A stretch of DNA of 64,000 bases from Toxonevra muliebris (taxonomy: Eukaryota; Arthropoda; Insecta; Diptera; Pallopteridae): NCBI GenBank assembly GCA_963691655.1, contig OY829327.1, forward strand, positions 55,812,079 through 55,876,078. Direction: 5' to 3'. Positions 1-64,000 of the stretch are shown here, piece by piece. The notes under the pieces were generated by a model that was not told the origin of the DNA, made no database searches, and worked only from the letters and a program-made list of their open reading frames with translations. The translations under genes and the position numbers were made by a program. The number at the start of each line of letters is the position of its first letter. The stretch's first letter is position 1.

Positions 1-205
1 ATAAATTTTTTGTTGAAAAACTTTCCTATCATAAAATAAAAAAAAAAGTTGAAGAAAAAAAATCGCAGAAAAAATGCAGTGAGCTGCGTCTTCAGCGCGA
101 CAAAAAAATGGATATGCTCGAAAAATTCTATGTGACAGTGACGCGCCCGTGTGCGGATGTTCATATAACTTAATGTGTTGCATTTTTACAGCGTCTGTCG
201 CAGCA
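1..205 (+). repeat. Dispersed repeat with a C-terminal reading frame, copy 1 (left end cut by the window)
   Basis: The first ~205 bases match the reverse complement of about 14637-14833. In this copy a frame is open from about base 11 to a TAA at 170-172. It contains the stretches FFVEKLSYHKIK, LRLQRDKKMDMLEKF and RPCADVHIT and then stops; the other copy keeps recognisable versions of the same peptides. Two copies sharing a frame that ends at the same place suggest a mobile element or retrocopied gene whose 3' end is seen here. I do not recognise the protein family. It lies about 0.8 kb downstream of the ps stop codon and is not part of ps. Confidence 0.55.
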
Positions 206-962
206 ACAAAATTGCGTGTGTGTGTGCGTAGTTTTATTTTTCCTAACCGGATCCGTTTTGTTTGCGGGATATGGTTAGTTTTCTATTTTCCCCCAAAATC
301 TGTTATTGATAAAAAATCAAGGAATATTAGATTTTTTATTATGGTTTCAAGCGTTCTTGTTTGTGTTGTTTCCTTCCATTTAACCAGAACTTTCCACGGT
401 TGTAAGTAGCTTTGACGCCTGGTCAAGTTCGGGTCATGGACGTTTGAGAATTCTTACAATATTTATTGCCTATACCTTTCGATTTGCTTTACTGCAATTA
501 AACTAAACAAAATATTAAGTGTGCCCAGAGCACATTTAGTTTTCTTAAGAACGAATACGAAAGATTTTAACTTTGTTACTCAGAAAGAAAATTTCTGAAA
601 TCGTTGCCATAATTTAATTTAAATTGCTACAGAGATTTTTAAGATTTAAGCAAAACGAAAATTTGCTTTTTTGTATAATTTTTCTTTAAAACTGTTGCTC
701 TTTTCATATATTTTAGTTCTTTTAAATCATGTAGTTTAGTTAAATTTTTTCTGGTTTCTTCATTTGTTTAATATTACGTTTTGTTTTTAATAGTTTTGTT
801 TTTCACTGAATGTTTTCGTTTGTTTTTCTTTTTTTATTATAATATAACTTATTTTTGTTGTTTATAAATTTAAAATTTTCTGAATTATGTTTAGGGTTGG
901 TTTTCTGGTATTTTTGGGGTTTCTGTTTGTTTCTTTTTTTTGTGTTTGTAATTGTAATGTGT
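206..962. other. T-rich region downstream of ps, no gene seen
   Basis: This is T-rich, low-complexity sequence on the plus strand. It could hold a longer ps 3' UTR, because AATAAA also occurs on the minus strand at 833-838 and near 232-238. The short open frames here are composition artefacts. Confidence 0.4.
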
Positions 963-968
963 TTTATT
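963..968 (-). terminator. ps: Candidate proximal poly(A) signal of ps
   Basis: AATAAA on the minus strand, about 60 nt downstream of the ps stop codon (1027-1029), followed by T-rich (plus strand) sequence. It is the first canonical signal after the stop. Longer 3' UTRs using distal signals are equally possible. Confidence 0.4.
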
Positions 969-1026
969 TTTCTGGTATCTTGTTTCTTTGTTGTTTGTAT
1001 TTTGTGTGTAGGTATATTTTGTATTC

Positions 1027-1247
1027 TTAATTTACAACAGTGGTTAATGGAATTTGTCGCGCTCTTTTGGTCTCCTCCTCGTTGATTTTCTGTTCAATTA
1101 AAAATTGCGCTTTGGCAATGGCATTCTGCTGACCAGTTATAGTTACAATACGATTTCTAGTGCCAGGTGCGAATATGCCCTTTTTTGAAATTTGCACACT
1201 TGCGCCAGAAGCATGTTGAATTTCAATTAAACTACGACCATTTGGAC
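1027..1247 (-). CDS. ps: pasilla/Nova last coding exon: second part of KH3 and C-terminus
   Basis: The minus strand reads from an acceptor (ATTACAG, AG at 1248-1249) into GPNGRSLIEIQHASG, then VQISKKGIFAPGTRNRIV and a C-terminus ending PLTTVVN with TAA at 1027-1029. This completes the third KH domain of Nova/Pasilla, an RNA-binding protein that regulates alternative splicing by binding YCAY motifs. The first two bases (GT) complete the glycine codon begun by the last G of exon 4882-5419, so the KH3 GXXG loop (GPNG) is split by the intron. Length is 221 nt (2 + 73 codons including stop). Frame, splice phase and similarity all agree. Confidence 0.93.
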
Positions 1248-1964
1248 CTGTAATTTATATTATATGATATTTGATATTTAAATATTAGAAAAGATAGATA
1301 GATTGATAGATTGATATATATATATATATATATATATAGGTATATATCTATAAGTATATATATATAATTTCATACATATTATTATGCTTTTATATATTGG
1401 ATTGTAAGGAAAGTTAACTTAATCAAAAAATAAAGAAAAAATAGGTTCAACTTAAATTTGTAGAAAAAATATTTGCAAAGAAATAAAATAATCAAAATAA
1501 AAATAAAAATGAATACAATTATTAAATTAGTGAACTATTTCTATTTGTATATTTTAAGCAATGATTAAAGATTAAATCTATGCATATGTATTGTATGTTT
1601 ATATCTATATGTACTAAAGCCCTATGAAAAATATTATATTAAATTTGTGTGAAACAAAAATGAAAAAACAAACTAAAACGATCTGAGGTATTTTTTTTTT
1701 AATAAGCTTACAATTATCAATTTCTAGGCAACTTTAATGATTGAACGAAAAATATCATTTAAATAACGTATCAGCATCTGAAGGAATTACTGGAGAACCA
1801 GTAGGTGCATGAATTTCTTTACATTATTTCTTCAATGACTTTCGAATGAATGTTGTAGTGATGAAGAAGAGAAAGAGTTTTGTATAGAAATACAAACGCG
1901 CTTAAATTTCATTTTTTATTTTTTTTGATCTGGCAACGTCCAAACATCAAGAAAATTCTGAATT

Positions 1965-2465
1965 TCATCGAAAAATCACGATGGATGTGTGATTGGATCA
2001 GATTTTTTGGTCGATGAAAATGATCGTCATGTTCCGGCCAATGGAACCAGAATTCGATGAACTTGACATCAGTGATATGTGGTTCCAACAAGATGGCGCA
2101 ACATGCTAAACAGCTGGTCAAACATTCCATCTATTGAAGGGGTAGTTCGGTAATCGTGTAATTTCTAGAATTGGTCCGGTCGAATAGCCATTTCGCTCAT
2201 GAGATTGAACGCCGCTGGATTTCTTTTTATGGGGTTACGTTAAGTCGTTGCTTTATGCCAACAAGCAAATAACGTTAAGGGAGCTCTGGAACAATATCGA
2301 ACGCGAAATTGCTAATGTTCCGGCCGATATGTGTGGAAGGATGGTGGATAATTGGCTTATAACCTTTTGTGTGTCAAGATATATTTTGAGGGGAAATGCT
2401 AGAAAATGTAAACAGGATTGGTCTATAATTGTGAGCATATGGAGGTATGAATTGGCAAAAATCTT
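1965..2465 (+). mobile_element. Degenerate mariner/Tc1-type transposase relic
   Basis: Translation across several frames gives pieces of an insect mariner-like (IS630/Tc1/mariner, DDE/D) transposase in the right order. A segment like DENDRHVPANGTRIR is followed by FQQDGAT around the second catalytic Asp (2081-2104), then by LDFFLWGYVKS around the third catalytic acid (2217-2250), then LYANKQ...TLRELWNNIEREI and VPADMCGRMVDNW to about 2360. Stops and frameshifts break it, so it cannot be active. No terminal inverted repeats were found. It sits in the last ps intron on the opposite strand. Confidence 0.75.
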
Positions 2466-4852
2466 TTGATTTTGTGATGCTCGAAATATGAAAAAAATTT
2501 AATATCGGACAGTAACTAAATATCTTCATTTGAAATGTGAAAAATAATGATGAAATCAAAACCGAACAAGATCCTGTTTATGATATCTGTATCGCATTGC
2601 ATGTGCAATACGATTGTTGAGCATGAATGCAACTCTGCGCCAACATGTTGAATATTGGAAGGCAGAGAGATGGTCCCGGCTCGGCAGTCTGATTGTCATT
2701 GCATTTTGGAAAGAGCTATCGTTCGTTTTGTTGTATAGAGCAGATGAGAAGGGAATTAATAAAAAGTGGTTTTCAACATTGTTTTTCTACTTAATTCCAA
2801 GTTGTGTTTTTGTTTGTGTGTGAGGCGGGTCCTGTACTGAAACAGTATCCATGCTCCATCATAAACAACTGTTAAGTTTTGGGAAACAGAATTTCCATGT
2901 GGTTGTACGTGGATTTCGAAAGAACGAAAAACCAGAAATTATCAACAAAATCATTTGTTAAGAGAGTCAGCTCTACTTAAGTTTGGAGAGTTTAAATATC
3001 ATTGGACCTAGTGGGGACTACATTGAAAATTAAAAAGAAATATTGAAAAGCAACTGCATTTTTTTTCTAGGCTAGTTAATTATCGAACGCCACGTTGAGA
3101 AAAGATATTCACGCTTCCCATTATGTCGACACGTTCACTCCAAATACTGATATTCTTGGCATTAGCATTAGTTATAGTTTTTATTTAATCCAAAATAAAA
3201 CTTTTCTTTCTCATTTAAATATAGTAGCTTAGAATTTGATATTAGGTAATTGTTTTCTTTTTTTTTTTTGCTTTAGATTTATAAAATTATCATTATAAAA
3301 TTTAACCCAATTGCACTAATTTTTATTATAATATACTTGTATTAACCTAGCATAACTAAGAATGTGACTGAAATGGATAGCATTTTTCAAAACCAAAGTT
3401 TTAATACAAAAGGTACAGTTGTGCTCTTGTAATTATTGCCAATTATTCAATCACTTGTAGTATAAAGAACAAAAATGTAAAAACAAACACCTTTCCTTTT
3501 GCATCTGAGTAAATGCCACATTGTGTGTACATCACTATGAACTTAATATTTATACTCGTAAAATATTCTGAGCTAACAATTATATATGGGACTTAATAAA
3601 TTCCACAGCACTAAAAAGGGGGCGTAGCATGTAAAATTGTTATTGTTATTGTAAAATATATATGTAATGATCGTTTGGAAATGTAATTTTCTTAAAGAAA
3701 AAACAAAAACTAAAAGTAAAACAGTGGCGTCCAGCTCATTGCAAACGGAATTAAATGAACGCCTTCTGGAAGAACTGTGACAGTTGCTTGCATTTCTGCA
3801 TAGTATTTATATCTATGTATGGGAATGGTATATGTATATATACTATATACACATATACATAGGTATATACAATTTTATGTGCATGTGTGTGTACGTAAAT
3901 AAATGTTCAGATTGAAAACCAAGTTGTCTTTATCTGTTTCTGGTATTTTTGAAAAGGGCCAGCCCTTTTGGAATTGTCTAAACGCAACTGGAATGTTTCT
4001 GATTGTTCACGAATAGGTAATTCTTAATAAATTCTATTTTCAGTTATAAGCAGATAGTTTTTTAAATCACAGCTTCACATTGTTGTTTGAAATTACTTAA
4101 AAACTGAAAGCGAGATTTTGTGCTTGCGTTTGCGTGCGTGCGTGCGGGTGTGTGCTGGGATTGGGAAATAAGAATGTCTTGAGATTTAACGAATTGCATT
4201 TGCGATGAAAGAATGTACGGCAAGAACTGAAATTGACTAGATTTATGAATGTAGCTAAAACAGATATAAATAAAACGGTTACTGGTTACTTTTCTTCATG
4301 TATTCATAAAAAGGTAGAGTGTGTATTTGAAGATGCTGCAGTAGACAACAATTTGGTTTCGGTTATATTAATTAATGGTATCGACTCGAGTCGAGATTTG
4401 ACTTCGACAACATGTAATTATTTGCATAAATTATGTGAATGGAGTATCGGGGGCTTAATGGCTCACTTTTATTATCTACTTCAATCGGGTGAGGTAAGGC
4501 GGAAGCTCGACTTGCGAAAAGTAAAAGCTATCGATCGACTCCCTACTCGCATTCTTCATTAGAAAATTCAAGGAAAATATGGAATGGATTTAGTTTTAAG
4601 ATTCAGGAATGTGTTGTGGTTATATCGAATGTATATGTATGATCTACAAAATTGATGTCTTGTCTAAGAATAAGTTTCAATTAAGCAAACAGAATTACAA
4701 CAAATATTTATATATATGTACAATGTACATATGTATGTATAATGAAAAACAAGGAATATAAACTCAAAACAGCTTTGGGCTTTAAGTTAAATGGGAATAA
4801 TTGAGGGGATTGGTAATGGTTTTTGTTTGTTTAATTTTTGTTTCTGTTTTGT
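2466..4852. other. Intron sequence without a recognised element
   Basis: AT-rich intronic DNA. A GTGC/GTGT-rich patch lies near 4125-4155 and a short palindromic tract (tcgactcgagtcga) near 4381-4394. I see no gene, RNA gene or clear repeat copy here. Confidence 0.4.
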
Positions 4853-4881
4853 TTAGTAAGGATAATAAAAACGAGGCCCAC
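4853..4881 (-). CDS. ps: Alternative 3' end of ps by intron read-through: stop inside KH3
   Basis: If the donor at 4881-4880 is ignored, the frame continues from GAIL as GGPRFYYPY and stops at TAA (4853-4855). The product would be about 488 aa from the distal start, keeping KH1 and KH2 but ending at the GXXG loop of KH3, so it could not form a third KH fold. An ATTAAA on the minus strand at 4830-4835 could serve intronic polyadenylation. The frame is seen directly; use of this end is inference. Confidence 0.35.
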
Positions 4882-5419
4882 CTAAAATAGCGCCAACAAT
4901 TACTTCTGGAATTTCAACATTCTTTGTATCCTTGGGACCCAAATCACCAGGTGTCGGGCTCTTACTCATACCACTCAATGCTTGATTGACACCCGTGCCA
5001 GTAGCAGCGGTCAGTCCAAAGCTATTATTGTTCATTGATACGGGTGTAGCAGCCTGACCAGCCGATCCCAAGTGACGAAATGGATCGAATTGGGCCGCTG
5101 CGGCAGCAGCCTCTAGCTGTGATTGTGTTGGACGGCTTGCCGCAGCAGCAGCAGCGGCGGCGGCAGCAGCCGTGTACTGCTCCAAATTGACTTGACCAAC
5201 AGCACCAAATACATTGCCAGTGGCAGCTGAAGCAGCTGCTGCTGTCTGCTGATCGAGAGCTGAAACACCCAAATAGCTACCAAGAGTTGTGGCATGGGCA
5301 CCGTTGGCATGTGGCACACCGACACCCATACCGAGCACACCATATTTGGCAAGCACACCAAGAGCGGCGCATACCTCTGTAGTGGCGTTTTCCGAATAAC
5401 CAGATCCACGCATGGCAAC
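4882..5419 (-). CDS. ps: pasilla/Nova exon: alanine-rich linker and start of KH3
   Basis: The minus strand enters from an acceptor (ATTTCAG, AG at 5420-5421) as VAMRGSGYSENATTEVCAAL, then runs through GVLAKYGVLGMGVGVPHANG, a long linker with a 12-residue alanine run, QFDPFRHLGSA and MSKSPTPGDLG, to KNVEIPEVIVGAIL, the first strand and helix of KH3. It ends at G|GTGGGC (donor 4881-4880), leaving one base that joins the GT of exon 1027-1247 to make the first glycine of GPNG. Length is 538 nt (179 codons + 1). The linker between KH2 and KH3 is the long alanine/glycine-rich spacer characteristic of Nova proteins. Confidence 0.93.
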
Positions 5420-5493
5420 CTGAAATATTTCGCAAAGGAATTCACAAATTTAGAATTGCAACATACATTTAACATAATCAGACGTTAACTCAC

Positions 5494-6134
5494 TTTAATG
5501 TGCTCTAGCAATTGCGTAGCTACAGCTAAGTTAGGAGCTGGGTTTGGAGAGCCCAAGTTTAATGATAAATTAATGCCCGTGCCATTGACTAAAAGCCCTG
5601 CAGCGGTGGCGGCGCCACCGATTGCCGATCCCAAAGTCGAATTCAATGAGGCGGTACTCGAGTTAATGGCATTCTGATTGGTTGCATATGGCGAACCGGT
5701 CGGATTGAAATTGGCCACCGGCCCATTTATATCAGCATATGAGACATTCAGGCAAGCACCTGATTGCGGATCTTCGACGATCTTCGACAAGATCATTTTG
5801 CAGGCATTTTTATTGTTCTCCTTATCACCGATAATCGTAATGCAGCGCTCCTGCAATGAAATATCTTTCGGTTTCTGCGAGATCTGCACGTAAGAACCGC
5901 TTTCTTCCTTAATTTGTTTAATGAAAGCACCACCCTTGCCGATGATCATACCAGCCGTGGAATTGGGCACCAAAATCTTTACTTGTTTGTCACGTTCCTG
6001 TTGCTGTTTCGTTTCAACATCCATGATCTTTGTTGTTAAATCGGGTTTCTCGCGTATTTTATCCATAATAAAATCAACCACCGTCATGATACCGTCAATT
6101 GAGCCAGTGATGAGGCATACTCGTTCATTGGTAC
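5494..6134 (-). CDS. ps: pasilla/Nova exon: end of KH1, KH2 and linker
   Basis: From the acceptor (TTTTAAG, AG at 6135-6136) the frame reads TNERVCLITGSIDGIMTVVD, completing KH1. It then gives KH2: VKILVPNSTAGMIIGKGGAF with the GXXG loop GKGG, SYVQISQKPKDISLQERCIT, and the Nova hallmark EDPQSGACLNVSYADINGPV followed by NPTGSPYA. The exon ends LLEHIK at donor GTGAGT (5493 downward), and the next exon supplies VAM. The 641 nt are 2 + 213 codons. Read-through of the donor would add only VS before a stop. KH2 binds YCAY RNA in the Nova family. Confidence 0.95.
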
Positions 6135-6202
6135 CTTAAAACGAACGAAGAAAGATAATTTAAATAAAGGTCAAGTAAAGGTTAAATCAAGGTGCAACTA
6201 AC

Positions 6203-6343
6203 CTGGATAAAAATCATGTGATTTCGACATTTTTACTCTAGCACCGGAATCCTTCTGCAAGGAGGCAATAGTTTCGCCGCCCTTGCCTATAATGGCACCA
6301 GAGGCCACCGCGGGCACCAGGATCTTCATGTGATAGGAATCGC
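6203..6343 (-). CDS. ps: pasilla/Nova exon: first part of KH1
   Basis: Acceptor GTTTCAG (AG at 6344-6345) and donor G|GTTAGT (6202-6201). The 141 nt read [20 protein letters not shown], then [20 protein letters not shown], then SHDFYPG, the beginning of KH1 with its GKGG loop. Phase is 2 bases + 46 codons + 1 base, so the first two bases complete a glycine codon. That phase matches all three possible upstream exons (9981-10049, 18495-19401, 50723-50840). The intron to the next exon is only 68 nt. Confidence 0.95.
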
Positions 6344-7481
6344 CTGAAACAACAAAACACACAAAAGAAAAGCAAAACGGCCCGAAGGCATTAATTTGAC
6401 GCGTTTCGATTTGATTTAAAGCGATTGCGTTATTCTTTTTTAAAGCAATACGAGAGCACTCGATTTTTATTCGTTACATACACAGTTTTTTGCATAGAGT
6501 TGAAGAGGGTTTAAAATTAAAAATAATAACATCTCAGTTTCCTTGTGAATTTGAATTGAATTATTTGTTTTTGTAATAATGATGCAGATGAAATTTGATG
6601 AAGGCAAAATAAAAAACTTTAAGCGAGTTAATATCTGAGATGTGATGCATGAATGAATGCATTTTGTTATTGATTTTGTAATTTGCTAACGATGAGCGTG
6701 AATTTAATGTGATGCTTAAAATGATTGAAGTTTAGCATTAAAACTGTTGTAATTTTTTTTTTTAAATAATAACTAAAAGTACATACATGAGTCTGGCATA
6801 AGAAAATTTCACATTTCGAAAACTGAAGAACTCGCTGAAGAGTATTTTGAAATTATTTGAGTTTTAAAGTGAGCTGAGTTCAGCTTTAAAAACCTATGAT
6901 AGACTCTTATATGGATTGTTTTTTAAATATAAATATATAAATAGATACACAATTGGAGAATATACGTAATCATCATATCAGAGTTAAAAACCAAACAACA
7001 TTTACATAATAATATTTGCCTCTTTCTTTTATTTAAATATTAGAACTTTTCACACATGGGAAAATATGCAAAGAAGAAAGAGGATTAGTGTGAAGTACTC
7101 CAATCTTATTTGATCTTTGGCATATTAGTTTAGAGTTTTTCTTTTATTATTTAATGGGTTTTATTATCTCCATGTTAATCTAGGTATTTAAGATAAAAAT
7201 ATTTAATTCGTAGATTGACTTTGCTCTATGTTTTAGTTAGTTGATTCCAGATTTATGCATTGAGTTAAGGAAAAGGTAGCAAATGGATAGAAACTATGAT
7301 GCGCCATCTCACATCAGGCACCAGTAGAGCTCCATGATAAACTTTTCATTTTCCATTCTAGCAGTTGATTCCGTACGTATAAAATTGCTTTATTGTTATT
7401 TACATAAATATTAACAGCTTTCTTTGCGATTCACCTAAATAATTCCTACATATTTACCATATATGTACATATACTTTAAAC
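6344..7481. other. ps intron, left part, no element seen
   Basis: AT-rich intron 5' of KH1 (on the minus strand). No gene or repeat is recognised in this stretch. The whole intron runs 6344-9980 and contains the small transposons listed next. Confidence 0.4.
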
Positions 7482-7579
7482 TAGTGATGTAACGGATGTC
7501 TGCATTCGTATTCGCTACATGCGAAACATTTGCATAATTTTGACATTTGCAATGTTTTTTTTTTGCAATTACATCACTA
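7482..7579. mobile_element. 98-bp hAT-type MITE with perfect 8-bp target duplication
   Basis: Terminal inverted repeats TAGTGATGTA at 7482-7491 and TACATCACTA at 7570-7579, flanked on both sides by the identical 8 bp CTTTAAAC (7474-7481 and 7580-7587). An 8-bp target-site duplication is the hallmark of the hAT superfamily. The element has no coding capacity. Its left end (TAGTGATGTAACGGATG) is also found in inverted orientation at 15968-15983, so a family is present. Confidence 0.8.
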
Positions 7580-7836
7580 CTTTAAACAATATTATCCTTC
7601 AATTATTTATTCAATTTTCATAACTTTGTTATTTTTGTCAGAGGATGTGCATTTCTTTTTAAATTTTTGAATGTAACATTTCAAAATAATTAACTAATAA
7701 TTAAATTAAAAATAACTTAAATACGCTAAGAGTTATGAATAAAGAGTTCCCTAGAAAAATTACTCGATATATTTTTTGAAGATAGTTTTATAAAATTTTA
7801 TTTGTGTTCATAATTCATAATATTATTACATTAAGG

Positions 7837-8098
7837 CAGTGATGGGCATACATATATTACGCTTGTGTATGAAGCTGAGAAAAACGAAGAGAAAACGAAA
7901 AAACTGCGCAACTAGATCTTACTTCAACAAGTACTGAATAGCAACTGATTTAAATTGCTTCGCCAAAATGAGAAAAAAGCAACAGTCGAACGCCCACGAT
8001 CGAAAGCCACACGAAGAAGTTTATAGTGAACATATGTCGACATCGCGCAAACAGCATTTTGTTGAATTGAAAATGAATTGAAAATGTGCCCATTGCTG
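7837..8098. mobile_element. 262-bp hAT-like MITE
   Basis: Ends CAGTGATGGGCA (7837 on) and TGCCCATTGCTG (to 8098) form a 12-bp inverted repeat with one mismatch. The flanking octamers CATTAAGG and GATTATAG are similar but not identical, as expected of a decayed 8-bp duplication. There is no open frame. CAGNG termini fit hAT elements. Confidence 0.55.
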
Positions 8099-8310
8099 GA
8101 TTATAGATTAATCAAATAAATCACAAACTTCGTCTATCATAGGCAAATTTCCTAAAATAAGATCGTTTCTACTTTCTGCAAGGCAAATTCAGAGGATGGT
8201 AGAGAAATCTCCAACAAGAAAAAGAATTGACAAAAAAAAAAAAAAAATACTAGATCTATAAATCGTAATGTTTATACAGTACTTGGTCTCAGTCACTATT
8301 GTTTTTATTA

Positions 8311-9421
8311 AGGATGTAGTCTGGTATTCTGGCCTAATTTTGAAGGTTTTTTTTTGTGATTTTTTTATTATAACAAAATAAAATACAATAATTTCAATTT
8401 TTTATATGTCCCTTTTTCCACACGGCAAGTTTTCTTGTCGGCAAGTTTCCAATTCTCTTTTGAACTTGCCACTCGCTTTTCCACACAGCAAGATTTCTTG
8501 GGCAATTCTGCTTTTATATTGTCTTTCATTCGTGTTGTGAAAAACATTTTATTTACATTTTATTAAATAAAAATAAATAAATGAAAAGCGATGGATTTAT
8601 AGAAGAAAAGTGAAATTTTAAATGAAAACTGTTTATTTTTTCCAATAAGAAACCAAAATCAATGCGCATCCAACTTAAAATGACAAATAAGAGTAAAGAG
8701 AAGTATCAAAGTACGAAGGCACAAAAGAAAACTTGCCGGTACGAGCAAGTCTGTACTAGTCTCCTCACGTTTTTCCTCTCTTGCCTACAAACTCGACTTG
8801 CCGACAAGAAAACTTGCCGTGTAGAAAAACCATGCTATTATTGGCATCTTGAACTGTACAAAAAAAATGTTTGGAGTTTATTTTACGATATTTTTGTAGT
8901 GTTTTTTATGCCCAAAGTGGACACTTAAAAAAAAAGGTGTGTGGCTGACCCGGGTGATTTAAATAGAACGTTCTTTCTGTAAACTTTCCATTCTGGCAGG
9001 TAATAGATTTAAACTTTTTTATCAAAAAACAATAAAATGGCAGACTTCTAAAATAAAATTTTCAAAAATCGCGCTTTTTTTTTGGAAATCGGGATAAAAA
9101 ATAGGAAATACTGATTAAAAATTGGCAATTCTACTACCTGTGAGAGCCACTGCCGTTTATATTAAAATTTCAGCCCAATCGGCTTCATAGAATTTCTTCA
9201 AACCACTAAGACGATCAAATCGTTCCAAACGTTATTTCGAAAAAAGCGCTTTTAAAATTTTAACAAATCATAGAGTTTAACCACTCTCGACTATGTGCTA
9301 TAACTTCGTTAATATTTAGAATTTTGGTATGAAATTTCAGTATACTTTCAATACATTGTACTTTCAAAATACATAATAAAAAAAATCGATTTTTTGAAAC
9401 TCGAACACCAGACTACATCCT
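8311..9421. mobile_element. Inverted-repeat transposon, AGGATGTAGTCTGG family, copy 1 (interrupted)
   Basis: The left end AGGATGTAGTCTGGTATTC (8311) and right end GAACACCAGACTACATCCT (to 9421) are inverted repeats differing at one position. A second copy, on the other strand at about 61425-61913, matches much of the interior, for example the segments around CACCCGGGT and CATTCTGGCAGGTA. Copy 2 lacks the 423-bp segment 8409-8831, which is therefore a later insertion. Without it this copy is about 690 bp and noncoding. Confidence 0.7.
8409..8831. mobile_element. MITE nested in the 8311-9421 element, with 34-bp inverted repeats
   Basis: Positions 8413-8446 and 8796-8829 are inverted repeats of 34 bp with a single mismatch (core CACGGCAAGTTTTCTTGTCG). 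The same host repeat at 61.8 kb reads straight across the site, which gives an empty-site control. It suggests a 3-bp ATG duplication (8406-8408 and 8832-8834). Sub-terminal copies of the same motif lie near 8460-8510 and 8730-8790. The frame at 8662-8928 runs out of the element and is not a gene. Confidence 0.75.
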
Positions 9422-9980
9422 AAAAGAGCTCAATGCTCAATCAAAAGTTCCTACATATAAGCAGTTGAGAGCAAAAGTGGTGTAAGTCAATAAAATCAAA
9501 TTTTGAGTATGCATTGGTTTTGTAGGAGTGTGGTACAAAATAGAGTAAATTTCTCCACTTTGGCAAACGGTTGCAACTAGAAATTGATTGATGTGGTGAG
9601 GAAGTGGCTCGTGCTGAACACCAGAGTTATAAAAAATTTACTTATTCCACTTTTACTTTAGATTAGGTTATATCTAAAATTTGCAAAGATATTTTTTCTA
9701 CTTGCCGTACCAAAAGAAAACATTAATAGTTAAAAATATATAAAATTTACATATACATTACAAATACAATAGTGGATACAATCAAAGAGATAATTATATA
9801 CAATAAAATAACTTATAAATAAGATTGTAAGTATTAATTTTTTTATAGAAACAATTAAAGATTACTAAAATCGAGAATAAAACATTTCATAACTTGTCTG
9901 TGTTTTTTAATTAAATACTATTGTTAAATATATGTAGATGAGTTGTTGCATGATATTTATGAATCAATGAAAAAGCTTAC
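9422..9980. other. ps intron next to the cassette exon
   Basis: AT-rich intron. Its right end (9938-9970) carries four of the TCAT motifs described for the cassette exon. No gene or element is seen in the rest. Confidence 0.4.
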
Positions 9981-10058
9981 CATGAAGAAAATGATTGTAA
10001 TTGTTATTATTTTCAATTTCAACCTCAATTCCAGAACAAACCGACTCACCTGAAATGA
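9938..10058 (-). promoter_or_regulatory. ps: Cluster of seven TCAT (YCAY) motifs around the cassette exon
   Basis: On the minus strand, TCAT occurs at 10055-10058 (in the acceptor tract), 9991-9994 and 9982-9985 (in the exon), and 9967-9970, 9959-9962, 9950-9953 and 9938-9941 (just downstream of the donor). YCAY clusters are the known binding sites of Nova and Pasilla. In the Nova RNA map, clusters downstream of an exon favour inclusion. The site would therefore allow the protein to regulate its own cassette exon. This is inference from motif density. Confidence 0.5.
9981..10049 (-). CDS. ps: ps 69-nt cassette exon (23 codons)
   Basis: The minus strand shows acceptor TTTCATTTCAG (AG at 10050-10051) and donor G|GTAAGC (9980 downward). 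The 69 nt read (G)ESVCSGIEVEIENNNNYNHF then LH and a split glycine. Because entry and exit phases are both 1, the exon can be included or skipped without changing frame, joining FSSG or CWCFG upstream to DSYHMK of KH1. It would insert an acidic and asparagine-rich stretch directly before KH1. Splice signals and phase are seen; alternative use is inferred. I have no independent proof from a related protein. Confidence 0.7.
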
Positions 10059-10205
10059 AAAACAAGAGGAGACAAGAAATTAAAATGTGTTACAGTACAT
10101 ACATTTTATAATTTAAAATAATTTACATATTCTATAATTCACAATTTAAAATTATTATCTACATATAATAAATGCGAGAAATGTGATGAAATATAAGTAA
10201 AATAT

Positions 10206-10360
10206 TAGTAGAGTTCACGATCTGGTGCATATGGTCTGGCTTCATTGCAAATGTGATAATATTTCTGATATTACAACAACAAATAGTTATGTAATATGTA
10301 ATGAAAATGGCGCATTTTCACTGATGCAAGACCATTTGCACCAGATTGTGAACTCTACTA
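10206..10360. mobile_element. 155-bp MITE with 32-bp inverted repeats
   Basis: The left arm starts TAGTAGAGTTCACGATCTGG (10206) and the right arm ends CCAGATTGTGAACTCTACTA (10360). Over 32 bp the arms differ at only two positions. The outermost TA on each side could be a TA target duplication, as in Tc1/mariner-derived MITEs. There is no coding capacity. It lies 160 bp from the ps cassette exon, inside the large intron. Confidence 0.75.
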
Positions 10361-11539
10361 TTGTGATTCGCAAGTGTAACATTGTAAGTTAATTGAAATT
10401 TGTATTTATTATTATATAAACACATAGATATACAAGGTTCTTATACATAGCATAGCAGCTTCCCTTACCTCCATTCACTCTCAATAAAATCTAGTAGCAA
10501 CACCATTTGCCACCGAGATACACATACATTCATACATTCACACATACATTCGAGTACTTTCAATTAACATTTGTGACAAGTGGCAACAAAATGAACAATG
10601 ATACATCGCTCAGTCATTGTATCATATTATTATGCAATAGATGTGTTACACATGATTGCTTGTTTGGTGTTTACACACATGTTTGGGTGGGAGTGTGTGC
10701 GTTTTAGAATGCGTTACTTTTCTCAATTGGGCTTAAGATACTTTAATGTGTACCTTCTTTTGAATTTCTATTTAACTTAATTTTTTAATTTCATCATTTT
10801 AAATTCAAATTCGACAACATGAATTTTTTAGATTTCTTTGTTTTTGCTTCTATGCATAAAGCCACAATAATTATTCAAGCAAAGTGTATGCATGTATGTG
10901 CACATGTGTCCTTCAAATAAATATAAATGTTTTTTTTTCTTTTTTTTGCTTGGTTTGTCGTGAGGTTTTAATTAGACATGCATTGCAAATTGAATTTATA
11001 TGATTCAAAATGCATAGATACTCACTCATAAATAGAATGACATTGTGCAGATACTTATATACTACATAGGAATATACATATATAATATATGTATTTAAGA
11101 ATGTGTGCAGATACATTTCGCTATTATTATTTACTATAATTATAGCAAACAAAAATATTAAGAAAAGTACAAGTACAACATAAATAACTAAAATGTAGAT
11201 CACATGAGAAATCTATATGGAAAAATGGTATTCGCTTATTTAATGGTGAAGAAAATTACAAACGAAACATTATTTAATATTAGCGCCTTAAACTAGGCTT
11301 CAAATTGCCTTTTTACCCTTTTAGGCAGGTTATAATCACTGTAAACGTAAACTGATTTTACTGACACTGCTAATTTAAAAAATTTAAGCATTTCATTTTT
11401 AAGTTTAAGGGGAGATTTCAGTTTTATTAGTTAAAATATACCTTTTTGAATTATTCAAGATTAACGTGGCTATCGTCTGATAAAATAAATAAAGATATAC
11501 ATTTTTTAATAACTTTTCACTTCATCTCGATCTGTGTAG
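10361..11539. other. Intron, no element recognised
   Basis: AT-rich ps intron with CATACA-type simple sequence near 10530-10550. The short frames at 10507-10780 and 10913-11203 are low-complexity and unsupported. Confidence 0.4.
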
Positions 11540-12180
11540 TCCAAATCTGAAATCAATCGATACGAAAATTAGAAAGAGCGCTCTGATTTTGATGAAAATT
11601 CGTCGCTAAACTCAAATCAAAATTCAGTTTTAATAAGCCCGTTGTTTTGGATTCGCCACAAACTAAGTTTAAAGTTACAATTTTTGTTATATTCGGCAAG
11701 CTATAATGGGAGAATGGGAAGTTTGATCCTCAAGAAATTAATTTTATTTTGTTATATTGATATTATACTTTTCATTGAAATCCTTTAATGTTGGAATAAA
11801 ATTAATAGAATAGAATAACTTGACTTTTTACACTTATATTCTTTTTCCAGCATGATTGTATACTTTTATGGTTAACAAAAAAAAGTTTAATTCCAATTTT
11901 TGCCGAAAAAATCGTGCTCGGATTAAATTATTAAATTAAATTAAATTATTTCCCTAGAGCGGGAAATGTTTTGCATAGTCCGATAAAGAAAGACGCGTTC
12001 TAAAATAAAGAAATTGTTCAGGAACATATTTTGACTCTTTTCTCACAAAATTCGTCCATTTTCACTTTTTGTATTTTCAAAAATTCTTATCTTTAGAAAC
12101 AATGCATTTTTTAGCTTTTAAATCTTAGATAAAAAATAACACCAAAAATTTTTTTGATAAATTGCGAATACAAAACTGGA
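11540..12180 (+). repeat. Unclassified dispersed repeat A, copy 1
   Basis: This segment aligns in the same orientation with 25260-25910. Shared anchors include CAGCATGATTGTATACTTTT, GGCAAGCTATA, ATTGAAATCCT followed by AATGTTGGA, and CTTGATAAATTG-like ends. The copies are clearly diverged with many indels. I find no coding frame and no terminal repeats, so class is unknown. Confidence 0.65.
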
Positions 12181-14636
12181 ACTTCCGGCAGGATATCATT
12201 GAAAAACGTTTTTTCAGATGTTTTTTACTCAACGGACTAAAAAACTAAAATCGAACTATTCAAAATTTTTTGGGACAAATTTGTCGACTTTGAACTGCAC
12301 CAAGACCAACGTTTTAAGTTTTTAGTAATGTAAAGTGGTTCTATCACGTCACGATACTAAAGGTAAAATAAATCTCGGTTTCGGTCATTTTCTACCTATG
12401 CTTAACAAAAGTAGAAACAATTTTTTGCATTTTTATTTTGCAACAAGTCGGCAATATTTTCTAGCCTAAAAATGTGATATGTCAATTGCGCTTATTATCA
12501 TCCACCAACTATAAAATACAGAAATTAATTTTTGAATTTTTATTTATTGGTTTTTGAAACATTTTGATCCCAACTTAAAGTCCATTACAATTTTGAAAAA
12601 CTTTATCCCTAAAATGTAAAATTCCGATTTTACTTTTCATTCGATTTATAAAATCTGCATTTCGAGCTTGATTATGTGCTTCACCATCCAATAATTTTTG
12701 AATTTTAAGATTTAATTTTTATATTTTTAGGATGAAAAAATGCAAGGTAATTTTTGTTTATCAAATTTCGATTATTTTCAGTTTAGTTGTTTTCAAAAAT
12801 AACAAAATTTCTCATTTTGAAAAATTAAAGAAACAGAATTATTTTTGGAAATTATTCATTTACTTAATTCGTGAAACTGTTGCTGTTACTAACTGTAAAT
12901 TGATATCAAATGCGCTCCTTGGTTCGTGCCAGTAGGATCGAATGTACAATGTGCAGCGTTTCTAAGATGCTGAGGCTAAAAATGAGAAGGATTCCATTTC
13001 CGACTTTTTTCAAGGTACAGTTCTCACCACAAAAAACTTTTTAAAAAAGTCATTAATTGAACCAGCCTGTAGTTTACTATAAAAAAGAAACACACTCGCT
13101 TCAGAAAAGTTTTTCCCCGCGTAAAATGCACTAAATTTAATTAGAAAAGCATTAAAAAAGCACTGAGCAAAAAACAACGTCACTACGCATCCTGCCACAT
13201 AGCCTGCAATATTTCCTTCCTTTTTTCTTATATAGTACTCGGTGAAAACTGACGTACTATATCCCAAGCCGAACCAAAGTGGGTTACGGAGTTAAACCCT
13301 TCTCTCCCTCTCCGCCCTTTGCCTATGAAAATTTTATACATTTCGGCCATTGATCATGAATTAAAAAAAGAAAATGTAAAGGGACGAAAAATATAGTGCG
13401 AAAAACACTAATTTGGCAGCACTGCTATTTAAAAATTAAAGAGCATTAGTTTTCTCTCTCTCTCTCTCTCTCTATCACACAAAGGTTCTCTTCATTACTA
13501 ACCTCACTTTCTATATTACAAATTGTGTTTTTGTTTTGTTGCACTAGTTTATTTCCTATTGCCCTATTGCTGTTGTTGTTGCTCTTTTATTTTATATTCT
13601 CAAACTAAAGAAATACACACTGACACAATTTCATTTTTAGAATTTTTTGAGAAAATAGATCGCGTCGCATATTTTATTTTAATTTTTTTTTTTTTGACGC
13701 ATTCACAAGTAAACACATTTATACATACATGTGTTATATATTATGTATATGTACATATGTATGTATGTATATTTTTAAAATGTTCTACTTTGATAGACAA
13801 GTGGGAAAGAGCAGTGCGGGGGAGAGTGAGAGGTGGTAACAAACACAATATTTCAACAACTTTTTTAAACTTTTAATTAAGATTTTCGCTTGCAATCATT
13901 TTATACACTAAACATTTTAGTGATAAGCCTTAGTTTGTATTTACATATGTACACATTTATGTACTCTTGTTTGTGTATATCAGAGTAGGAGTGTGTATGA
14001 ACAAATATATATCAGATATATGTGTGCTGATAGAGTGAATTTAGGATTTTGTGTTAGTTTTTAGTTAAGAGATAAGACTTTGACAAAAATGAATTAAGTG
14101 TTGAATGTGTTTAGATCTCAATGAACTAATATGAATTGTTTTGTTTTTCATTTGTCTTCAAAAAAGATGGGTATATATTTCACAAATATGCATATATATA
14201 TATTATAACTGGCATAATAGCCCTCTGTGAGGCGACGAAAATCAAAACCCTTTTATTTTCTAGATTTCGTTCGTTCCACAAATTTAAGATACAAAAACGT
14301 CTTTTGAATTCGTTTAGCCCGAGAATTGTGCAACAATGATCTCAAAAAATAAAAAAAAATTTATCATATTTTAGAAATTATAAGTTGGTCATCTTCACAA
14401 CAACAACAACACCAATATAAATTTACTTATTTGGAGTAAATTGAGTAGACAAAAGATGTACTCCCTAAAAGTAGTACAGTTCGTTTAACCATCGTGAAAT
14501 AAATAAAGTGAAATAAATAGAACTGACGCCCTCTTTTTCGTTCTCTGATGTCTGCCGAATTCGAAAATGTTGTTCTTTTATTTCTCCCAAAGTATTTGAC
14601 ATATCAAAAATAAAGTTATTTTTGCTGCTGCGACAG
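12181..14636. other. Intron, simple repeats only
   Basis: AT-rich ps intron with a (CT)n tract at 13452-13473 and TATG/TACA repeats at 13725-13770 and 13940-14030. Nothing here looks like an exon. Confidence 0.4.
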
Positions 14637-14975
14637 AAGCTGTAAAAATGCAACACGTTAAGTTATCTGAACATCCGCACACAGGCACGTCACTGTCACA
14701 GCGTTTTTCGAGCACATTCATTTCTGTTTGTCGCGCTGAAGACGCAGTTCACCCCGTTTTTACTACGATTCTTTTTCTGCTTCTTCAACTTTTTCTTTAA
14801 TTTTGTGATAGGAAAGTTTTTCAACAAAAAATGCTGGAAAAATTTTTATAAAAGGACGTGAAGAAATGAGATCTCCCAAGGTGTTTTCTACAATTATGGG
14901 CCGTACATTCGAAAAAACTATTGTATTTCTTACATGAGGATTTAACTCTAAATTTACAGTTTTTCTTTTTACCAC
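14637..14975 (-). repeat. Dispersed repeat with a C-terminal reading frame, copy 2
   Basis: On the minus strand a frame opens at 14975 (MVKRKTVNLELNPHVRNTIV...), runs through FFVEKLSYHKIKEKVEEAEK and meets a stop near 14763. Beyond it the homology continues through LRLQRD and a version of the final peptide CADVQIT followed by TAA. About 14637-14833 is homologous to 1-205 of the window in inverted orientation. Here the frame is broken by stops and shifts, while copy 1 stays open. The family is not recognised. Confidence 0.55.
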
Positions 14976-15028
14976 TCAAATTAAAAGGATGCTAAGCCCT
15001 TTTAAAACCGTCAAGATTTTTCTTCAGA

Positions 15029-15894
15029 TCACCCAAAAGAAGTAGTCATGCCAGAAATAGCCGATAAAATCCATGGAATGATGTTAGACGATCGGAGAAT
15101 GAAAGTGCGTGAGGTGGCTGAGGCTGTAGGCATCTCAACTGAATATTTGGACTTGAAAAAGCTATCCGTGCGATAAGTGCCTCAATTGATCACACTTTAC
15201 CATAAGCGCAATCATGTGACCACTTCGAAGGGATGTTAGGCGATGTTAAACCGCAAATAGAACGAATTTTTGTGTCGTTTCCTAACCGTGAATGAAATAC
15301 AGATCCAACATAACACACCAGAGATCAAGAAACAGTCAAAGCAGTGGACTTCTCCGGGTGAACGTGCACCAAAGAAAGCCAAGGTGGGTTTGTCCGTCAA
15401 CAAGGTCATGGCGATAGTTTTTTGAGATGCACGCGGTGACATTCACATCGATTAGATTGAAAAGGGTAAAAAAATTACCGGTGAATATTATTCGCAGCTA
15501 TTGAACATATTCGACATTGATTTGAAGCAAAAACGATCGCATTTGGCGAAGAAAAAAGTGCTCTTCCACCGTGATAACTCACCAGTGCACACGTGTGTAG
15601 TCGCCATGATAAAAATCCATACATTGAGCTGCCACCCCATATGCATATTCTCAAGATATAGCCCCTGCGACTATTTCTTATTTCCAAACCTGAAGAAATG
15701 GCTCGCCGGTAAGAGATTTGGGTTGAATGAAGAGGTCATCATTCGAACAAACGCCTATTTTGTGGACCATGAGAAAACCTATTATTTGGAAGGAATTAAA
15801 AAATTGGAAAAACGCTGGACGAGGCTATTTTGAGAAATAAAACGCTTTTTTACCGAGGGCAGTTTGATAAGTCACTGACTTATCAAACTGCCCT
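15029..15894 (+). mobile_element. Mariner transposon relic with broken transposase
   Basis: Pieces of a mariner transposase follow in order. HPKEVVMPEIADKIHGM (about 15030-15080) is followed by KVREVAEAVGIS, SPGERAPKKAKVGLSVNKVM (15350-15410), KKITGEYYSQLL, LAKKKVLFHRDNSPVHT with the second catalytic Asp (15545-15595), the third Asp in SPCDYFLFPNLKKWLAGKRF (15660-15720), and LEGIKKLEKRWTRLF ending at 15833. The 5' end (first helix-turn-helix) is missing, about ten codons are deleted after GIS, several codons are stops, and the first catalytic Asp in the VDE motif is Asn (VNE). It is inactive. A hairpin at 15856-15894 marks the right end. Confidence 0.85.
15856..15894. repeat. Perfect 17-bp inverted repeat at the mariner end
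   Basis: AGGGCAGTTTGATAAGT (15856-15872) and its exact reverse complement (15878-15894) are separated by only 5 nt. It abuts the end of the mariner transposase relic. One arm is likely the element's right terminal repeat; the other may be a left terminus brought next to it by deletion. Confidence 0.7.
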
Positions 15895-15899
15895 TGTAG

Positions 15900-15983
15900 T
15901 ATTATGCCTTCTTTCAATCCGCATTTGCGTCCGCATTCACATTTGCCTCCGCGACCGATAACCTAACATCCGTTACATCACTA
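15900..15983 (-). mobile_element. Partial hAT MITE end
   Basis: Read on the minus strand from 15983, it begins TAGTGATGTAACGGATGT, the same end as the complete 98-bp element at 7482-7579, and continues into CGC/ATTTGCG-type repeats. Only one end is present; the other side runs into the mariner relic. Confidence 0.55.
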
Positions 15984-18494
15984 CTGTATGTATACATATT
16001 TGAACATAGCTATTTAATGTGAAGCATACTCCTAGGCGTAAAAAAAACAAATTCTACCCCGACAATTGGCACCTATTTACATACTTTTAATAAAAACTTG
16101 TAAAATATTTTAATTACAGCTAACTACACAATATTTAAATTAAAAAATTACAACAAAATTTGCATGTAAAGCGGAAAGCAGAGAATCATTTTGATTTAGT
16201 TTATCTACCTGTATATATGTATGTGTATGTACTCGTGCATATATAAAAATGTCTTAAAAATATATTACAATGATAAATTACACTTTGTATATATGAATGC
16301 ATACATACATACATAACAACAAAATAACCCACGGGGAAATTCAAGACACTTCCATTTTGCTACGGATCTATTGAGATTCATTTGAAAACATTTTAACGCA
16401 AGTGCCCGAAATCAAATCCATTCTCATTTGTTTCGTTTCGGAAGCAACACAAAAAGCAGTAAAGTATAATTTTAACTTTTCCATTATATACATTTATTTA
16501 TTCACATAAAGCGACTTATGGTAACTAAACTTCATTCAGTATGCTTCGCTTCAAAACCAACAAATCAAATTGCAAATCTTTTCTGATACATAGTACATTA
16601 GAAAGAAAGGAAAAGTTTGCTCTTCCGAGTACGAAAAGGCGCGCTTCAACGGTTTAAAAAATGTGCATCAGAATTCATTCTGGTGCGAATTTCACCACTG
16701 TCATACAGCCATGCATTCAGACATACAACATATACACAAAAATATGTATATGCATGTGCATTGTGTGCAAAAATATGCTGCACCAATTTTGCACCACTTA
16801 GAACAAACGCAAAATGCACAAACAACAATTGAAACTGGGACAACAGGGCAAATTTCTGCGCATTTCAGTGTCGTCATGCGATTTACAAAACAAAAGCAGA
16901 AGAAGAGAGAAAAAAGAACAAAAGAAGAAGAGTAAATAAAATACCCTAAAAAAAAGAAGAAAAACACAAACGATAAAATGTGCATTTGCCTCTTTAATGC
17001 CAAAAATAAAAATGTGCTCTAATCAAATTGGAGAAAAAGGCTGTAAACTGCAGCAATTTTTATTATGGTTGCTGCGTTTCTTGGTTTAAATCTTGTTAAC
17101 AATTTTTTACAAACGAAAATTTAAGATATCAGGCATTGAGCTTCGGTGAAGTTTGTGACTTTTCGATTGCATTGCACATTTATTCACAACATGGCAAAAT
17201 CCACATTCGCGGTTCTAGCTGATGATATACGTAATGCAATTTTCAATGCCATCAATTCCATCAGTACGCTTGAAAAAGCACAAATTGATTTTCTTTTGTT
17301 TTATTTAAACGATTACGAAAAATATACAGCGAATATTGCAAAACCGTGGGGCGTATGAGCAATATTTAATTCAATTATTTATTGGATGAACGAAATGTTT
17401 TGGCACGTTCGGAGCGAAACGGGGTCGGCAAATTTGGAGACCATTCTCTATTCGTTCATTTTGAATCCCAGATTATTACTTCTTATTTTCTGCCAACGAT
17501 CAACACTACAGTGAAAGGTCAAGGGTATTTTAAAAGTACGAAAATCTTGTTCTTAATCACACTCACCCGCACTCTTTTTAGTGGCACGTAAGTGCCGTTT
17601 TTGAACTATCTTATCTTCTTTTCTCTTCAATAAACCCCATTACAGCGCTTAAGGACTGGGATGAATAAGTATTTTTGTATTTGTGAAACAAACTTCTGAC
17701 CAAAAAATATGATAATCTGGCACTAACAAAACGAGAAAAAATGAGTGAGTTTAACCTTCTTCGAAAACATAAACTAAGCATTTATTTTGTTATTAATTAA
17801 TACCTATTAATTTATGTTTTTGCAATCAAAAAATATTAATAATGAAAAGTTCATTAAAAACTTTGAATCGGACTTGCAACATCAATCAAATGTTGCAATA
17901 ATTTAATATCAAACGCATAAAACTAATGTGCAATACGATCATGTGTATGTATGTAGAATATGAGTGTGCTGGTATGTTGCAAGCAGAGATTATTGCAAAC
18001 AAACCAGTTTACGAACCAGAAACTCACTTGCCAAACATAACACACAATCACAAACACAGCCACACAGTTATGCACAAACATGTGTTTGTGCGTTTTGTTT
18101 TGTTGCACAACATTAATGAACACAAGCGCTAATAAATGTTGCATGTTGCGAAAGTGATAAAAACTAAAATAGGTAAAAATATAAGTAGCGAAACATCAAT
18201 ATGTATTTCTATTTATGTTTTTTTTTTTTTACTCTGATCGAATGTGTTAAAGAAACTTTCCCACACAAAGCGTTTTTTGTTTTTTGTTTTTTATTTTTGA
18301 ACAATAACACTTTTGTTTCTTTGTTTCGTTTTTGCTTGTTCGATTTTTTATTTTTGATGTAGTTTTTTTGCTTTTCAAATGAGAGCTTGAGATGTTGCAA
18401 GAGATGATGAGATTTTGACTTTGTTGCTGTCGCAACAAATTGTGAAAATGTTTCTAAACAAATATGTCTATTGTTTATTTTTCTTACAACTCAC
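15984..18494. other. Intron between the cassette exon and the glutamine-rich exon
   Basis: AT-rich ps intron with TATG/CATA repeats (16210-16310) and T-rich tracts near the donor of the glutamine-rich exon (18210-18370). A 55-codon frame starting MAKSTFAVLADDIRNAIFNA (17191-17358, plus strand) has balanced composition but no family I recognise. It may be an old insertion and is not supported as a gene. Confidence 0.35.
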
Positions 18495-19401
18495 CAAAAC
18501 ACCAACAGGATTTATATGGCGATCCATTGCTGCCATGTTGATGATGTGAATGCTGATGATGTTGATGCTGCTGCTGATGCTGATGTTGCTGGTGTTGATG
18601 CTGATGTTGATGTGTCAAATCAGTTGATAGCGAAGATGGCGATGTTGCTGATAATGCTGCTGCTGCTGAGGTTGCTGTTGGCGATGTTAATGCTGCTGCA
18701 GATGTTACACCGCTTACTGATGTTGCCAAAGTGGAAGTATTTGTGACTCCGAGTGATGTTTGGGCACCCACCAAAGCAGCTGCTGCTGCTGGTAATGAGT
18801 TGCCGTTTTGTTGCTGCTGTGAATCCATCTGATGATTAAAATGTTGTTGATTTGAATTGATAATTAATAGATTTGTTGGTGGTATTACTGTTGCTGATGT
18901 AGCAGCAGTGGACAGAATGGCATTTGCTGTTGATTTTGTTGGTGATGATATTGGCGATGATGTCAACGATATGGAATGTTGTTGTTTCACTCTTGGTGGC
19001 GTATGTTGTTGTTGGTGGTGGTGGTGGTGGTGTTGATGTTGATGCTGATTGTAATTGGTTTGGATTGTGCTCGGTGACGATGATGTCGACGATGATGATG
19101 TAATGCTTTGTTGTTGTGATTGATGGTATTGCTGTTGTTGGTGGTGCTGCTGTTGTTGCTGCTGCTGCTGTTGCTGCTGTTGATGAAGATTATATTGATT
19201 TAGTTGTTGTTGTTGCTGCTGTTGTTGTCGCTGCTGCTGTGCATACAAGTCCATATGATTAAGAAATTGTTGTGCAGCGGTTGCACCACCAATTAAATCA
19301 TATGCATTGCTCATCAGGCTCTCGGCCGATGTAGCAGCAGAGGCTGCCTGCAAATGCAATTGTTGCTGCAAAGTGTTGGCGGCAGAGTTCGGCTGACTCA
19401 T
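18495..19401 (-). CDS. ps: ps alternative first coding exon, glutamine/histidine-rich N-terminus
   Basis: The minus-strand frame starts at ATG 19401, with an in-frame TAA two codons upstream, as MSQPNSAANTLQQQLHLQAA. It has a folded-looking stretch (SLMSNAYDLIGG...FLNHMDLYA), several glutamine runs, His/Gln repeats and Ser/Thr/Ala-rich segments, and reaches GSPYKSCWCF with donor G|GTGAGT at 18494 downward. Its exit phase (302 codons + 1 base) fits KH1 exon 6203-6343 or the cassette exon exactly. It would give 815 or 838 aa proteins. Long glutamine runs are common in fly RNA-binding proteins and suggest phase-separating or interaction segments. Assignment to ps rests on strand, position and phase. 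Confidence 0.7.
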
Positions 19402-22040
19402 CGTTTAGTCAATCGTTCTTATGTGATGCCGTATGGGAGTTTTATGGGAATTTAGACGGGAGCGGAATAGGAGGAAAATATGAATGTTGGCGATCAGTCT
19501 TTTTGCAATTACACACACAATTTCCATACAACAATGGGGAGCAGGGGTGTGGTATGATTGTATTCTATATTTGAAATAATGTGACGGCGTTTCTTGTGCT
19601 TTATTGTGACGGTTGCTGATATTCCCACTTATGTATAGGTTGGACTCTTTTAGATTAGATTCTCTATGTGGCAACTTTGGCTAGATTCATTTAATTTCGT
19701 TGTTGTTTCTAGGAGTTGGTAACAAAATGTTGTCGTTGTTATTGATGTCGTGTTGTTGATTTTCGTTTTTTTATTTTTGCAATTTTGTCAATATTTGCAA
19801 TCAATCAACCAATAAATCAATCAATCGTTATGGGGGAAAAAGAGAAAAAATAGAGAGAAAAATTTTTAATTATTGTTGCTGAAACATTTGTTGCTGAACT
19901 GAACTTTTTTTTGTGGCTTATAAACAATGTTGATGAATCTTTTTATTTGCTGTGTTTAATCTGCTTTTTCGTTTTTTTGTTGCTTTCTTTTTAATTCATA
20001 ATTAAATTAAAAATATGCACATTTATTAATTACTTCACGTTGGTTGAATGGTTTGGTGGTGGTGGTGGCTTTTGTGGTGGTAGTGATGATAGTTGTGGTG
20101 GTGGTGGTTGAGGTTAAGTAGGCGACAACGACAACAACAACAATACAAATATATATAGATAGATATATGAGAACAGCAGCAGCAATATTTTTTGTTTGTT
20201 TTGTTTTTGTTTCTTTGTTATGATGTATATTTATAATAATAGTAGTAGTGGTAGTAGTAGTAGTAGAAATAATAGTAGTAGTATTACTGGTAGTTGAAAT
20301 TGAAGAGTAATAGCGGTAGTAGTAGTAGTTGTAGTAGTAGTAGTTATAGTAAAAGTGCTCGCTTTTGATGATTTCGATTTTGATATACGCTGTGGTGATA
20401 ATGTTGATGATGTTGATGATGACGTTCTTTTTATTGATTGATTAATGTTGATGTTGTTTTTTGCATTTGCAAATTTTTGGGATCGGTTTTTTCAAAAATG
20501 TATGCGCAAAGAAATGTCCTTAAAAATGCAGATGCAGATTGTTATTGCAGTAGTTGCTGGATGAAAAATGTATTAAATTTACTACTATTCTTCGTTTGTG
20601 TATTGACTGTTTGTTGCTTTGTTGCTTGATAGAATGATGTTGGTTGATTATTGTATGAATTTCAATGATTTCGCTTTAGTAATTATCACACACAAAATAT
20701 ATGTTAATTTATTTATTTTTTTTTTGTTTTGTTTGATTTTGCCAAAAAAAAAAGGTAGTAGATAATTACAACATAAAATACACAACAACATCCAATTAAA
20801 ATAGTATGTATTTATATTGAAAAAATAGTAGTGAAATATTTTATACTTATGTTTTTGCCTTTACCATTTATGCTTTACGCAAGTGCTTGATCTTGCTGAT
20901 CTTGTTATTGTGTTGAGTTGATGTGATTAGTTTGATTTCTTTCTTATGTTGCCTCCAGTCTCTCAAATTTGACTACGTATCCGTCGTTGCAGCAGTAATT
21001 CGTACTGTGTATTTCTACTACTATGTACATATGTATGTATGTATGCAAGTAAATATGTATATTGCTGCTCTTTCTGTAGCACTTGCTGCAGATTGCTACT
21101 GCTTCTAGTTGCTAGCTGCTGATGGTTAATGCTGATGCTGATGCTGATTTGGTGGCTTGGTAGCTTGTGATAATGGATGCCACTGCTACAACGTTTGCGT
21201 TTGTTTGTTTTTATTTTTTTTTAAGAATGATTGCAGTAACAATAAGTTTGATGCTGATTATTGATTGATTCCTTAAATGCGTTGCAGTGCTTGGCTCTTG
21301 ATGATGAGTAGGAAGAAAAGTTCGTGGTGGTGATGTTGGTGGAGTGGTGGAAGTGGTGGACGTCGTTTGATGCAATTGATGAATAGATTTTTTTGAAGCA
21401 TTTGCACATTTATATATTATTTTATATTTAATGCGTTTGCGTTTCTGTGTTTTGTTTTTTGTTTTTTGATTTTTGCAGCGATTTCGATTTAAGGCGATTT
21501 TTTATGGAACTTTTCACTGAGATTTTTTTACGTTTTAAAAATGTAGTTATGCGAATTTTGTGTTATCACATTGAATATTGGATTCATTAAATGTATATAT
21601 GCGTTTATCGTATGTTTTTTTTATCACATTTGAGTTGCTTATTATTTATTTTTTTATTTACTTTTCATTTTTTATTTCTCATTTTTTTTTCAATTACTTT
21701 AGTACTTTTGTGGGAATGTTTCTGTTTGGTAACAAAAAAAAAAATTATATTTAATTATTCTACTTTTTCTCGCTTCAAGTTTGGTTTGTTAACGCTACGT
21801 TAAAGCTACAACAACAACTGATTAGAAATACGACAACGCAGCGTGATTTATCGTAATTTGCTACTTTTATTTTTCAGGTTTTTGATTTTTGATGTTTGTT
21901 GGCGGTGAATGATTTTGGTACATTTATATTTTTTTATTTTTAGTTTTAAAATTCTTATAGCATGAATGCCATTTCAATAGAGTTTGATTTGCAATTAAAA
22001 AAAAATGTTTTGTTGTGCAATGATTAACTATATATTATTA
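19402..22040. other. Upstream of the glutamine-rich exon: likely 5' UTR/promoter and trinucleotide repeats
   Basis: The 5' UTR and promoter for the alternative first exon should lie just above 19402, but no TATA box or initiator could be fixed. The sequence has GGT/GTG-rich patches (20050-20115), a long interrupted (TAG)n tract (20240-20345), TGATGT repeats (20390-20460) and TGC/TGA repeats (21060-21160). No further coding exon was recognised. Confidence 0.35.
20240..20345. repeat. (TAG)n-type trinucleotide microsatellite
   Basis: Interrupted runs of TAG/GTA units over about 100 bp, less than 1 kb upstream of the alternative ps first exon. Confidence 0.8.
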
Positions 22041-22054
22041 TTTTCATAGGTGCA

Positions 22055-22965
22055 GTAATGTGCAAAACTGTAGCAGAAGTGTAAAGTTTTTTTTTTTTAA
22101 TTGTGATATATTTTCATTTGTAAAAGAAAACTTTAAATAGATAATGACGCGGAAGAAAGATTAGTGCTTAACTGGGCATTGAGAAAACGGGCACAAAAAT
22201 TAAATATTAATATTAAAATAAGGATTTAAGTTTAACTCTTTCAGGGCTACTGATACATATATGTAACAGTAAACGAAATTTCTAATAGTGTTGCAATGTA
22301 CGATTGCACTGGATTCAAAAGATTTTTGAAAAGACCGAAAAAGCTTTTGGCGAAACATATGATACGGACTGAAACGGATTGGAATCAACTAAAGTAAATA
22401 GACACTACAAAATATTGTTAAGTCATGGAAGTTATGAAAACTGGCAGTGGTGCCATAATGGTTCGGGGCTGTATAACAAAATGAACCCGATTGGTGTACT
22501 TTATGATTTTGCAGGAAAATTTAGCTTTTTGCTATTGAAATATCAGATCGTTTTGCAGAGCATGTTATTTTCTAGTAAGACAATGATCCGACGCATACGG
22601 CAAAAACTGTGAAAAATTGGTTAAAACAGTAATAATTTAGTATTTTAGAATGTCCTTTTCAATCGCCTAATATAAACTCGATCGAAAACTTTTGGAGACA
22701 TACTAAATCAAGAATGGCGTCAATGAGAAGGTTCAGGATGTTTGGGATGCAATTCGAATTAAGAAAATTTATTGCATAGGATACCCTATTACCTATAGAT
22801 CACCAAATACTAAAACATACGAGGACTGCCATACTCATGAGTGCAAAAGTGTAAAATGTTAGAGAAATAAGTTCTTTGAATGTTTATTTACCACACAGTG
22901 GTAAATAAACAATGTACAGTGTTATGTATGCAAACTGGTAGATTATGCTACAGTTTTACTCATCA
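22055..22965 (+). mobile_element. Degenerate Tc1-like transposon
   Basis: The plus strand preserves pieces of a Tc1 transposase. A GSGLYNKMNPIGVLY segment (about 22460-22505) matches the usual GGGS...GVGVLY region. TAKTVKNWL follows a DNDP-type motif (about 22580-22625), and PFQSPNINSIENFWRHTKSR (about 22650-22715) corresponds to the SPDLNPIENLW box with the last catalytic acid. Frameshifts and stops make it inactive. Short inverted ends (GTGCAAAACTGTAGC near 22069 and GCTACAGTTTT near 22947) may be remnants of its terminal repeats. Confidence 0.75.
22881..22911. repeat. 14-bp hairpin, 3-nt loop
   Basis: TGTTTATTTACCAC followed after 3 nt by its exact reverse complement. It lies within the 3' part of the Tc1-like relic. 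Confidence 0.7.
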
Positions 22966-24947
22966 TTCTATATGAAAACACAGATAAATCAAATTCAAAT
23001 CGTGAAATGAAAGAGCAATAACAAAAACAAAAACAATAAAGGGATTCATATCACTGCGTAAAATATTTATATTTATTTATACAAGAAGAAGAAAAAAACC
23101 CATTTACTAGATACGCAAGAGCAAGCGGAAAATATTCATTTGCAGGAATACGCAGTTTATGTGCTATATTTACGTAGTGAAATTATTCCCATTAATATTT
23201 TACAACAAATTGTGAAAATGGCTTATTAGATATTGGCAGTATGAAAAAGCTGTTGATGTGTGGTGTTTGATGTTAATGACAATCGATGTTATCCAGCTCC
23301 GCCTATTGTCCAGCTAACTGCCCGCTTGTCCGTCTGTGTGCTGTCAACAATAATAATTGCGTTTATTAAAAAAAAAAAACAAACAAAAAACACAACAATT
23401 TTTTTTTTTTAATTTTTTAACTACAAATCCAAGTGCGCAATTAAAAAATTCATTCAACCATTGACAATATAAAAATCATGATATTTCATATTTAAAAAAA
23501 AAAAATAAAATAAAAAAAAAAATTTGCTGGTACTTTTATTTATTTTCATTTGCTATAAAATGGTCAACTTAATTGAGGCACTTTTGATAAAAAAAATGTG
23601 ACACTTTATTGCAATTATTCAGAAAACACAAAACTCGCTCGCTCACTCGTTTTAAATTGTTTTTTTTTTTTTAACACAGCGCGCCTCAGCTTTCAAGCTA
23701 ACCTCACAACTACCTGTCGTCAAAATGTGTACTGAACTGTAACCAAAAAATGTTATTAGCCAAAAATCAACCACCAACAACACGTCCGAATTATGAGAGT
23801 ATCAGCAGATCTAACTCAACTAATTCGAGCTTCTTTCTATATTTGCCTGTCCATGTATCTCAGTGGCAGCGATGCTTTTAGCAACTAAAAAAAAAAAATA
23901 CAACAACAACAGTAACAGTAACGACAAAATATCACAAAAAAGCGCAAGCACAGTGGCCAAAAATAATCAAATCAATAACAATAACTAACAAATGAACTAA
24001 GTTTTCATCTTATTTTGTTAGTTTCTTGATTGAAGTTGTTTTTGCTTCTTTCCCTCTTTCCGTACTCATCCTCATTTTAGACATTGTCAAAACAAAACTA
24101 CATTTTTTTTTTTTGTTTCTTAACTTGTTGTTGTTTTTTTTTTTTAATAATACAATTTATATTTGCATCTCTCTCTTTTTGTGAGTGTGAGATCATCTTT
24201 TTGTGAATTTGTTAGAAGTAATTACGGAGTCTCTGTTTTTGTTCATGATTGTGATGCCAAACAACCACTACAAAAACAAAATGATCGCGAAAAAACTACA
24301 ACTTTTCAATGGTGACTTCAACATTTAAATAAGCCACAATAAAAACAAAATACGTTTTCTTTACTTTTTTATTGTTTTACTATAAAAAAATTAAAAACTA
24401 TTTCGCACAGTAGTTTAAATTTTTGTGTTAACAGGCAAAAAAAAAAAATGTGTGAGAACGTCATGTTGAAGAAAGAGTATTTTGTCTGATTGATCATGAA
24501 CTCATTTGTGACATAATCATATGTGTTTCCATACTTATTGAAATGTACAAAAGTCTAATCTAGGTCATACATTAGAGCTGAATGTTTGAGATTAACTCAC
24601 AGGGAGCAGAAATCTAGATTGGAGTGGTAAAACAAACTAGCCAACTTTGCAAATCTGAAATGAGCTAAAACAAACTGCTAGAAATCATTCAAGATGGCGT
24701 GTTGGTGATTAAAAGACATGCTAAGCTTGCAGATTAGGAACTTTGGCATATTACTGTTGTTGTTAATCAGTTTTTGAAATGATAAATTTCATTTTAATTG
24801 TATATAGACATACATACATATGCCTATATAGCCAAAGCTGCACAACGAAATGTCATTAAGACACTTTAAAAATAACGTACCAGTAAGAGCAAAATAACAC
24901 TGTCTATTGAAACGTTTCCTTTTAATTGTTTCTTAATATATCAAATG
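22966..24947. other. Intron, poly(A)/poly(T) rich, no element recognised
   Basis: ps intron with many A or T homopolymers (for example 23360-23420, 23490-23520, 23660-23675). Nothing coding or repetitive beyond simple sequence is seen. Confidence 0.4.
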
Positions 24948-25233
24948 GACGACCTCGATAGTTTAGTGGGTAGTACACTAGACTTTCATCTGGGAGGTTC
25001 GGGTTCGATTCCCGTCTTCGTCTGGTGGTTAATTCTTATAACCTAATTATAAATTATAAGAAAGTGTTACAAATGCAAGTAAGGTTGGTAATGGCAAAAC
25101 CACTAAGCCGATAAAAAAATTGCCACACCGCCGTTCGGAATCGGCGTTTAACTGTAGGTCCAACTATGTGGTATCACAATGGGCCGTTCAGGCCTAAGTG
25201 TGTCTCTCGACAGCCACTCCAACCTAACCTAAC
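24948..25233 (+). mobile_element. tRNA-derived SINE (family 1), full-length-like
   Basis: The 5' 75 nt (24948-25022) look like a tRNA: GACGA and TCGTC at the ends can pair, TAGTTTAGTGGG is an A box, and GGTTCGATTCC is a perfect B box, in a sequence close to Glu/Asp-type tRNAs. It continues into an unrelated body and a 3' end CCAACCTAACCTAAC. The last ~70 bp recur at 48231-48301. That layout (pol III promoter, tRNA-unrelated body, short 3' repeat) is a SINE and not a working tRNA gene, since two acceptor pairs and the anticodon stem are imperfect. Confidence 0.8.
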
Positions 25234-25259
25234 ATTTCAAATTCGATTTTAAATTTGAT

Positions 25260-25910
25260 TTGAGGCAAAATTAGAAGGAGTTCTCTGATTTGGATGAAAT
25301 TTCATACGCTAGTAAATTTTATATAAACTCAATATTTTTTTAATAATTTCAAATCTGAAGTCAGTTTTAATTAACCTGTTTTGGTTTCTCCACAAACTTA
25401 GCTTAAAATTACAATTTTCATCATATTTGGCAAGCTATAGTGCAAAGAATGTGCGATTTGTTCTTCAAGAAATTTATTAAGTTATGGTGATATTGGATTT
25501 TTCAGAAAGTTAAACAATTTTTATTGAAATCCTACAATGTTGGAGTAAAAGTGATATAAATAAATGTAACTTTTGAGTTTTTAAACTTTTATTAATTTTT
25601 CAGCATGATTGTATACTTTTAGGGTTAGCAAAAATAGTTTGCTTCTAATTTTTGTCAAAAAAGTCGTGTTCTGACCTATTTTCAAATTGAATTATTTCCT
25701 GATAGCGAAAAATAGATGGAGAATGTTATTGCATATTCTAATGTTTTTGCCTTCTAAAACTGAAAAAAATTCAGGAACATATTTTCACATATTTTCCAAA
25801 TTTTCTCTCCTAAAATTCAGCAATTTTCAGTATTCGTATTTTCAAAAACAATACAAAATTTTAGCTCTTCAAATGTTGATTAAAAAATATTACCAAAAAT
25901 GTTCTTGATA
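25260..25910 (+). repeat. Unclassified dispersed repeat A, copy 2
   Basis: Diverged copy of 11540-12180 in the same orientation, beginning shortly after the SINE. It shares CAGCATGATTGTATACTTTT and GGCAAGCTATA. The frame at 25687-25908 is noncoding-looking. Confidence 0.65.
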
Positions 25911-26045
25911 AATTGAAGGGTTGTATGTCTAAAGGGTCCAAGCACCAAAAACATTGAACATGAAACGACTGCAATTTGTATTGGATTTAGACCAAATAAG
26001 TCATAAAAACCTTTACAATCATATTAGGCTTGACATTCTAGAAAC
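25911..26045 (+). mobile_element. Partial MITE, GTCTAAAGGGT family, copy 2
   Basis: Begins AATTGAAGGG...TGTCTAAAGGGT and matches the reverse complement of 28275-28464, including ACCAAAAACATTGAAC and ACAATCATATTAGGCTTGA. The opposite terminal repeat is missing. Confidence 0.6.
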
Positions 26046-28214
26046 AAAATTTCTATAACGAAATTTATTTCGGAGTTTTATTTCATAGAAATAATGGCAA
26101 TTTTCCTATCGGAATGGAACAAATACTCAATCGAAAATTTTCACTAAGTTCTGTCACTGCGCGAGGAGTATACATGGGTCCTTGATACAATTTCTACGAC
26201 AAAGACAGAACAGTTGTGTAATGTGTTTATTTTGAACAGAATTACTCCTGAACCATGGTGGTTTTCAGTTCCTAATGAATTTATTTGAAGAATTCAATAT
26301 AAGATCTGAGATCAATTAAAAGTTATAAATGATTCAGATAGGGTAATTATGAAATATCGTGTTGCTCTTGTCAGTGAAAATTTCAGCCCTTTAAAGGAAT
26401 ATAAGTAATGCTATGATGCCTGTTTTCAATTTCAGTGAATTATATTTAAATAAAATTTCATAAAATATATCAGAATAAATAATAATAATTCTATTGCAAG
26501 TGTATTGTATAACCGGAAGTGAGTTGGAATTCAATGATGGCATAAAAAATATAGCGTAATCGAGAAGACTCACTCTTTCAAAATAATTACACCTACACGT
26601 ATTCATTTAGAGAAACAACAAAAAATAAAAACAAAACTGTGTAAATTCTCATTCTCTCAAGGGCTATAATAAATATATATAAATGGTATATAAAATAATG
26701 AATAGATATCTCATACATATGAACTTTTATATTTATGAGCATAACTATGTATTACTTTTAAGCTCATTTTGGTCAAGGTCGTTGCCAATGTTGAGTTCAT
26801 CTATTCGGCTGCGCGGCCTACACATGAAATAAATTTTTAATTGGTATTTTTACATGTTTATTCTACAAAATATAAATGTAAATGAAAATAATTGCAAAGT
26901 TGTATTCGTATACATACATATGGAAAATGACTAATATTATTCTTCGGGGCATTTTTTGTCTGTATGTAGTACATAAATTAAACTCGCGCATATTTGTCGC
27001 AAAAGCACATGTTTTTTAGATCGATAAAGACAGAGGCAGGTCATTTCGCTGCCAAAAAATAATTAGTAAAACAAAGTTTTTCTAATTTTGATCTTAATGT
27101 TTTTTATTGCTGTAGCGAATATTTAAATATTATTAACAGCAGCAAACAATAGCAGCAACTAAAAGAAATAGCCTCAAAAGGGTAAAGTTGCTTGCCATGA
27201 GCTTCATGAGATTTTCAGATCGAACAAGTAACAATAAAATTCAGCAGAATGTGTTACGCTGCTGCCGCTGCCACTGCCACTGCCGCTTTACTGATGATTA
27301 AATATCGTAATGAATGTAGCGTTGATCAACTTGCATCGCCATCGCCACCAATAACATTTCAATTGAGGATGCGGTTAATTTATGCGACAACTGCGGCAAC
27401 GAACAACAACAAAAGAAAAAACAACAACAACAAACAGTGACAGAAGCACACACGTTTATAAAGTTGTTGTTGTTTTTGTGTTTAGCTTCTTCATTTTTTT
27501 GCTAGCCACTTGTCCGCGTTTGTGATTAGCATGAATATTTAATAATTTTCGTATTTAATACATAACCTTTTTTGTTTTTGTTGATGTACCTAACCAATTG
27601 ATTTTTGTTTTTTTTTTCATTGAGTAACAAGCACAAAGCAGCAACACAAATGACCAACAAAACTAGTTTCGAATAAATTAATTAAAATTAATGTAATAAA
27701 TTCAAAAAGAGGAAAAAGCGAAAAAAAATTAGCGCATCGCAACTCATATTTTTTTGTAGATACAAATACAAAAAAGGCGTATGCGCTAACGTCGCCAAAG
27801 ACGCTGTCGCTATCGATATCAGCACGACGTAATCGGATATAAGATCTAAAAAATCGAAAGCGAAAATATCAAAAGGCCACTCTGACGTATACGCTACCGC
27901 CGACCGAATCAAACAACAAAACCAACAAACATTTGTGAGTAACGTTGAGTTGGCGTTAATATTAAAATGAAAAAAAGAGGAGTTGTTGTTGCTTTTGGTA
28001 GTGGTAGTGGTGATCGAGTCATTTTAATGGTAATTTCCATGTTGATGAACATGACATTGCGACACATTTTTATTTCATTCATTTCAATTAAACTGCCACA
28101 TTTCACAGCGAATTGTATCAAAGATTTAACACTCAATGCCACTCAATTGTCGTTTTAAAAAAAGGACAATTAATTAAGCTTAGTTAACAAGGTTAACCTC
28201 GATCTATCGTAATG
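26046..28214. other. Intron, no element recognised; triplet-rich patch
   Basis: AT-rich sequence to about 27230, then a less AT-rich patch (27240-27440) with GCTGCCGCTGCCACTGCC and CAACAACAA repeats. This could be an enhancer or an untranslated exon, but no splice site or frame decides it. Confidence 0.3.
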
Positions 28215-28464
28215 TAATTGAAGCGGTGTAACTCTAAAGGGTTTAAGCGACTTTTTTTTGGATAATATAAATTTTTTTGCACATATTTATCAAGCCTAAT
28301 ATGATTGTAAAGAATTTCATGTCTTACCTATGCATTATAGTATCTATGTATATAGTAGTAGTCAAAATCCAATACTAATTAAAACCGCATTCATATTTTT
28401 TGTTATATTCCCGTTCAATGTTTTTGGTAGTTAGACCCTTTAGACTTACATCCCTTCAATTGAA
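28215..28464. mobile_element. MITE, GTCTAAAGGGT family, copy 1
   Basis: Left end GGTGTAACTCTAAAGGGTTT (28225 on) and right end ACCCTTTAGACTTACATCC (to 28453) are inverted repeats. AATTGAAG borders both sides and may belong to the repeat or to a target duplication. About 250 bp, noncoding. A partial inverted copy lies at 25911-26045. Confidence 0.7.
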
Positions 28465-29699
28465 GATTAAGGTGTAGGGGGTTAAGAAGAACCGTGCTTA
28501 AAAGTAATTGTATAGAACCTATCTCTTATCTTTATACATAAAAATGGCGCAAAAATTTGTACAATGTAGCAGTATGTCTCTGGTTATAAAATAGGCATAG
28601 TTTAGGTTTACAAGTGGGTGTGACACCTCCCATACAAACTACATGCTTTTTTGGGTATTTATCTGGAACCATTTTCGGTTCTGAAATTTCGCAAAAGGTA
28701 ATCGATTGCTAATGTCATACTGCAAGAAAAATATGGGTAAGATTGGAGAAAGGGTGTGAGGTGTTACACCCAAAATATTCATAATGGAATATCCCAGGAA
28801 CAATTTGAAGAACGGTACTAAAATTTAGGATGAAAGTACTATTTCCCCATGACTTTCTCTTCTAATAAAATTATCAATAATATCTAACTGTGAATATGAA
28901 TGACAAATAACAGCAGATATAAATGTAAAAGCATATGACTGAGGAATAACAGCAGAAAGAAAGCCGTACTTCATATGGGAGAGTGCGCCATCTGTATGCA
29001 AAATGCGAAATCTGACATACAGATGGCGATATTTGCAGATATTTTTGAAATCGAACAAACCTTAATGTGTATTTTTTTTGCTTTGCATTTTAGTTTAGCT
29101 TTGCTAATATTTGTGCATTTTTTTGATATAAAAATTTATAGATTATAAAATTTTCATTACGAATATTTGTGCATTTTCTTGATATAACAATTTATAAAGG
29201 TTACCACGCTCATATGGAAGTTTCTGTTGTATATGTTTTTTGCTGTTGTTGTAATTTTCGTATTACCCAAAACTTTGCAAGGGCTAAGATTCAATCTTCT
29301 TCAAAATCTTCGACAGTTTCCGGAGAGAAATGTACCTAACCTCAATCTTTCACTAAGGAGCTCCATCAGCATGTTTTTGTGGATTTACTTCATAGTCATT
29401 ATGATCTGGCATAAAACCAACTTTGGGGAGAGAAGAACCTACAGTACACATTATATTATATATAGGTATAATAGATATAGTGCATTGCGGCCAATAGGAC
29501 TATTATACCCCTAGTAATTCTGTAAGGCTTACGGCTCAGATGATATCTTGTTAGCTGTACTCCAGCTATATTTTTTTCCCCTGCAAGTGAGCTCCTCGCG
29601 GCAAAGAGGTAAGTTCTTGTACTTCATTACTTCGTTCACATCGCATTGGTGAACGAAACCTTTCGTTCCCCAATCACAACCAGCCTCCAACCATCACCA
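28465..29699. other. Intron with one strong hairpin
   Basis: AT-rich sequence without a recognised gene. CGCCATCTGTATG (28986-28998) and its exact reverse complement (29016-29028) form a 13-bp stem with a 17-nt loop, which may be a very short inverted-repeat element. Confidence 0.45.
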
Positions 29700-29826
29700 A
29701 TATGATAACCAGCCTTTCTTTCCAAACAGTGTCATTCTCAGGTATTTCTGTATGACCAGGGACTCAGAAAATGGTGATTAGCTTTGAGGATAGCCTCGAA
29801 AACTCCAGCGCTCTAATTGCAACTTG
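29700..29826 (-). mobile_element. Non-LTR retrotransposon fragment: RNase H
   Basis: The minus strand translates as QVAIRALEF...SSKLITIF, a stop codon at the usual Trp, then VPGHTEIPENDTV. This matches the RNase H region of Jockey/I/R1-like elements (WVPGH..I.GNE.AD). Only this small part is recognisable and it carries a stop. It shows that a LINE inserted antisense to this strand and decayed. Confidence 0.6.
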
Positions 29827-32487
29827 ATTATATATCATTGGTAAATAAGTTTCCTGAATCTGAAATATGAATTGATATTCAATAAGGAGAACAGCAATAC
29901 AATAAAGTAATTTTTATCTGATTTGAATGCTGGTTTCATTCGAGACCGGACTCACAAGGCACTTGATTGGATTGCAGTCCTTTCCCTTCCATTGTCTACA
30001 AAGCTTAAACCAATATTTCCATTTCCAATTAAAGAAAATACGTTTTTGTTTCTTCAAAAGACTTCAATATATGTATGTAGATAAAAATGAATTAAAAAAA
30101 GAAATATCGACAATATGCGCTAAACTATAACTATTGGCTTAAATGATATACCAGCAACAACTACATATAAATATAAAGCAAAAAACAAATGCCTACACGT
30201 AATTTTAGTTTTGCTACTAGTGCTATTTCGTTGTTGTTGTTTTTATTTGCGTTTTTTCTTTGTGGCTTTGCTTCGTATTTCAAGGTTAAGTTGAAACTTA
30301 AATACACCTCCTGGCCACTTTGTGTGCCCCTGTTCTGCTCAACCAACCACCCAAAAAAATAAACTGCCTTTTACAATAATAAAAACAACAACAACAACAG
30401 CAACAGCAACAACAAAAGATCTCTTTTTCGTTGTATGGTAGTTTTTTGAATGAAGTTTTCGAATTATAATTATTTGTTGTTATAGTTTTTGTTGCTGCTA
30501 TTATGTTTGCCACTGTTATTATTGTTGTTTCTGCTGCTGCTGCTGTTGGTGCTGCTACCAATTCTGCCTGCATTATTTAACAAAGTTTCTGCTGATCATA
30601 ACAAGTTCAGTGTTGCTATTTCTTTCGTCTTTTCTTCTACTATTTTTGGTGTGTTAATAAGAGTTTTTATTGTTATAATTGTTGTTGCTTTACAATACAC
30701 TGACTACTGAGCTTTTCGTGGTGTCTGTGTCATTGTTGTTTTTATAATTATTATTGTGGTTGTGTTTTGTTGTGATTTTGCCTGGTTTTTGCTTTACTGC
30801 TTTGCTTTACTTTATTGAAATTGAATTTTTTAGTCGTTGACGCTTGAGAAAACGCAAGCAAAATTATTAAAATAAACTGCTGTAAATATACAGTGAAACA
30901 AATTAATATCGGATCAAATGTGGTTTAAGCATTAGTAAATTATAGAGCACGCTATTGGCAATATTAAGCAGTTTGTTTTTTTTTCGAAAATAAATGGCTG
31001 GAGCTTTATTATTACTATTACATTACTACTGCATACAACTAAACATTATTGCTAGTCGTTTTTCAGTTTCTTGCCACTGTGCATCTCAGCACTAAAAGTT
31101 GACATTGAACTAAATTTATTTGCGAAAAAAAAATTGTTTTAAATTATTTAATTTGAGTGTATAAAAATGTGGTCTGCACGTTTTTATTTTTTGCTGCTGT
31201 TGCTGCTACACTTGCAGTTACTGCAGTTACTCACCTCCCTCGCCCCTTATGCCTTCTCTATAGTATACTTGTAATCAAAATAGCAACAGAAGCAGTAACA
31301 ACATCACCAGCAACGAATACCAACGACAGCAAAATAGAAATATAAAAAATGCTGTACTCAATAAAGCAACTACTGCTTACAACAATAATAACTACAACAA
31401 ACAACAAAACATATATAAAACGAAGCCCACAAAGCAAATAAAATCAGCAACTGCAACAACAAGAAAAAAAAAACCTAGGAAAAATTCAATAACAACAACG
31501 ACGCTAAGTTTTCCTTTAACCCCACCACCAGCACCACCAATTTTGCTTCCTTTCCCTTTCCGTTCGTTCCATCCTTTTTTCATTCTCCATCACTCAACAG
31601 AAAACCAACAAGTATATGAGTGGGTACATGACAATAACTATGTACATACATATATACATACATACAAGTACGGGTGGTTATAAAAGTGTGTGTCTGTTAA
31701 AATTGATGTGCTGTGAAGATACTAGCAACTAACAACGCTATGAGCGTTCTTAGGTACTCATGCAAGTGCATGAAATATCTTCTACGTATTTGTACTTCAA
31801 CACTACCCCAGATACTACTCGGTTGGGTATGTACTACAATTTTATAAGAATGCTCCATGTGTTTTGACGCAAGGAAGGAGAAACAGAAAGAGAAGGAGCT
31901 CATAGCTCAATTGCTTCTTCTCTCCCTTATTCCTCGCACACACACACAGTTTTTTAAGTGTTTGAAACAAATTAGAGCAGGCCATGAGCAAAAAAAAGAA
32001 AATGTTTAAGTAAAAAGCCATAAAAAATATATAGTTTTTTTTCAAAGTTTTTAGTATTGACTTAAATAGCTACATATTATGTACATTTTGGTTTAAGAAA
32101 ACAACCAACATCGAGAGTATTTGAAACTGTCTGAACAGCAACAAATTTACCTCAATTGTAATCTATGAATATGCAAGCAGGTGCATATACAATATATAAT
32201 GATGTAGTGGTTCAAAAGCAAGTCAGTAGAATAATTAAATCTTCGAACTATTTACCCCTAAACGAACGCAAATCAATCCACTGACTCAGATATTCCTTTG
32301 TTTGATCGTCTCATTTTGGTATTTCTGGAACAACGAAATGAACACAGGTACACAGGAAGCTCGAAACTTCAAGTAATCAGGAATAGAATATGTTTGTTGG
32401 ATAGCGAAAGGGCTCCAGAGAACTGCAGATAACTCCGCTTTGGTTGACCATTTCTGAACATGATACTATAACAAGACTATTTTTAAA
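29827..32487. other. Intron with glutamine-codon-like simple repeats
   Basis: Patches of CAA/CAG or GTT/CTG repeats at 30380-30420, 30480-30560, 31190-31240 and 31380-31500, plus TACATA repeats at 31640-31670. Frames through these patches (for example 30298-30573 minus, 31157-31345 plus) are repeat artefacts with no conserved motif. Confidence 0.4.
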
Positions 32488-33058
32488 TCTGAGAACGTTT
32501 ACGTGTTCAGAACCCTATACTAAAACCTTACGTAGGATATATTTTTGAAAAGTGTTAACCCATGATATCCTTCCCTTATGGGTCTTTTTTTTGCTCTTTT
32601 CTAGAAAAATTGTCTTTGTGAACCCTATTAATGGGGTACCACATTCCAGCAAAATATTGCTCATAAAATTTTATTATTGTCTACTAAGCACTGGAAACAC
32701 GTAATTTAGGTTTTGAAATTACCACGAGCAAAAATTAAACAAGTGAGATGGAAAAGAAATAAAATATTAGAAAAATAAACATAGGAAAAACTCAACATAT
32801 AAAATTTTACAGTATTTTTTGAAAAATATTTTTATTTTTCAGTTCGTAACACCAAGTTTACACGTTTTCGATATCTAGCAATAATTTTCTAAAACGTATT
32901 TACTTTCTGTGGACTTTCGTAATGAGGTAAAAGACCTATTTCTCGTCGAAAAGGCAAAAAAGACCCACAAGCGATGGAGATAATGGTTTAATACATTTCA
33001 AAATTGTATTCTACGTAAGATTTTACTATAAGGTTCTGAACACGTAAACTTTCTCAGA
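32488..33058. mobile_element. 571-bp foldback element
   Basis: The arms begin TCTGAGAACGTTTACGTGTT (32488 on) and end with the near-exact inverse (AACACGTAAACTTTCTCAGA, to 33058). The symmetry continues inward for roughly 190 bp on each side, including TTACGTAG and TATGGGTCTTTTTT against its inverse. No coding frame. Long inward symmetry is typical of foldback or large MITE elements. Confidence 0.7.
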
Positions 33059-33745
33059 GGGTAAAATAACCAAGATGTCTTATAATTTATTATACCAAGA
33101 TGTTCCGAACTCGGCAAACTTTACACCTGCGTAAAAAAATATTTTAACGTTTAGGCTTCCGTTATCCAATAAGCATACATTTTTCATGTCGAATAGTGTA
33201 ATTGAATAAACACATATATATTTATGAAAAATTATGAATATATCAATTGATTGCGGATGGAGCTCACTGGTCGGAAGAAAAACTTGGGCATATGATTAAA
33301 TTTTATTTGCTAATTGAAAATTTATTTCAATAAATTTATTGAAATATCTTGACGCTATTGCCCAGAATCATAACATTAGAGCCCAAATCCAGCCTAAGCC
33401 CCTTTTTGTGTTGATAAGTTTGAGTTGAAGTATTTGTAAGCAAAATCTAAATTCATATAAAAATTCGCATTGAAGAAAATTTATCAGCTGATCGCTGAAG
33501 AGAAAAATTATCTTCCACTGCTTACAATAGTTTCTAAATTAATTGCGGCCAATCACTGAATTCGTAACTTCGGATATTCTGCTAAGGATTGCAACTTTTT
33601 CAACATTTTTTTTTATGGAGTTTAAGCTATTATTGATTTGAGAATTTTTTTATTTTGGTAAAAATATTTTGTTTTCAAACTTACATTACATTTTGTTTCT
33701 ATATGTATGCATATTTAAATAAAAATTTTATTAAAAAAATTAAAA

Positions 33746-33870
33746 GTTGGATCTAGCTCATAGGATAGCGTAAAAGTCTTTGAATGCAGAGGTAGTAGAT
33801 TCGAGTCTAGGCAGCCGGAAAAAATTGTTCCTGTTAATACCGATTCAAACAATAATGTACATAGTTTTTT
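33746..33870 (+). mobile_element. tRNA-like SINE fragment (family 2)
   Basis: GTTGGATCTAGCTCATAGGATAGCG resembles a tRNA 5' half with an A box (TAGCTCATAGGATAGC), followed at the right spacing by a B box-like AGATTCGAGTCTA (33797-33809). Beyond the tRNA-like 71 nt the sequence is unrelated. Boundaries are uncertain. Confidence 0.45.
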
Positions 33871-36662
33871 GTACACGGGTTCAATAATTGCTCCCATTAC
33901 AATTTTTTAATTTAAACCCTATTTAGTAGACGTCCAACTAAAGTACTTTGAATTACCATAATTATTATTTACTTTAATTTGATTTTTGGATATATTTGAT
34001 GAATAAACAATTGAATATAGCTCCCGTTTAAAATAAATTTTTGAATTCATGTGAAGCAATATTTAAAAATATAAAGCAAAAAAATTAGGTTTAAGTAAAT
34101 AATATTACGACATAAGTAAATCTTTCTACTTTGTTAAAAATTTAGAAATTGAAAATCATGAAATATTTTATTTAGTATTATAATTTTTTGACCACTGTGC
34201 AGCAATTTTCAAGGTTGTCGTTGAATATTTGAACAAATTTTTATTTTATTTTATTTTTAAATAATCAAAATAAAATATAGAAAGAAATAAAACGCGCGTG
34301 TGTAAAAGCACAAATACCACAACAACAACAACACGAAATAAGAGAGACAAAGAGAGAGGGAGATAGAGAGAGGCAGAAGAAAAGAGATAGAGAGCGAAAA
34401 TATAATAAAAACACATTTTTATATTTCAAGTGCACTTTTTGTGTGATAATTTTTTCATGATGATATTGCGGCAACAAAAATGAACAGAAAAAGCTTTTTC
34501 CTTCTTTTTATGAGTTTTCTAGTTAGGTTTCTTCTTCTTTTTTTTTAATGTATGCAAATTATATTTTCGTTTTTACTTTTTTCATGTGTATATGTATTTT
34601 TTAACATAGTTTTGTATTAACTTGAGGAACAAATCTTTTTAAGTAAAATTAGAACAAGAACAAGCAATAATTTTGCCGCCAAATCGTACCAAAAACTAGA
34701 AAAATAACTAGTAATATTGATAATAATACAAATAGAAAAGAAAACGCGTACGCGAAATTGTGAACGAACGAAAAGAACGCGAACTAAAATCGCACTAAAA
34801 AAGATGAAGCGCCTAAAAGGCGAAAAGAGTTAAGAGCGTCTGAGAGTTCAATTTTTTGGGGAGAAGTTAAGCTTTGCTATTATTGTGGAGCAATGTGAGC
34901 GCACAATAATGAGCACTAAAGCGGCCAGAAGCAGCAGCCAACAACAGCAGTCAACAGCAACAACGTCAAAGTCAAAGCCAACAAGACAACAACATCGACA
35001 TCGACATCAACAATGATGATAAAAAATCGTTAGAGCGTAAGTGAGTAAGTGAGAGAGAGAAAGAGTACAAGCTATCTTTTTTATTAAAAAAAAATAATTT
35101 TTTTTTATGATTTTAACAGCAAAAAAATATAATATTTTAACTTAACAAAGCACTTCATTAACCGCCACACTCTCCTCACCGAAAACAGCAAAAATTTACC
35201 AACTTTATATAGAGAGACAAACACTCTGCTGCCAACGCGAATTAGATAAGCGAAAAGCTCGTCGAGCTGTTAGCTTCTCAGCGCATCCATAATTTCATAT
35301 GCGTGCACAGTGATCATGTTTGTGTAAGTGATTAGTGTATGTGTGTGAGTTTTTTAACATATAATTTTTATTATTACTAAATACGCTCTTGTTGATTTTC
35401 GTTTCGTTTAGTTTTTTTTTTTTTTTTTGCTGTTGATTGTGATGAAGTAATTATTATTGCCAATCACTCATAAAAGCATACACACTCATACATTCCAACA
35501 CAAATACCTATACGTACATAGAAATGAACTTGTATGTATGTAGCTCTAGGCATTTTTTTGAATTCTACAATTTTCTGTTCTTCTTTTCTTCTATTGTACC
35601 TATTTTGTATTTCTTAATATTTTGCTGACGTAATTCTTCGCAGCAAGCAAACATAAAAAAGAAAATCAAAGGAATTCATAATATTATATCATTAATTTTT
35701 CTCAGTGTATTCTAAGCTTATGCTACTTGGCAATTAGTTTTCTTTTCTTTTTTTTACCGAATGCTGAATTCTTTAGCAAGTTTTTAGTTGTTGTTAATTT
35801 GTGTGTTCTTCTTGCCACATTGTTATTGCTTTTGGGCACATGTTAAGCTTGTTGTTGTTTTTTCTTTTATTGCTACTGCTGCCAAAACCAAAATAATTAC
35901 CTATGCGTGTGTTTTCTATAGGAGATTCATAGATATTTTTCTATTTTTATTTATTTTTTTCTATAATTTACCTCTTGTCTCCTATACAAATGTAAATTTA
36001 TCTCACCCTGTTCGATTTGCTAGTTAAATTATATGTAAATTTATATATTCTAAAATCAAGGGCAGCAGTTCCATTAAACAAATATTCCAATAATTAAAAT
36101 GAAATTATCAGTGTAATTAATAGTTTATATAAAATTTCCTTTGAGTTTTTTTCTAGAATCTTTAATGTTAAACGAAGTAAATAAGAGCTGGCCTAAGGTA
36201 TTGAATATTTTATTAAACAAATTTTTCAACACACTCGGGGGTTAAGCTTACAGAATTATTGCTGGAACTCAAATTTTGTGTTGCGATTTTAAATTTTTAA
36301 GTACCTAACATCAATTTCAACTACGTTTGTGCCACTATTATTGATTAGTCACTTTAAACAACTGCGAACTAAAGTCTTGGAAAATGCAGTTAACACCTTT
36401 TCTTCTATAAATGCACTTGACAAAATTCAGACAACAAAATTTCAAAACTATTTGAAAAGTTTGAAACCGTATCAAAGATGCAGTTAGAAAATAATTTCGG
36501 CTAGTTAAACAAAAAATGTGCTTGGATGGGGAATTGATACCAGTTTGATGCCTACGTAAAGACTAAGGATGAGAAAAAGATATCGATATTTTTCGATAAT
36601 TATCGTTAAGGAATAATATCGTAATGTATCAGCAGCGTTTGTTGTTAACGATAAATTGTAGT
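33871..36662. other. Intron with a less AT-rich block
   Basis: Mostly AT-rich, with a GA-rich tract at 34335-34400 and T runs at 35410-35430. Within it, 34740-35045 and 35160-35330 are distinctly richer in G+C than their surroundings (see the separate entry for the first block). Confidence 0.4.
34740..35037 (+). other. Possible noncoding exon (plus strand) or conserved regulatory block
   Basis: The plus strand has a CAA/CAG-rich, relatively GC-rich stretch (34920-35010) resembling fly 5' UTRs. It ends with a strong donor-like sequence, GAGC|GTAAGTGAG at about 35037. No open frame of note. It could be the first exon of an antisense or nested transcript, or simply an enhancer. A TATATAAAG on the minus strand at about 35202-35210 is an alternative hint of a promoter facing the other way. 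Weak evidence. Confidence 0.25.
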
Positions 36663-37209
36663 GTGATGACTACATTTGTTCATTTACCTGTTTATATATT
36701 ACTTCAAATAACGAAATTGACAGGAACTTAAGTCATGACTTTGAAAATTAACCTCTAGATTTAATTTTTATAGTCTCCTAAAAAACTATCATGAACTGAT
36801 CGAATGGGGACCGTTCAGAAAAAATGACACCTATAATCATTTTCTCACAAGCACACACACTCTCTCATGTACTAGACTTTCAAATAACGAATAACGTTAT
36901 GCAAATAACGTTATGCAGACTAGCTACAATGAGGAAAAAACAACAACATAAGTATATAGAACGGTAGTGGTAGTTTCTTTCAATATCTCTGTTCAGTGAA
37001 GATATTTGGAATCAAATCTGTAATTCTGGGTTATGATTTCAAATACTAGTAGTTTATATAGGATATTGAAAGATTAAGAACTATCACTAAGATCACTGAT
37101 GAGGAATTGTGGCGGATTCCGAAACGGCCGTCTGATTTGCCCGTCTCTATATACATTGTTGTTGTGATGACTACATTTGTTCTTTGACCTGTTTATATAT
37201 AATTTCAGA
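36663..37209 (+). repeat. Retrozyme-like repeat, diverged single copy in ps intron
   Basis: This segment is the reverse complement of the ~488-bp unit tandemly repeated at 62672-64000. It holds one full unit plus a short overlap: GATGACTACATTTGTTC occurs at 36665 and again at 37166, about 501 bp apart. The copy differs by substitutions and a small internal duplication (AATAACGTTATGCA twice near 36893-36920), yet the hammerhead core at 37090-37138 is identical to that of the array. Confidence 0.85.
37090..37138 (+). ncRNA. Type I hammerhead ribozyme candidate (single copy)
   Basis: In order: AGATCA (stem I, 37090-37095), CTGATGAG (37096-37103), a stem II hairpin GGAAT/ATTCC with an 8-nt loop, CGAAAC (37120-37125), GGCC (37126-37129), the GTC cleavage triplet (37130-37132) and TGATTT (37133-37138), which pairs with AGATCA in six pairs including one G-U. 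All invariant hammerhead core bases are present. Stem III is only two pairs (A-U, C-G) closed by GGCC, as in hammerheads of Penelope-like elements and satellite repeats, which often work as dimers. Confidence 0.8.
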
Positions 37210-37276
37210 TAAATTTTGATATTGACTGAAACATACAGATCAGTAAAAATTTATACTACTGATTTATTTTGCATAT

Positions 37277-37587
37277 GCGGATACACGAGAGAGAATTTCG
37301 TTGAAATTCTGAATTTCAACACTACATAAAAGGTATTTCAAATTCGTTTTTGACAGATTAAAAGTTTGGAGAAGGTGAAGTTGAATTTTTGTGATTGTTT
37401 CTGTAAATAAAAATAAATAAAAATATTGCCTTTCAAAACAAAATCCAAAATGTCTAAAAAATGTAATAGATCATATATTTTTCCTTTTTTTACAACCTTG
37501 TGCTTGAGGCTCCGCTAGTAACTTTCGGCATTTCAAGTTCATTTCGTTGAAATGTTTCCTTGCCTGAAATTCCCTTTCGTGTGTCTG
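37277..37587. mobile_element. MITE with 23-bp imperfect inverted repeats
   Basis: The left end GCGGATACACGAGAGAGAAT (37277) and right end ATTCCCTTTCGTGTGTCTGC (to 37587) pair as inverted repeats with about four mismatches in 23. It starts right after the retrozyme-like repeat. No coding frame. Confidence 0.5.
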
Positions 37588-40500
37588 CACTAAAAGCCGC
37601 TTTTCTTTTTTTACACCCAGCTATGACTCGGCTGATTGGTTATGGATAAATAAATAAATAACACGAGAAACGCAGGCCTTCGGTTATATAGGTAAAATAG
37701 TTTTTTTTTGTTATTTGCCCAGCCAACCAGAAAAAATAAATTTGAGATAAACGCCCTATAATGTCTGTAACCATAAAACTACTTGGAGAAATATTGTTTT
37801 AAGATTTTAAAAAATGTTTTTTAAATTTCAAAAAATTGTGCACCTTAACTTTTAACATTTTAACATTTTTTGTGCAACAAACACTATACAACACTTTTGT
37901 CGTAGCAACTCAGGTTTTCGAGATATGGTAAATTTTTTGATTTTCCGGGTATGGGTCGCCAATGGAATGGTTTACGGAATGAGGAAATGCTAGCCGATTA
38001 TTGTTAGATGACCTTTGGGGACACAAATCCCAAAACACACAACAGACAAAATGTTAACACTACTGAATTCTTTGATTAATTAAAAGCAATGTTATGCATT
38101 AAAATTGATGAAGTCGTTGTTTTTTGTTTCTAGCTCCGAAACTAGAGTTTGGAAACCCATTGACATTTACGCTAACGATTCCTAAAAAAATCAGTGATGG
38201 GATATTTCGTTTTCAGCACCTAATAATGACAAAAAATCGGTAATACGAAAAAAACGTTTTTTTTAGTCAGAATTTCAAATTCGAATCTCTATAACGTTTG
38301 ACATAAATGGAACAAAGAATCAAATTAACTCTTAAATTAAAGATAGTTTAATTGCCTCTTTGAGAAGATATAGATGCTTTACTTTTCATTTCGAAAAAAT
38401 TGTAATTTTGATTATTTTTTATAAACTTCGCTGTTTTTAACTAATAATAACTTATAATATTAGGTTTTTATGCTATTTGATCATAGGGAAAGTTTAATGC
38501 TGATGACTTTGTTTAACCTTAAATTCTCGGGGTAGGCCAATTATTACTACACCCTTTAAAATACACAATAAATTTTTTATAATTCTTTTATATGTTTTAA
38601 AATTGAATCACGGACTCAGGTAGCTGTTCAAAATGAGCCAGGTGCGTGAGAATCGAACGAGCATTGAAATTTTGTTGTACCTCGCTTTTGTTTTGTTCCG
38701 ACTGGTACAATCTTTTTGGAACAATTTTTTAATTTCAATTAATACAGGTTAAAGTATAATTTATTCCATACATATTAATTGGATCAAGTACTTAGATCTT
38801 ATATAGGTTTGCTGTTTCTTCTGAACTATAAGTTAAAATAAAGCATAAGCAATTTCTTCTAAAATTAATTTAACTGGTATTTCCCAAACTCGTATTTGAA
38901 ATAGTTATATGAAATTATTTATAATTAAATATTGACAAAGATGACGTTATGACATAAACAATATTACCAACAACTAAAAATTAGCGGTGCGCTTCAAATT
39001 ATTTTACTATACTCTAACACCTATAAAAAGTCATATTTTTTCTTTCTCACCGCCATTCAAATTTTCCACAATTTAAAAGAAAAATGCAATTGCTGTCATT
39101 ATTTATACAGATACAAACACGACAAACAAATTAATTGATATGAGTTAAAAAAAATTGACAAATCAAAAATCAGAAATAATAAGAAGCACTAAAGGGGCGT
39201 ACAGTGGACGTCCAATATAATGAACCTAATGTTGTACACTCAATTCTAAATAAAGTAGTTATGTAAATGTAGGTATTAAATTTTTAGAAACCTATATTTT
39301 TTATTCCATTCATAAATAAAAAAATGCATTCAAGAAACAAATTATGTGGGGGAAAGGAATTACCGCTTAAGTCTATTTTCTTGTCAACCAAGTTTGCTCG
39401 CTTTGAATAGAAATATTATAGAATGTTTCAGAAGATTCTATGTTCAAATCAAAGACCATGCTTAAGGTAATATATAATTTGAGAAAATAATTAAAAACTC
39501 ACAACAGTTTAATATTTGTAATCTAAGATGTATGATAAAATATTTTTTATTGTATGTTAAGTCGAGTTAAGTTGTTTTTCCTTTTTACCTCCGAATTTAA
39601 AAAGAATCTTTAATATTTGTTTACATTTGTAAACATTGTATGAGTAGGCAACTACACTGCTTACTGCTTTTAAATACAACCCTAACAGCCATTTTTGCCA
39701 ACCTTAACTGCAGCCAACTTAGTTCACTCTCCTTTTGTAAATTGTTAAAAATTAGCGTGCTTGCTTTCATAAATAAAATTATCTCAACAAATCATAAATA
39801 ATCTGTTGGAGTTTCACATTCCACATTGTTTTGTTTGTGATGCTCGTAATATAGAACTATCAATGCAAAAATATTGGCAGTTTATGAAATAAAAAGTTCG
39901 TTAAACTGAATGTTCGCGATATTGTAGTTTCACTGCATTTTAATAACCAATTGAAATTATTCGTTCGTTCTATTAAGAAAAGCCCATGTATGTCCATCTA
40001 CACTGTAAAGAGTTTGGCTATTATCCAAGGCATCGTTGGCATATGCCCTTAATTTGTACAGTATTTAAGTAATTCAAGTGCTAAAATTGTTACTATAATA
40101 TTTCGATAGCCGATTAAATACGAAATTGACCCAAATAGATTAAGGCTACTGTTTCATTGAAGAAGTTGCATTTTTTTTAGAGGGATTGAAATAAGCAGAA
40201 GGAGTAGAAAATGAAGCAGGTGAGTAAATTAGAGCATTCAAAATATTTATCTGGCGAAGATAAGCTGTGAGTTTCTTTAAAGCTCTGGCTAAAAATGCAC
40301 AAAGAGAATTTTATATTACATACGCACATACACATGTATGTTCATATTCGTGCTAGTAAATCGAACAAAGAAGCTCAACAAAAAGGCACTTGTGCCACAA
40401 AAGTCAAAATTAGTACGCCACTTCATATACAAAAATGCACAAACACACACACACTAACACATAGGTAGATGTATTATACATACAAGTGCTTTTTGCACTT

Positions 40501-42095
40501 AAAATAAGAATACAGAAAAAAAAACTGAGAGAAAATAAAAGAAAATGTGAAAAATGCACTTTTCAAAGCTCATTCAATTGCAGGTTACCTTTAAGGTATA
40601 ACCCAAACAATATAACATATTTTTTTTCAATGTTGACCAAAACTAACATTGCAATATTAAACACACACTTATTACTGTATGTGTGTGTAAGTTCGTACCT
40701 GACGTTGCTCAAGGACGCTTGGCAAAAAAAAGTTCTTAAAAATGCAGCTGCTCAAAGCTAAAAAAAAACCCATAACTAGCAGTATTGGTCAAGTGCTACT
40801 GCTGCCTCTGCTGGTGCTGTCACATGCCACACTAACAATAATGCTCATGATGTTGGCGTGTTGATGATGGTAAAGATTAGTTAGCACAGTTAGTATAAGA
40901 TGAAAATGTTGGATGTTATTTGCGCAGTAAATCTGCGCAGGAGCATCGAAATGAAAATTGAAACAAAAGTTTCGATGAAGTACAAAACTGCAACAAAATG
41001 AAGGTAAACAAAGCAACAACAACAAACAAGGCATGTAACACGCAAGAGATACTTGTATATGCTGCTATTGCTATTGCTGCTGATACACGAACAAAAAGTA
41101 GGTCAACTACGACGCCAGCAGATTTCGATTGCTAACGAACACGACAACGACAACACAAAGTGCGACAAGAATGCCCCAGCAACGACAACAACAACAACAA
41201 TAGCAGCAGTGCACAAGCGGCAACTTCGTTGTCGACATCGTCATCATCATCGTTTGTCTGCCTGCAACATTGATGATGGAGGATGGAAAGTGTTTGCAAC
41301 GCACGCGCTCGCGCATGTGTGAGTGTGTGTGTAAGTCTATCGGAAAGTATTAAACGTGGTAGTTGTGTTGTTGCTGCCTCAATTATTTTCTCAATAAAAT
41401 TCTTTACTTGCTTCAGCTGCAATTTTTTACACCCTTGTCGTTGTATGACGCTTGCTTGTTCCATACAATCAAAATGGTAATGAGAAGTTTGCTGCATGCT
41501 GCAATTTCCTTTCTAACTATTCCTCTGCATTTCTCTTTTACTTTAATTTTTGTTTCATTTCCATTTATTTCAATATTTTTGTTGTTATCGCATGTTTCTT
41601 GGCATCTCTGCGTTTATCCCTGAACAATTTCGTTCTGCAAACACACATACACTTACATACACACATGCTTGCGGGTACACATGCACTGTAAGAGTTACTT
41701 GTATTTGCGTGTATGATAGAAAATTATGCAACATTTTCTTTATTTTTTTATTTATTTTATTTTTTTTTTACTGCGTGTAAATTTAAACTACAAATGTTTT
41801 CTATTGCCTTTCATTTCTAAGAACAAATTCCAACTCAGATCAAGAAAAGAATAATGATTGATTATACTTTAAGGAAGTCAGCTGGTAGGATCTTATGGGA
41901 ATAAGTAGCATTTATGATCCATGCTTCAAAAATCAGGAGAAATCAACTTCACATATGACAAACTCAAATTAGCCCTAACTATGAGTTCATTAAAATCGAG
42001 ATTTGCATCTGTAAATTTTTTTCCCCCGAAAGTGCTGAATTGCCATTTTTAAAAGTTGCCGTATTTATCAATTTTAATAAAGCCATTTGCCTGCA
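37588..42095. other. Intron, no element recognised; CAA/GAC-rich patch at 41.1-41.3 kb
   Basis: AT-rich sequence to about 40780. Then 40790-41330 is less AT-rich, with CAACAACAA, GTCGACATCGTCATCATC and TTGCTGCT repeats. Overlapping frames exist on both strands there, which points to simple repeats and not a gene. A regulatory role is possible but unproven. Confidence 0.35.
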
Positions 42096-42225
42096 TTAAC
42101 CCAGTAATGCCTAGCGGTGCCATATGTCGCTGAGCAGTTCCTGAGCCACGTTCAAAAACTATTTTTTTCTCAAGTTGCTTTCTTGATCTATTTACTTTGG
42201 TTCCCGCTCGTCTCTAATGGGTTAA
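42096..42225. mobile_element. piggyBac-like MITE, 122 bp, TTAA flanked
   Basis: TTAA at 42096-42099 followed by CCCAGTAATGCC, and TCTAATGGG followed by TTAA at 42222-42225. TTAA target duplications and CCC...GGG termini are the signature of piggyBac elements. No coding frame. Confidence 0.6.
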
Positions 42226-42344
42226 CAGAACATACATTTGAGAGACTCTATTCAGAAATGGCTATGTACAGTGGCGGTTCTAGGATTTGGGTTTAGGGAG
42301 AGCCGATTTTACTAAATCAAAGGATAAATATCAGGCTAGTTATC

Positions 42345-43170
42345 AACCAAAACCCAGACCTAGACCAAAAACTAGTGCAAAAATTTGTTCAATGTTCACA
42401 CCAAAAAATACGAACCAAAAATTAAAATGAGACAAAATTCAGACCAAAACCTTGATTAAAAAACAAACAACATTCAGACAACAAATCAGACCAAAATTCC
42501 AAGAAAAATCGATCAAAATGAGGCCAAATTTAGTCCAAAACTCAGATTAAAAACGCAAAATTTACACCGAATCCAAACCAAATTCAGTTATATCCTCAGG
42601 ACAAAGATGAAGCCAAAATTAAGAAAAAATTTTTTACCACAACTCAGACTAATAGTAAGACAAAACTTTAGACCAAAAGACAATAAATTAAACAAAAGCT
42701 GGACCAAAATTCCAGCTGAATTCAGACCAAAATTTAAATCATAATTCAAATCGGCTTCAGACCGAAATTCAGCCCAAAACTTGTATTCAAATCAAGCCAA
42801 TTCAGACCGAAATTTCGACCACAACTTAAACTAAGAGTTAGATTAAACTGAGGCTAAAAGGACGCCAAATACAAATTAAATTCAAACCGAAATTTAGGCC
42901 ACAAATCAGACCAAATGCTGAGGAAACGCTGGTCTGAGCAAAATTTGGCCACAATTTAGACTAAGAATTACACCAAAACTCAGACCAGAAGGATCTCAAG
43001 TACATACCGAAAGCAAATCAAAATTTAGACCAAACACGGATTAAAATTCAACTTAAATTCAAATTAAAATTCAGGCCTAAAATCAAAATAAAATTCTGAC
43101 ATGCAAATCAAACTAGAATTCAGATCAAAAACAGACAAAACCGGAAAATCCAACCCAAAAACTAGACCAT
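42345..43170 (+). repeat. Degenerate 12-bp minisatellite, unit near CAGACCAAAATT
   Basis: Over about 800 bp the words CAGACCAAAA, GACCAAAATT and variants recur every 10-14 bp with substitutions and small gaps. It has no open frame despite a period divisible by three, so it is not coding. It begins just after a hAT-like end motif (CAGTGGCGGTTCTAGGATTT at about 42271). Confidence 0.75.
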
Positions 43171-43510
43171 TATCAAGGTTTCTAAAAATAAGGCATCTAT
43201 TAACTTGAGCTAAAGGTTAGATTTAATGTAGTCCGAGTGTATTTAATAACCAGTTTCACAGTAACGTACATCCGATCGACACGTCCAGCATGGCGGATGG
43301 CAGCTTAGAATTGATTCAAATATACACCATTTTAATATTTATATTAAATTATTATTATTAAAATATTATATAATATGAAATAATATTTTAAATCCTAGAG
43401 TTCATCAATTGTTGAAAGTAAATGATTTCACTGCTGATGGCTTTTATGGAAAAGTCGAAACATTTTTGAGCCTTCTCAAAAATCACAGTTTACTACAAAT
43501 ACCAGCCAGA

Positions 43511-43557
43511 TTACGGACTTAGCTGTAATGTTTTTGTCATTACAGCTAAGTCCATAA
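43511..43557. repeat. 20-bp hairpin with 7-nt loop
   Basis: TTACGGACTTAGCTGTAATG and its inverse (43538-43557) differ by one base, with loop TTTTTGT. It could be a very short MITE or a stable RNA hairpin if transcribed. Confidence 0.7.
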
Positions 43558-45623
43558 TTTAAATAACAGGTCTCTAGGGGAAATTTGTGGAATAAATCTA
43601 TGAACAGTTTAACCCGCATTAAGAAACCGTAGCTTGCGACCAGCATCCAGGATCGGGTTTATCAGCAAATGTATGGGACATATTTTGAGAATTTAATGGC
43701 TACATCGTATCTCTTAAGAAAAACTATGAAACCGCACCAGCCAAGTAATGTTAGTAAGGGAGGTAAAAAAATTGCTACACGGGCTTAGGTCATCTAGGAA
43801 TCCAATGGTTTACGTATAAGTTATAAAATGCATATCATTCAAATTAGTTTACAGTCCAATTTTATCATAAGTTGCAATTATATAAAACTCATTTGTAGAT
43901 CTTCATTTAAGTTTACTATTATCGCCAAATTAATTATCATTTTAAAGTTATATTGCCATACTAAAATATTAAATTTATTTATATTATGTATATAGATGTC
44001 TTATTTATTTAAAATTTTGAAGTAAAAAATAAATGCTTTTATCACAATAAAGTGCATATAATATACATTTAGACTTGTTTCATAATGAAAATATCGCATA
44101 ATATAAATGGCAACAATGTAGTATACATATATGAAAATGAAGTTTTATCAAATGACGATGTTACAATAATAATTCTATTGCATACACCTGTATGTATGTA
44201 TGCGCTTGTGTGTTATTATTCTGGCTGATGTATGAACTACGTTTTATAATAAAAGCCCAGCTAAATAAACACAACAATTAGAGATGTAAGAAAACAAAAA
44301 TAATAAAATAATAATAAGAATTTAAAAGAAAACCTGAAAACAATGATGCAACAAGTTAAAAATATTTAATTAATAAGACGAAACGAAAAAACAAAAAAAA
44401 AAAAAATAAATGCATGCAAAAATTCTAAAGAATATTTTTTTTTAAATACTTTAATACAGACTTATTGAGATTATAGTGAACACGACTAGAACCAGCTAGC
44501 GATTTTATAAAGTGAGAGATGACATCATCGTCAGCAGTAGCAACATCACAAGCACAGCGCGGATGCAACTTCATTTGTTTATTATTATAGCAATAGCAAT
44601 AGAATTAAAAATAATATTTGATAATAAATTATTTAAATATGCCATTGTGATTGTATATGTAAGCGCTTCTGTAGGATATGCATTCGTATATGTGTATCAG
44701 TATAAACCTGTTTAAAGTTTCAATATTTCAATAAGCAATTAAATGCTTAATTTAATTATTTTATTATATAAATACTAAATACAAAACAGAAACAAAAATT
44801 ATTTATTTTTTAGATAAACACATATTTCAATGGAGATATATACATACGTCTTTAGTTTGTGCGTAAATTCTTGTTTTACTTGCAACCAGTTTTGACTTTT
44901 AACTTTTAATTTTAGAGCTTAAAATGTCAATCATATGCGTTCTTAGTTTCTGTGTTTTTTTCTCAAATATTTCCACTTTTACTATTTTGAAGTACATACG
45001 TGATACAGTGAGTATCGATAACAGAAAGATTACCTATGCACGCACGCACATACATACACAATCAGATACAGAAATAGATACAGAGAGAGAGAGAGAGAGA
45101 GAAAAAAAAGAGAGCGCGGGGTAAGTGTATTAGAAACTGAAACCTGCTGTTCAAGTTTTAGTGTTTACTTGTTTGTTTGTGTGTTTATATATGTTAGTTT
45201 GTTGTTTGTTGGTTCACCTTGATGCTGGCTGGCAACTTGTTTGTCAACTGACTGAATTGATGTATAGAGACTCACAACCTCTCTCACTCTCATCTCTCAA
45301 GCACCTGCTGACTATCTAGCTATGCTGCGGCTTCATTGGGAGTGGGACACATAACTATTCTATATATTATTTTTCATATTTATGTTTTGTACTTGCATAT
45401 TAAATATAAAAAATATAAATATTTCGGGGCCACAAGGAAACGAGAAGAGATAACCCAAAACCGAATCCGGATTTGTATAGAAATTTTGATTAAAACAGAC
45501 ATTTTGCGCCTCTGAAGTCCTGAACTTTCATGGGCCACCGGTGACTCTGTGGCTTTCAATGGGATTTTTTTACGATCTTTAAGATATAGAGATAGACAAA
45601 GTAACTTAGTACTAATTTTTCAT
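43558..45623. other. Intron, simple sequence only
   Basis: AT-rich intron with TATG/TATA repeats near 44190-44210 and a (GA)n tract at 45082-45102. No gene is recognised. Confidence 0.4.
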
Positions 45624-46121
45624 TTAACCCTTTCTTGACCGTAAGGAAACTAGAATCGATAGAACAAAACCTAGTCCAGACTCGCATTCTTCTACCTCCA
45701 AACTTATATTTCCAAAAAAAAGTAAACAAAAATTTTAAAAATATGGGAAATCATATTTGAGTAAATAGTTTTTCCCAGGTCATGCTAAAAATTTGGTCTA
45801 TTTAGACAAATTTTTTAGAAATTGTGAGCGATAAAAAATTAGCTAAATTTTTTCACTTTGATCCGTTACAGTACCGTGGTCGAAAAACTAAAATGAGTCC
45901 TTTCTGCACTCATCACATGTCACATGATGTGATAACAGACTTTCCCTGCAAGACAGGGATGATGGAACATTCAATACAGTAACAAATTTCTAAGTTTTTA
46001 CTAATACAATTTGAATACTTTCAAATTCTGTATGTCTTATTCATTCTTGCAATGCCAAGAGACATTAACTAGTGCAGCAAACATTACAAGAATAAAAGAA
46101 ACAAATTTCAACGGAAGTGGG

Positions 46122-46200
46122 TTTGCTTGGGTAACTCAGTTAATAAGCGCTTTGATGACAGTCACGATACAGAGTTGCAGTCACAGGTTCGAGCTCGGAA
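46122..46200 (+). mobile_element. tRNA-like SINE fragment (family 3)
   Basis: An A-box-like GTAACTCAGTTAATAAGCGC (46131-46150) is followed at tRNA spacing by a B box CAGGTTCGAGCTC (about 46184-46196). No acceptor stem pairs convincingly, so this is a tRNA-derived retroposon piece and not a tRNA gene. Confidence 0.5.
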
Positions 46201-46369
46201 AATTTTCATCTATAGGACAACACAATATAATAAACTCAGTAAAATAATAAATAAAAAAAGAACAATAATGTATAGACGAATAAATATAGCATTATTATAA
46301 TTAAAAACAAAATTTTAAATTTGTAGAAACTGAACCTTTCTTTAAAAAAAAAAAAATATAAAAAAGAAA

Positions 46370-46432
46370 TTTTGTGGATTTGAACCTTGGCTGCGTGCTT
46401 GCTGATGTACTAGACAATTAGGCTATAACGTC
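46370..46432 (-). mobile_element. tRNA-like SINE fragment (family 4)
   Basis: On the minus strand an A box (TATAGCCTAATTGTCTAGTAC, within 46407-46430) and a B box (AAGGTTCAAATCC, 46377-46389) lie at the spacing of a tRNA gene. The stems are not intact. A poly(A) tract lies on the plus strand at about 46345-46356. Confidence 0.5.
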
Positions 46433-46699
46433 TATTTTGAAGTTTTGTTTTTCTAAGTGATGCAAGTGAGGCAAATAAAGCATATACTATGAAACCTCAT
46501 ACCACACCGACGTGAAATTTGATTTTAATTTCTATCAATTCACTCCACTATAAATTTTCTTTCAGCCCAGAGTAAAGATATTATCACATTAAAAATATTT
46601 ATAATATTCCTAAATTTATAAAAATTGATTGCATAGTTTTTAAAAATAGCAAAAATTAATCTTGTGACACCGGTGTCACCATGGCACTGAAAGGGTTAA

Positions 46700-47577
46700 A
46701 AGCATACCAATAATTATTTAATATTTGTACAAGTATTTGCATGTATTAGTTTTAATTTTCATTGCATTCACAACTTTATAGCAGTTGTTGACTTTGAGTC
46801 TGAATGAGTCTTGTTTTGCTTGAGTATCTACAATTGAGATTGTATCTCAAAAATAAATCAATTTATTAATTGTAGTTGCATGTAGTTGGCGTTAGTTTTG
46901 GCATACGTTTTATTTTTTTTTCAATTCAATGCTATTTAAATTGAGAGTAACCCACATAATAATTTAATAGTTTTGTTTTTTATTATATAATATTATAGTT
47001 ATGTATGTATGTGCTTGAAGTGCACTATTTTATATATAGATTTGTGTATTTATATATGTAAATGATCATTTAAGCTTATTAAATGATCATAATGATTGGG
47101 GCATCAGTATAACTATTTTAGGTAATTGAGCATCAATAATTCCCATGAAATATGGTATATCTAAGCAAAGATAATATTTAAGTAAAATATAGAGTTCTTG
47201 GAAACAAATAAATTAGAATTTAAAAACTAATGAACTTGAAATTAAATCGATGTATTAATCGCTTAATCGCCAAGCTCTCAACCTTGGTTATAATGAATAG
47301 TAGTAACATTAATGTCAATAAGAATATATTGTTTTTGTATTGCCACTTCTAAATATCAAGGTTTCTTTTAAAGTACGTGGGTTTTTTATATTCTTTTCAA
47401 AAATTGTTTTATTAAAATATGTAAATAATTATTTATAGCCAAAGGTAATATATATATATGTAAGATTATATAAAGGTTCTCTTTTTTGTTGTCTTTAGTA
47501 ATACTAAATTGAAATGCTTAAGATGGTTATTTTTTTGGAATTTTAAAGTAAATTCGTGATAAAATCTTGCACATTTA
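46700..47577. other. Intron, no element recognised
   Basis: AT-rich intron. No gene or recognisable repeat. AAATGATCAT/ATGATCATTT-like short palindromes near 47060-47090. Confidence 0.4.
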
Positions 47578-47812
47578 CTACTATTATTATGGCACAACAG
47601 CCCCTGGAGGGCCAAGGCCGAGCTTTTCGCATCCAACCATGTTTTGTGAGCTATATTTATACACGAATGGAATCCGAATGGCGAAGTGAAAAGCTTAACG
47701 TGTAGAAAAATTTGTATTTTCTTTTTTTGATTTTTGAGCGTGCCGAGATATGAACTCGGGCACCTCTGCGTAGAATTCCAACACACTGACCACTAGGCTA
47801 CAGCGACCACAT
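47578..47812 (-). mobile_element. tRNA-derived SINE (family 5)
   Basis: Minus strand: GGTCGCTGTAGCCTAGTGGTCAGTGTG (A box in TAGCCTAGTGG, 47787-47806), then GAGGTGCCCGAGTTCATATCTC (B box, about 47744-47765), then a tRNA-unrelated body including GGCCTTGGCCCTCCAGGGGC and a 3' tail of AT triplets (47583-47590). The length (~235 bp) and order fit a fly tRNA-derived SINE. The overlapping frames on this strand (47466-47880) are not genes. Confidence 0.7.
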
Positions 47813-48190
47813 TTAAAAGCTAAAAAAATCAAGGCCTTAGTGATTAGCGAAGGCTCAAAGCTAAGTTCAAGTTTCCGCATAATGTTCTGACGTCACACTA
47901 ATAAAAAAAAATATCAGAAAAATACAACTGCATTGATGGTACAATAGTAGTAAAGGCCATTCATGTTGTTCGTCGTGGAAAGCGTTAGATAAAAATCCGA
48001 TACCGAAAATAATGATTATTTTACAAAATGGGATAAATCGCCTTGTTCCAAATGTCGGAGGGCATAATTAAATATACCTAAATGATACTGGTTACATTCT
48101 TTACTGAAGCCAGTAAAGATTTTTATTTTGTGAGCGTTACCCCCGAAAAATAAAATTAATTATTATACATAGATTCTTATTTTTTTATTC

Positions 48191-48633
48191 TGGTATAAAA
48201 ATCGTTGTTTGATTTTTATGTTTTTACTCAACCACTATGTGGTATTACAATGGGCCGTTCAGGCCTAAGTGTGTCATTCGACAGCCATTCTAACCTAACC
48301 TACTCAACCAAAAAAATTATTTTTCGGTTTTAATTTTTGTTTTTCTTAAGAATAAAAATTATTTTTGAGCTTAATTTTTTGGCTAAGGAATAAAAATTAT
48401 TTTTCACAATAACAAAGCTGAATGACGTTCTGTTTTTGTTTTTTCATTTCGAAAATAAAATAAAACTCGATTTATTCCCGAGCAAGAAAATAAAGCTCAA
48501 AAAATAGTTTTTATTCCTGAGCAAAAAATTAAACTTAAATAATAATTTTTATTCTCGAAAAAAAATATAAAAAGTATAATTTGATTTTTCGGTTGAGCAA
48601 AAACATAAAAATCAAGTAATAATATTTATACCA
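48191..48633. mobile_element. Foldback/MITE element carrying an inserted SINE tail
   Basis: Left arm 48191-48233 (TGGTATAAAAATCGTTGTTT...) and right arm 48591-48633 (...AATATTTATACCA) are inverted repeats over 43 bp. The interior is also roughly symmetric, with repeated AATAAAAATTATTTTT. The left side is interrupted by a SINE piece (48234-48300). No coding capacity. Confidence 0.65.
48234..48300 (+). mobile_element. 5'-truncated SINE (family 1) with 9-bp target duplication
   Basis: 67 bp matching the 3' end of the SINE at 24948-25233 with about six differences, ending TAACCTAACC. It is bounded by identical TACTCAACC at 48225-48233 and 48301-48309, which looks like a target-site duplication. 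Severe 5' truncation is typical of retroposition. Confidence 0.7.
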
Positions 48634-50722
48634 AATCGAAGAAATACAAATCAGGCTAATGGAAACAAATTAAAATAATTATTAAATTTCATTTTTTTAT
48701 TGCTTATAATGAGTACGGTCCCTGATAAACATAACATATTTTTTATTCTGTGGTAGCAAAGCTAAAATTAATTAAATCGACTGACCTAAACGGTCTATAA
48801 CTCCTTTGATTGGAAAAAAATTTGGATGCGCAAAGTATGAATTTCAGAATACCAAAATCAACAAGAATAATCTGTAAAATAACTTGAATTTTCTTGCAAG
48901 TACTTATACATCTCAAGCTTTGCAGTTTGTCAAGCAGGCTTTATCTTTAGGGGGTGTCCTGAATTAGAAGGCCCAAAAATATTCGTTTTATTTTTTATTG
49001 CCTAAATCGATAGATATTTTTCTAATTGGCGGACGTTATAGTTAAACAACTAAACGACACTGAATCGAGCCAAAGTTTTTTTTCTTCGGTATTAAATTCT
49101 CTTCTAGCACCTTAAAGTGTTTCCCACTCAAGAATTGAAGACTGCAGCGGCAAAAAAGCTCATGAAGAAGACTTATAAATCTGCTGTAAGTTATTATTTC
49201 ACTGTCAAATCAATTTATTTTATACTTTAAATATATACAAAAATATATCTTGAAGGTTAATGGGTTCATTTCTTTTTTAATCCCGAAATAATGCTTTTTT
49301 TAACCGTCTAATTCAGGGCACCCCCCTAAGTCAAGGAGTGAAATGAATCTGCTAACGTCAAAATTAAATTGTGGCAATCCAAATTTATGAATATTATAAA
49401 AACAAAAGTCTTCTTTTCTCCAAACTGATATAAAATATTGTATTATATTTATTCGATTCCAGCTTTCTACTAGCTTAAAGTATAATCCTCGAATTTATAT
49501 ACTCGCTTCAAGTATAAGCGAATATGTTAACGAGAGTTCCGAATTTTCTCTCTTTAAAAATTCAGGTTCTTCTTGCTGCACTTGCAGATGCCGGCGGTAT
49601 TTTATAACCAAAAATATAATCTTTGAATGTGGAATATTTTCGATTTTGAATGCACAAAATTATGATGCAAAAGCGCAAGCATTTAAATTTAAACTCTATT
49701 TAAAAACATACATCCCTCTGCCCTTCACGCCCTCTCACTTCAATCTACGAGGAAAATTAAAATGTCAGAGGACCAAGCATGCACAAATACGAATACAGCA
49801 TATATTATTACGTGTGTGTGTGTATGAGAGAAAGAGAGCAAGCAAAACACACAAAGTGTGTTTGTGGAAAAATGTGTCAAACTCCGAAAGTTCGATTAAT
49901 GTATGTGTGAATGTATATGTGTCGAAACGCGCGCTTTTTTATACTCTTAAATCCTCAAAATGTCCTTCGGTTGAAACTAGTGCACATACATATTATATGC
50001 ACATATACATGTATGAGTGTTATGCACAAATGTAAGTGCATGTATGTATGTGTGTGTGTGTGTGTTGCGGATGCATGTGGGTATTTTGTGTATGTATGTA
50101 TGCCTGTATGCAATAATACCAAAAAATCAAGAGGCCAATGCTGCTGAATTGAAGGCACCACCAATATTGGAAAGCATATGTTACCATTACAAAATTTTTT
50201 CTCGCGCACACAAATGTTACAGAACTTTACAGAAACATATATATATGTATATAGAGAGAGAACGAGAGCGAGAGCGAGCTAATGAGTGAGAGAGACAAGC
50301 AGTTTGCAACTACTTTTGTCTTTCGTTTGTTACAAAACAATAAAGAACATGTAAGGATCATGATATTAGAGTGTAAGTAAACACATTTATATAATAAAAT
50401 TAATCGCTTAAATTATATATATAAATATATATGTAGGCATGTAATTCGAATATGAGATTGAAGGAAACCAAGTTAAAAGTTAAAAAAAGTAAAATACATA
50501 AATAAATTTGTGTATTGAAAGGAGCGAGTGCGAAAGATCACGCAAGGAATCGCTCACGTGAAATTGATAATTATATGATAGATAGATAGATAGATAGATA
50601 CAAAGAAAGGGGGTGTGTGTGTGTGGGGGGGTATGTGAAAGATAGAGAAAAAAGACAGAGAAAGAGAGAGAGAAAAAGAGAGTGACAGAAATAATGATAG
50701 GAGCAATTTCTTCAAAACTTAC
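48634..50722. other. Distal part of the ~31 kb ps intron
   Basis: AT-rich sequence with (GT)n at 50041-50064, GA-rich tracts at 50250-50300 and 50640-50690, and (GATA)n at 50575-50600. The frames around 49646-50290 are created by these repeats. The donor of the first ps exon is at 50722-50721. Confidence 0.45.
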
Positions 50723-50840
50723 CAGAACTAAAATGTGAGCGCTTTGTTTGTTCATTTTCCGTATCGGAATCAAGTGGCCTTTTTCTAGAATCGCCCATTT
50801 CGGGACTTGGGCATGTTTCCATAGCTGCGTCCTCGGCCAT
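50723..50840 (-). CDS. ps: ps distal first coding exon with bipartite nuclear localisation signal
   Basis: On the minus strand ATG (50840-50838, context AAAAAATGG) opens MAEDAAMETCPSPEMGDSRK, then RPLDSDTENEQTKRSHFSS and a split glycine at donor G|GTAAGT (50722 downward). The in-frame upstream sequence is open for about 33 codons and then has a TAA, so this ATG is the first in frame. RKRPLD...TKR matches the bipartite nuclear localisation signal of Nova proteins, which act on pre-mRNA in the nucleus. 118 nt (39 codons + 1) fit KH1 exon 6203-6343 or the cassette exon, giving 552 or 575 aa. Confidence 0.88.
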
Positions 50841-53232
50841 TTTTTTCTCGTCGTTCTTAATTTTGATGTTTTTCTTAACTTTAACTTTTGGAAAATGAAA
50901 CAGAGATTTGTTGTTGTTTAGCTGTTGTTGTTGTAGTTGCTGTTATAGTGGATTTGACTTTTTACTTATGATGAAGCGAACTTTTGTTTGTAATTTTATT
51001 ATTATTATTTTTATTTTTTTAGTGATGGTGGTGTTTTGTAGTGGTGAAGCAAAAGGAAAGTAACTACAATACTTTCTTTCGTGTGATAGATAGATAGATT
51101 GATATACTACTGCTAGAGTAGGTATGTACGAGTAAGTATGTATATATTTTGGTAACTTTTACTTTTGCAATGTATCGCAATGATTATTCGTTACTTAAGC
51201 TTTACTTTATGTGTAGATGCGATCGATCGATTTGGCTTCAGATACTTTAGCTTTTTTGATTTCTTATTGTGTTTTTCGTATCTTTCGCTTCTTCTATTTG
51301 CTTTTGTTTGTATTACATCTGCTTGTTAATACATATATGTATGCTTTTGTGGAAGTTTTTTTGTTTTAGCGATTTTTCCTATGCCTGATTTGTTTTTGTG
51401 ATATCGTCGCTAAAAGCAATGCAACACGCAACGTTTATGGGATGCTTTTTTATTTTTAGTCCTTTTTGGTGGTAGTGGTGGTTTGGTGGTTGTGGTGGAT
51501 TTGAATGTGCGATGTTTTTTTTATATGAAAAAAGAAAAAAGAAAAAAATATTTATGAGAAAAATGCAGCAATAATAATAATTAATAATAATAATAACAAG
51601 AAATACAACAACAACATTAAATATATATTTATTTGTTTTCTTGGAAATATATAAATATGTATATCTAAAAAAAGATTTTTTTTTTTTGTTTTTGGTTTGA
51701 TTAAAAACAGCAATTGATTTAAATTTACAATGAGCTGAAATAAAATAAACGTAAAGATTTCATTGATTTTGCAAAATATACGCAAAGTTGTTTTGACTTA
51801 TGATGAGTTGTTGATGCTTTAGCTGAGGGGCAGACAGATAGAAAAAGAAATAGGGCGTAAGAGCATAAGAGAAAGAGAGAGAGATAGATATGATGTTTAG
51901 TTTATGAGTTATATGTAATAAAATTAGCACATTCATTTGTGAGATACAAAATATGTATACATTGATATGTACAAATGCGATAAAAATGTGTGTTCTTAAA
52001 TGAATCCCCTAAAATATGTAAAAAGAAATCCAATACAAATTTTAATAATTTACAATATGCAGTTAGCTAGTTCCGGTGAAATGATATTCAATTTATTTAA
52101 TTTATTTAAAAAAAAATGGTACATATGGAATTTTTTCCGGAATTTAAAAATAAAGATATTTGTAAATAAATTTAAAAAAAAAATGAAAAAGTTTGCAGAT
52201 ATCTGAATACCAAATCGTATTGGTTCTAGGCGACATTGCGACATTGCTTTATAGTAGATATGTTTGTAAATCTTATTTATAGTCTTAGAAGATTATCGCA
52301 ATTGAATTTTAGCTTGTCCTTGAAAGCGTATAAATATAATAAAAAAAAACAATGGTCCATGGTAAGGCTGAGAGTTTTGATTAATCAGAATATTGATTAG
52401 TTACTTAATCGAATAATCAAATTTTCAACTATTATGAAATTTTATTAATTATTTGACATACCAAAGTTTTACATTATTTTTTAATTCGCTTTTAAAATTT
52501 TTGAGTTTTTTTTTTACACACATCTTACACACTCGAACAAAATTATTTTGCAACTAAATGTTTATTCGATTAATCGGTTATTCATGCTTTTTGTTATTAA
52601 TGAAAAGCTCAAATACTCAATCGCACAGCATTAGTTCATGGTTTGAAGTGCGAAAGGTTATACCATTACTAAACAATTTTTAATTCTCTGTTTATTGTTT
52701 GTGTATCTAACATGAGTTATCTCTTTATTTGACCTATGAATAATAAAATATTGTACCATACATAAAGTTGAAACACTGAGACTTAAGCACGCCAAAACCC
52801 TTAAATGTAAATTTGCTCTGGCATCAAAGTGTGTCACTGAGTATATATTCGGCTTGAAAAAAAAGTTGTATGACTTTTAAGGGTTTGTTTTTAATGAGCA
52901 CCAGCAAATCGCAGCCAGAGGAGGTTATATCTTTAATTAATTTTTATGAAAATAATGTTTAAATACAAGAAATCAAATATAATCGCTGAAGAGTCCAAAG
53001 GGAGGGGTTATTTTTCTAAGCCACTCAACTATTTATTTTTTAAGACTACAGACTAGTACTGACAATAGCGATTCTTGTATTGAAAAACATCGGTTGTGGG
53101 GTGACGGCATTCTGAATGCGCCGGTGAATCCTACCAAACAGTAGAAAATTATCTTTAATACAGAATAACGACTAAGAAATAAAAAAATTTAATTAATAAA
53201 AATATTTTAAGATTGTCTCCTAAAATTTTTGA
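50841..53232. other. Upstream of the distal ps exon: 5' UTR/promoter not resolved
   Basis: The adjacent 100 bp (minus strand) are CAACAA-rich, as in fly 5' UTRs. No TATA box, initiator or upstream untranslated exon could be fixed. Further upstream the DNA is AT-rich with GATA/GAGA repeats (51080-51100, 51860-51890) and no recognised gene. Confidence 0.35.
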
Positions 53233-53516
53233 GTTGATCCGATAATATATACGAAAATCCATTTCCTTTGAAACTTTAAACTCATTTTTCACTAAACATT
53301 ATTTTCTCAATAACCGTTGAACCAAGCTGAAATTGGCACAAATATTAAATACACTGAATAACAAAATAAATTTCCAATGACTATATTTATTAAAAATTCA
53401 CAATTTCTTCAAATTTATCTGGCAAAAATTGAGGTTTTAAATTTCAACAGCCGGCATTTGGTCAAAAAAGAATTTTTTCAAAAATTTTTAATTCACCCTC
53501 CTGATTCATTAATTAC
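53233..53516 (+). repeat. Unclassified dispersed repeat B, copy 1
   Basis: Matches the reverse complement of 61195-61412, with shared GTTGATCCGATAAT, TTTGAAACTTTAAA, CTGAAATTGGCACA, ATATTTATTAAAAATTCACA and AATTCACCCTCC. Here an extra ~50 bp precedes the GGCACA segment. Noncoding. Confidence 0.65.
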
Positions 53517-55532
53517 CTGGGGAAACTTTTTCCTTTCTTAATTTAACATATTTTTTTCTTAAGTTTTGCGGTGAAAACTTCAATCAATTTTTTCCAAATA
53601 CTTTATTGTAAACTTTTTTCAATAACAGTGTGAGACACATTGTTTTAAAAAAGCTTTTACTTCGGAATCTAAAAAATGAAGTTCTGCTCGCATTCACGTT
53701 TTCTCTACGTTCGTAAAGTTAAGAACTTTTTATTTGAAATTTTTGTCCTAGGACTGAATTTAAAAGGATTAAAAATTAATGCAAAAAAATTAGAAGGAAT
53801 TGCCTGTTAATTTTAATTTTATATTTATTTATTTGATTGAAAATAAAATGCTAAATTTTTTTGTAATGTTATTTGAGTTTTTTCTAGTTCCAGTGATAAT
53901 GGTGGGCAGGTTAAACAAGCATTATGAATTTCCTTTTCTATTTTAAAAATCCAATATAAAATCGAAACGAAATCCTTATTAAGCATCTTATTAACATTCA
54001 TTAATATTATCATTTCAGCATTCGAAACGTATTCGAAAATGAACACGGTAACGAGTGTTCACTATAGCATTTGAAACGAGTTCGTTGTAGTAACTTCTCA
54101 ACGAGTATGAAAAATGAACGAGCATTCGCTATTTCACAATTCGTTTTAGGCTGATGTTACACGGTCAATGTTTTGCTGTCAATGTTTTCTGTTTTTACTC
54201 TCTTTTCATCGTTTTGTTTGATGCCCTGTTACACTATCAGGTTTTTGCTGAATGTTATTTTTTAATACTTTTATCTGTAACTATGTATTTCCAACAAAAA
54301 AGTATTTAATTGTATTTTGGAGTGAATGAAAATTCAACAATTGGAATGGAATTGGATGGAAAATTATTATAATGACAATATGAGATAATGTTGGTGGAAA
54401 TATCAACAAATTATACAAAAAAAATTGCATTTATATATGAAAAACGCAGAAAAATAATCTTTGAAATTTGCGAACTATTAAAATAAGCTCCGCCACTTTT
54501 TTACTTGGCCATTGAATTACCATTTTTTATAAAAATGATTAAGTTATTTTTTAAACAGCACTCATTTTCACAAACAAATAAAAGCCAAGCAACGCAAAGG
54601 GTGGCAAAGAAAAAAAATGTATTTAAAAGTTAATAAAAAGTCTAGTATTTTTCATAAAATATTACTATTTTCCAATAAAATGCAACAGTGTATCTTTAAC
54701 AAACAAAACAAATTCATTAATGAAGAAGCAATTCCCCAAGAAAACGAACTCATCGATGAATGGTTAATGATATTCGTTTTGGAAACATTTTATCGTCATA
54801 GCGAATTCGTTTCGAATTAGAAACAAATTGGTCTGGTTTGTTGGGGATTAACAAAATAACATATATAATTTTTTTTTGTCTTATTTTGGTTGCTGAAAAC
54901 CACCATAAAACAACAGTTTTTAAATTTAGAGTCCATTTCCAGCTAGGGACTGAGGAAGATAACATATGACTACGTTCGCCAAACTCATTATCTCAAATGT
55001 ACAATTTTTGAACAGTTCTCATTCTACGTCGATTACTTAGATTTAATCTTAGTAATCCAAAGAACGAAAGAAAATCGGGTTGACATAAATTGAATACAAT
55101 CCAGAATACTGGTATTTTATTGTGTATTGTGTGACTAGTGGGAGTAGTCGAAAAATATGACATTGCAAACCCAACCCGAACCCACCTCTTTTTGAACCTT
55201 AATTGTAGGTTTGATAAAGTGTTTGAAATCAAGTTATTGTCAGGAGAATTTTAGACGACAAACCCTATAGCACAATGGAAGAATTATTATTATTGATTCG
55301 ATAGAGTTCTGTAAGGATGAAATTGTTTTTGAAATGGTAGTAGCATCACAAAATTGATCTGCCTTTATTGTTTGTGGATTTAGCAGTTTCGAATGCACAA
55401 GTGAGTATAGATAGAACCTTTTCTGAATTATGTAAATTTATATTGCTTTCAAAACGATAGGAGGTCTCGCGCTGTGAAAATATTGAAGTGTTCAGATATG
55501 GGTAAAATAAACGAACAAAATAGAATACAGTG
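53517..55532. other. Intergenic or upstream sequence, no element recognised
   Basis: AT-rich, with repeated ATTCGAAACG/AACGAG words at 53990-54140 and 54720-54820 and a TCAATGTTTT repeat at 54165-54200. I could not define an element. Confidence 0.35.
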
Positions 55533-55704
55533 AAAATATAACATGAACCAAAGTGTATTTTCTAAACTAAATCATATTCATTTCTATGGGTAAGTTTTCG
55601 AAATATGACAAAATAACGGTTTTTCTGGTTACAGTTTTTATGATTTTCGTGTTCAGTGGCCTCGAATTAGTTTAGAAAACATACTTTGGTTCATGTTATA
55701 TTTT
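55533..55704. mobile_element. 172-bp MITE with 38-bp inverted repeats
   Basis: Left arm AAAATATAACATGAACCAAA... and right arm ...TTTGGTTCATGTTATATTTT are inverted over 38 bp with two or three mismatches, separated by about 100 bp. No coding frame. Confidence 0.7.
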
Positions 55705-56323
55705 AAAAGTGAAATTTTGTATTCCATTGTTATTGGTAACACAAAATTATATCCAGGGACATATAGGCAAATTTAATATATTTTCTTGTAGATGTAAAAA
55801 AGAACGGAATAGGAAGACTGTCGGAGAATAGAGTAAACGGCATTCAGCTATCAGAGATTTATACATCTTTTCGGTAAAAACATTGGTAAAAACTGTGCCT
55901 GAAATAAAGTAGATGGTATAATATCTCTCAGCACCTAATGGTGCCAACTGTACTGGATTTTTAAGTACTTGATGCGTGCTCAAGATACTGCAAACATACT
56001 GCATGAAAAACGATACTATATTTTTTACTGCATTTTCACAAAATTGGGCAAAATGCAAGAATTTTATTTCTCAAGCAAGGTGAATTTATATAGAAGGTGA
56101 TAGAAAAAATACAAAATATTCACCCTTTGTTGTAGCGGTCGCGATAAATTGTAAAAATTACGGCAACAACAGAGCAAACAATGGTTTTGACAACCTATCG
56201 CTGTTCACCACTAAGGAAGAAGAGCGAGTTGCTGATAAATCCGCTTTGCTCACGGTTAATTTCATTCTCATTCAATTTTTGATTTTATTTTAAATTGTTG
56301 ATTTTTGTGTTTAATCAATTCAA
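55705..56323. other. Sequence without recognised content
   Basis: The minus-strand frame at 55747-56058 has no recognisable motif and no supporting features. Nothing else seen. Confidence 0.35.
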
Positions 56324-56696
56324 ATGGCACCAAAAGGCTGGTGGAAAGTAAGTTTTCAATGATGATTTCGCAAAAAAGTATACATTTTTGGAGCAAGCAA
56401 AATTCAACATTGTTTTTGCCGGCAAATCGGACATCGAACCCCATATTACATCGGCAAAACACAAAAAAGCATTACAAACAACATCAAATTCCCGGCCATT
56501 GAACACATTTTTTTATTCTGTCACTGCTAATTTAACTGCATGGACATATCACAGTGTAAAAGCAAATCAGAGTTTTCGGTCATCGGATTGCACCTCAAAA
56601 TTGTTCCGCACATGTTCTGTTATAAAAAACTTTCATTATACTAGAAGGACCACAGAAAAAAAATTTACTATAGCCCCTTTACAAATAAAGTTGTAA
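56324..56696 (+). mobile_element. BED-finger/hAT-like transposon reading-frame relic
   Basis: From ATG 56324 (MAPKGWWKVSF) with one frame change, the plus strand gives DDFAKKYTFLEQAKFNIVF, then GKSDIEPHITSAKHKKAL with zinc-finger-like spaced histidines, and AWTYHSVKANQSFRSSDCTSKLFRTCS. This matches the N-terminal zinc-finger and following region of a hAT-associated protein common in insects (GGKSDI..H...KH, then W.YH..K.NHSF.SSDC). The cysteine pair of the finger is not preserved. The open part runs 56388-56696. Decayed and probably non-functional. Confidence 0.5.
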
Positions 56697-56712
56697 TTGC
56701 AAAGATATTTTT

Positions 56713-57139
56713 GAAGAGGATGAAAAATTGCTAAATTTAGATGAAACTGGCTGTCACAACCGCCCAAGCAACTGCATAACTTTAAAGAAATTTTTAATAG
56801 ATCTGAATGGGAATTAATTACTGTACTGTTGACTTGCAGTGCAGATGGATATTCTTTACTATCCATGGTAGTCTATCCTTACAAATGTATCCCTGGCGCT
56901 GTCGTTAATCAAATGCCCGATGTTTAGGCGTTCTGATTCGGTATGGATTGTAAAAAGTGGCAAATGTTTTATTTATTAAAGTTAAATTTCAGGTCCTACT
57001 GTTATTTCTAGATTATCATAAAAGCCACATCAGTTTGCTGCTGTCAGAATTCGGTGCTAAGAACCAAATTATGAGTTTTTGCTTGGTTCAGAACCCTTGT
57101 GTTTCAATAAAACAAAACTCTAAATATCTTCTACTGTAA
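56713..57139 (+). mobile_element. pogo/Tigger-like DDE transposase relic
   Basis: Pieces in order: EEDEKLLNLDETGCHNRPS with the first catalytic Asp (NLDETG, about 56715-56770), TCSADGYSLLSMVVYPYKC (56835-56890), and QVLLLFLDYHKSHISLLLSE (56990-57050), which corresponds to the second acidic motif (LDNH..H.S) of pogo/Tigger DDE_1 transposases, then IMSFCL. Several frameshifts and stops. It directly follows the BED-finger-like frame, but the two come from different superfamilies, so one probably inserted next to the other. Confidence 0.65.
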
Positions 57140-59618
57140 AAAATTAAATTGGTTAACGAAGGGGAAAAAATAATTTTTAGGGTGATCAATATTAAGAAAA
57201 TGATATATTTGCGACAAAATAACCAAAGAAATGTAATTTTTAATAAAAGAAAAAATTAAATTAAATTTTTTAAATAATATTGAATCTTGAAAAATTTTCA
57301 TCTCGTGATGCCTTTAAAACGATGGCGCTCCTAGCAACTGCTTATACTGCTTCTGTCGAAAATCCGGCTCTGTACATAGATTGTATATTATTAGATCCCG
57401 ACTGGTATGTTTTTTTTTACCGCACCGATGCCGATGGTCGGCTAGCCAATGCCGAAGATAAAGAAAAATGAAATGATAAGGGGTTTTCATTTTATTCACT
57501 ATTTTTTTTTAATAATTTATTTAGGATCGCCTAATTTTTGCCCGATTCCAGACCGATGGGAATTCCATAGTTTTAAGCCGATTATGGCTGAAGCCGATGC
57601 CGATAAATCGATCAGACTCTATATATTATATTAATCGTTACAAATTTTTTTAGATAAACTTTCGTTTCCAATATCTCGGAATTCAGGGAAAATAGAGCAA
57701 AATACTCTGAAGTAAATCTTATTTTTAGCTCAATACTTTCAATTTTTTTTTGTTCAAATATAAATAAACGTATATTTGTTGATACTTAGTAAATAAAGTA
57801 AGAACTTTTACGAATTGTTTGCTATTTGAAATTTCATTAACACGTTATTGCCACATGCCAGGCAAATTCTTTTGAATGCTTGAGTTTGAGAAAAAGTAAA
57901 ATAATTTTCGATTTTATTTTTTATAGCAAACAATATCATCCTTCATTATCGACATCGACATACGTCATCGTCGTCGCCGTCCATCGTCAGTTTCAGTTCT
58001 TTTTAGAGCTCATTTCTTTAAAATGGCGTTTCAATTATTTCATTTCAATTTATTTTTAAAGCTTTTTTTTTTTTTGGTTTTTTGTTCGATTTGGCCTTGA
58101 CCATACACAAATATATGGATGTATGTATGTATGCACCTATACACTCAAGTGAATCTTAACACCATCGGTATTAACAACACTAATAACAGTAGCAGCAGCA
58201 ACAAAGCAAAAACAACAACAAGAGCAATGACAAAACAAGAGGTAAAAATGTTCAATGCTAAAATTATCTCTATCTATTATTTGTTGTTGTTATTGCTGTT
58301 AATATAATTTTTATTTCATTGTTGTGATTGTTTTTTATTGTTAATTTTGAATAATTTTTGTCGCTTAGAATAAATTTTTGTGGTTCCTGTTTTTAGTTTT
58401 TTTTTTTATTAATGGAACCTGTTATTTATTTAAATCAAAACCAGAATTTTTACTTTTATTCTTACTTGTGCTTTTCATTACTGAATAACTACAGAAAATT
58501 TTAATTAACATTTAAATATTTTAGTTTCGAAAAAAAAAAGAATAACTTGTTCCAAACACAAATATACAAATATATATTCGAGTTATTCATTGCTGTGGCT
58601 TATTGAAAGTTGTTGAAATTTGAATTGAAGAAGAGCAAGAACAACTAAGAAATACAAAAATCAGTTAATAAATTTTAGCCAAAAATAACGATGATCGTTA
58701 TGGTGAAGGCGATAATGATAATAATGATTGGTTTAACCCACAAACGAATGACTTACTCGTAGATCTGTATAAAATTCTTTCATTTATTATTAGTAAATTT
58801 CTTCTTTTTTTTCTACTACCATAAAATGCAGCGGCAAAGGTGAGTGAGCAGCTCTTGTAGAATATTATTATTATTTTTAAAATGTGACAACAAAAGAACA
58901 CATCAAGTAGAAATGGCAACTAGAAACTTATTGCCAACAGTAAATGAGAACAACAAAAAATTAAGTTATAAAGCATAAAAGTATATCAAAGTACACGAGG
59001 CGAATCTGCTGTTCTGCCGCCGTCCGCGCCGCTACATGTGCCAAGAATTCTACAAAGTGAAATGAAATGGAAAACATACAATTGTTGTAACCATCTGCAG
59101 CAGCAGCTGCTACTGCTAGCCTCCTAGAATAGATATTACAGACCCACCTACATGCACACATACATACAAAGCTCAATGTCCTTGATATGGCAAATTGCTC
59201 ATTTCGAAATAGTTTTTATTTTTCTTTCGGTTCAGCAAATTAAATTAATCATAATACATATCTTGTGAGCTCGGCGGCTACACATTGGCAAATAAAAATA
59301 AAAGTAAAAAAAAATCATCTCAAATTGAAAGATGATGTTGCTATTATTGTTGATGCAACATCTTAGTCGTTGTAGTTTCTCTTCTTTGGTTGTGTTATGA
59401 AACAACACTTTTCTTTTCTTAAAAAAAAACTATTTCTATTATTTTTGTTGTTCTTTTTTGTTTTTTTGATAAATTTTTACAAAAACTCATAAAATAATTT
59501 CATGCTTATTTACATAACATCGTTTTAATTTCAACATTATAAATCGTATGTACCGTCATGCACATGTATATTATATGTATGTGTGAGTTTTATATATGTA
59601 TGTACATATGTAAGCATG
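57140..59618. other. AT-rich sequence, simple repeats
   Basis: Contains CCGATGCCGAT words near 57425 and 57595, CAACAACAA repeats near 58170-58230, and T/A-rich tracts. No gene or defined element. Confidence 0.35.
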
Positions 59619-59752
59619 CACTAGTGGATCCTAGGGGGGAGGAGGGTTTGGGATTAAAAGGCACCTCCCTTTCTCATACATATTGAACATTGGTCATGAA
59701 TCAAAATAAAAAATTAAAGTCTCCGCTTAGGAGACCACTGGTTCCGCTAGTG
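59619..59752. mobile_element. Possible hAT-like MITE, CACTAGTGGATCC ends
   Basis: Left CACTAGTGGATCC (59619) and right GGTTCCGCTAGTG (to 59752) are inverted repeats with two mismatches. The flanking octamers do not match, so the target duplication is not confirmed. Confidence 0.4.
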
Positions 59753-60023
59753 TATGTATATTTTTATGATAGCTACATAGTTATGAGTTACATTCGTTGT
59801 TATCTTGCCAAAAATAATCAAGCGTTCATTCATTCACCCATCCATGTCTTTTTATATCTGCACTCTAAATTAAATAAAATTTACTAAATATTCATATGTA
59901 CAGTGAGGAGCTAAGAATTCTACAAAGTTTGGTCAAAATTTTTAAATTCTGAATATCTCGTGACATGAGTTAACATTATTCGATTTTAAAGCACATGCTG
60001 AAATGGTTCGATAGTAATCAAAC

Positions 60024-60247
60024 TTAACGCTTTGGAGGTCGCGCCACGGCAAATTAGCCGCAAATAGTTTAATTTGTGTTTTGCAAGTACTAATCATATT
60101 AGTCGACCGCTAATCATATTGTTAGCTTCTGCATTACATCGTTTTGCTGCTATTTGTGTTTGAACATTGGTATCTCGTTTTTGCGGCTAAATTGCTGCAG
60201 CACGCCCTCTCGTGTAATTTTTCAGAGCGCGCCTTCTGAAGGGTTAA
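60024..60247. mobile_element. piggyBac-like MITE, 216 bp, TTAA flanked
   Basis: TTAA (60024-60027) with CGCTTTGGAGGTCGCGCC inside it, and GGCGCGCTCTG-type inverse sequence ending GAAGGG before TTAA (60244-60247). Inner inverted words GGCAAATTAGCCGCAAA and TTTGCGGCTAAATTGC strengthen the symmetry. Noncoding. Confidence 0.6.
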
Positions 60248-61194
60248 ACCTTAGTTTCATATATTATTTGTCCTTACTCTATATGCTTATCTTAAATCCT
60301 AATTCCAGAAAAGAAATCCTTTTTATGAATTCTGCAATAAAACACTTTCGGTTGAAACCATTTTTCTCTTTTCGTAAATATTAAATATGTAAATTAATAA
60401 CTTTAAAACTTGAAATATTATTAGAGATTTAAAACTGGAATCTGATAGAAGCACTCATTAATTATTGAAAAAGTAATTCTAAGCCCGTATTCAGAGGGGG
60501 TTTTGGGGGTCCTGACACCCCTCAGAGGTATATAAACTTTCTTCTAATTTTTGATAAATAAAATATATGTGCTATAATCTATTGAACGGTTTTCTTTCTT
60601 AGAAGTCAAAAATATAAAAGATTCGGAATTTTATTTATACTATGCGACCAAATTCGAATTGTTGTCTTTGACAAGCCAGATTAGTAACTGTTTTTGATTT
60701 GAAATTTTCGTCCTAAAGTCTGTTTCCTAAAGTCTGTACTTTTACAAAAAATAATAAGATTTAAAAGATAAAAATCTATGAATAAATGTAAAAGTTACAT
60801 GCAATTGAGTAAAAATATCTAGTTTTAAAACATTATTGCGTTTTTCAAATTTTATTTGTAATCCAAAATTTTGTTTATAACTATTTAAATTTCATGGCAA
60901 TTTACTTAATTGTGCCAAAACCATTTATCTAATCGAATCAAAATGTATCAACGTAAGATGAGAAATTTTAATATCTTTAATTTTGTATACTGTTTGTTCA
61001 AATCAAGTTCCTAGTTTCCAAGATATTTGTAATTATGTGAACAAACCTTTTTTGCTCCGATAAAAAAATTCAACGGGCAATATCTCCAAAACCACACCAC
61101 AGAATTAAAAATAAAGTTGATTCGGGCTCAGCGGCCAATTTTACATAGGAATTGGATAGTGGTGTTCATTGGTAATTTTGGCTGTAAACTAGTG
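60248..61194. other. Sequence without recognised element
   Basis: AT-rich. A G-run patch at 60495-60530 (AGAGGGGGTTTTGGGGG) looks like a transposon end motif but no partner end was found. Confidence 0.35.
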
Positions 61195-61412
61195 TAATTA
61201 ATGAATCTGGAGGGTGAATTAAATGTTTTTGAAAACATTATTTTTTGACCAAATGCTGGCTGTTGAAACTTAAAGACGCAATTTTTGCCAGATAAATTGG
61301 AATGAAATTGTGAATTTTTAATAAATATAGTCTTCAGTTTATTTAATATGTGTGCCAATTTCAGATTTAAAGTTTCAAAAGCAATGAACTTTCATTTAAA
61401 TTATCGGATCAA
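61195..61412 (-). repeat. Unclassified dispersed repeat B, copy 2
   Basis: Inverted relative to 53233-53516, with the same anchor words. It abuts the AGGATGTAGTCTGG-family element that follows, so one probably inserted into the other. The minus-strand frame at 61128-61358 is within it and unsupported. Confidence 0.65.
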
Positions 61413-61424
61413 CTTTCTTTCTTT

Positions 61425-61913
61425 TGATCGGCCAAGGGATCTGAAAAATTTTTATAAAGGCGATTGGTCTGAAATTTTAATACGTTATTTTACACGCCGA
61501 TGGCTCTCGCAAGTAGTAAAAGTTTTTATTTTTAATAATTTTCCTATTTTTTATGCCGATTTTTAACAAAAAAAAAACGCGATTTTTGATTTTTTGTTTT
61601 TCAAATTCCGCCATTTTATTTTTTAATAAAAATGTAGATTTACTACTACCTGCCAGAATGATAAGTCCACAGAAAAATAATTTATTTAAATTTGTTTCAG
61701 ATGACTTCAAGTGGCGTAATCACCCGGGGCAACCCCACACCTTTTTTTTAAATCACGAAAAAAATATAATAAAATAAACTCCAAAAATTTTTTTGTACAG
61801 TTAAAGATGTCAATAATAACATATAAAATTGAAATACTTGAATTTTATTTTGTCATAATAAAAAATTACCGGAATAGCCTTGAAAATTAGACCAGAACAC
61901 CAGATTACATCCT
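61425..61913 (-). mobile_element. Inverted-repeat transposon, AGGATGTAGTCTGG family, copy 2 (uninterrupted)
   Basis: Read on the minus strand from 61913 it begins AAGGATGTAATCTGGTGTTC and follows 8311-9230 across CACCCGGGG, ATTCTGGCAGGTA and TTAAAATTTCAG. It lacks the 423-bp insertion found at 8409-8831. The far terminal repeat is missing. Confidence 0.7.
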
Positions 61914-62671
61914 TAATTTCTAAGTCGGATCCACAAAATATATCATTGTATTCACTTATGCATCCAGGGGGGATTTAGGATCTGTTTTATGAAAATTAAT
62001 TATGGGTGTTTTCTTCTCATAAAAAGCCCCTCCCCTCTCCGAAACAAATTCTTGGCTACGGCCTTATTAGGGTACGTATGTAACAGAATAATAAGAATGA
62101 CCGAGCATAGTAGATATGTTATTAAAAGAGAAGGACAACAAAATACGAGTCATATCGTCGGGTGACAACCAGAAGAACCACGAATGCTGTTGTCTCGCGA
62201 AAACACAAACTAAAATTTGAACTTTTTTAAAGTTGCTACATACATATATACAATAAGCGCTTTGTGAAAAGAAAAATTGCGATTACAAGTTCAAAAAATG
62301 GGAGTTAAGTAGAATCAGGGTTTCGTAAACTACGATTCGCCAATTTAATATTATTTGTCATATTTAACGCAAAAGTGGATAGCGAGGTTGCGACATTTCC
62401 ATGAACAGTCATGGCAACAGAATGATTTTGTCGATTATCACAAGTTTGTGGTAATAAATACCCCATAAAGATAAGATCGATTTGAATTTGATTTAAAATA
62501 TAATTAAATTTAAGTTCATTTTATTATGTTACAAAAATGAGTCTCTTTTCACTTCAGCTACTTTAAGCGTTCTGTGTAGAAAGTTATTGTTTACTACAGT
62601 AAGTGGCAACAAAAACGATTTATAGTTAGTGCAATTTAACTAATTAACAGTGTTGGAAAATGAAAATTATA
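61914..62671. other. Sequence left of the tandem array
   Basis: AT-rich with no recognised gene. The last ~25 bp before the array weakly resemble the end of a repeat unit, so the array edge is not sharp. Confidence 0.35.
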
Positions 62672-62742
62672 ATTGAAGTTATATATAAACAGGTTAATGA
62701 ACAAATGTAGTCATCACAACAACAATGTATATAGAGACGGGC

Positions 62743-62791
62743 AAATCAGACGGCCGTTTCGGAATCCGCCACAATTCCTCATCAGTGATCT
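62743..62791 (-). ncRNA. Type I hammerhead ribozyme, unit 1
   Basis: Minus strand: AGATCA (62791-62786), CTGATGAG (62785-62778), stem II GGAAT/ATTCC around loop TGTGGCGG, CGAAAC (62761-62756), GGCC, cleavage triplet GTC (62751-62749) and TGATTT (62748-62743) pairing with AGATCA. Predicted cut between 62749 and 62748. All conserved core bases are present. Stem III has two pairs and a GGCC loop. Because ACGGCCGT is self-complementary, a dimeric form with a longer stem III is also possible. Confidence 0.85.
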
Positions 62792-63230
62792 TAGTGGTAG
62801 TTCTTAATCTTTCAATATCCCATATAAGCTACTAATATTTGAAATCATAACCCAGAATTATGGATTTGATTCCAAATATCTTCACTGAATAGTGATATTG
62901 AAAGAAACTACCACTACCGTTCTATACACTTATGTTGTTGTTTTTTTCCCATCGTAGCTAGTCTGCATAACAGTTCGTTATTTGAAAGTCTAGTACATGG
63001 GAGAGTGTGTGTGTGTGAGAAAATGATTCTAGGTGTCATTTTTTCTGAACGGTCCCCATTCGATCAGTTCATGATAGTTTTTTTTTTAGGAGACTATGAA
63101 AATTAAATCTAGAGGTTAATTTTTCAAAGTCATGACTTAAGTTCATGTTAATTTCGTTATTTGAAGTTATATATAAACAGGTTAATGAACAAATGTAGTC
63201 ATCACAACAACAATGTATATAGAGACGGGC

Positions 63231-63279
63231 AAATCAGACGGCCGTTTCGGAATCCGCCACAATTCCTCATCAGTGATCT
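63231..63279 (-). ncRNA. Type I hammerhead ribozyme, unit 2
   Basis: Same sequence as in unit 1, 488 bp further on: CTGATGAG at 63273-63266, predicted cut between 63237 and 63236. Cleavage here and in unit 1 would release a 488-nt RNA. Confidence 0.85.
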
Positions 63280-63719
63280 TAGTGGTAGTTCTTAATCTTT
63301 CAATATCCCATATAAGCTACTAATATTTGAAATCATAACCCAGAATTATGGATTTGATTCCAAATATCTTCACTGAATAGTGATATTGAAAGAAACTACC
63401 ACTACCGTTCTATACACTTATGTTGTTGTTTTTTTCCCATCGTAGCTAGTCTGCATAACAGTTCGTTATTTGAAAGTCTAGTACATGGGAGAGTGTGTGT
63501 GTGTGAGAAAATGATTCTAGGTGTCATTTTTTCTGAACGGTCCCCATTCGATCAGTTCATGATAGTTTTTTTTTTTAGGAGACTATGAAAATTAAATCTA
63601 GAGGTTAATTTTTCAAAGTCATGACTTAAGTTCATGTTAATTTCGTTATTTGAAGTTATATATAAACAGGTTAATGAACAAATGTAGTCATCACAACAAC
63701 AATGTATATAGAGACGGGC

Positions 63720-63768
63720 AAATCAGACGGCCGTTTCGGAATCCGCCACAATTCCTCATCAGTGATCT
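63720..63768 (-). ncRNA. Type I hammerhead ribozyme, unit 3
   Basis: Same core again, 489 bp beyond unit 2 (CTGATGAG at 63762-63755). The surrounding unit continues past the window end. Confidence 0.85.
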
Positions 63769-64000
63769 TAGTGGTAGTTCTTAATCTTTCAATATCCCAT
63801 ATAAGCTACTAATATTTGAAATCATAACCCAGAATTATGGATTTGATTCCAAATATCTTCACTGAATAGTGATATTGAAAGAAACTACCACTACCGTTCT
63901 ATACACTTATGTTGTTGTTTTTTTCCCATCGTAGCTAGTCTGCATAACAGTTCGTTATTTGAAAGTCTAGTACATGGGAGAGTGTGTGTGTGTGAGAAAA

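Follow-up and report, generated by a model that had tools for sequence, protein, structure and literature searches.

The right end of the window, that is, of the whole stretch of 64,000 nt of the Toxonevra muliebris genome that was analyzed, is occupied by a minus-strand tandem array of a short sequence repeat. TRF places it at positions 62673-64000, with a period of 489, 2.7 copies and 99% matches, in agreement with the tandem repeats of ~488 bp claimed in a preliminary description of this DNA, and the length of the unit is 488 or 489 bp. The array extends ~1.4 kb past the end of the window, and the whole element (C2:55874748-55877505) comprises 5.3 units and then a 158-bp inverted (head-to-head) arm. 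A second copy of the repeat lies inside the window, on the plus strand. The preliminary description had recognized the array, and it contained neither this second copy, nor the inverted arm, nor the two preferred 3′ ends, sites A and B, which are treated below. Elsewhere in the window, positions 4853-6135 of the minus strand hold exons resembling those of a Nova-type KH-domain RNA-binding protein, which we take to be pasilla-type; the exon searched (5485-6135) finds, among mostly unnamed matches, a Drosophila simulans protein with 90% likeness over 62%. The features of both copies are listed here, with unit positions counted up to 488, position 1 being at the cleavage point.

62670..64000, minus strand: retrozyme array, in-window part (TRF, blast)
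62663..62675, no strand: left copy of the array TSD, AAAATTATAATTG, at most 13 bp, some of which may overlap the end of the element; its right counterpart is outside the window, at L009 ~4003-4015
62670..62673, minus strand: 3′ end of the array, at site A (unit 76-79, ending in TATAACTTCAA), read as a start of reverse transcription
62743..62791, minus strand: hammerhead motif 1, from stem I to stem I, expected cleavage 62749/62748
63231..63279, minus strand: hammerhead motif 2, expected cleavage 63237/63236
63720..63768, minus strand: hammerhead motif 3, expected cleavage 63726/63725
62749..63236, minus strand: a single unit of 488 nt, bounded by the expected cleavage points of motifs 1 and 2, with z = -7.9 for its predicted fold
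62792..62917, minus strand: predicted long imperfect hairpin (unit ~320-445), directly 5′ of the ribozyme stem I
63157..63161, minus strand: site A in the first complete unit (unit 76-80)
63068..63082, minus strand: site B (unit 155-169), the second preferred 3′ end, ending in CTCCTAAAAAACTATCATGAA in most copies
36658..37207, plus strand: second copy, 1.1 unit, with one intact hammerhead motif and its 3′ end at A
36650..36657, no strand: left copy of the TSD of the second copy, GATAAATT; right copy at 37208-37215

The type I hammerhead motif that had been claimed for each of the three minus-strand units is indeed present in all of them. A 37-nt hammerhead sequence, CTGATGAGGAATTGTGGCGGATTCCGAAACGGCCGTC, occurs exactly at 62749-62785, 63237-63273 and 63726-63762 of the minus strand, and once more at 37096-37132 of the plus strand, with a chance expectation of 0.00 (100 shuffles). 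A descriptor demanding a stem I of at least 5 bp, CUGANGA, a stem II of at least 4 bp, GAAA, a short stem III and NUH matched the window four times, at these same four sites, and gave 0 matches in 100 Markov windows. By sequence, the motif shows the core CUGAUGA / GAAA / GUC, a stem I of 6 bp (AGAUCA/UGAUUU, with one G-U), a stem II formed by GGAAU/AUUCC and a stem III consisting of a single C-G beside an A-U with a GGCC tetraloop, that is, the conserved core, the three helices and the open stem I of type I hammerheads. This arrangement of stem III makes ACGGCCGU palindromic. The comparison with Rfam was only partly favorable: on 66 bases, Hammerhead_1 (RF00163) aligned from end to end (model positions 1-45 of 45, E 2.6e-4), with a score of 23.8 bits that lies below the curated cut-off of 34, and Rfam at gathering thresholds gave no match. 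On 1.5 kb, Rfam returned 17 weak matches, with the hammerhead among none of them; these (SNORD24, miRNAs and others) were below cut-off and were taken as chance or hairpin effects. A pattern search of viral contigs gave 0 matches.

The low score would be expected if this were a true retrozyme family in which one motif by itself had no activity or a very slow one, so that cleavage would need a dimer or would barely take place, and so would the one-pair stem III and palindromic GGCC loop, which recall the poorly cleaving newt and axolotl monomers (HHR_Amex1) presented in passages of PMC7229834 as suggestive of dimer action. The comparison with HHR_Amex1 covered stem III with its loop and the length of the repeat, which is ~330 bp there and 488 here. 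Such a weak single ribozyme is nevertheless considered unlikely, given that 64 of the 78 motif instances in the sampled loci are identical (in a sample biased toward intact motifs) and that the ACGGCCGU palindrome fits dimeric activity. Judged by their sequence, the array units with intact type I motifs are expected to be self-cleaving. Hammerheads have been described in other dipterans (Musca, Rhagoletis, Hermetia and D. pseudoobscura), in the available portion of PMC7936874 as type III, whereas the motif of this fly is of type I.

Apart from the ribozyme, the unit is simple. A strongly self-paired fold is predicted for its RNA (z -7.9, with 0 of 100 shuffles equally stable), the repeats seen in the array are unit-length ones only, and an ORF scan found no frame of at least 150 aa in the array, so the retrozyme has no long ORF. 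Without a long frame, the unit lacks the reverse transcriptase and GIY-YIG domains that an autonomous Penelope-like element (PLE) encodes. A short tandem repeat, a type I hammerhead and the lack of a long ORF are together among the hallmarks of metazoan non-LTR retrozymes.

The unit is also dispersed, as a check of copy number established. A search of the genome (491 Mb) with a 44-nt motif, allowing up to 3 mismatches, gave 3,027 places (0 for the reversed-pattern control), where places count units and not insertions. An equally long neighbor of the motif (unit 10-53) was found at 2,796 places, a 27-mer at unit 41-67 (2 mismatches) at 2,036 and a 42-mer at unit 89-130 at 2,351; with 3,027 against 2,796 places, the idea that the motif is better conserved than its flanks is weak.

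The boundaries of the insertions were mapped in 60 loci plus the other copy of the window. The loci comprise the array of the window itself (L009), 39 loci from the first 18 Mb of contig C1 that were picked for an exact match to the 44-nt motif (L010-L048), and 20 anchor loci with no exact motif match listed (L049-L068). The 60 mapped 3′ ends fall mostly at two sites of the unit: 24 in A (55-95, a range set by eye on the data), with 18 of these at 73-88, and 29 in B (145-180), all of them at 152-176, which gives 53 ends in A or B and 7 elsewhere. The 75 5′ ends, for their part, scatter along the unit. A hot spot of 5′ ends at unit 249-254 (7 of the 75, 0.9 expected; window 62983-62988 in the first unit) coincides with TTCAAATAACGAA, a stretch that recurs at site A (72-84), and perhaps marks a place where reverse transcriptase stops or where transcripts start, or else a site of microhomology. 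The targets of insertion are modestly AT-rich, with an A+T content of 0.61-0.86 in the first 16 outward bases against a background of 0.67. Flanking repeats of at least 10 bp were found in 12 of 43 elements, compared with 1% of mispaired flanks (L029 was counted in two parts, divided at a run of N); dispersal in many copies and TSDs of more than 4 bp are traits of retrozymes too. Units that are tandem and homogeneous are likewise what ordinary satellite DNA would show if it had spread by unequal exchange with the hammerhead as an incidental passenger. However, thousands of dispersed sites, non-integer numbers of units, 3′ ends at preferred positions and TSDs that enclose whole arrays do not fit a plain satellite, which is ruled out by the dispersal and the TSDs. 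The preliminary description had left the choice between a retrozyme and a ribozyme satellite; the first term holds, for a dispersed, TSD-flanked and retro-inserted repeat, and the second, in the sense of one local array, does not. The best reading of the repeat is therefore a family of non-LTR retrozymes, of a kind already known and unusually informative about its mechanism.

Among 62 clusters, 45 have both ends inside the locus; the 17 left out include the head-to-head L055 and L058, together with L050, an incomplete case with two opposed pieces. Nine of the 45 complete elements are head-to-head, the window array among them, and none is tail-to-tail. In all nine, one arm ends at A and the other at B (P 0.0016 under random mixing of ends), although the A ends of three of them (L047, L019 and L011) lie at 55-70, outside 73-88. 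The remaining 36 complete clusters have a single orientation (14 A, 19 B and 3 other). Among the incomplete head-to-head elements, L055 has one A and one B end and L058 has its outer 3′ end at 34, which is neither. Two 3′ ends, with one of each in head-to-head inserts, are what mobilization by a PLE would leave, a pattern seen in 9/9 complete cases and from which L058 deviates.

A LINE could also be thought of as the mobilizing element, with the retrozyme behaving like a SINE and the inverted arms arising by ordinary twin priming. 5′ truncation and TSDs of ~8-14 bp are LINE traits, and the truncation and TSDs of the retrozyme would fit LINEs too. In ordinary twin priming, however, the inverted arm has an outer end that varies, whereas here that end is the other preferred 3′ end in 9/9 complete cases, and the listed 3′ ends carry neither a simple-repeat tail nor poly(A) beyond a short A run at B. 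These observations make a LINE quite improbable, and favor a PLE-type enzyme.

The sampled loci also bear on the RNA template. Complete units of the same array differ at 0-2 columns (36 pairs, 8 arrays), against a median of 10 differences for the 399 pairs between loci (5th percentile 0, some pairs being identical). An anchor set 40 nt past the cleavage point gave 38 loci, up to C1:21.3 Mb. The sequence continues across that point in 35 of them, as read in the DNA for 32 and as deduced from listed positions for 3 (two from the motif list and L052 from the spacing of two listed anchors), whereas L055 and L067 end short of it and L062 is ambiguous. Most templates were therefore joined at this point, either as circles or as multimers, and cut linear monomers are unsupported as the chief template. 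On the other hand, there is a slight excess of 5′ ends no more than 6 nt away from the cleavage point (6 of 75, with 1.8 expected), which suggests that some templates may be cut linear RNAs. In the head-to-head elements, the two arms of L029 are alike (0 differences in 466 positions, ~3% to other loci), those of L009 are weakly informative (1 difference in 142) and those of L019 show 14 differences in 208; in the other arms, the overlap is short or the difference is not clearly below the level between loci.

Alternatively, the same element could have a linear multimeric template, in the form of an array transcript that was left uncut or was cut only in part, with its identical units coming from homogeneous source arrays. 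Crossing the joined cleavage point needs no circle by itself, and the 5′ ends near that point lean in the same direction, as do the in vitro results for the Anolis PLE given in passages of PMC11167929, where mutants of the hammerhead left insertion unchanged and unprocessed RNA was the main substrate. A linear multimer is regarded as possible though less likely, since the near-identity of the units within each array, in spite of a diverse family, would call for another homogenizing step.

The genome also contains PLEs, at the loci listed here.

C1:84950500-84954300: PLE locus L069
C2:62381110: PLE locus
C3:82087350, C4:32220057 and C60:40584: PLE loci
C14:339-5402: PLE locus

A GIY-YIG search gave 12 matches, 7 of them above cut-off, and the 758-aa open frame of L069 combines RVT_1 with a GIY-YIG domain (20.8 bits, just under the cut-off of 22.6). 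According to a protein search, in which 59 of 545 candidates were scored, the PLEs with long open frames belong to at least three families, with frames of 827, 866 and 859 aa. Three copies of family 2 with 866-aa open frames score identically, which suggests recent activity. The named relatives of the PLE protein are flies (Eurosta, Rhagoletis, Haematobia, Calliphora, Musca and Episyrphus). Downstream of the L069 frame, CTGAGGATGGTCTTAAAAAGACCGAAACGCGTAGGAG is read as a minimal hammerhead, with a chance expectation of 0.23 for the pattern and no recognition by Rfam, and families 2 and 3 contain similar hammerhead-like motifs, found in a pattern search that had no control. Judged by pattern, PLEs with a minimal hammerhead-like motif thus exist alongside the retrozyme in one genome, another trait of metazoan non-LTR retrozymes. 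In family 1, 23 3′ ends from 20 loci comprise 14 untailed and 9 tailed ends, with a tail of ~30 nt (L082 was counted as tailed despite its altered junction), and all four head-to-head copies (L072, L078, L083 and L090) have one end of each kind. The 10 ends of family 2 are divided equally, 5 untailed and 5 tailed, with L101, which ends inside the tail, counted as untailed. These fly families match the anatomy of PLEs given in passages of PMC3846280, with an optional tail on one of the two inverted ends (pLTRs) and TSDs of 8-10 bp. A further stretch of the window, 48002-48164, is 68% alike to part of L077 (E 7e-9); the match lies beyond the PLE tail of L077, so it is probably another repeat and not a PLE.

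Retrozyme and PLEs share a common grammar: two 3′ ends, head-to-head inserts that pair the two, TSDs and 5′ truncation. In passages of PMC11167929 and PMC3846280, PLEs are likewise credited with two internal starts of reverse transcription, head-to-head repeats and a hammerhead, and the first of these sources reports for the Anolis PLE in vitro that both strands are extended from the two internal starts, with a preference for AT-rich ATT targets. The retrozyme differs from PLEs in the lack of a long ORF, in the presence of a stem III, if a short one, in its hammerhead, and in a spacing between A and B of ~85 nt, compared with ~30 between the PLE ends.

At the level of sequence, the connection is looser. 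Within the unit, the windows of the untailed PLE end, which were chosen after the likeness had been spotted by eye, match best at site A (unit 78, rank 1/488), and the score of this site lies within controls, with shuffled units scoring as high in 93/150 cases, or 57/150 for family 2 alone. Site B does not match the tailed PLE end (unit 165, rank 145/488), and the likeness of start sites between retrozyme and PLE is only suggestive. Nor was there any convincing match in a search for DNA common to both: over 90 nt of the family-1 end, 13/500 controls were as good, and for two shorter stretches 374/500 and 417/500. In one instance (L055/L104, C1:5495200-5496100), a head-to-head retrozyme has inserted into the tail of a PLE of family 2, flanked by the 12-bp TSD AATACATAAATT, a single case among 60 loci that was noticed after the fact; the PLE tail is reported, as told in part of PMC11167929, to be what the D. 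virilis endonuclease requires for recognition. The reverse arrangement also exists, a head-to-head family-1 PLE inside a retrozyme array (L090, 1-1528), and the candidate chimera of Penelope and retrozyme by template switching at L087/L090 was rejected, as the PLE is nested in the retrozyme with a 12-bp TSD, ACAATGTATATA. With a common grammar and a weak link in sequence, the type of enzyme can be inferred with fair confidence and no particular family is assigned to it.

The main reading is thus a non-autonomous non-LTR retrozyme, the ribozyme-made circular or multimeric RNA of which would be copied in trans by a PLE-type enzyme, with a probability of roughly 0.75. Minus-strand multimeric transcripts would be cut by the type I hammerheads into 488-nt units, which a ligation step would turn into circles. 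A PLE reverse transcriptase/GIY-YIG endonuclease, presumably acting in trans, would open the target, and the synthesis of cDNA would start inside the RNA at A or B, the two fixed 3′ ends that are observed. Synthesis crosses the joined cleavage point in most sampled copies, and would often end within one turn and sometimes after several. The outcome is arrays whose units are nearly identical and whose 5′ ends scatter, each inside a single pair of TSDs, probably with a circle rather than a multimer as template. When both strands of the target prime, one at A and the other at B, the head-to-head inserts that are seen would result. A more specific version of this reading, which is mildly favored, sees the retrozyme as parasitic on Penelope-type machinery, with two internal starts, one per opened strand, and reverse transcription rolling round an RNA circle.

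Metazoan retrozymes with type I hammerheads are known, with insects mentioned among their hosts in general terms, and PLEs have been put forward as candidate movers (passages of PMC7229834 and PMC7761336). According to the available portion of Cervera and de la Pena 2020 (PMC7229834), metazoan non-LTR retrozymes give circles of ~170-400 nt from repeats of 150-450 bp, compared with the unit of 488 nt found here, and the two preferred 3′ ends, the 5′ truncation and the A/B head-to-head inserts of the fly retrozyme were not found in that portion. In passages of PMC7761336, retrozyme repeats are said to show no motif indicating the mobilizing element, and multi-unit cDNAs are proposed to derive from circles. 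Both the mobilizing enzyme of animal retrozymes and the role of circular RNA as template are left open in those parts of the two papers, and none of the open-access literature found joins retrozymes, target-primed reverse transcription, Penelope-like elements and circular RNA. The present family is a further retrozyme with a type I hammerhead, from a fly. Its copies number in the thousands, and many of them are young and have clear boundaries; occurring alongside PLEs with long frames in a genome assembled into large contigs, they make both questions directly testable. Parasitism of Penelope-type machinery, if true, would bring the arrays, with their truncated 5′ ends and their TSDs, and the A/B inserts under one explanation, and might hold for animal retrozymes generally.
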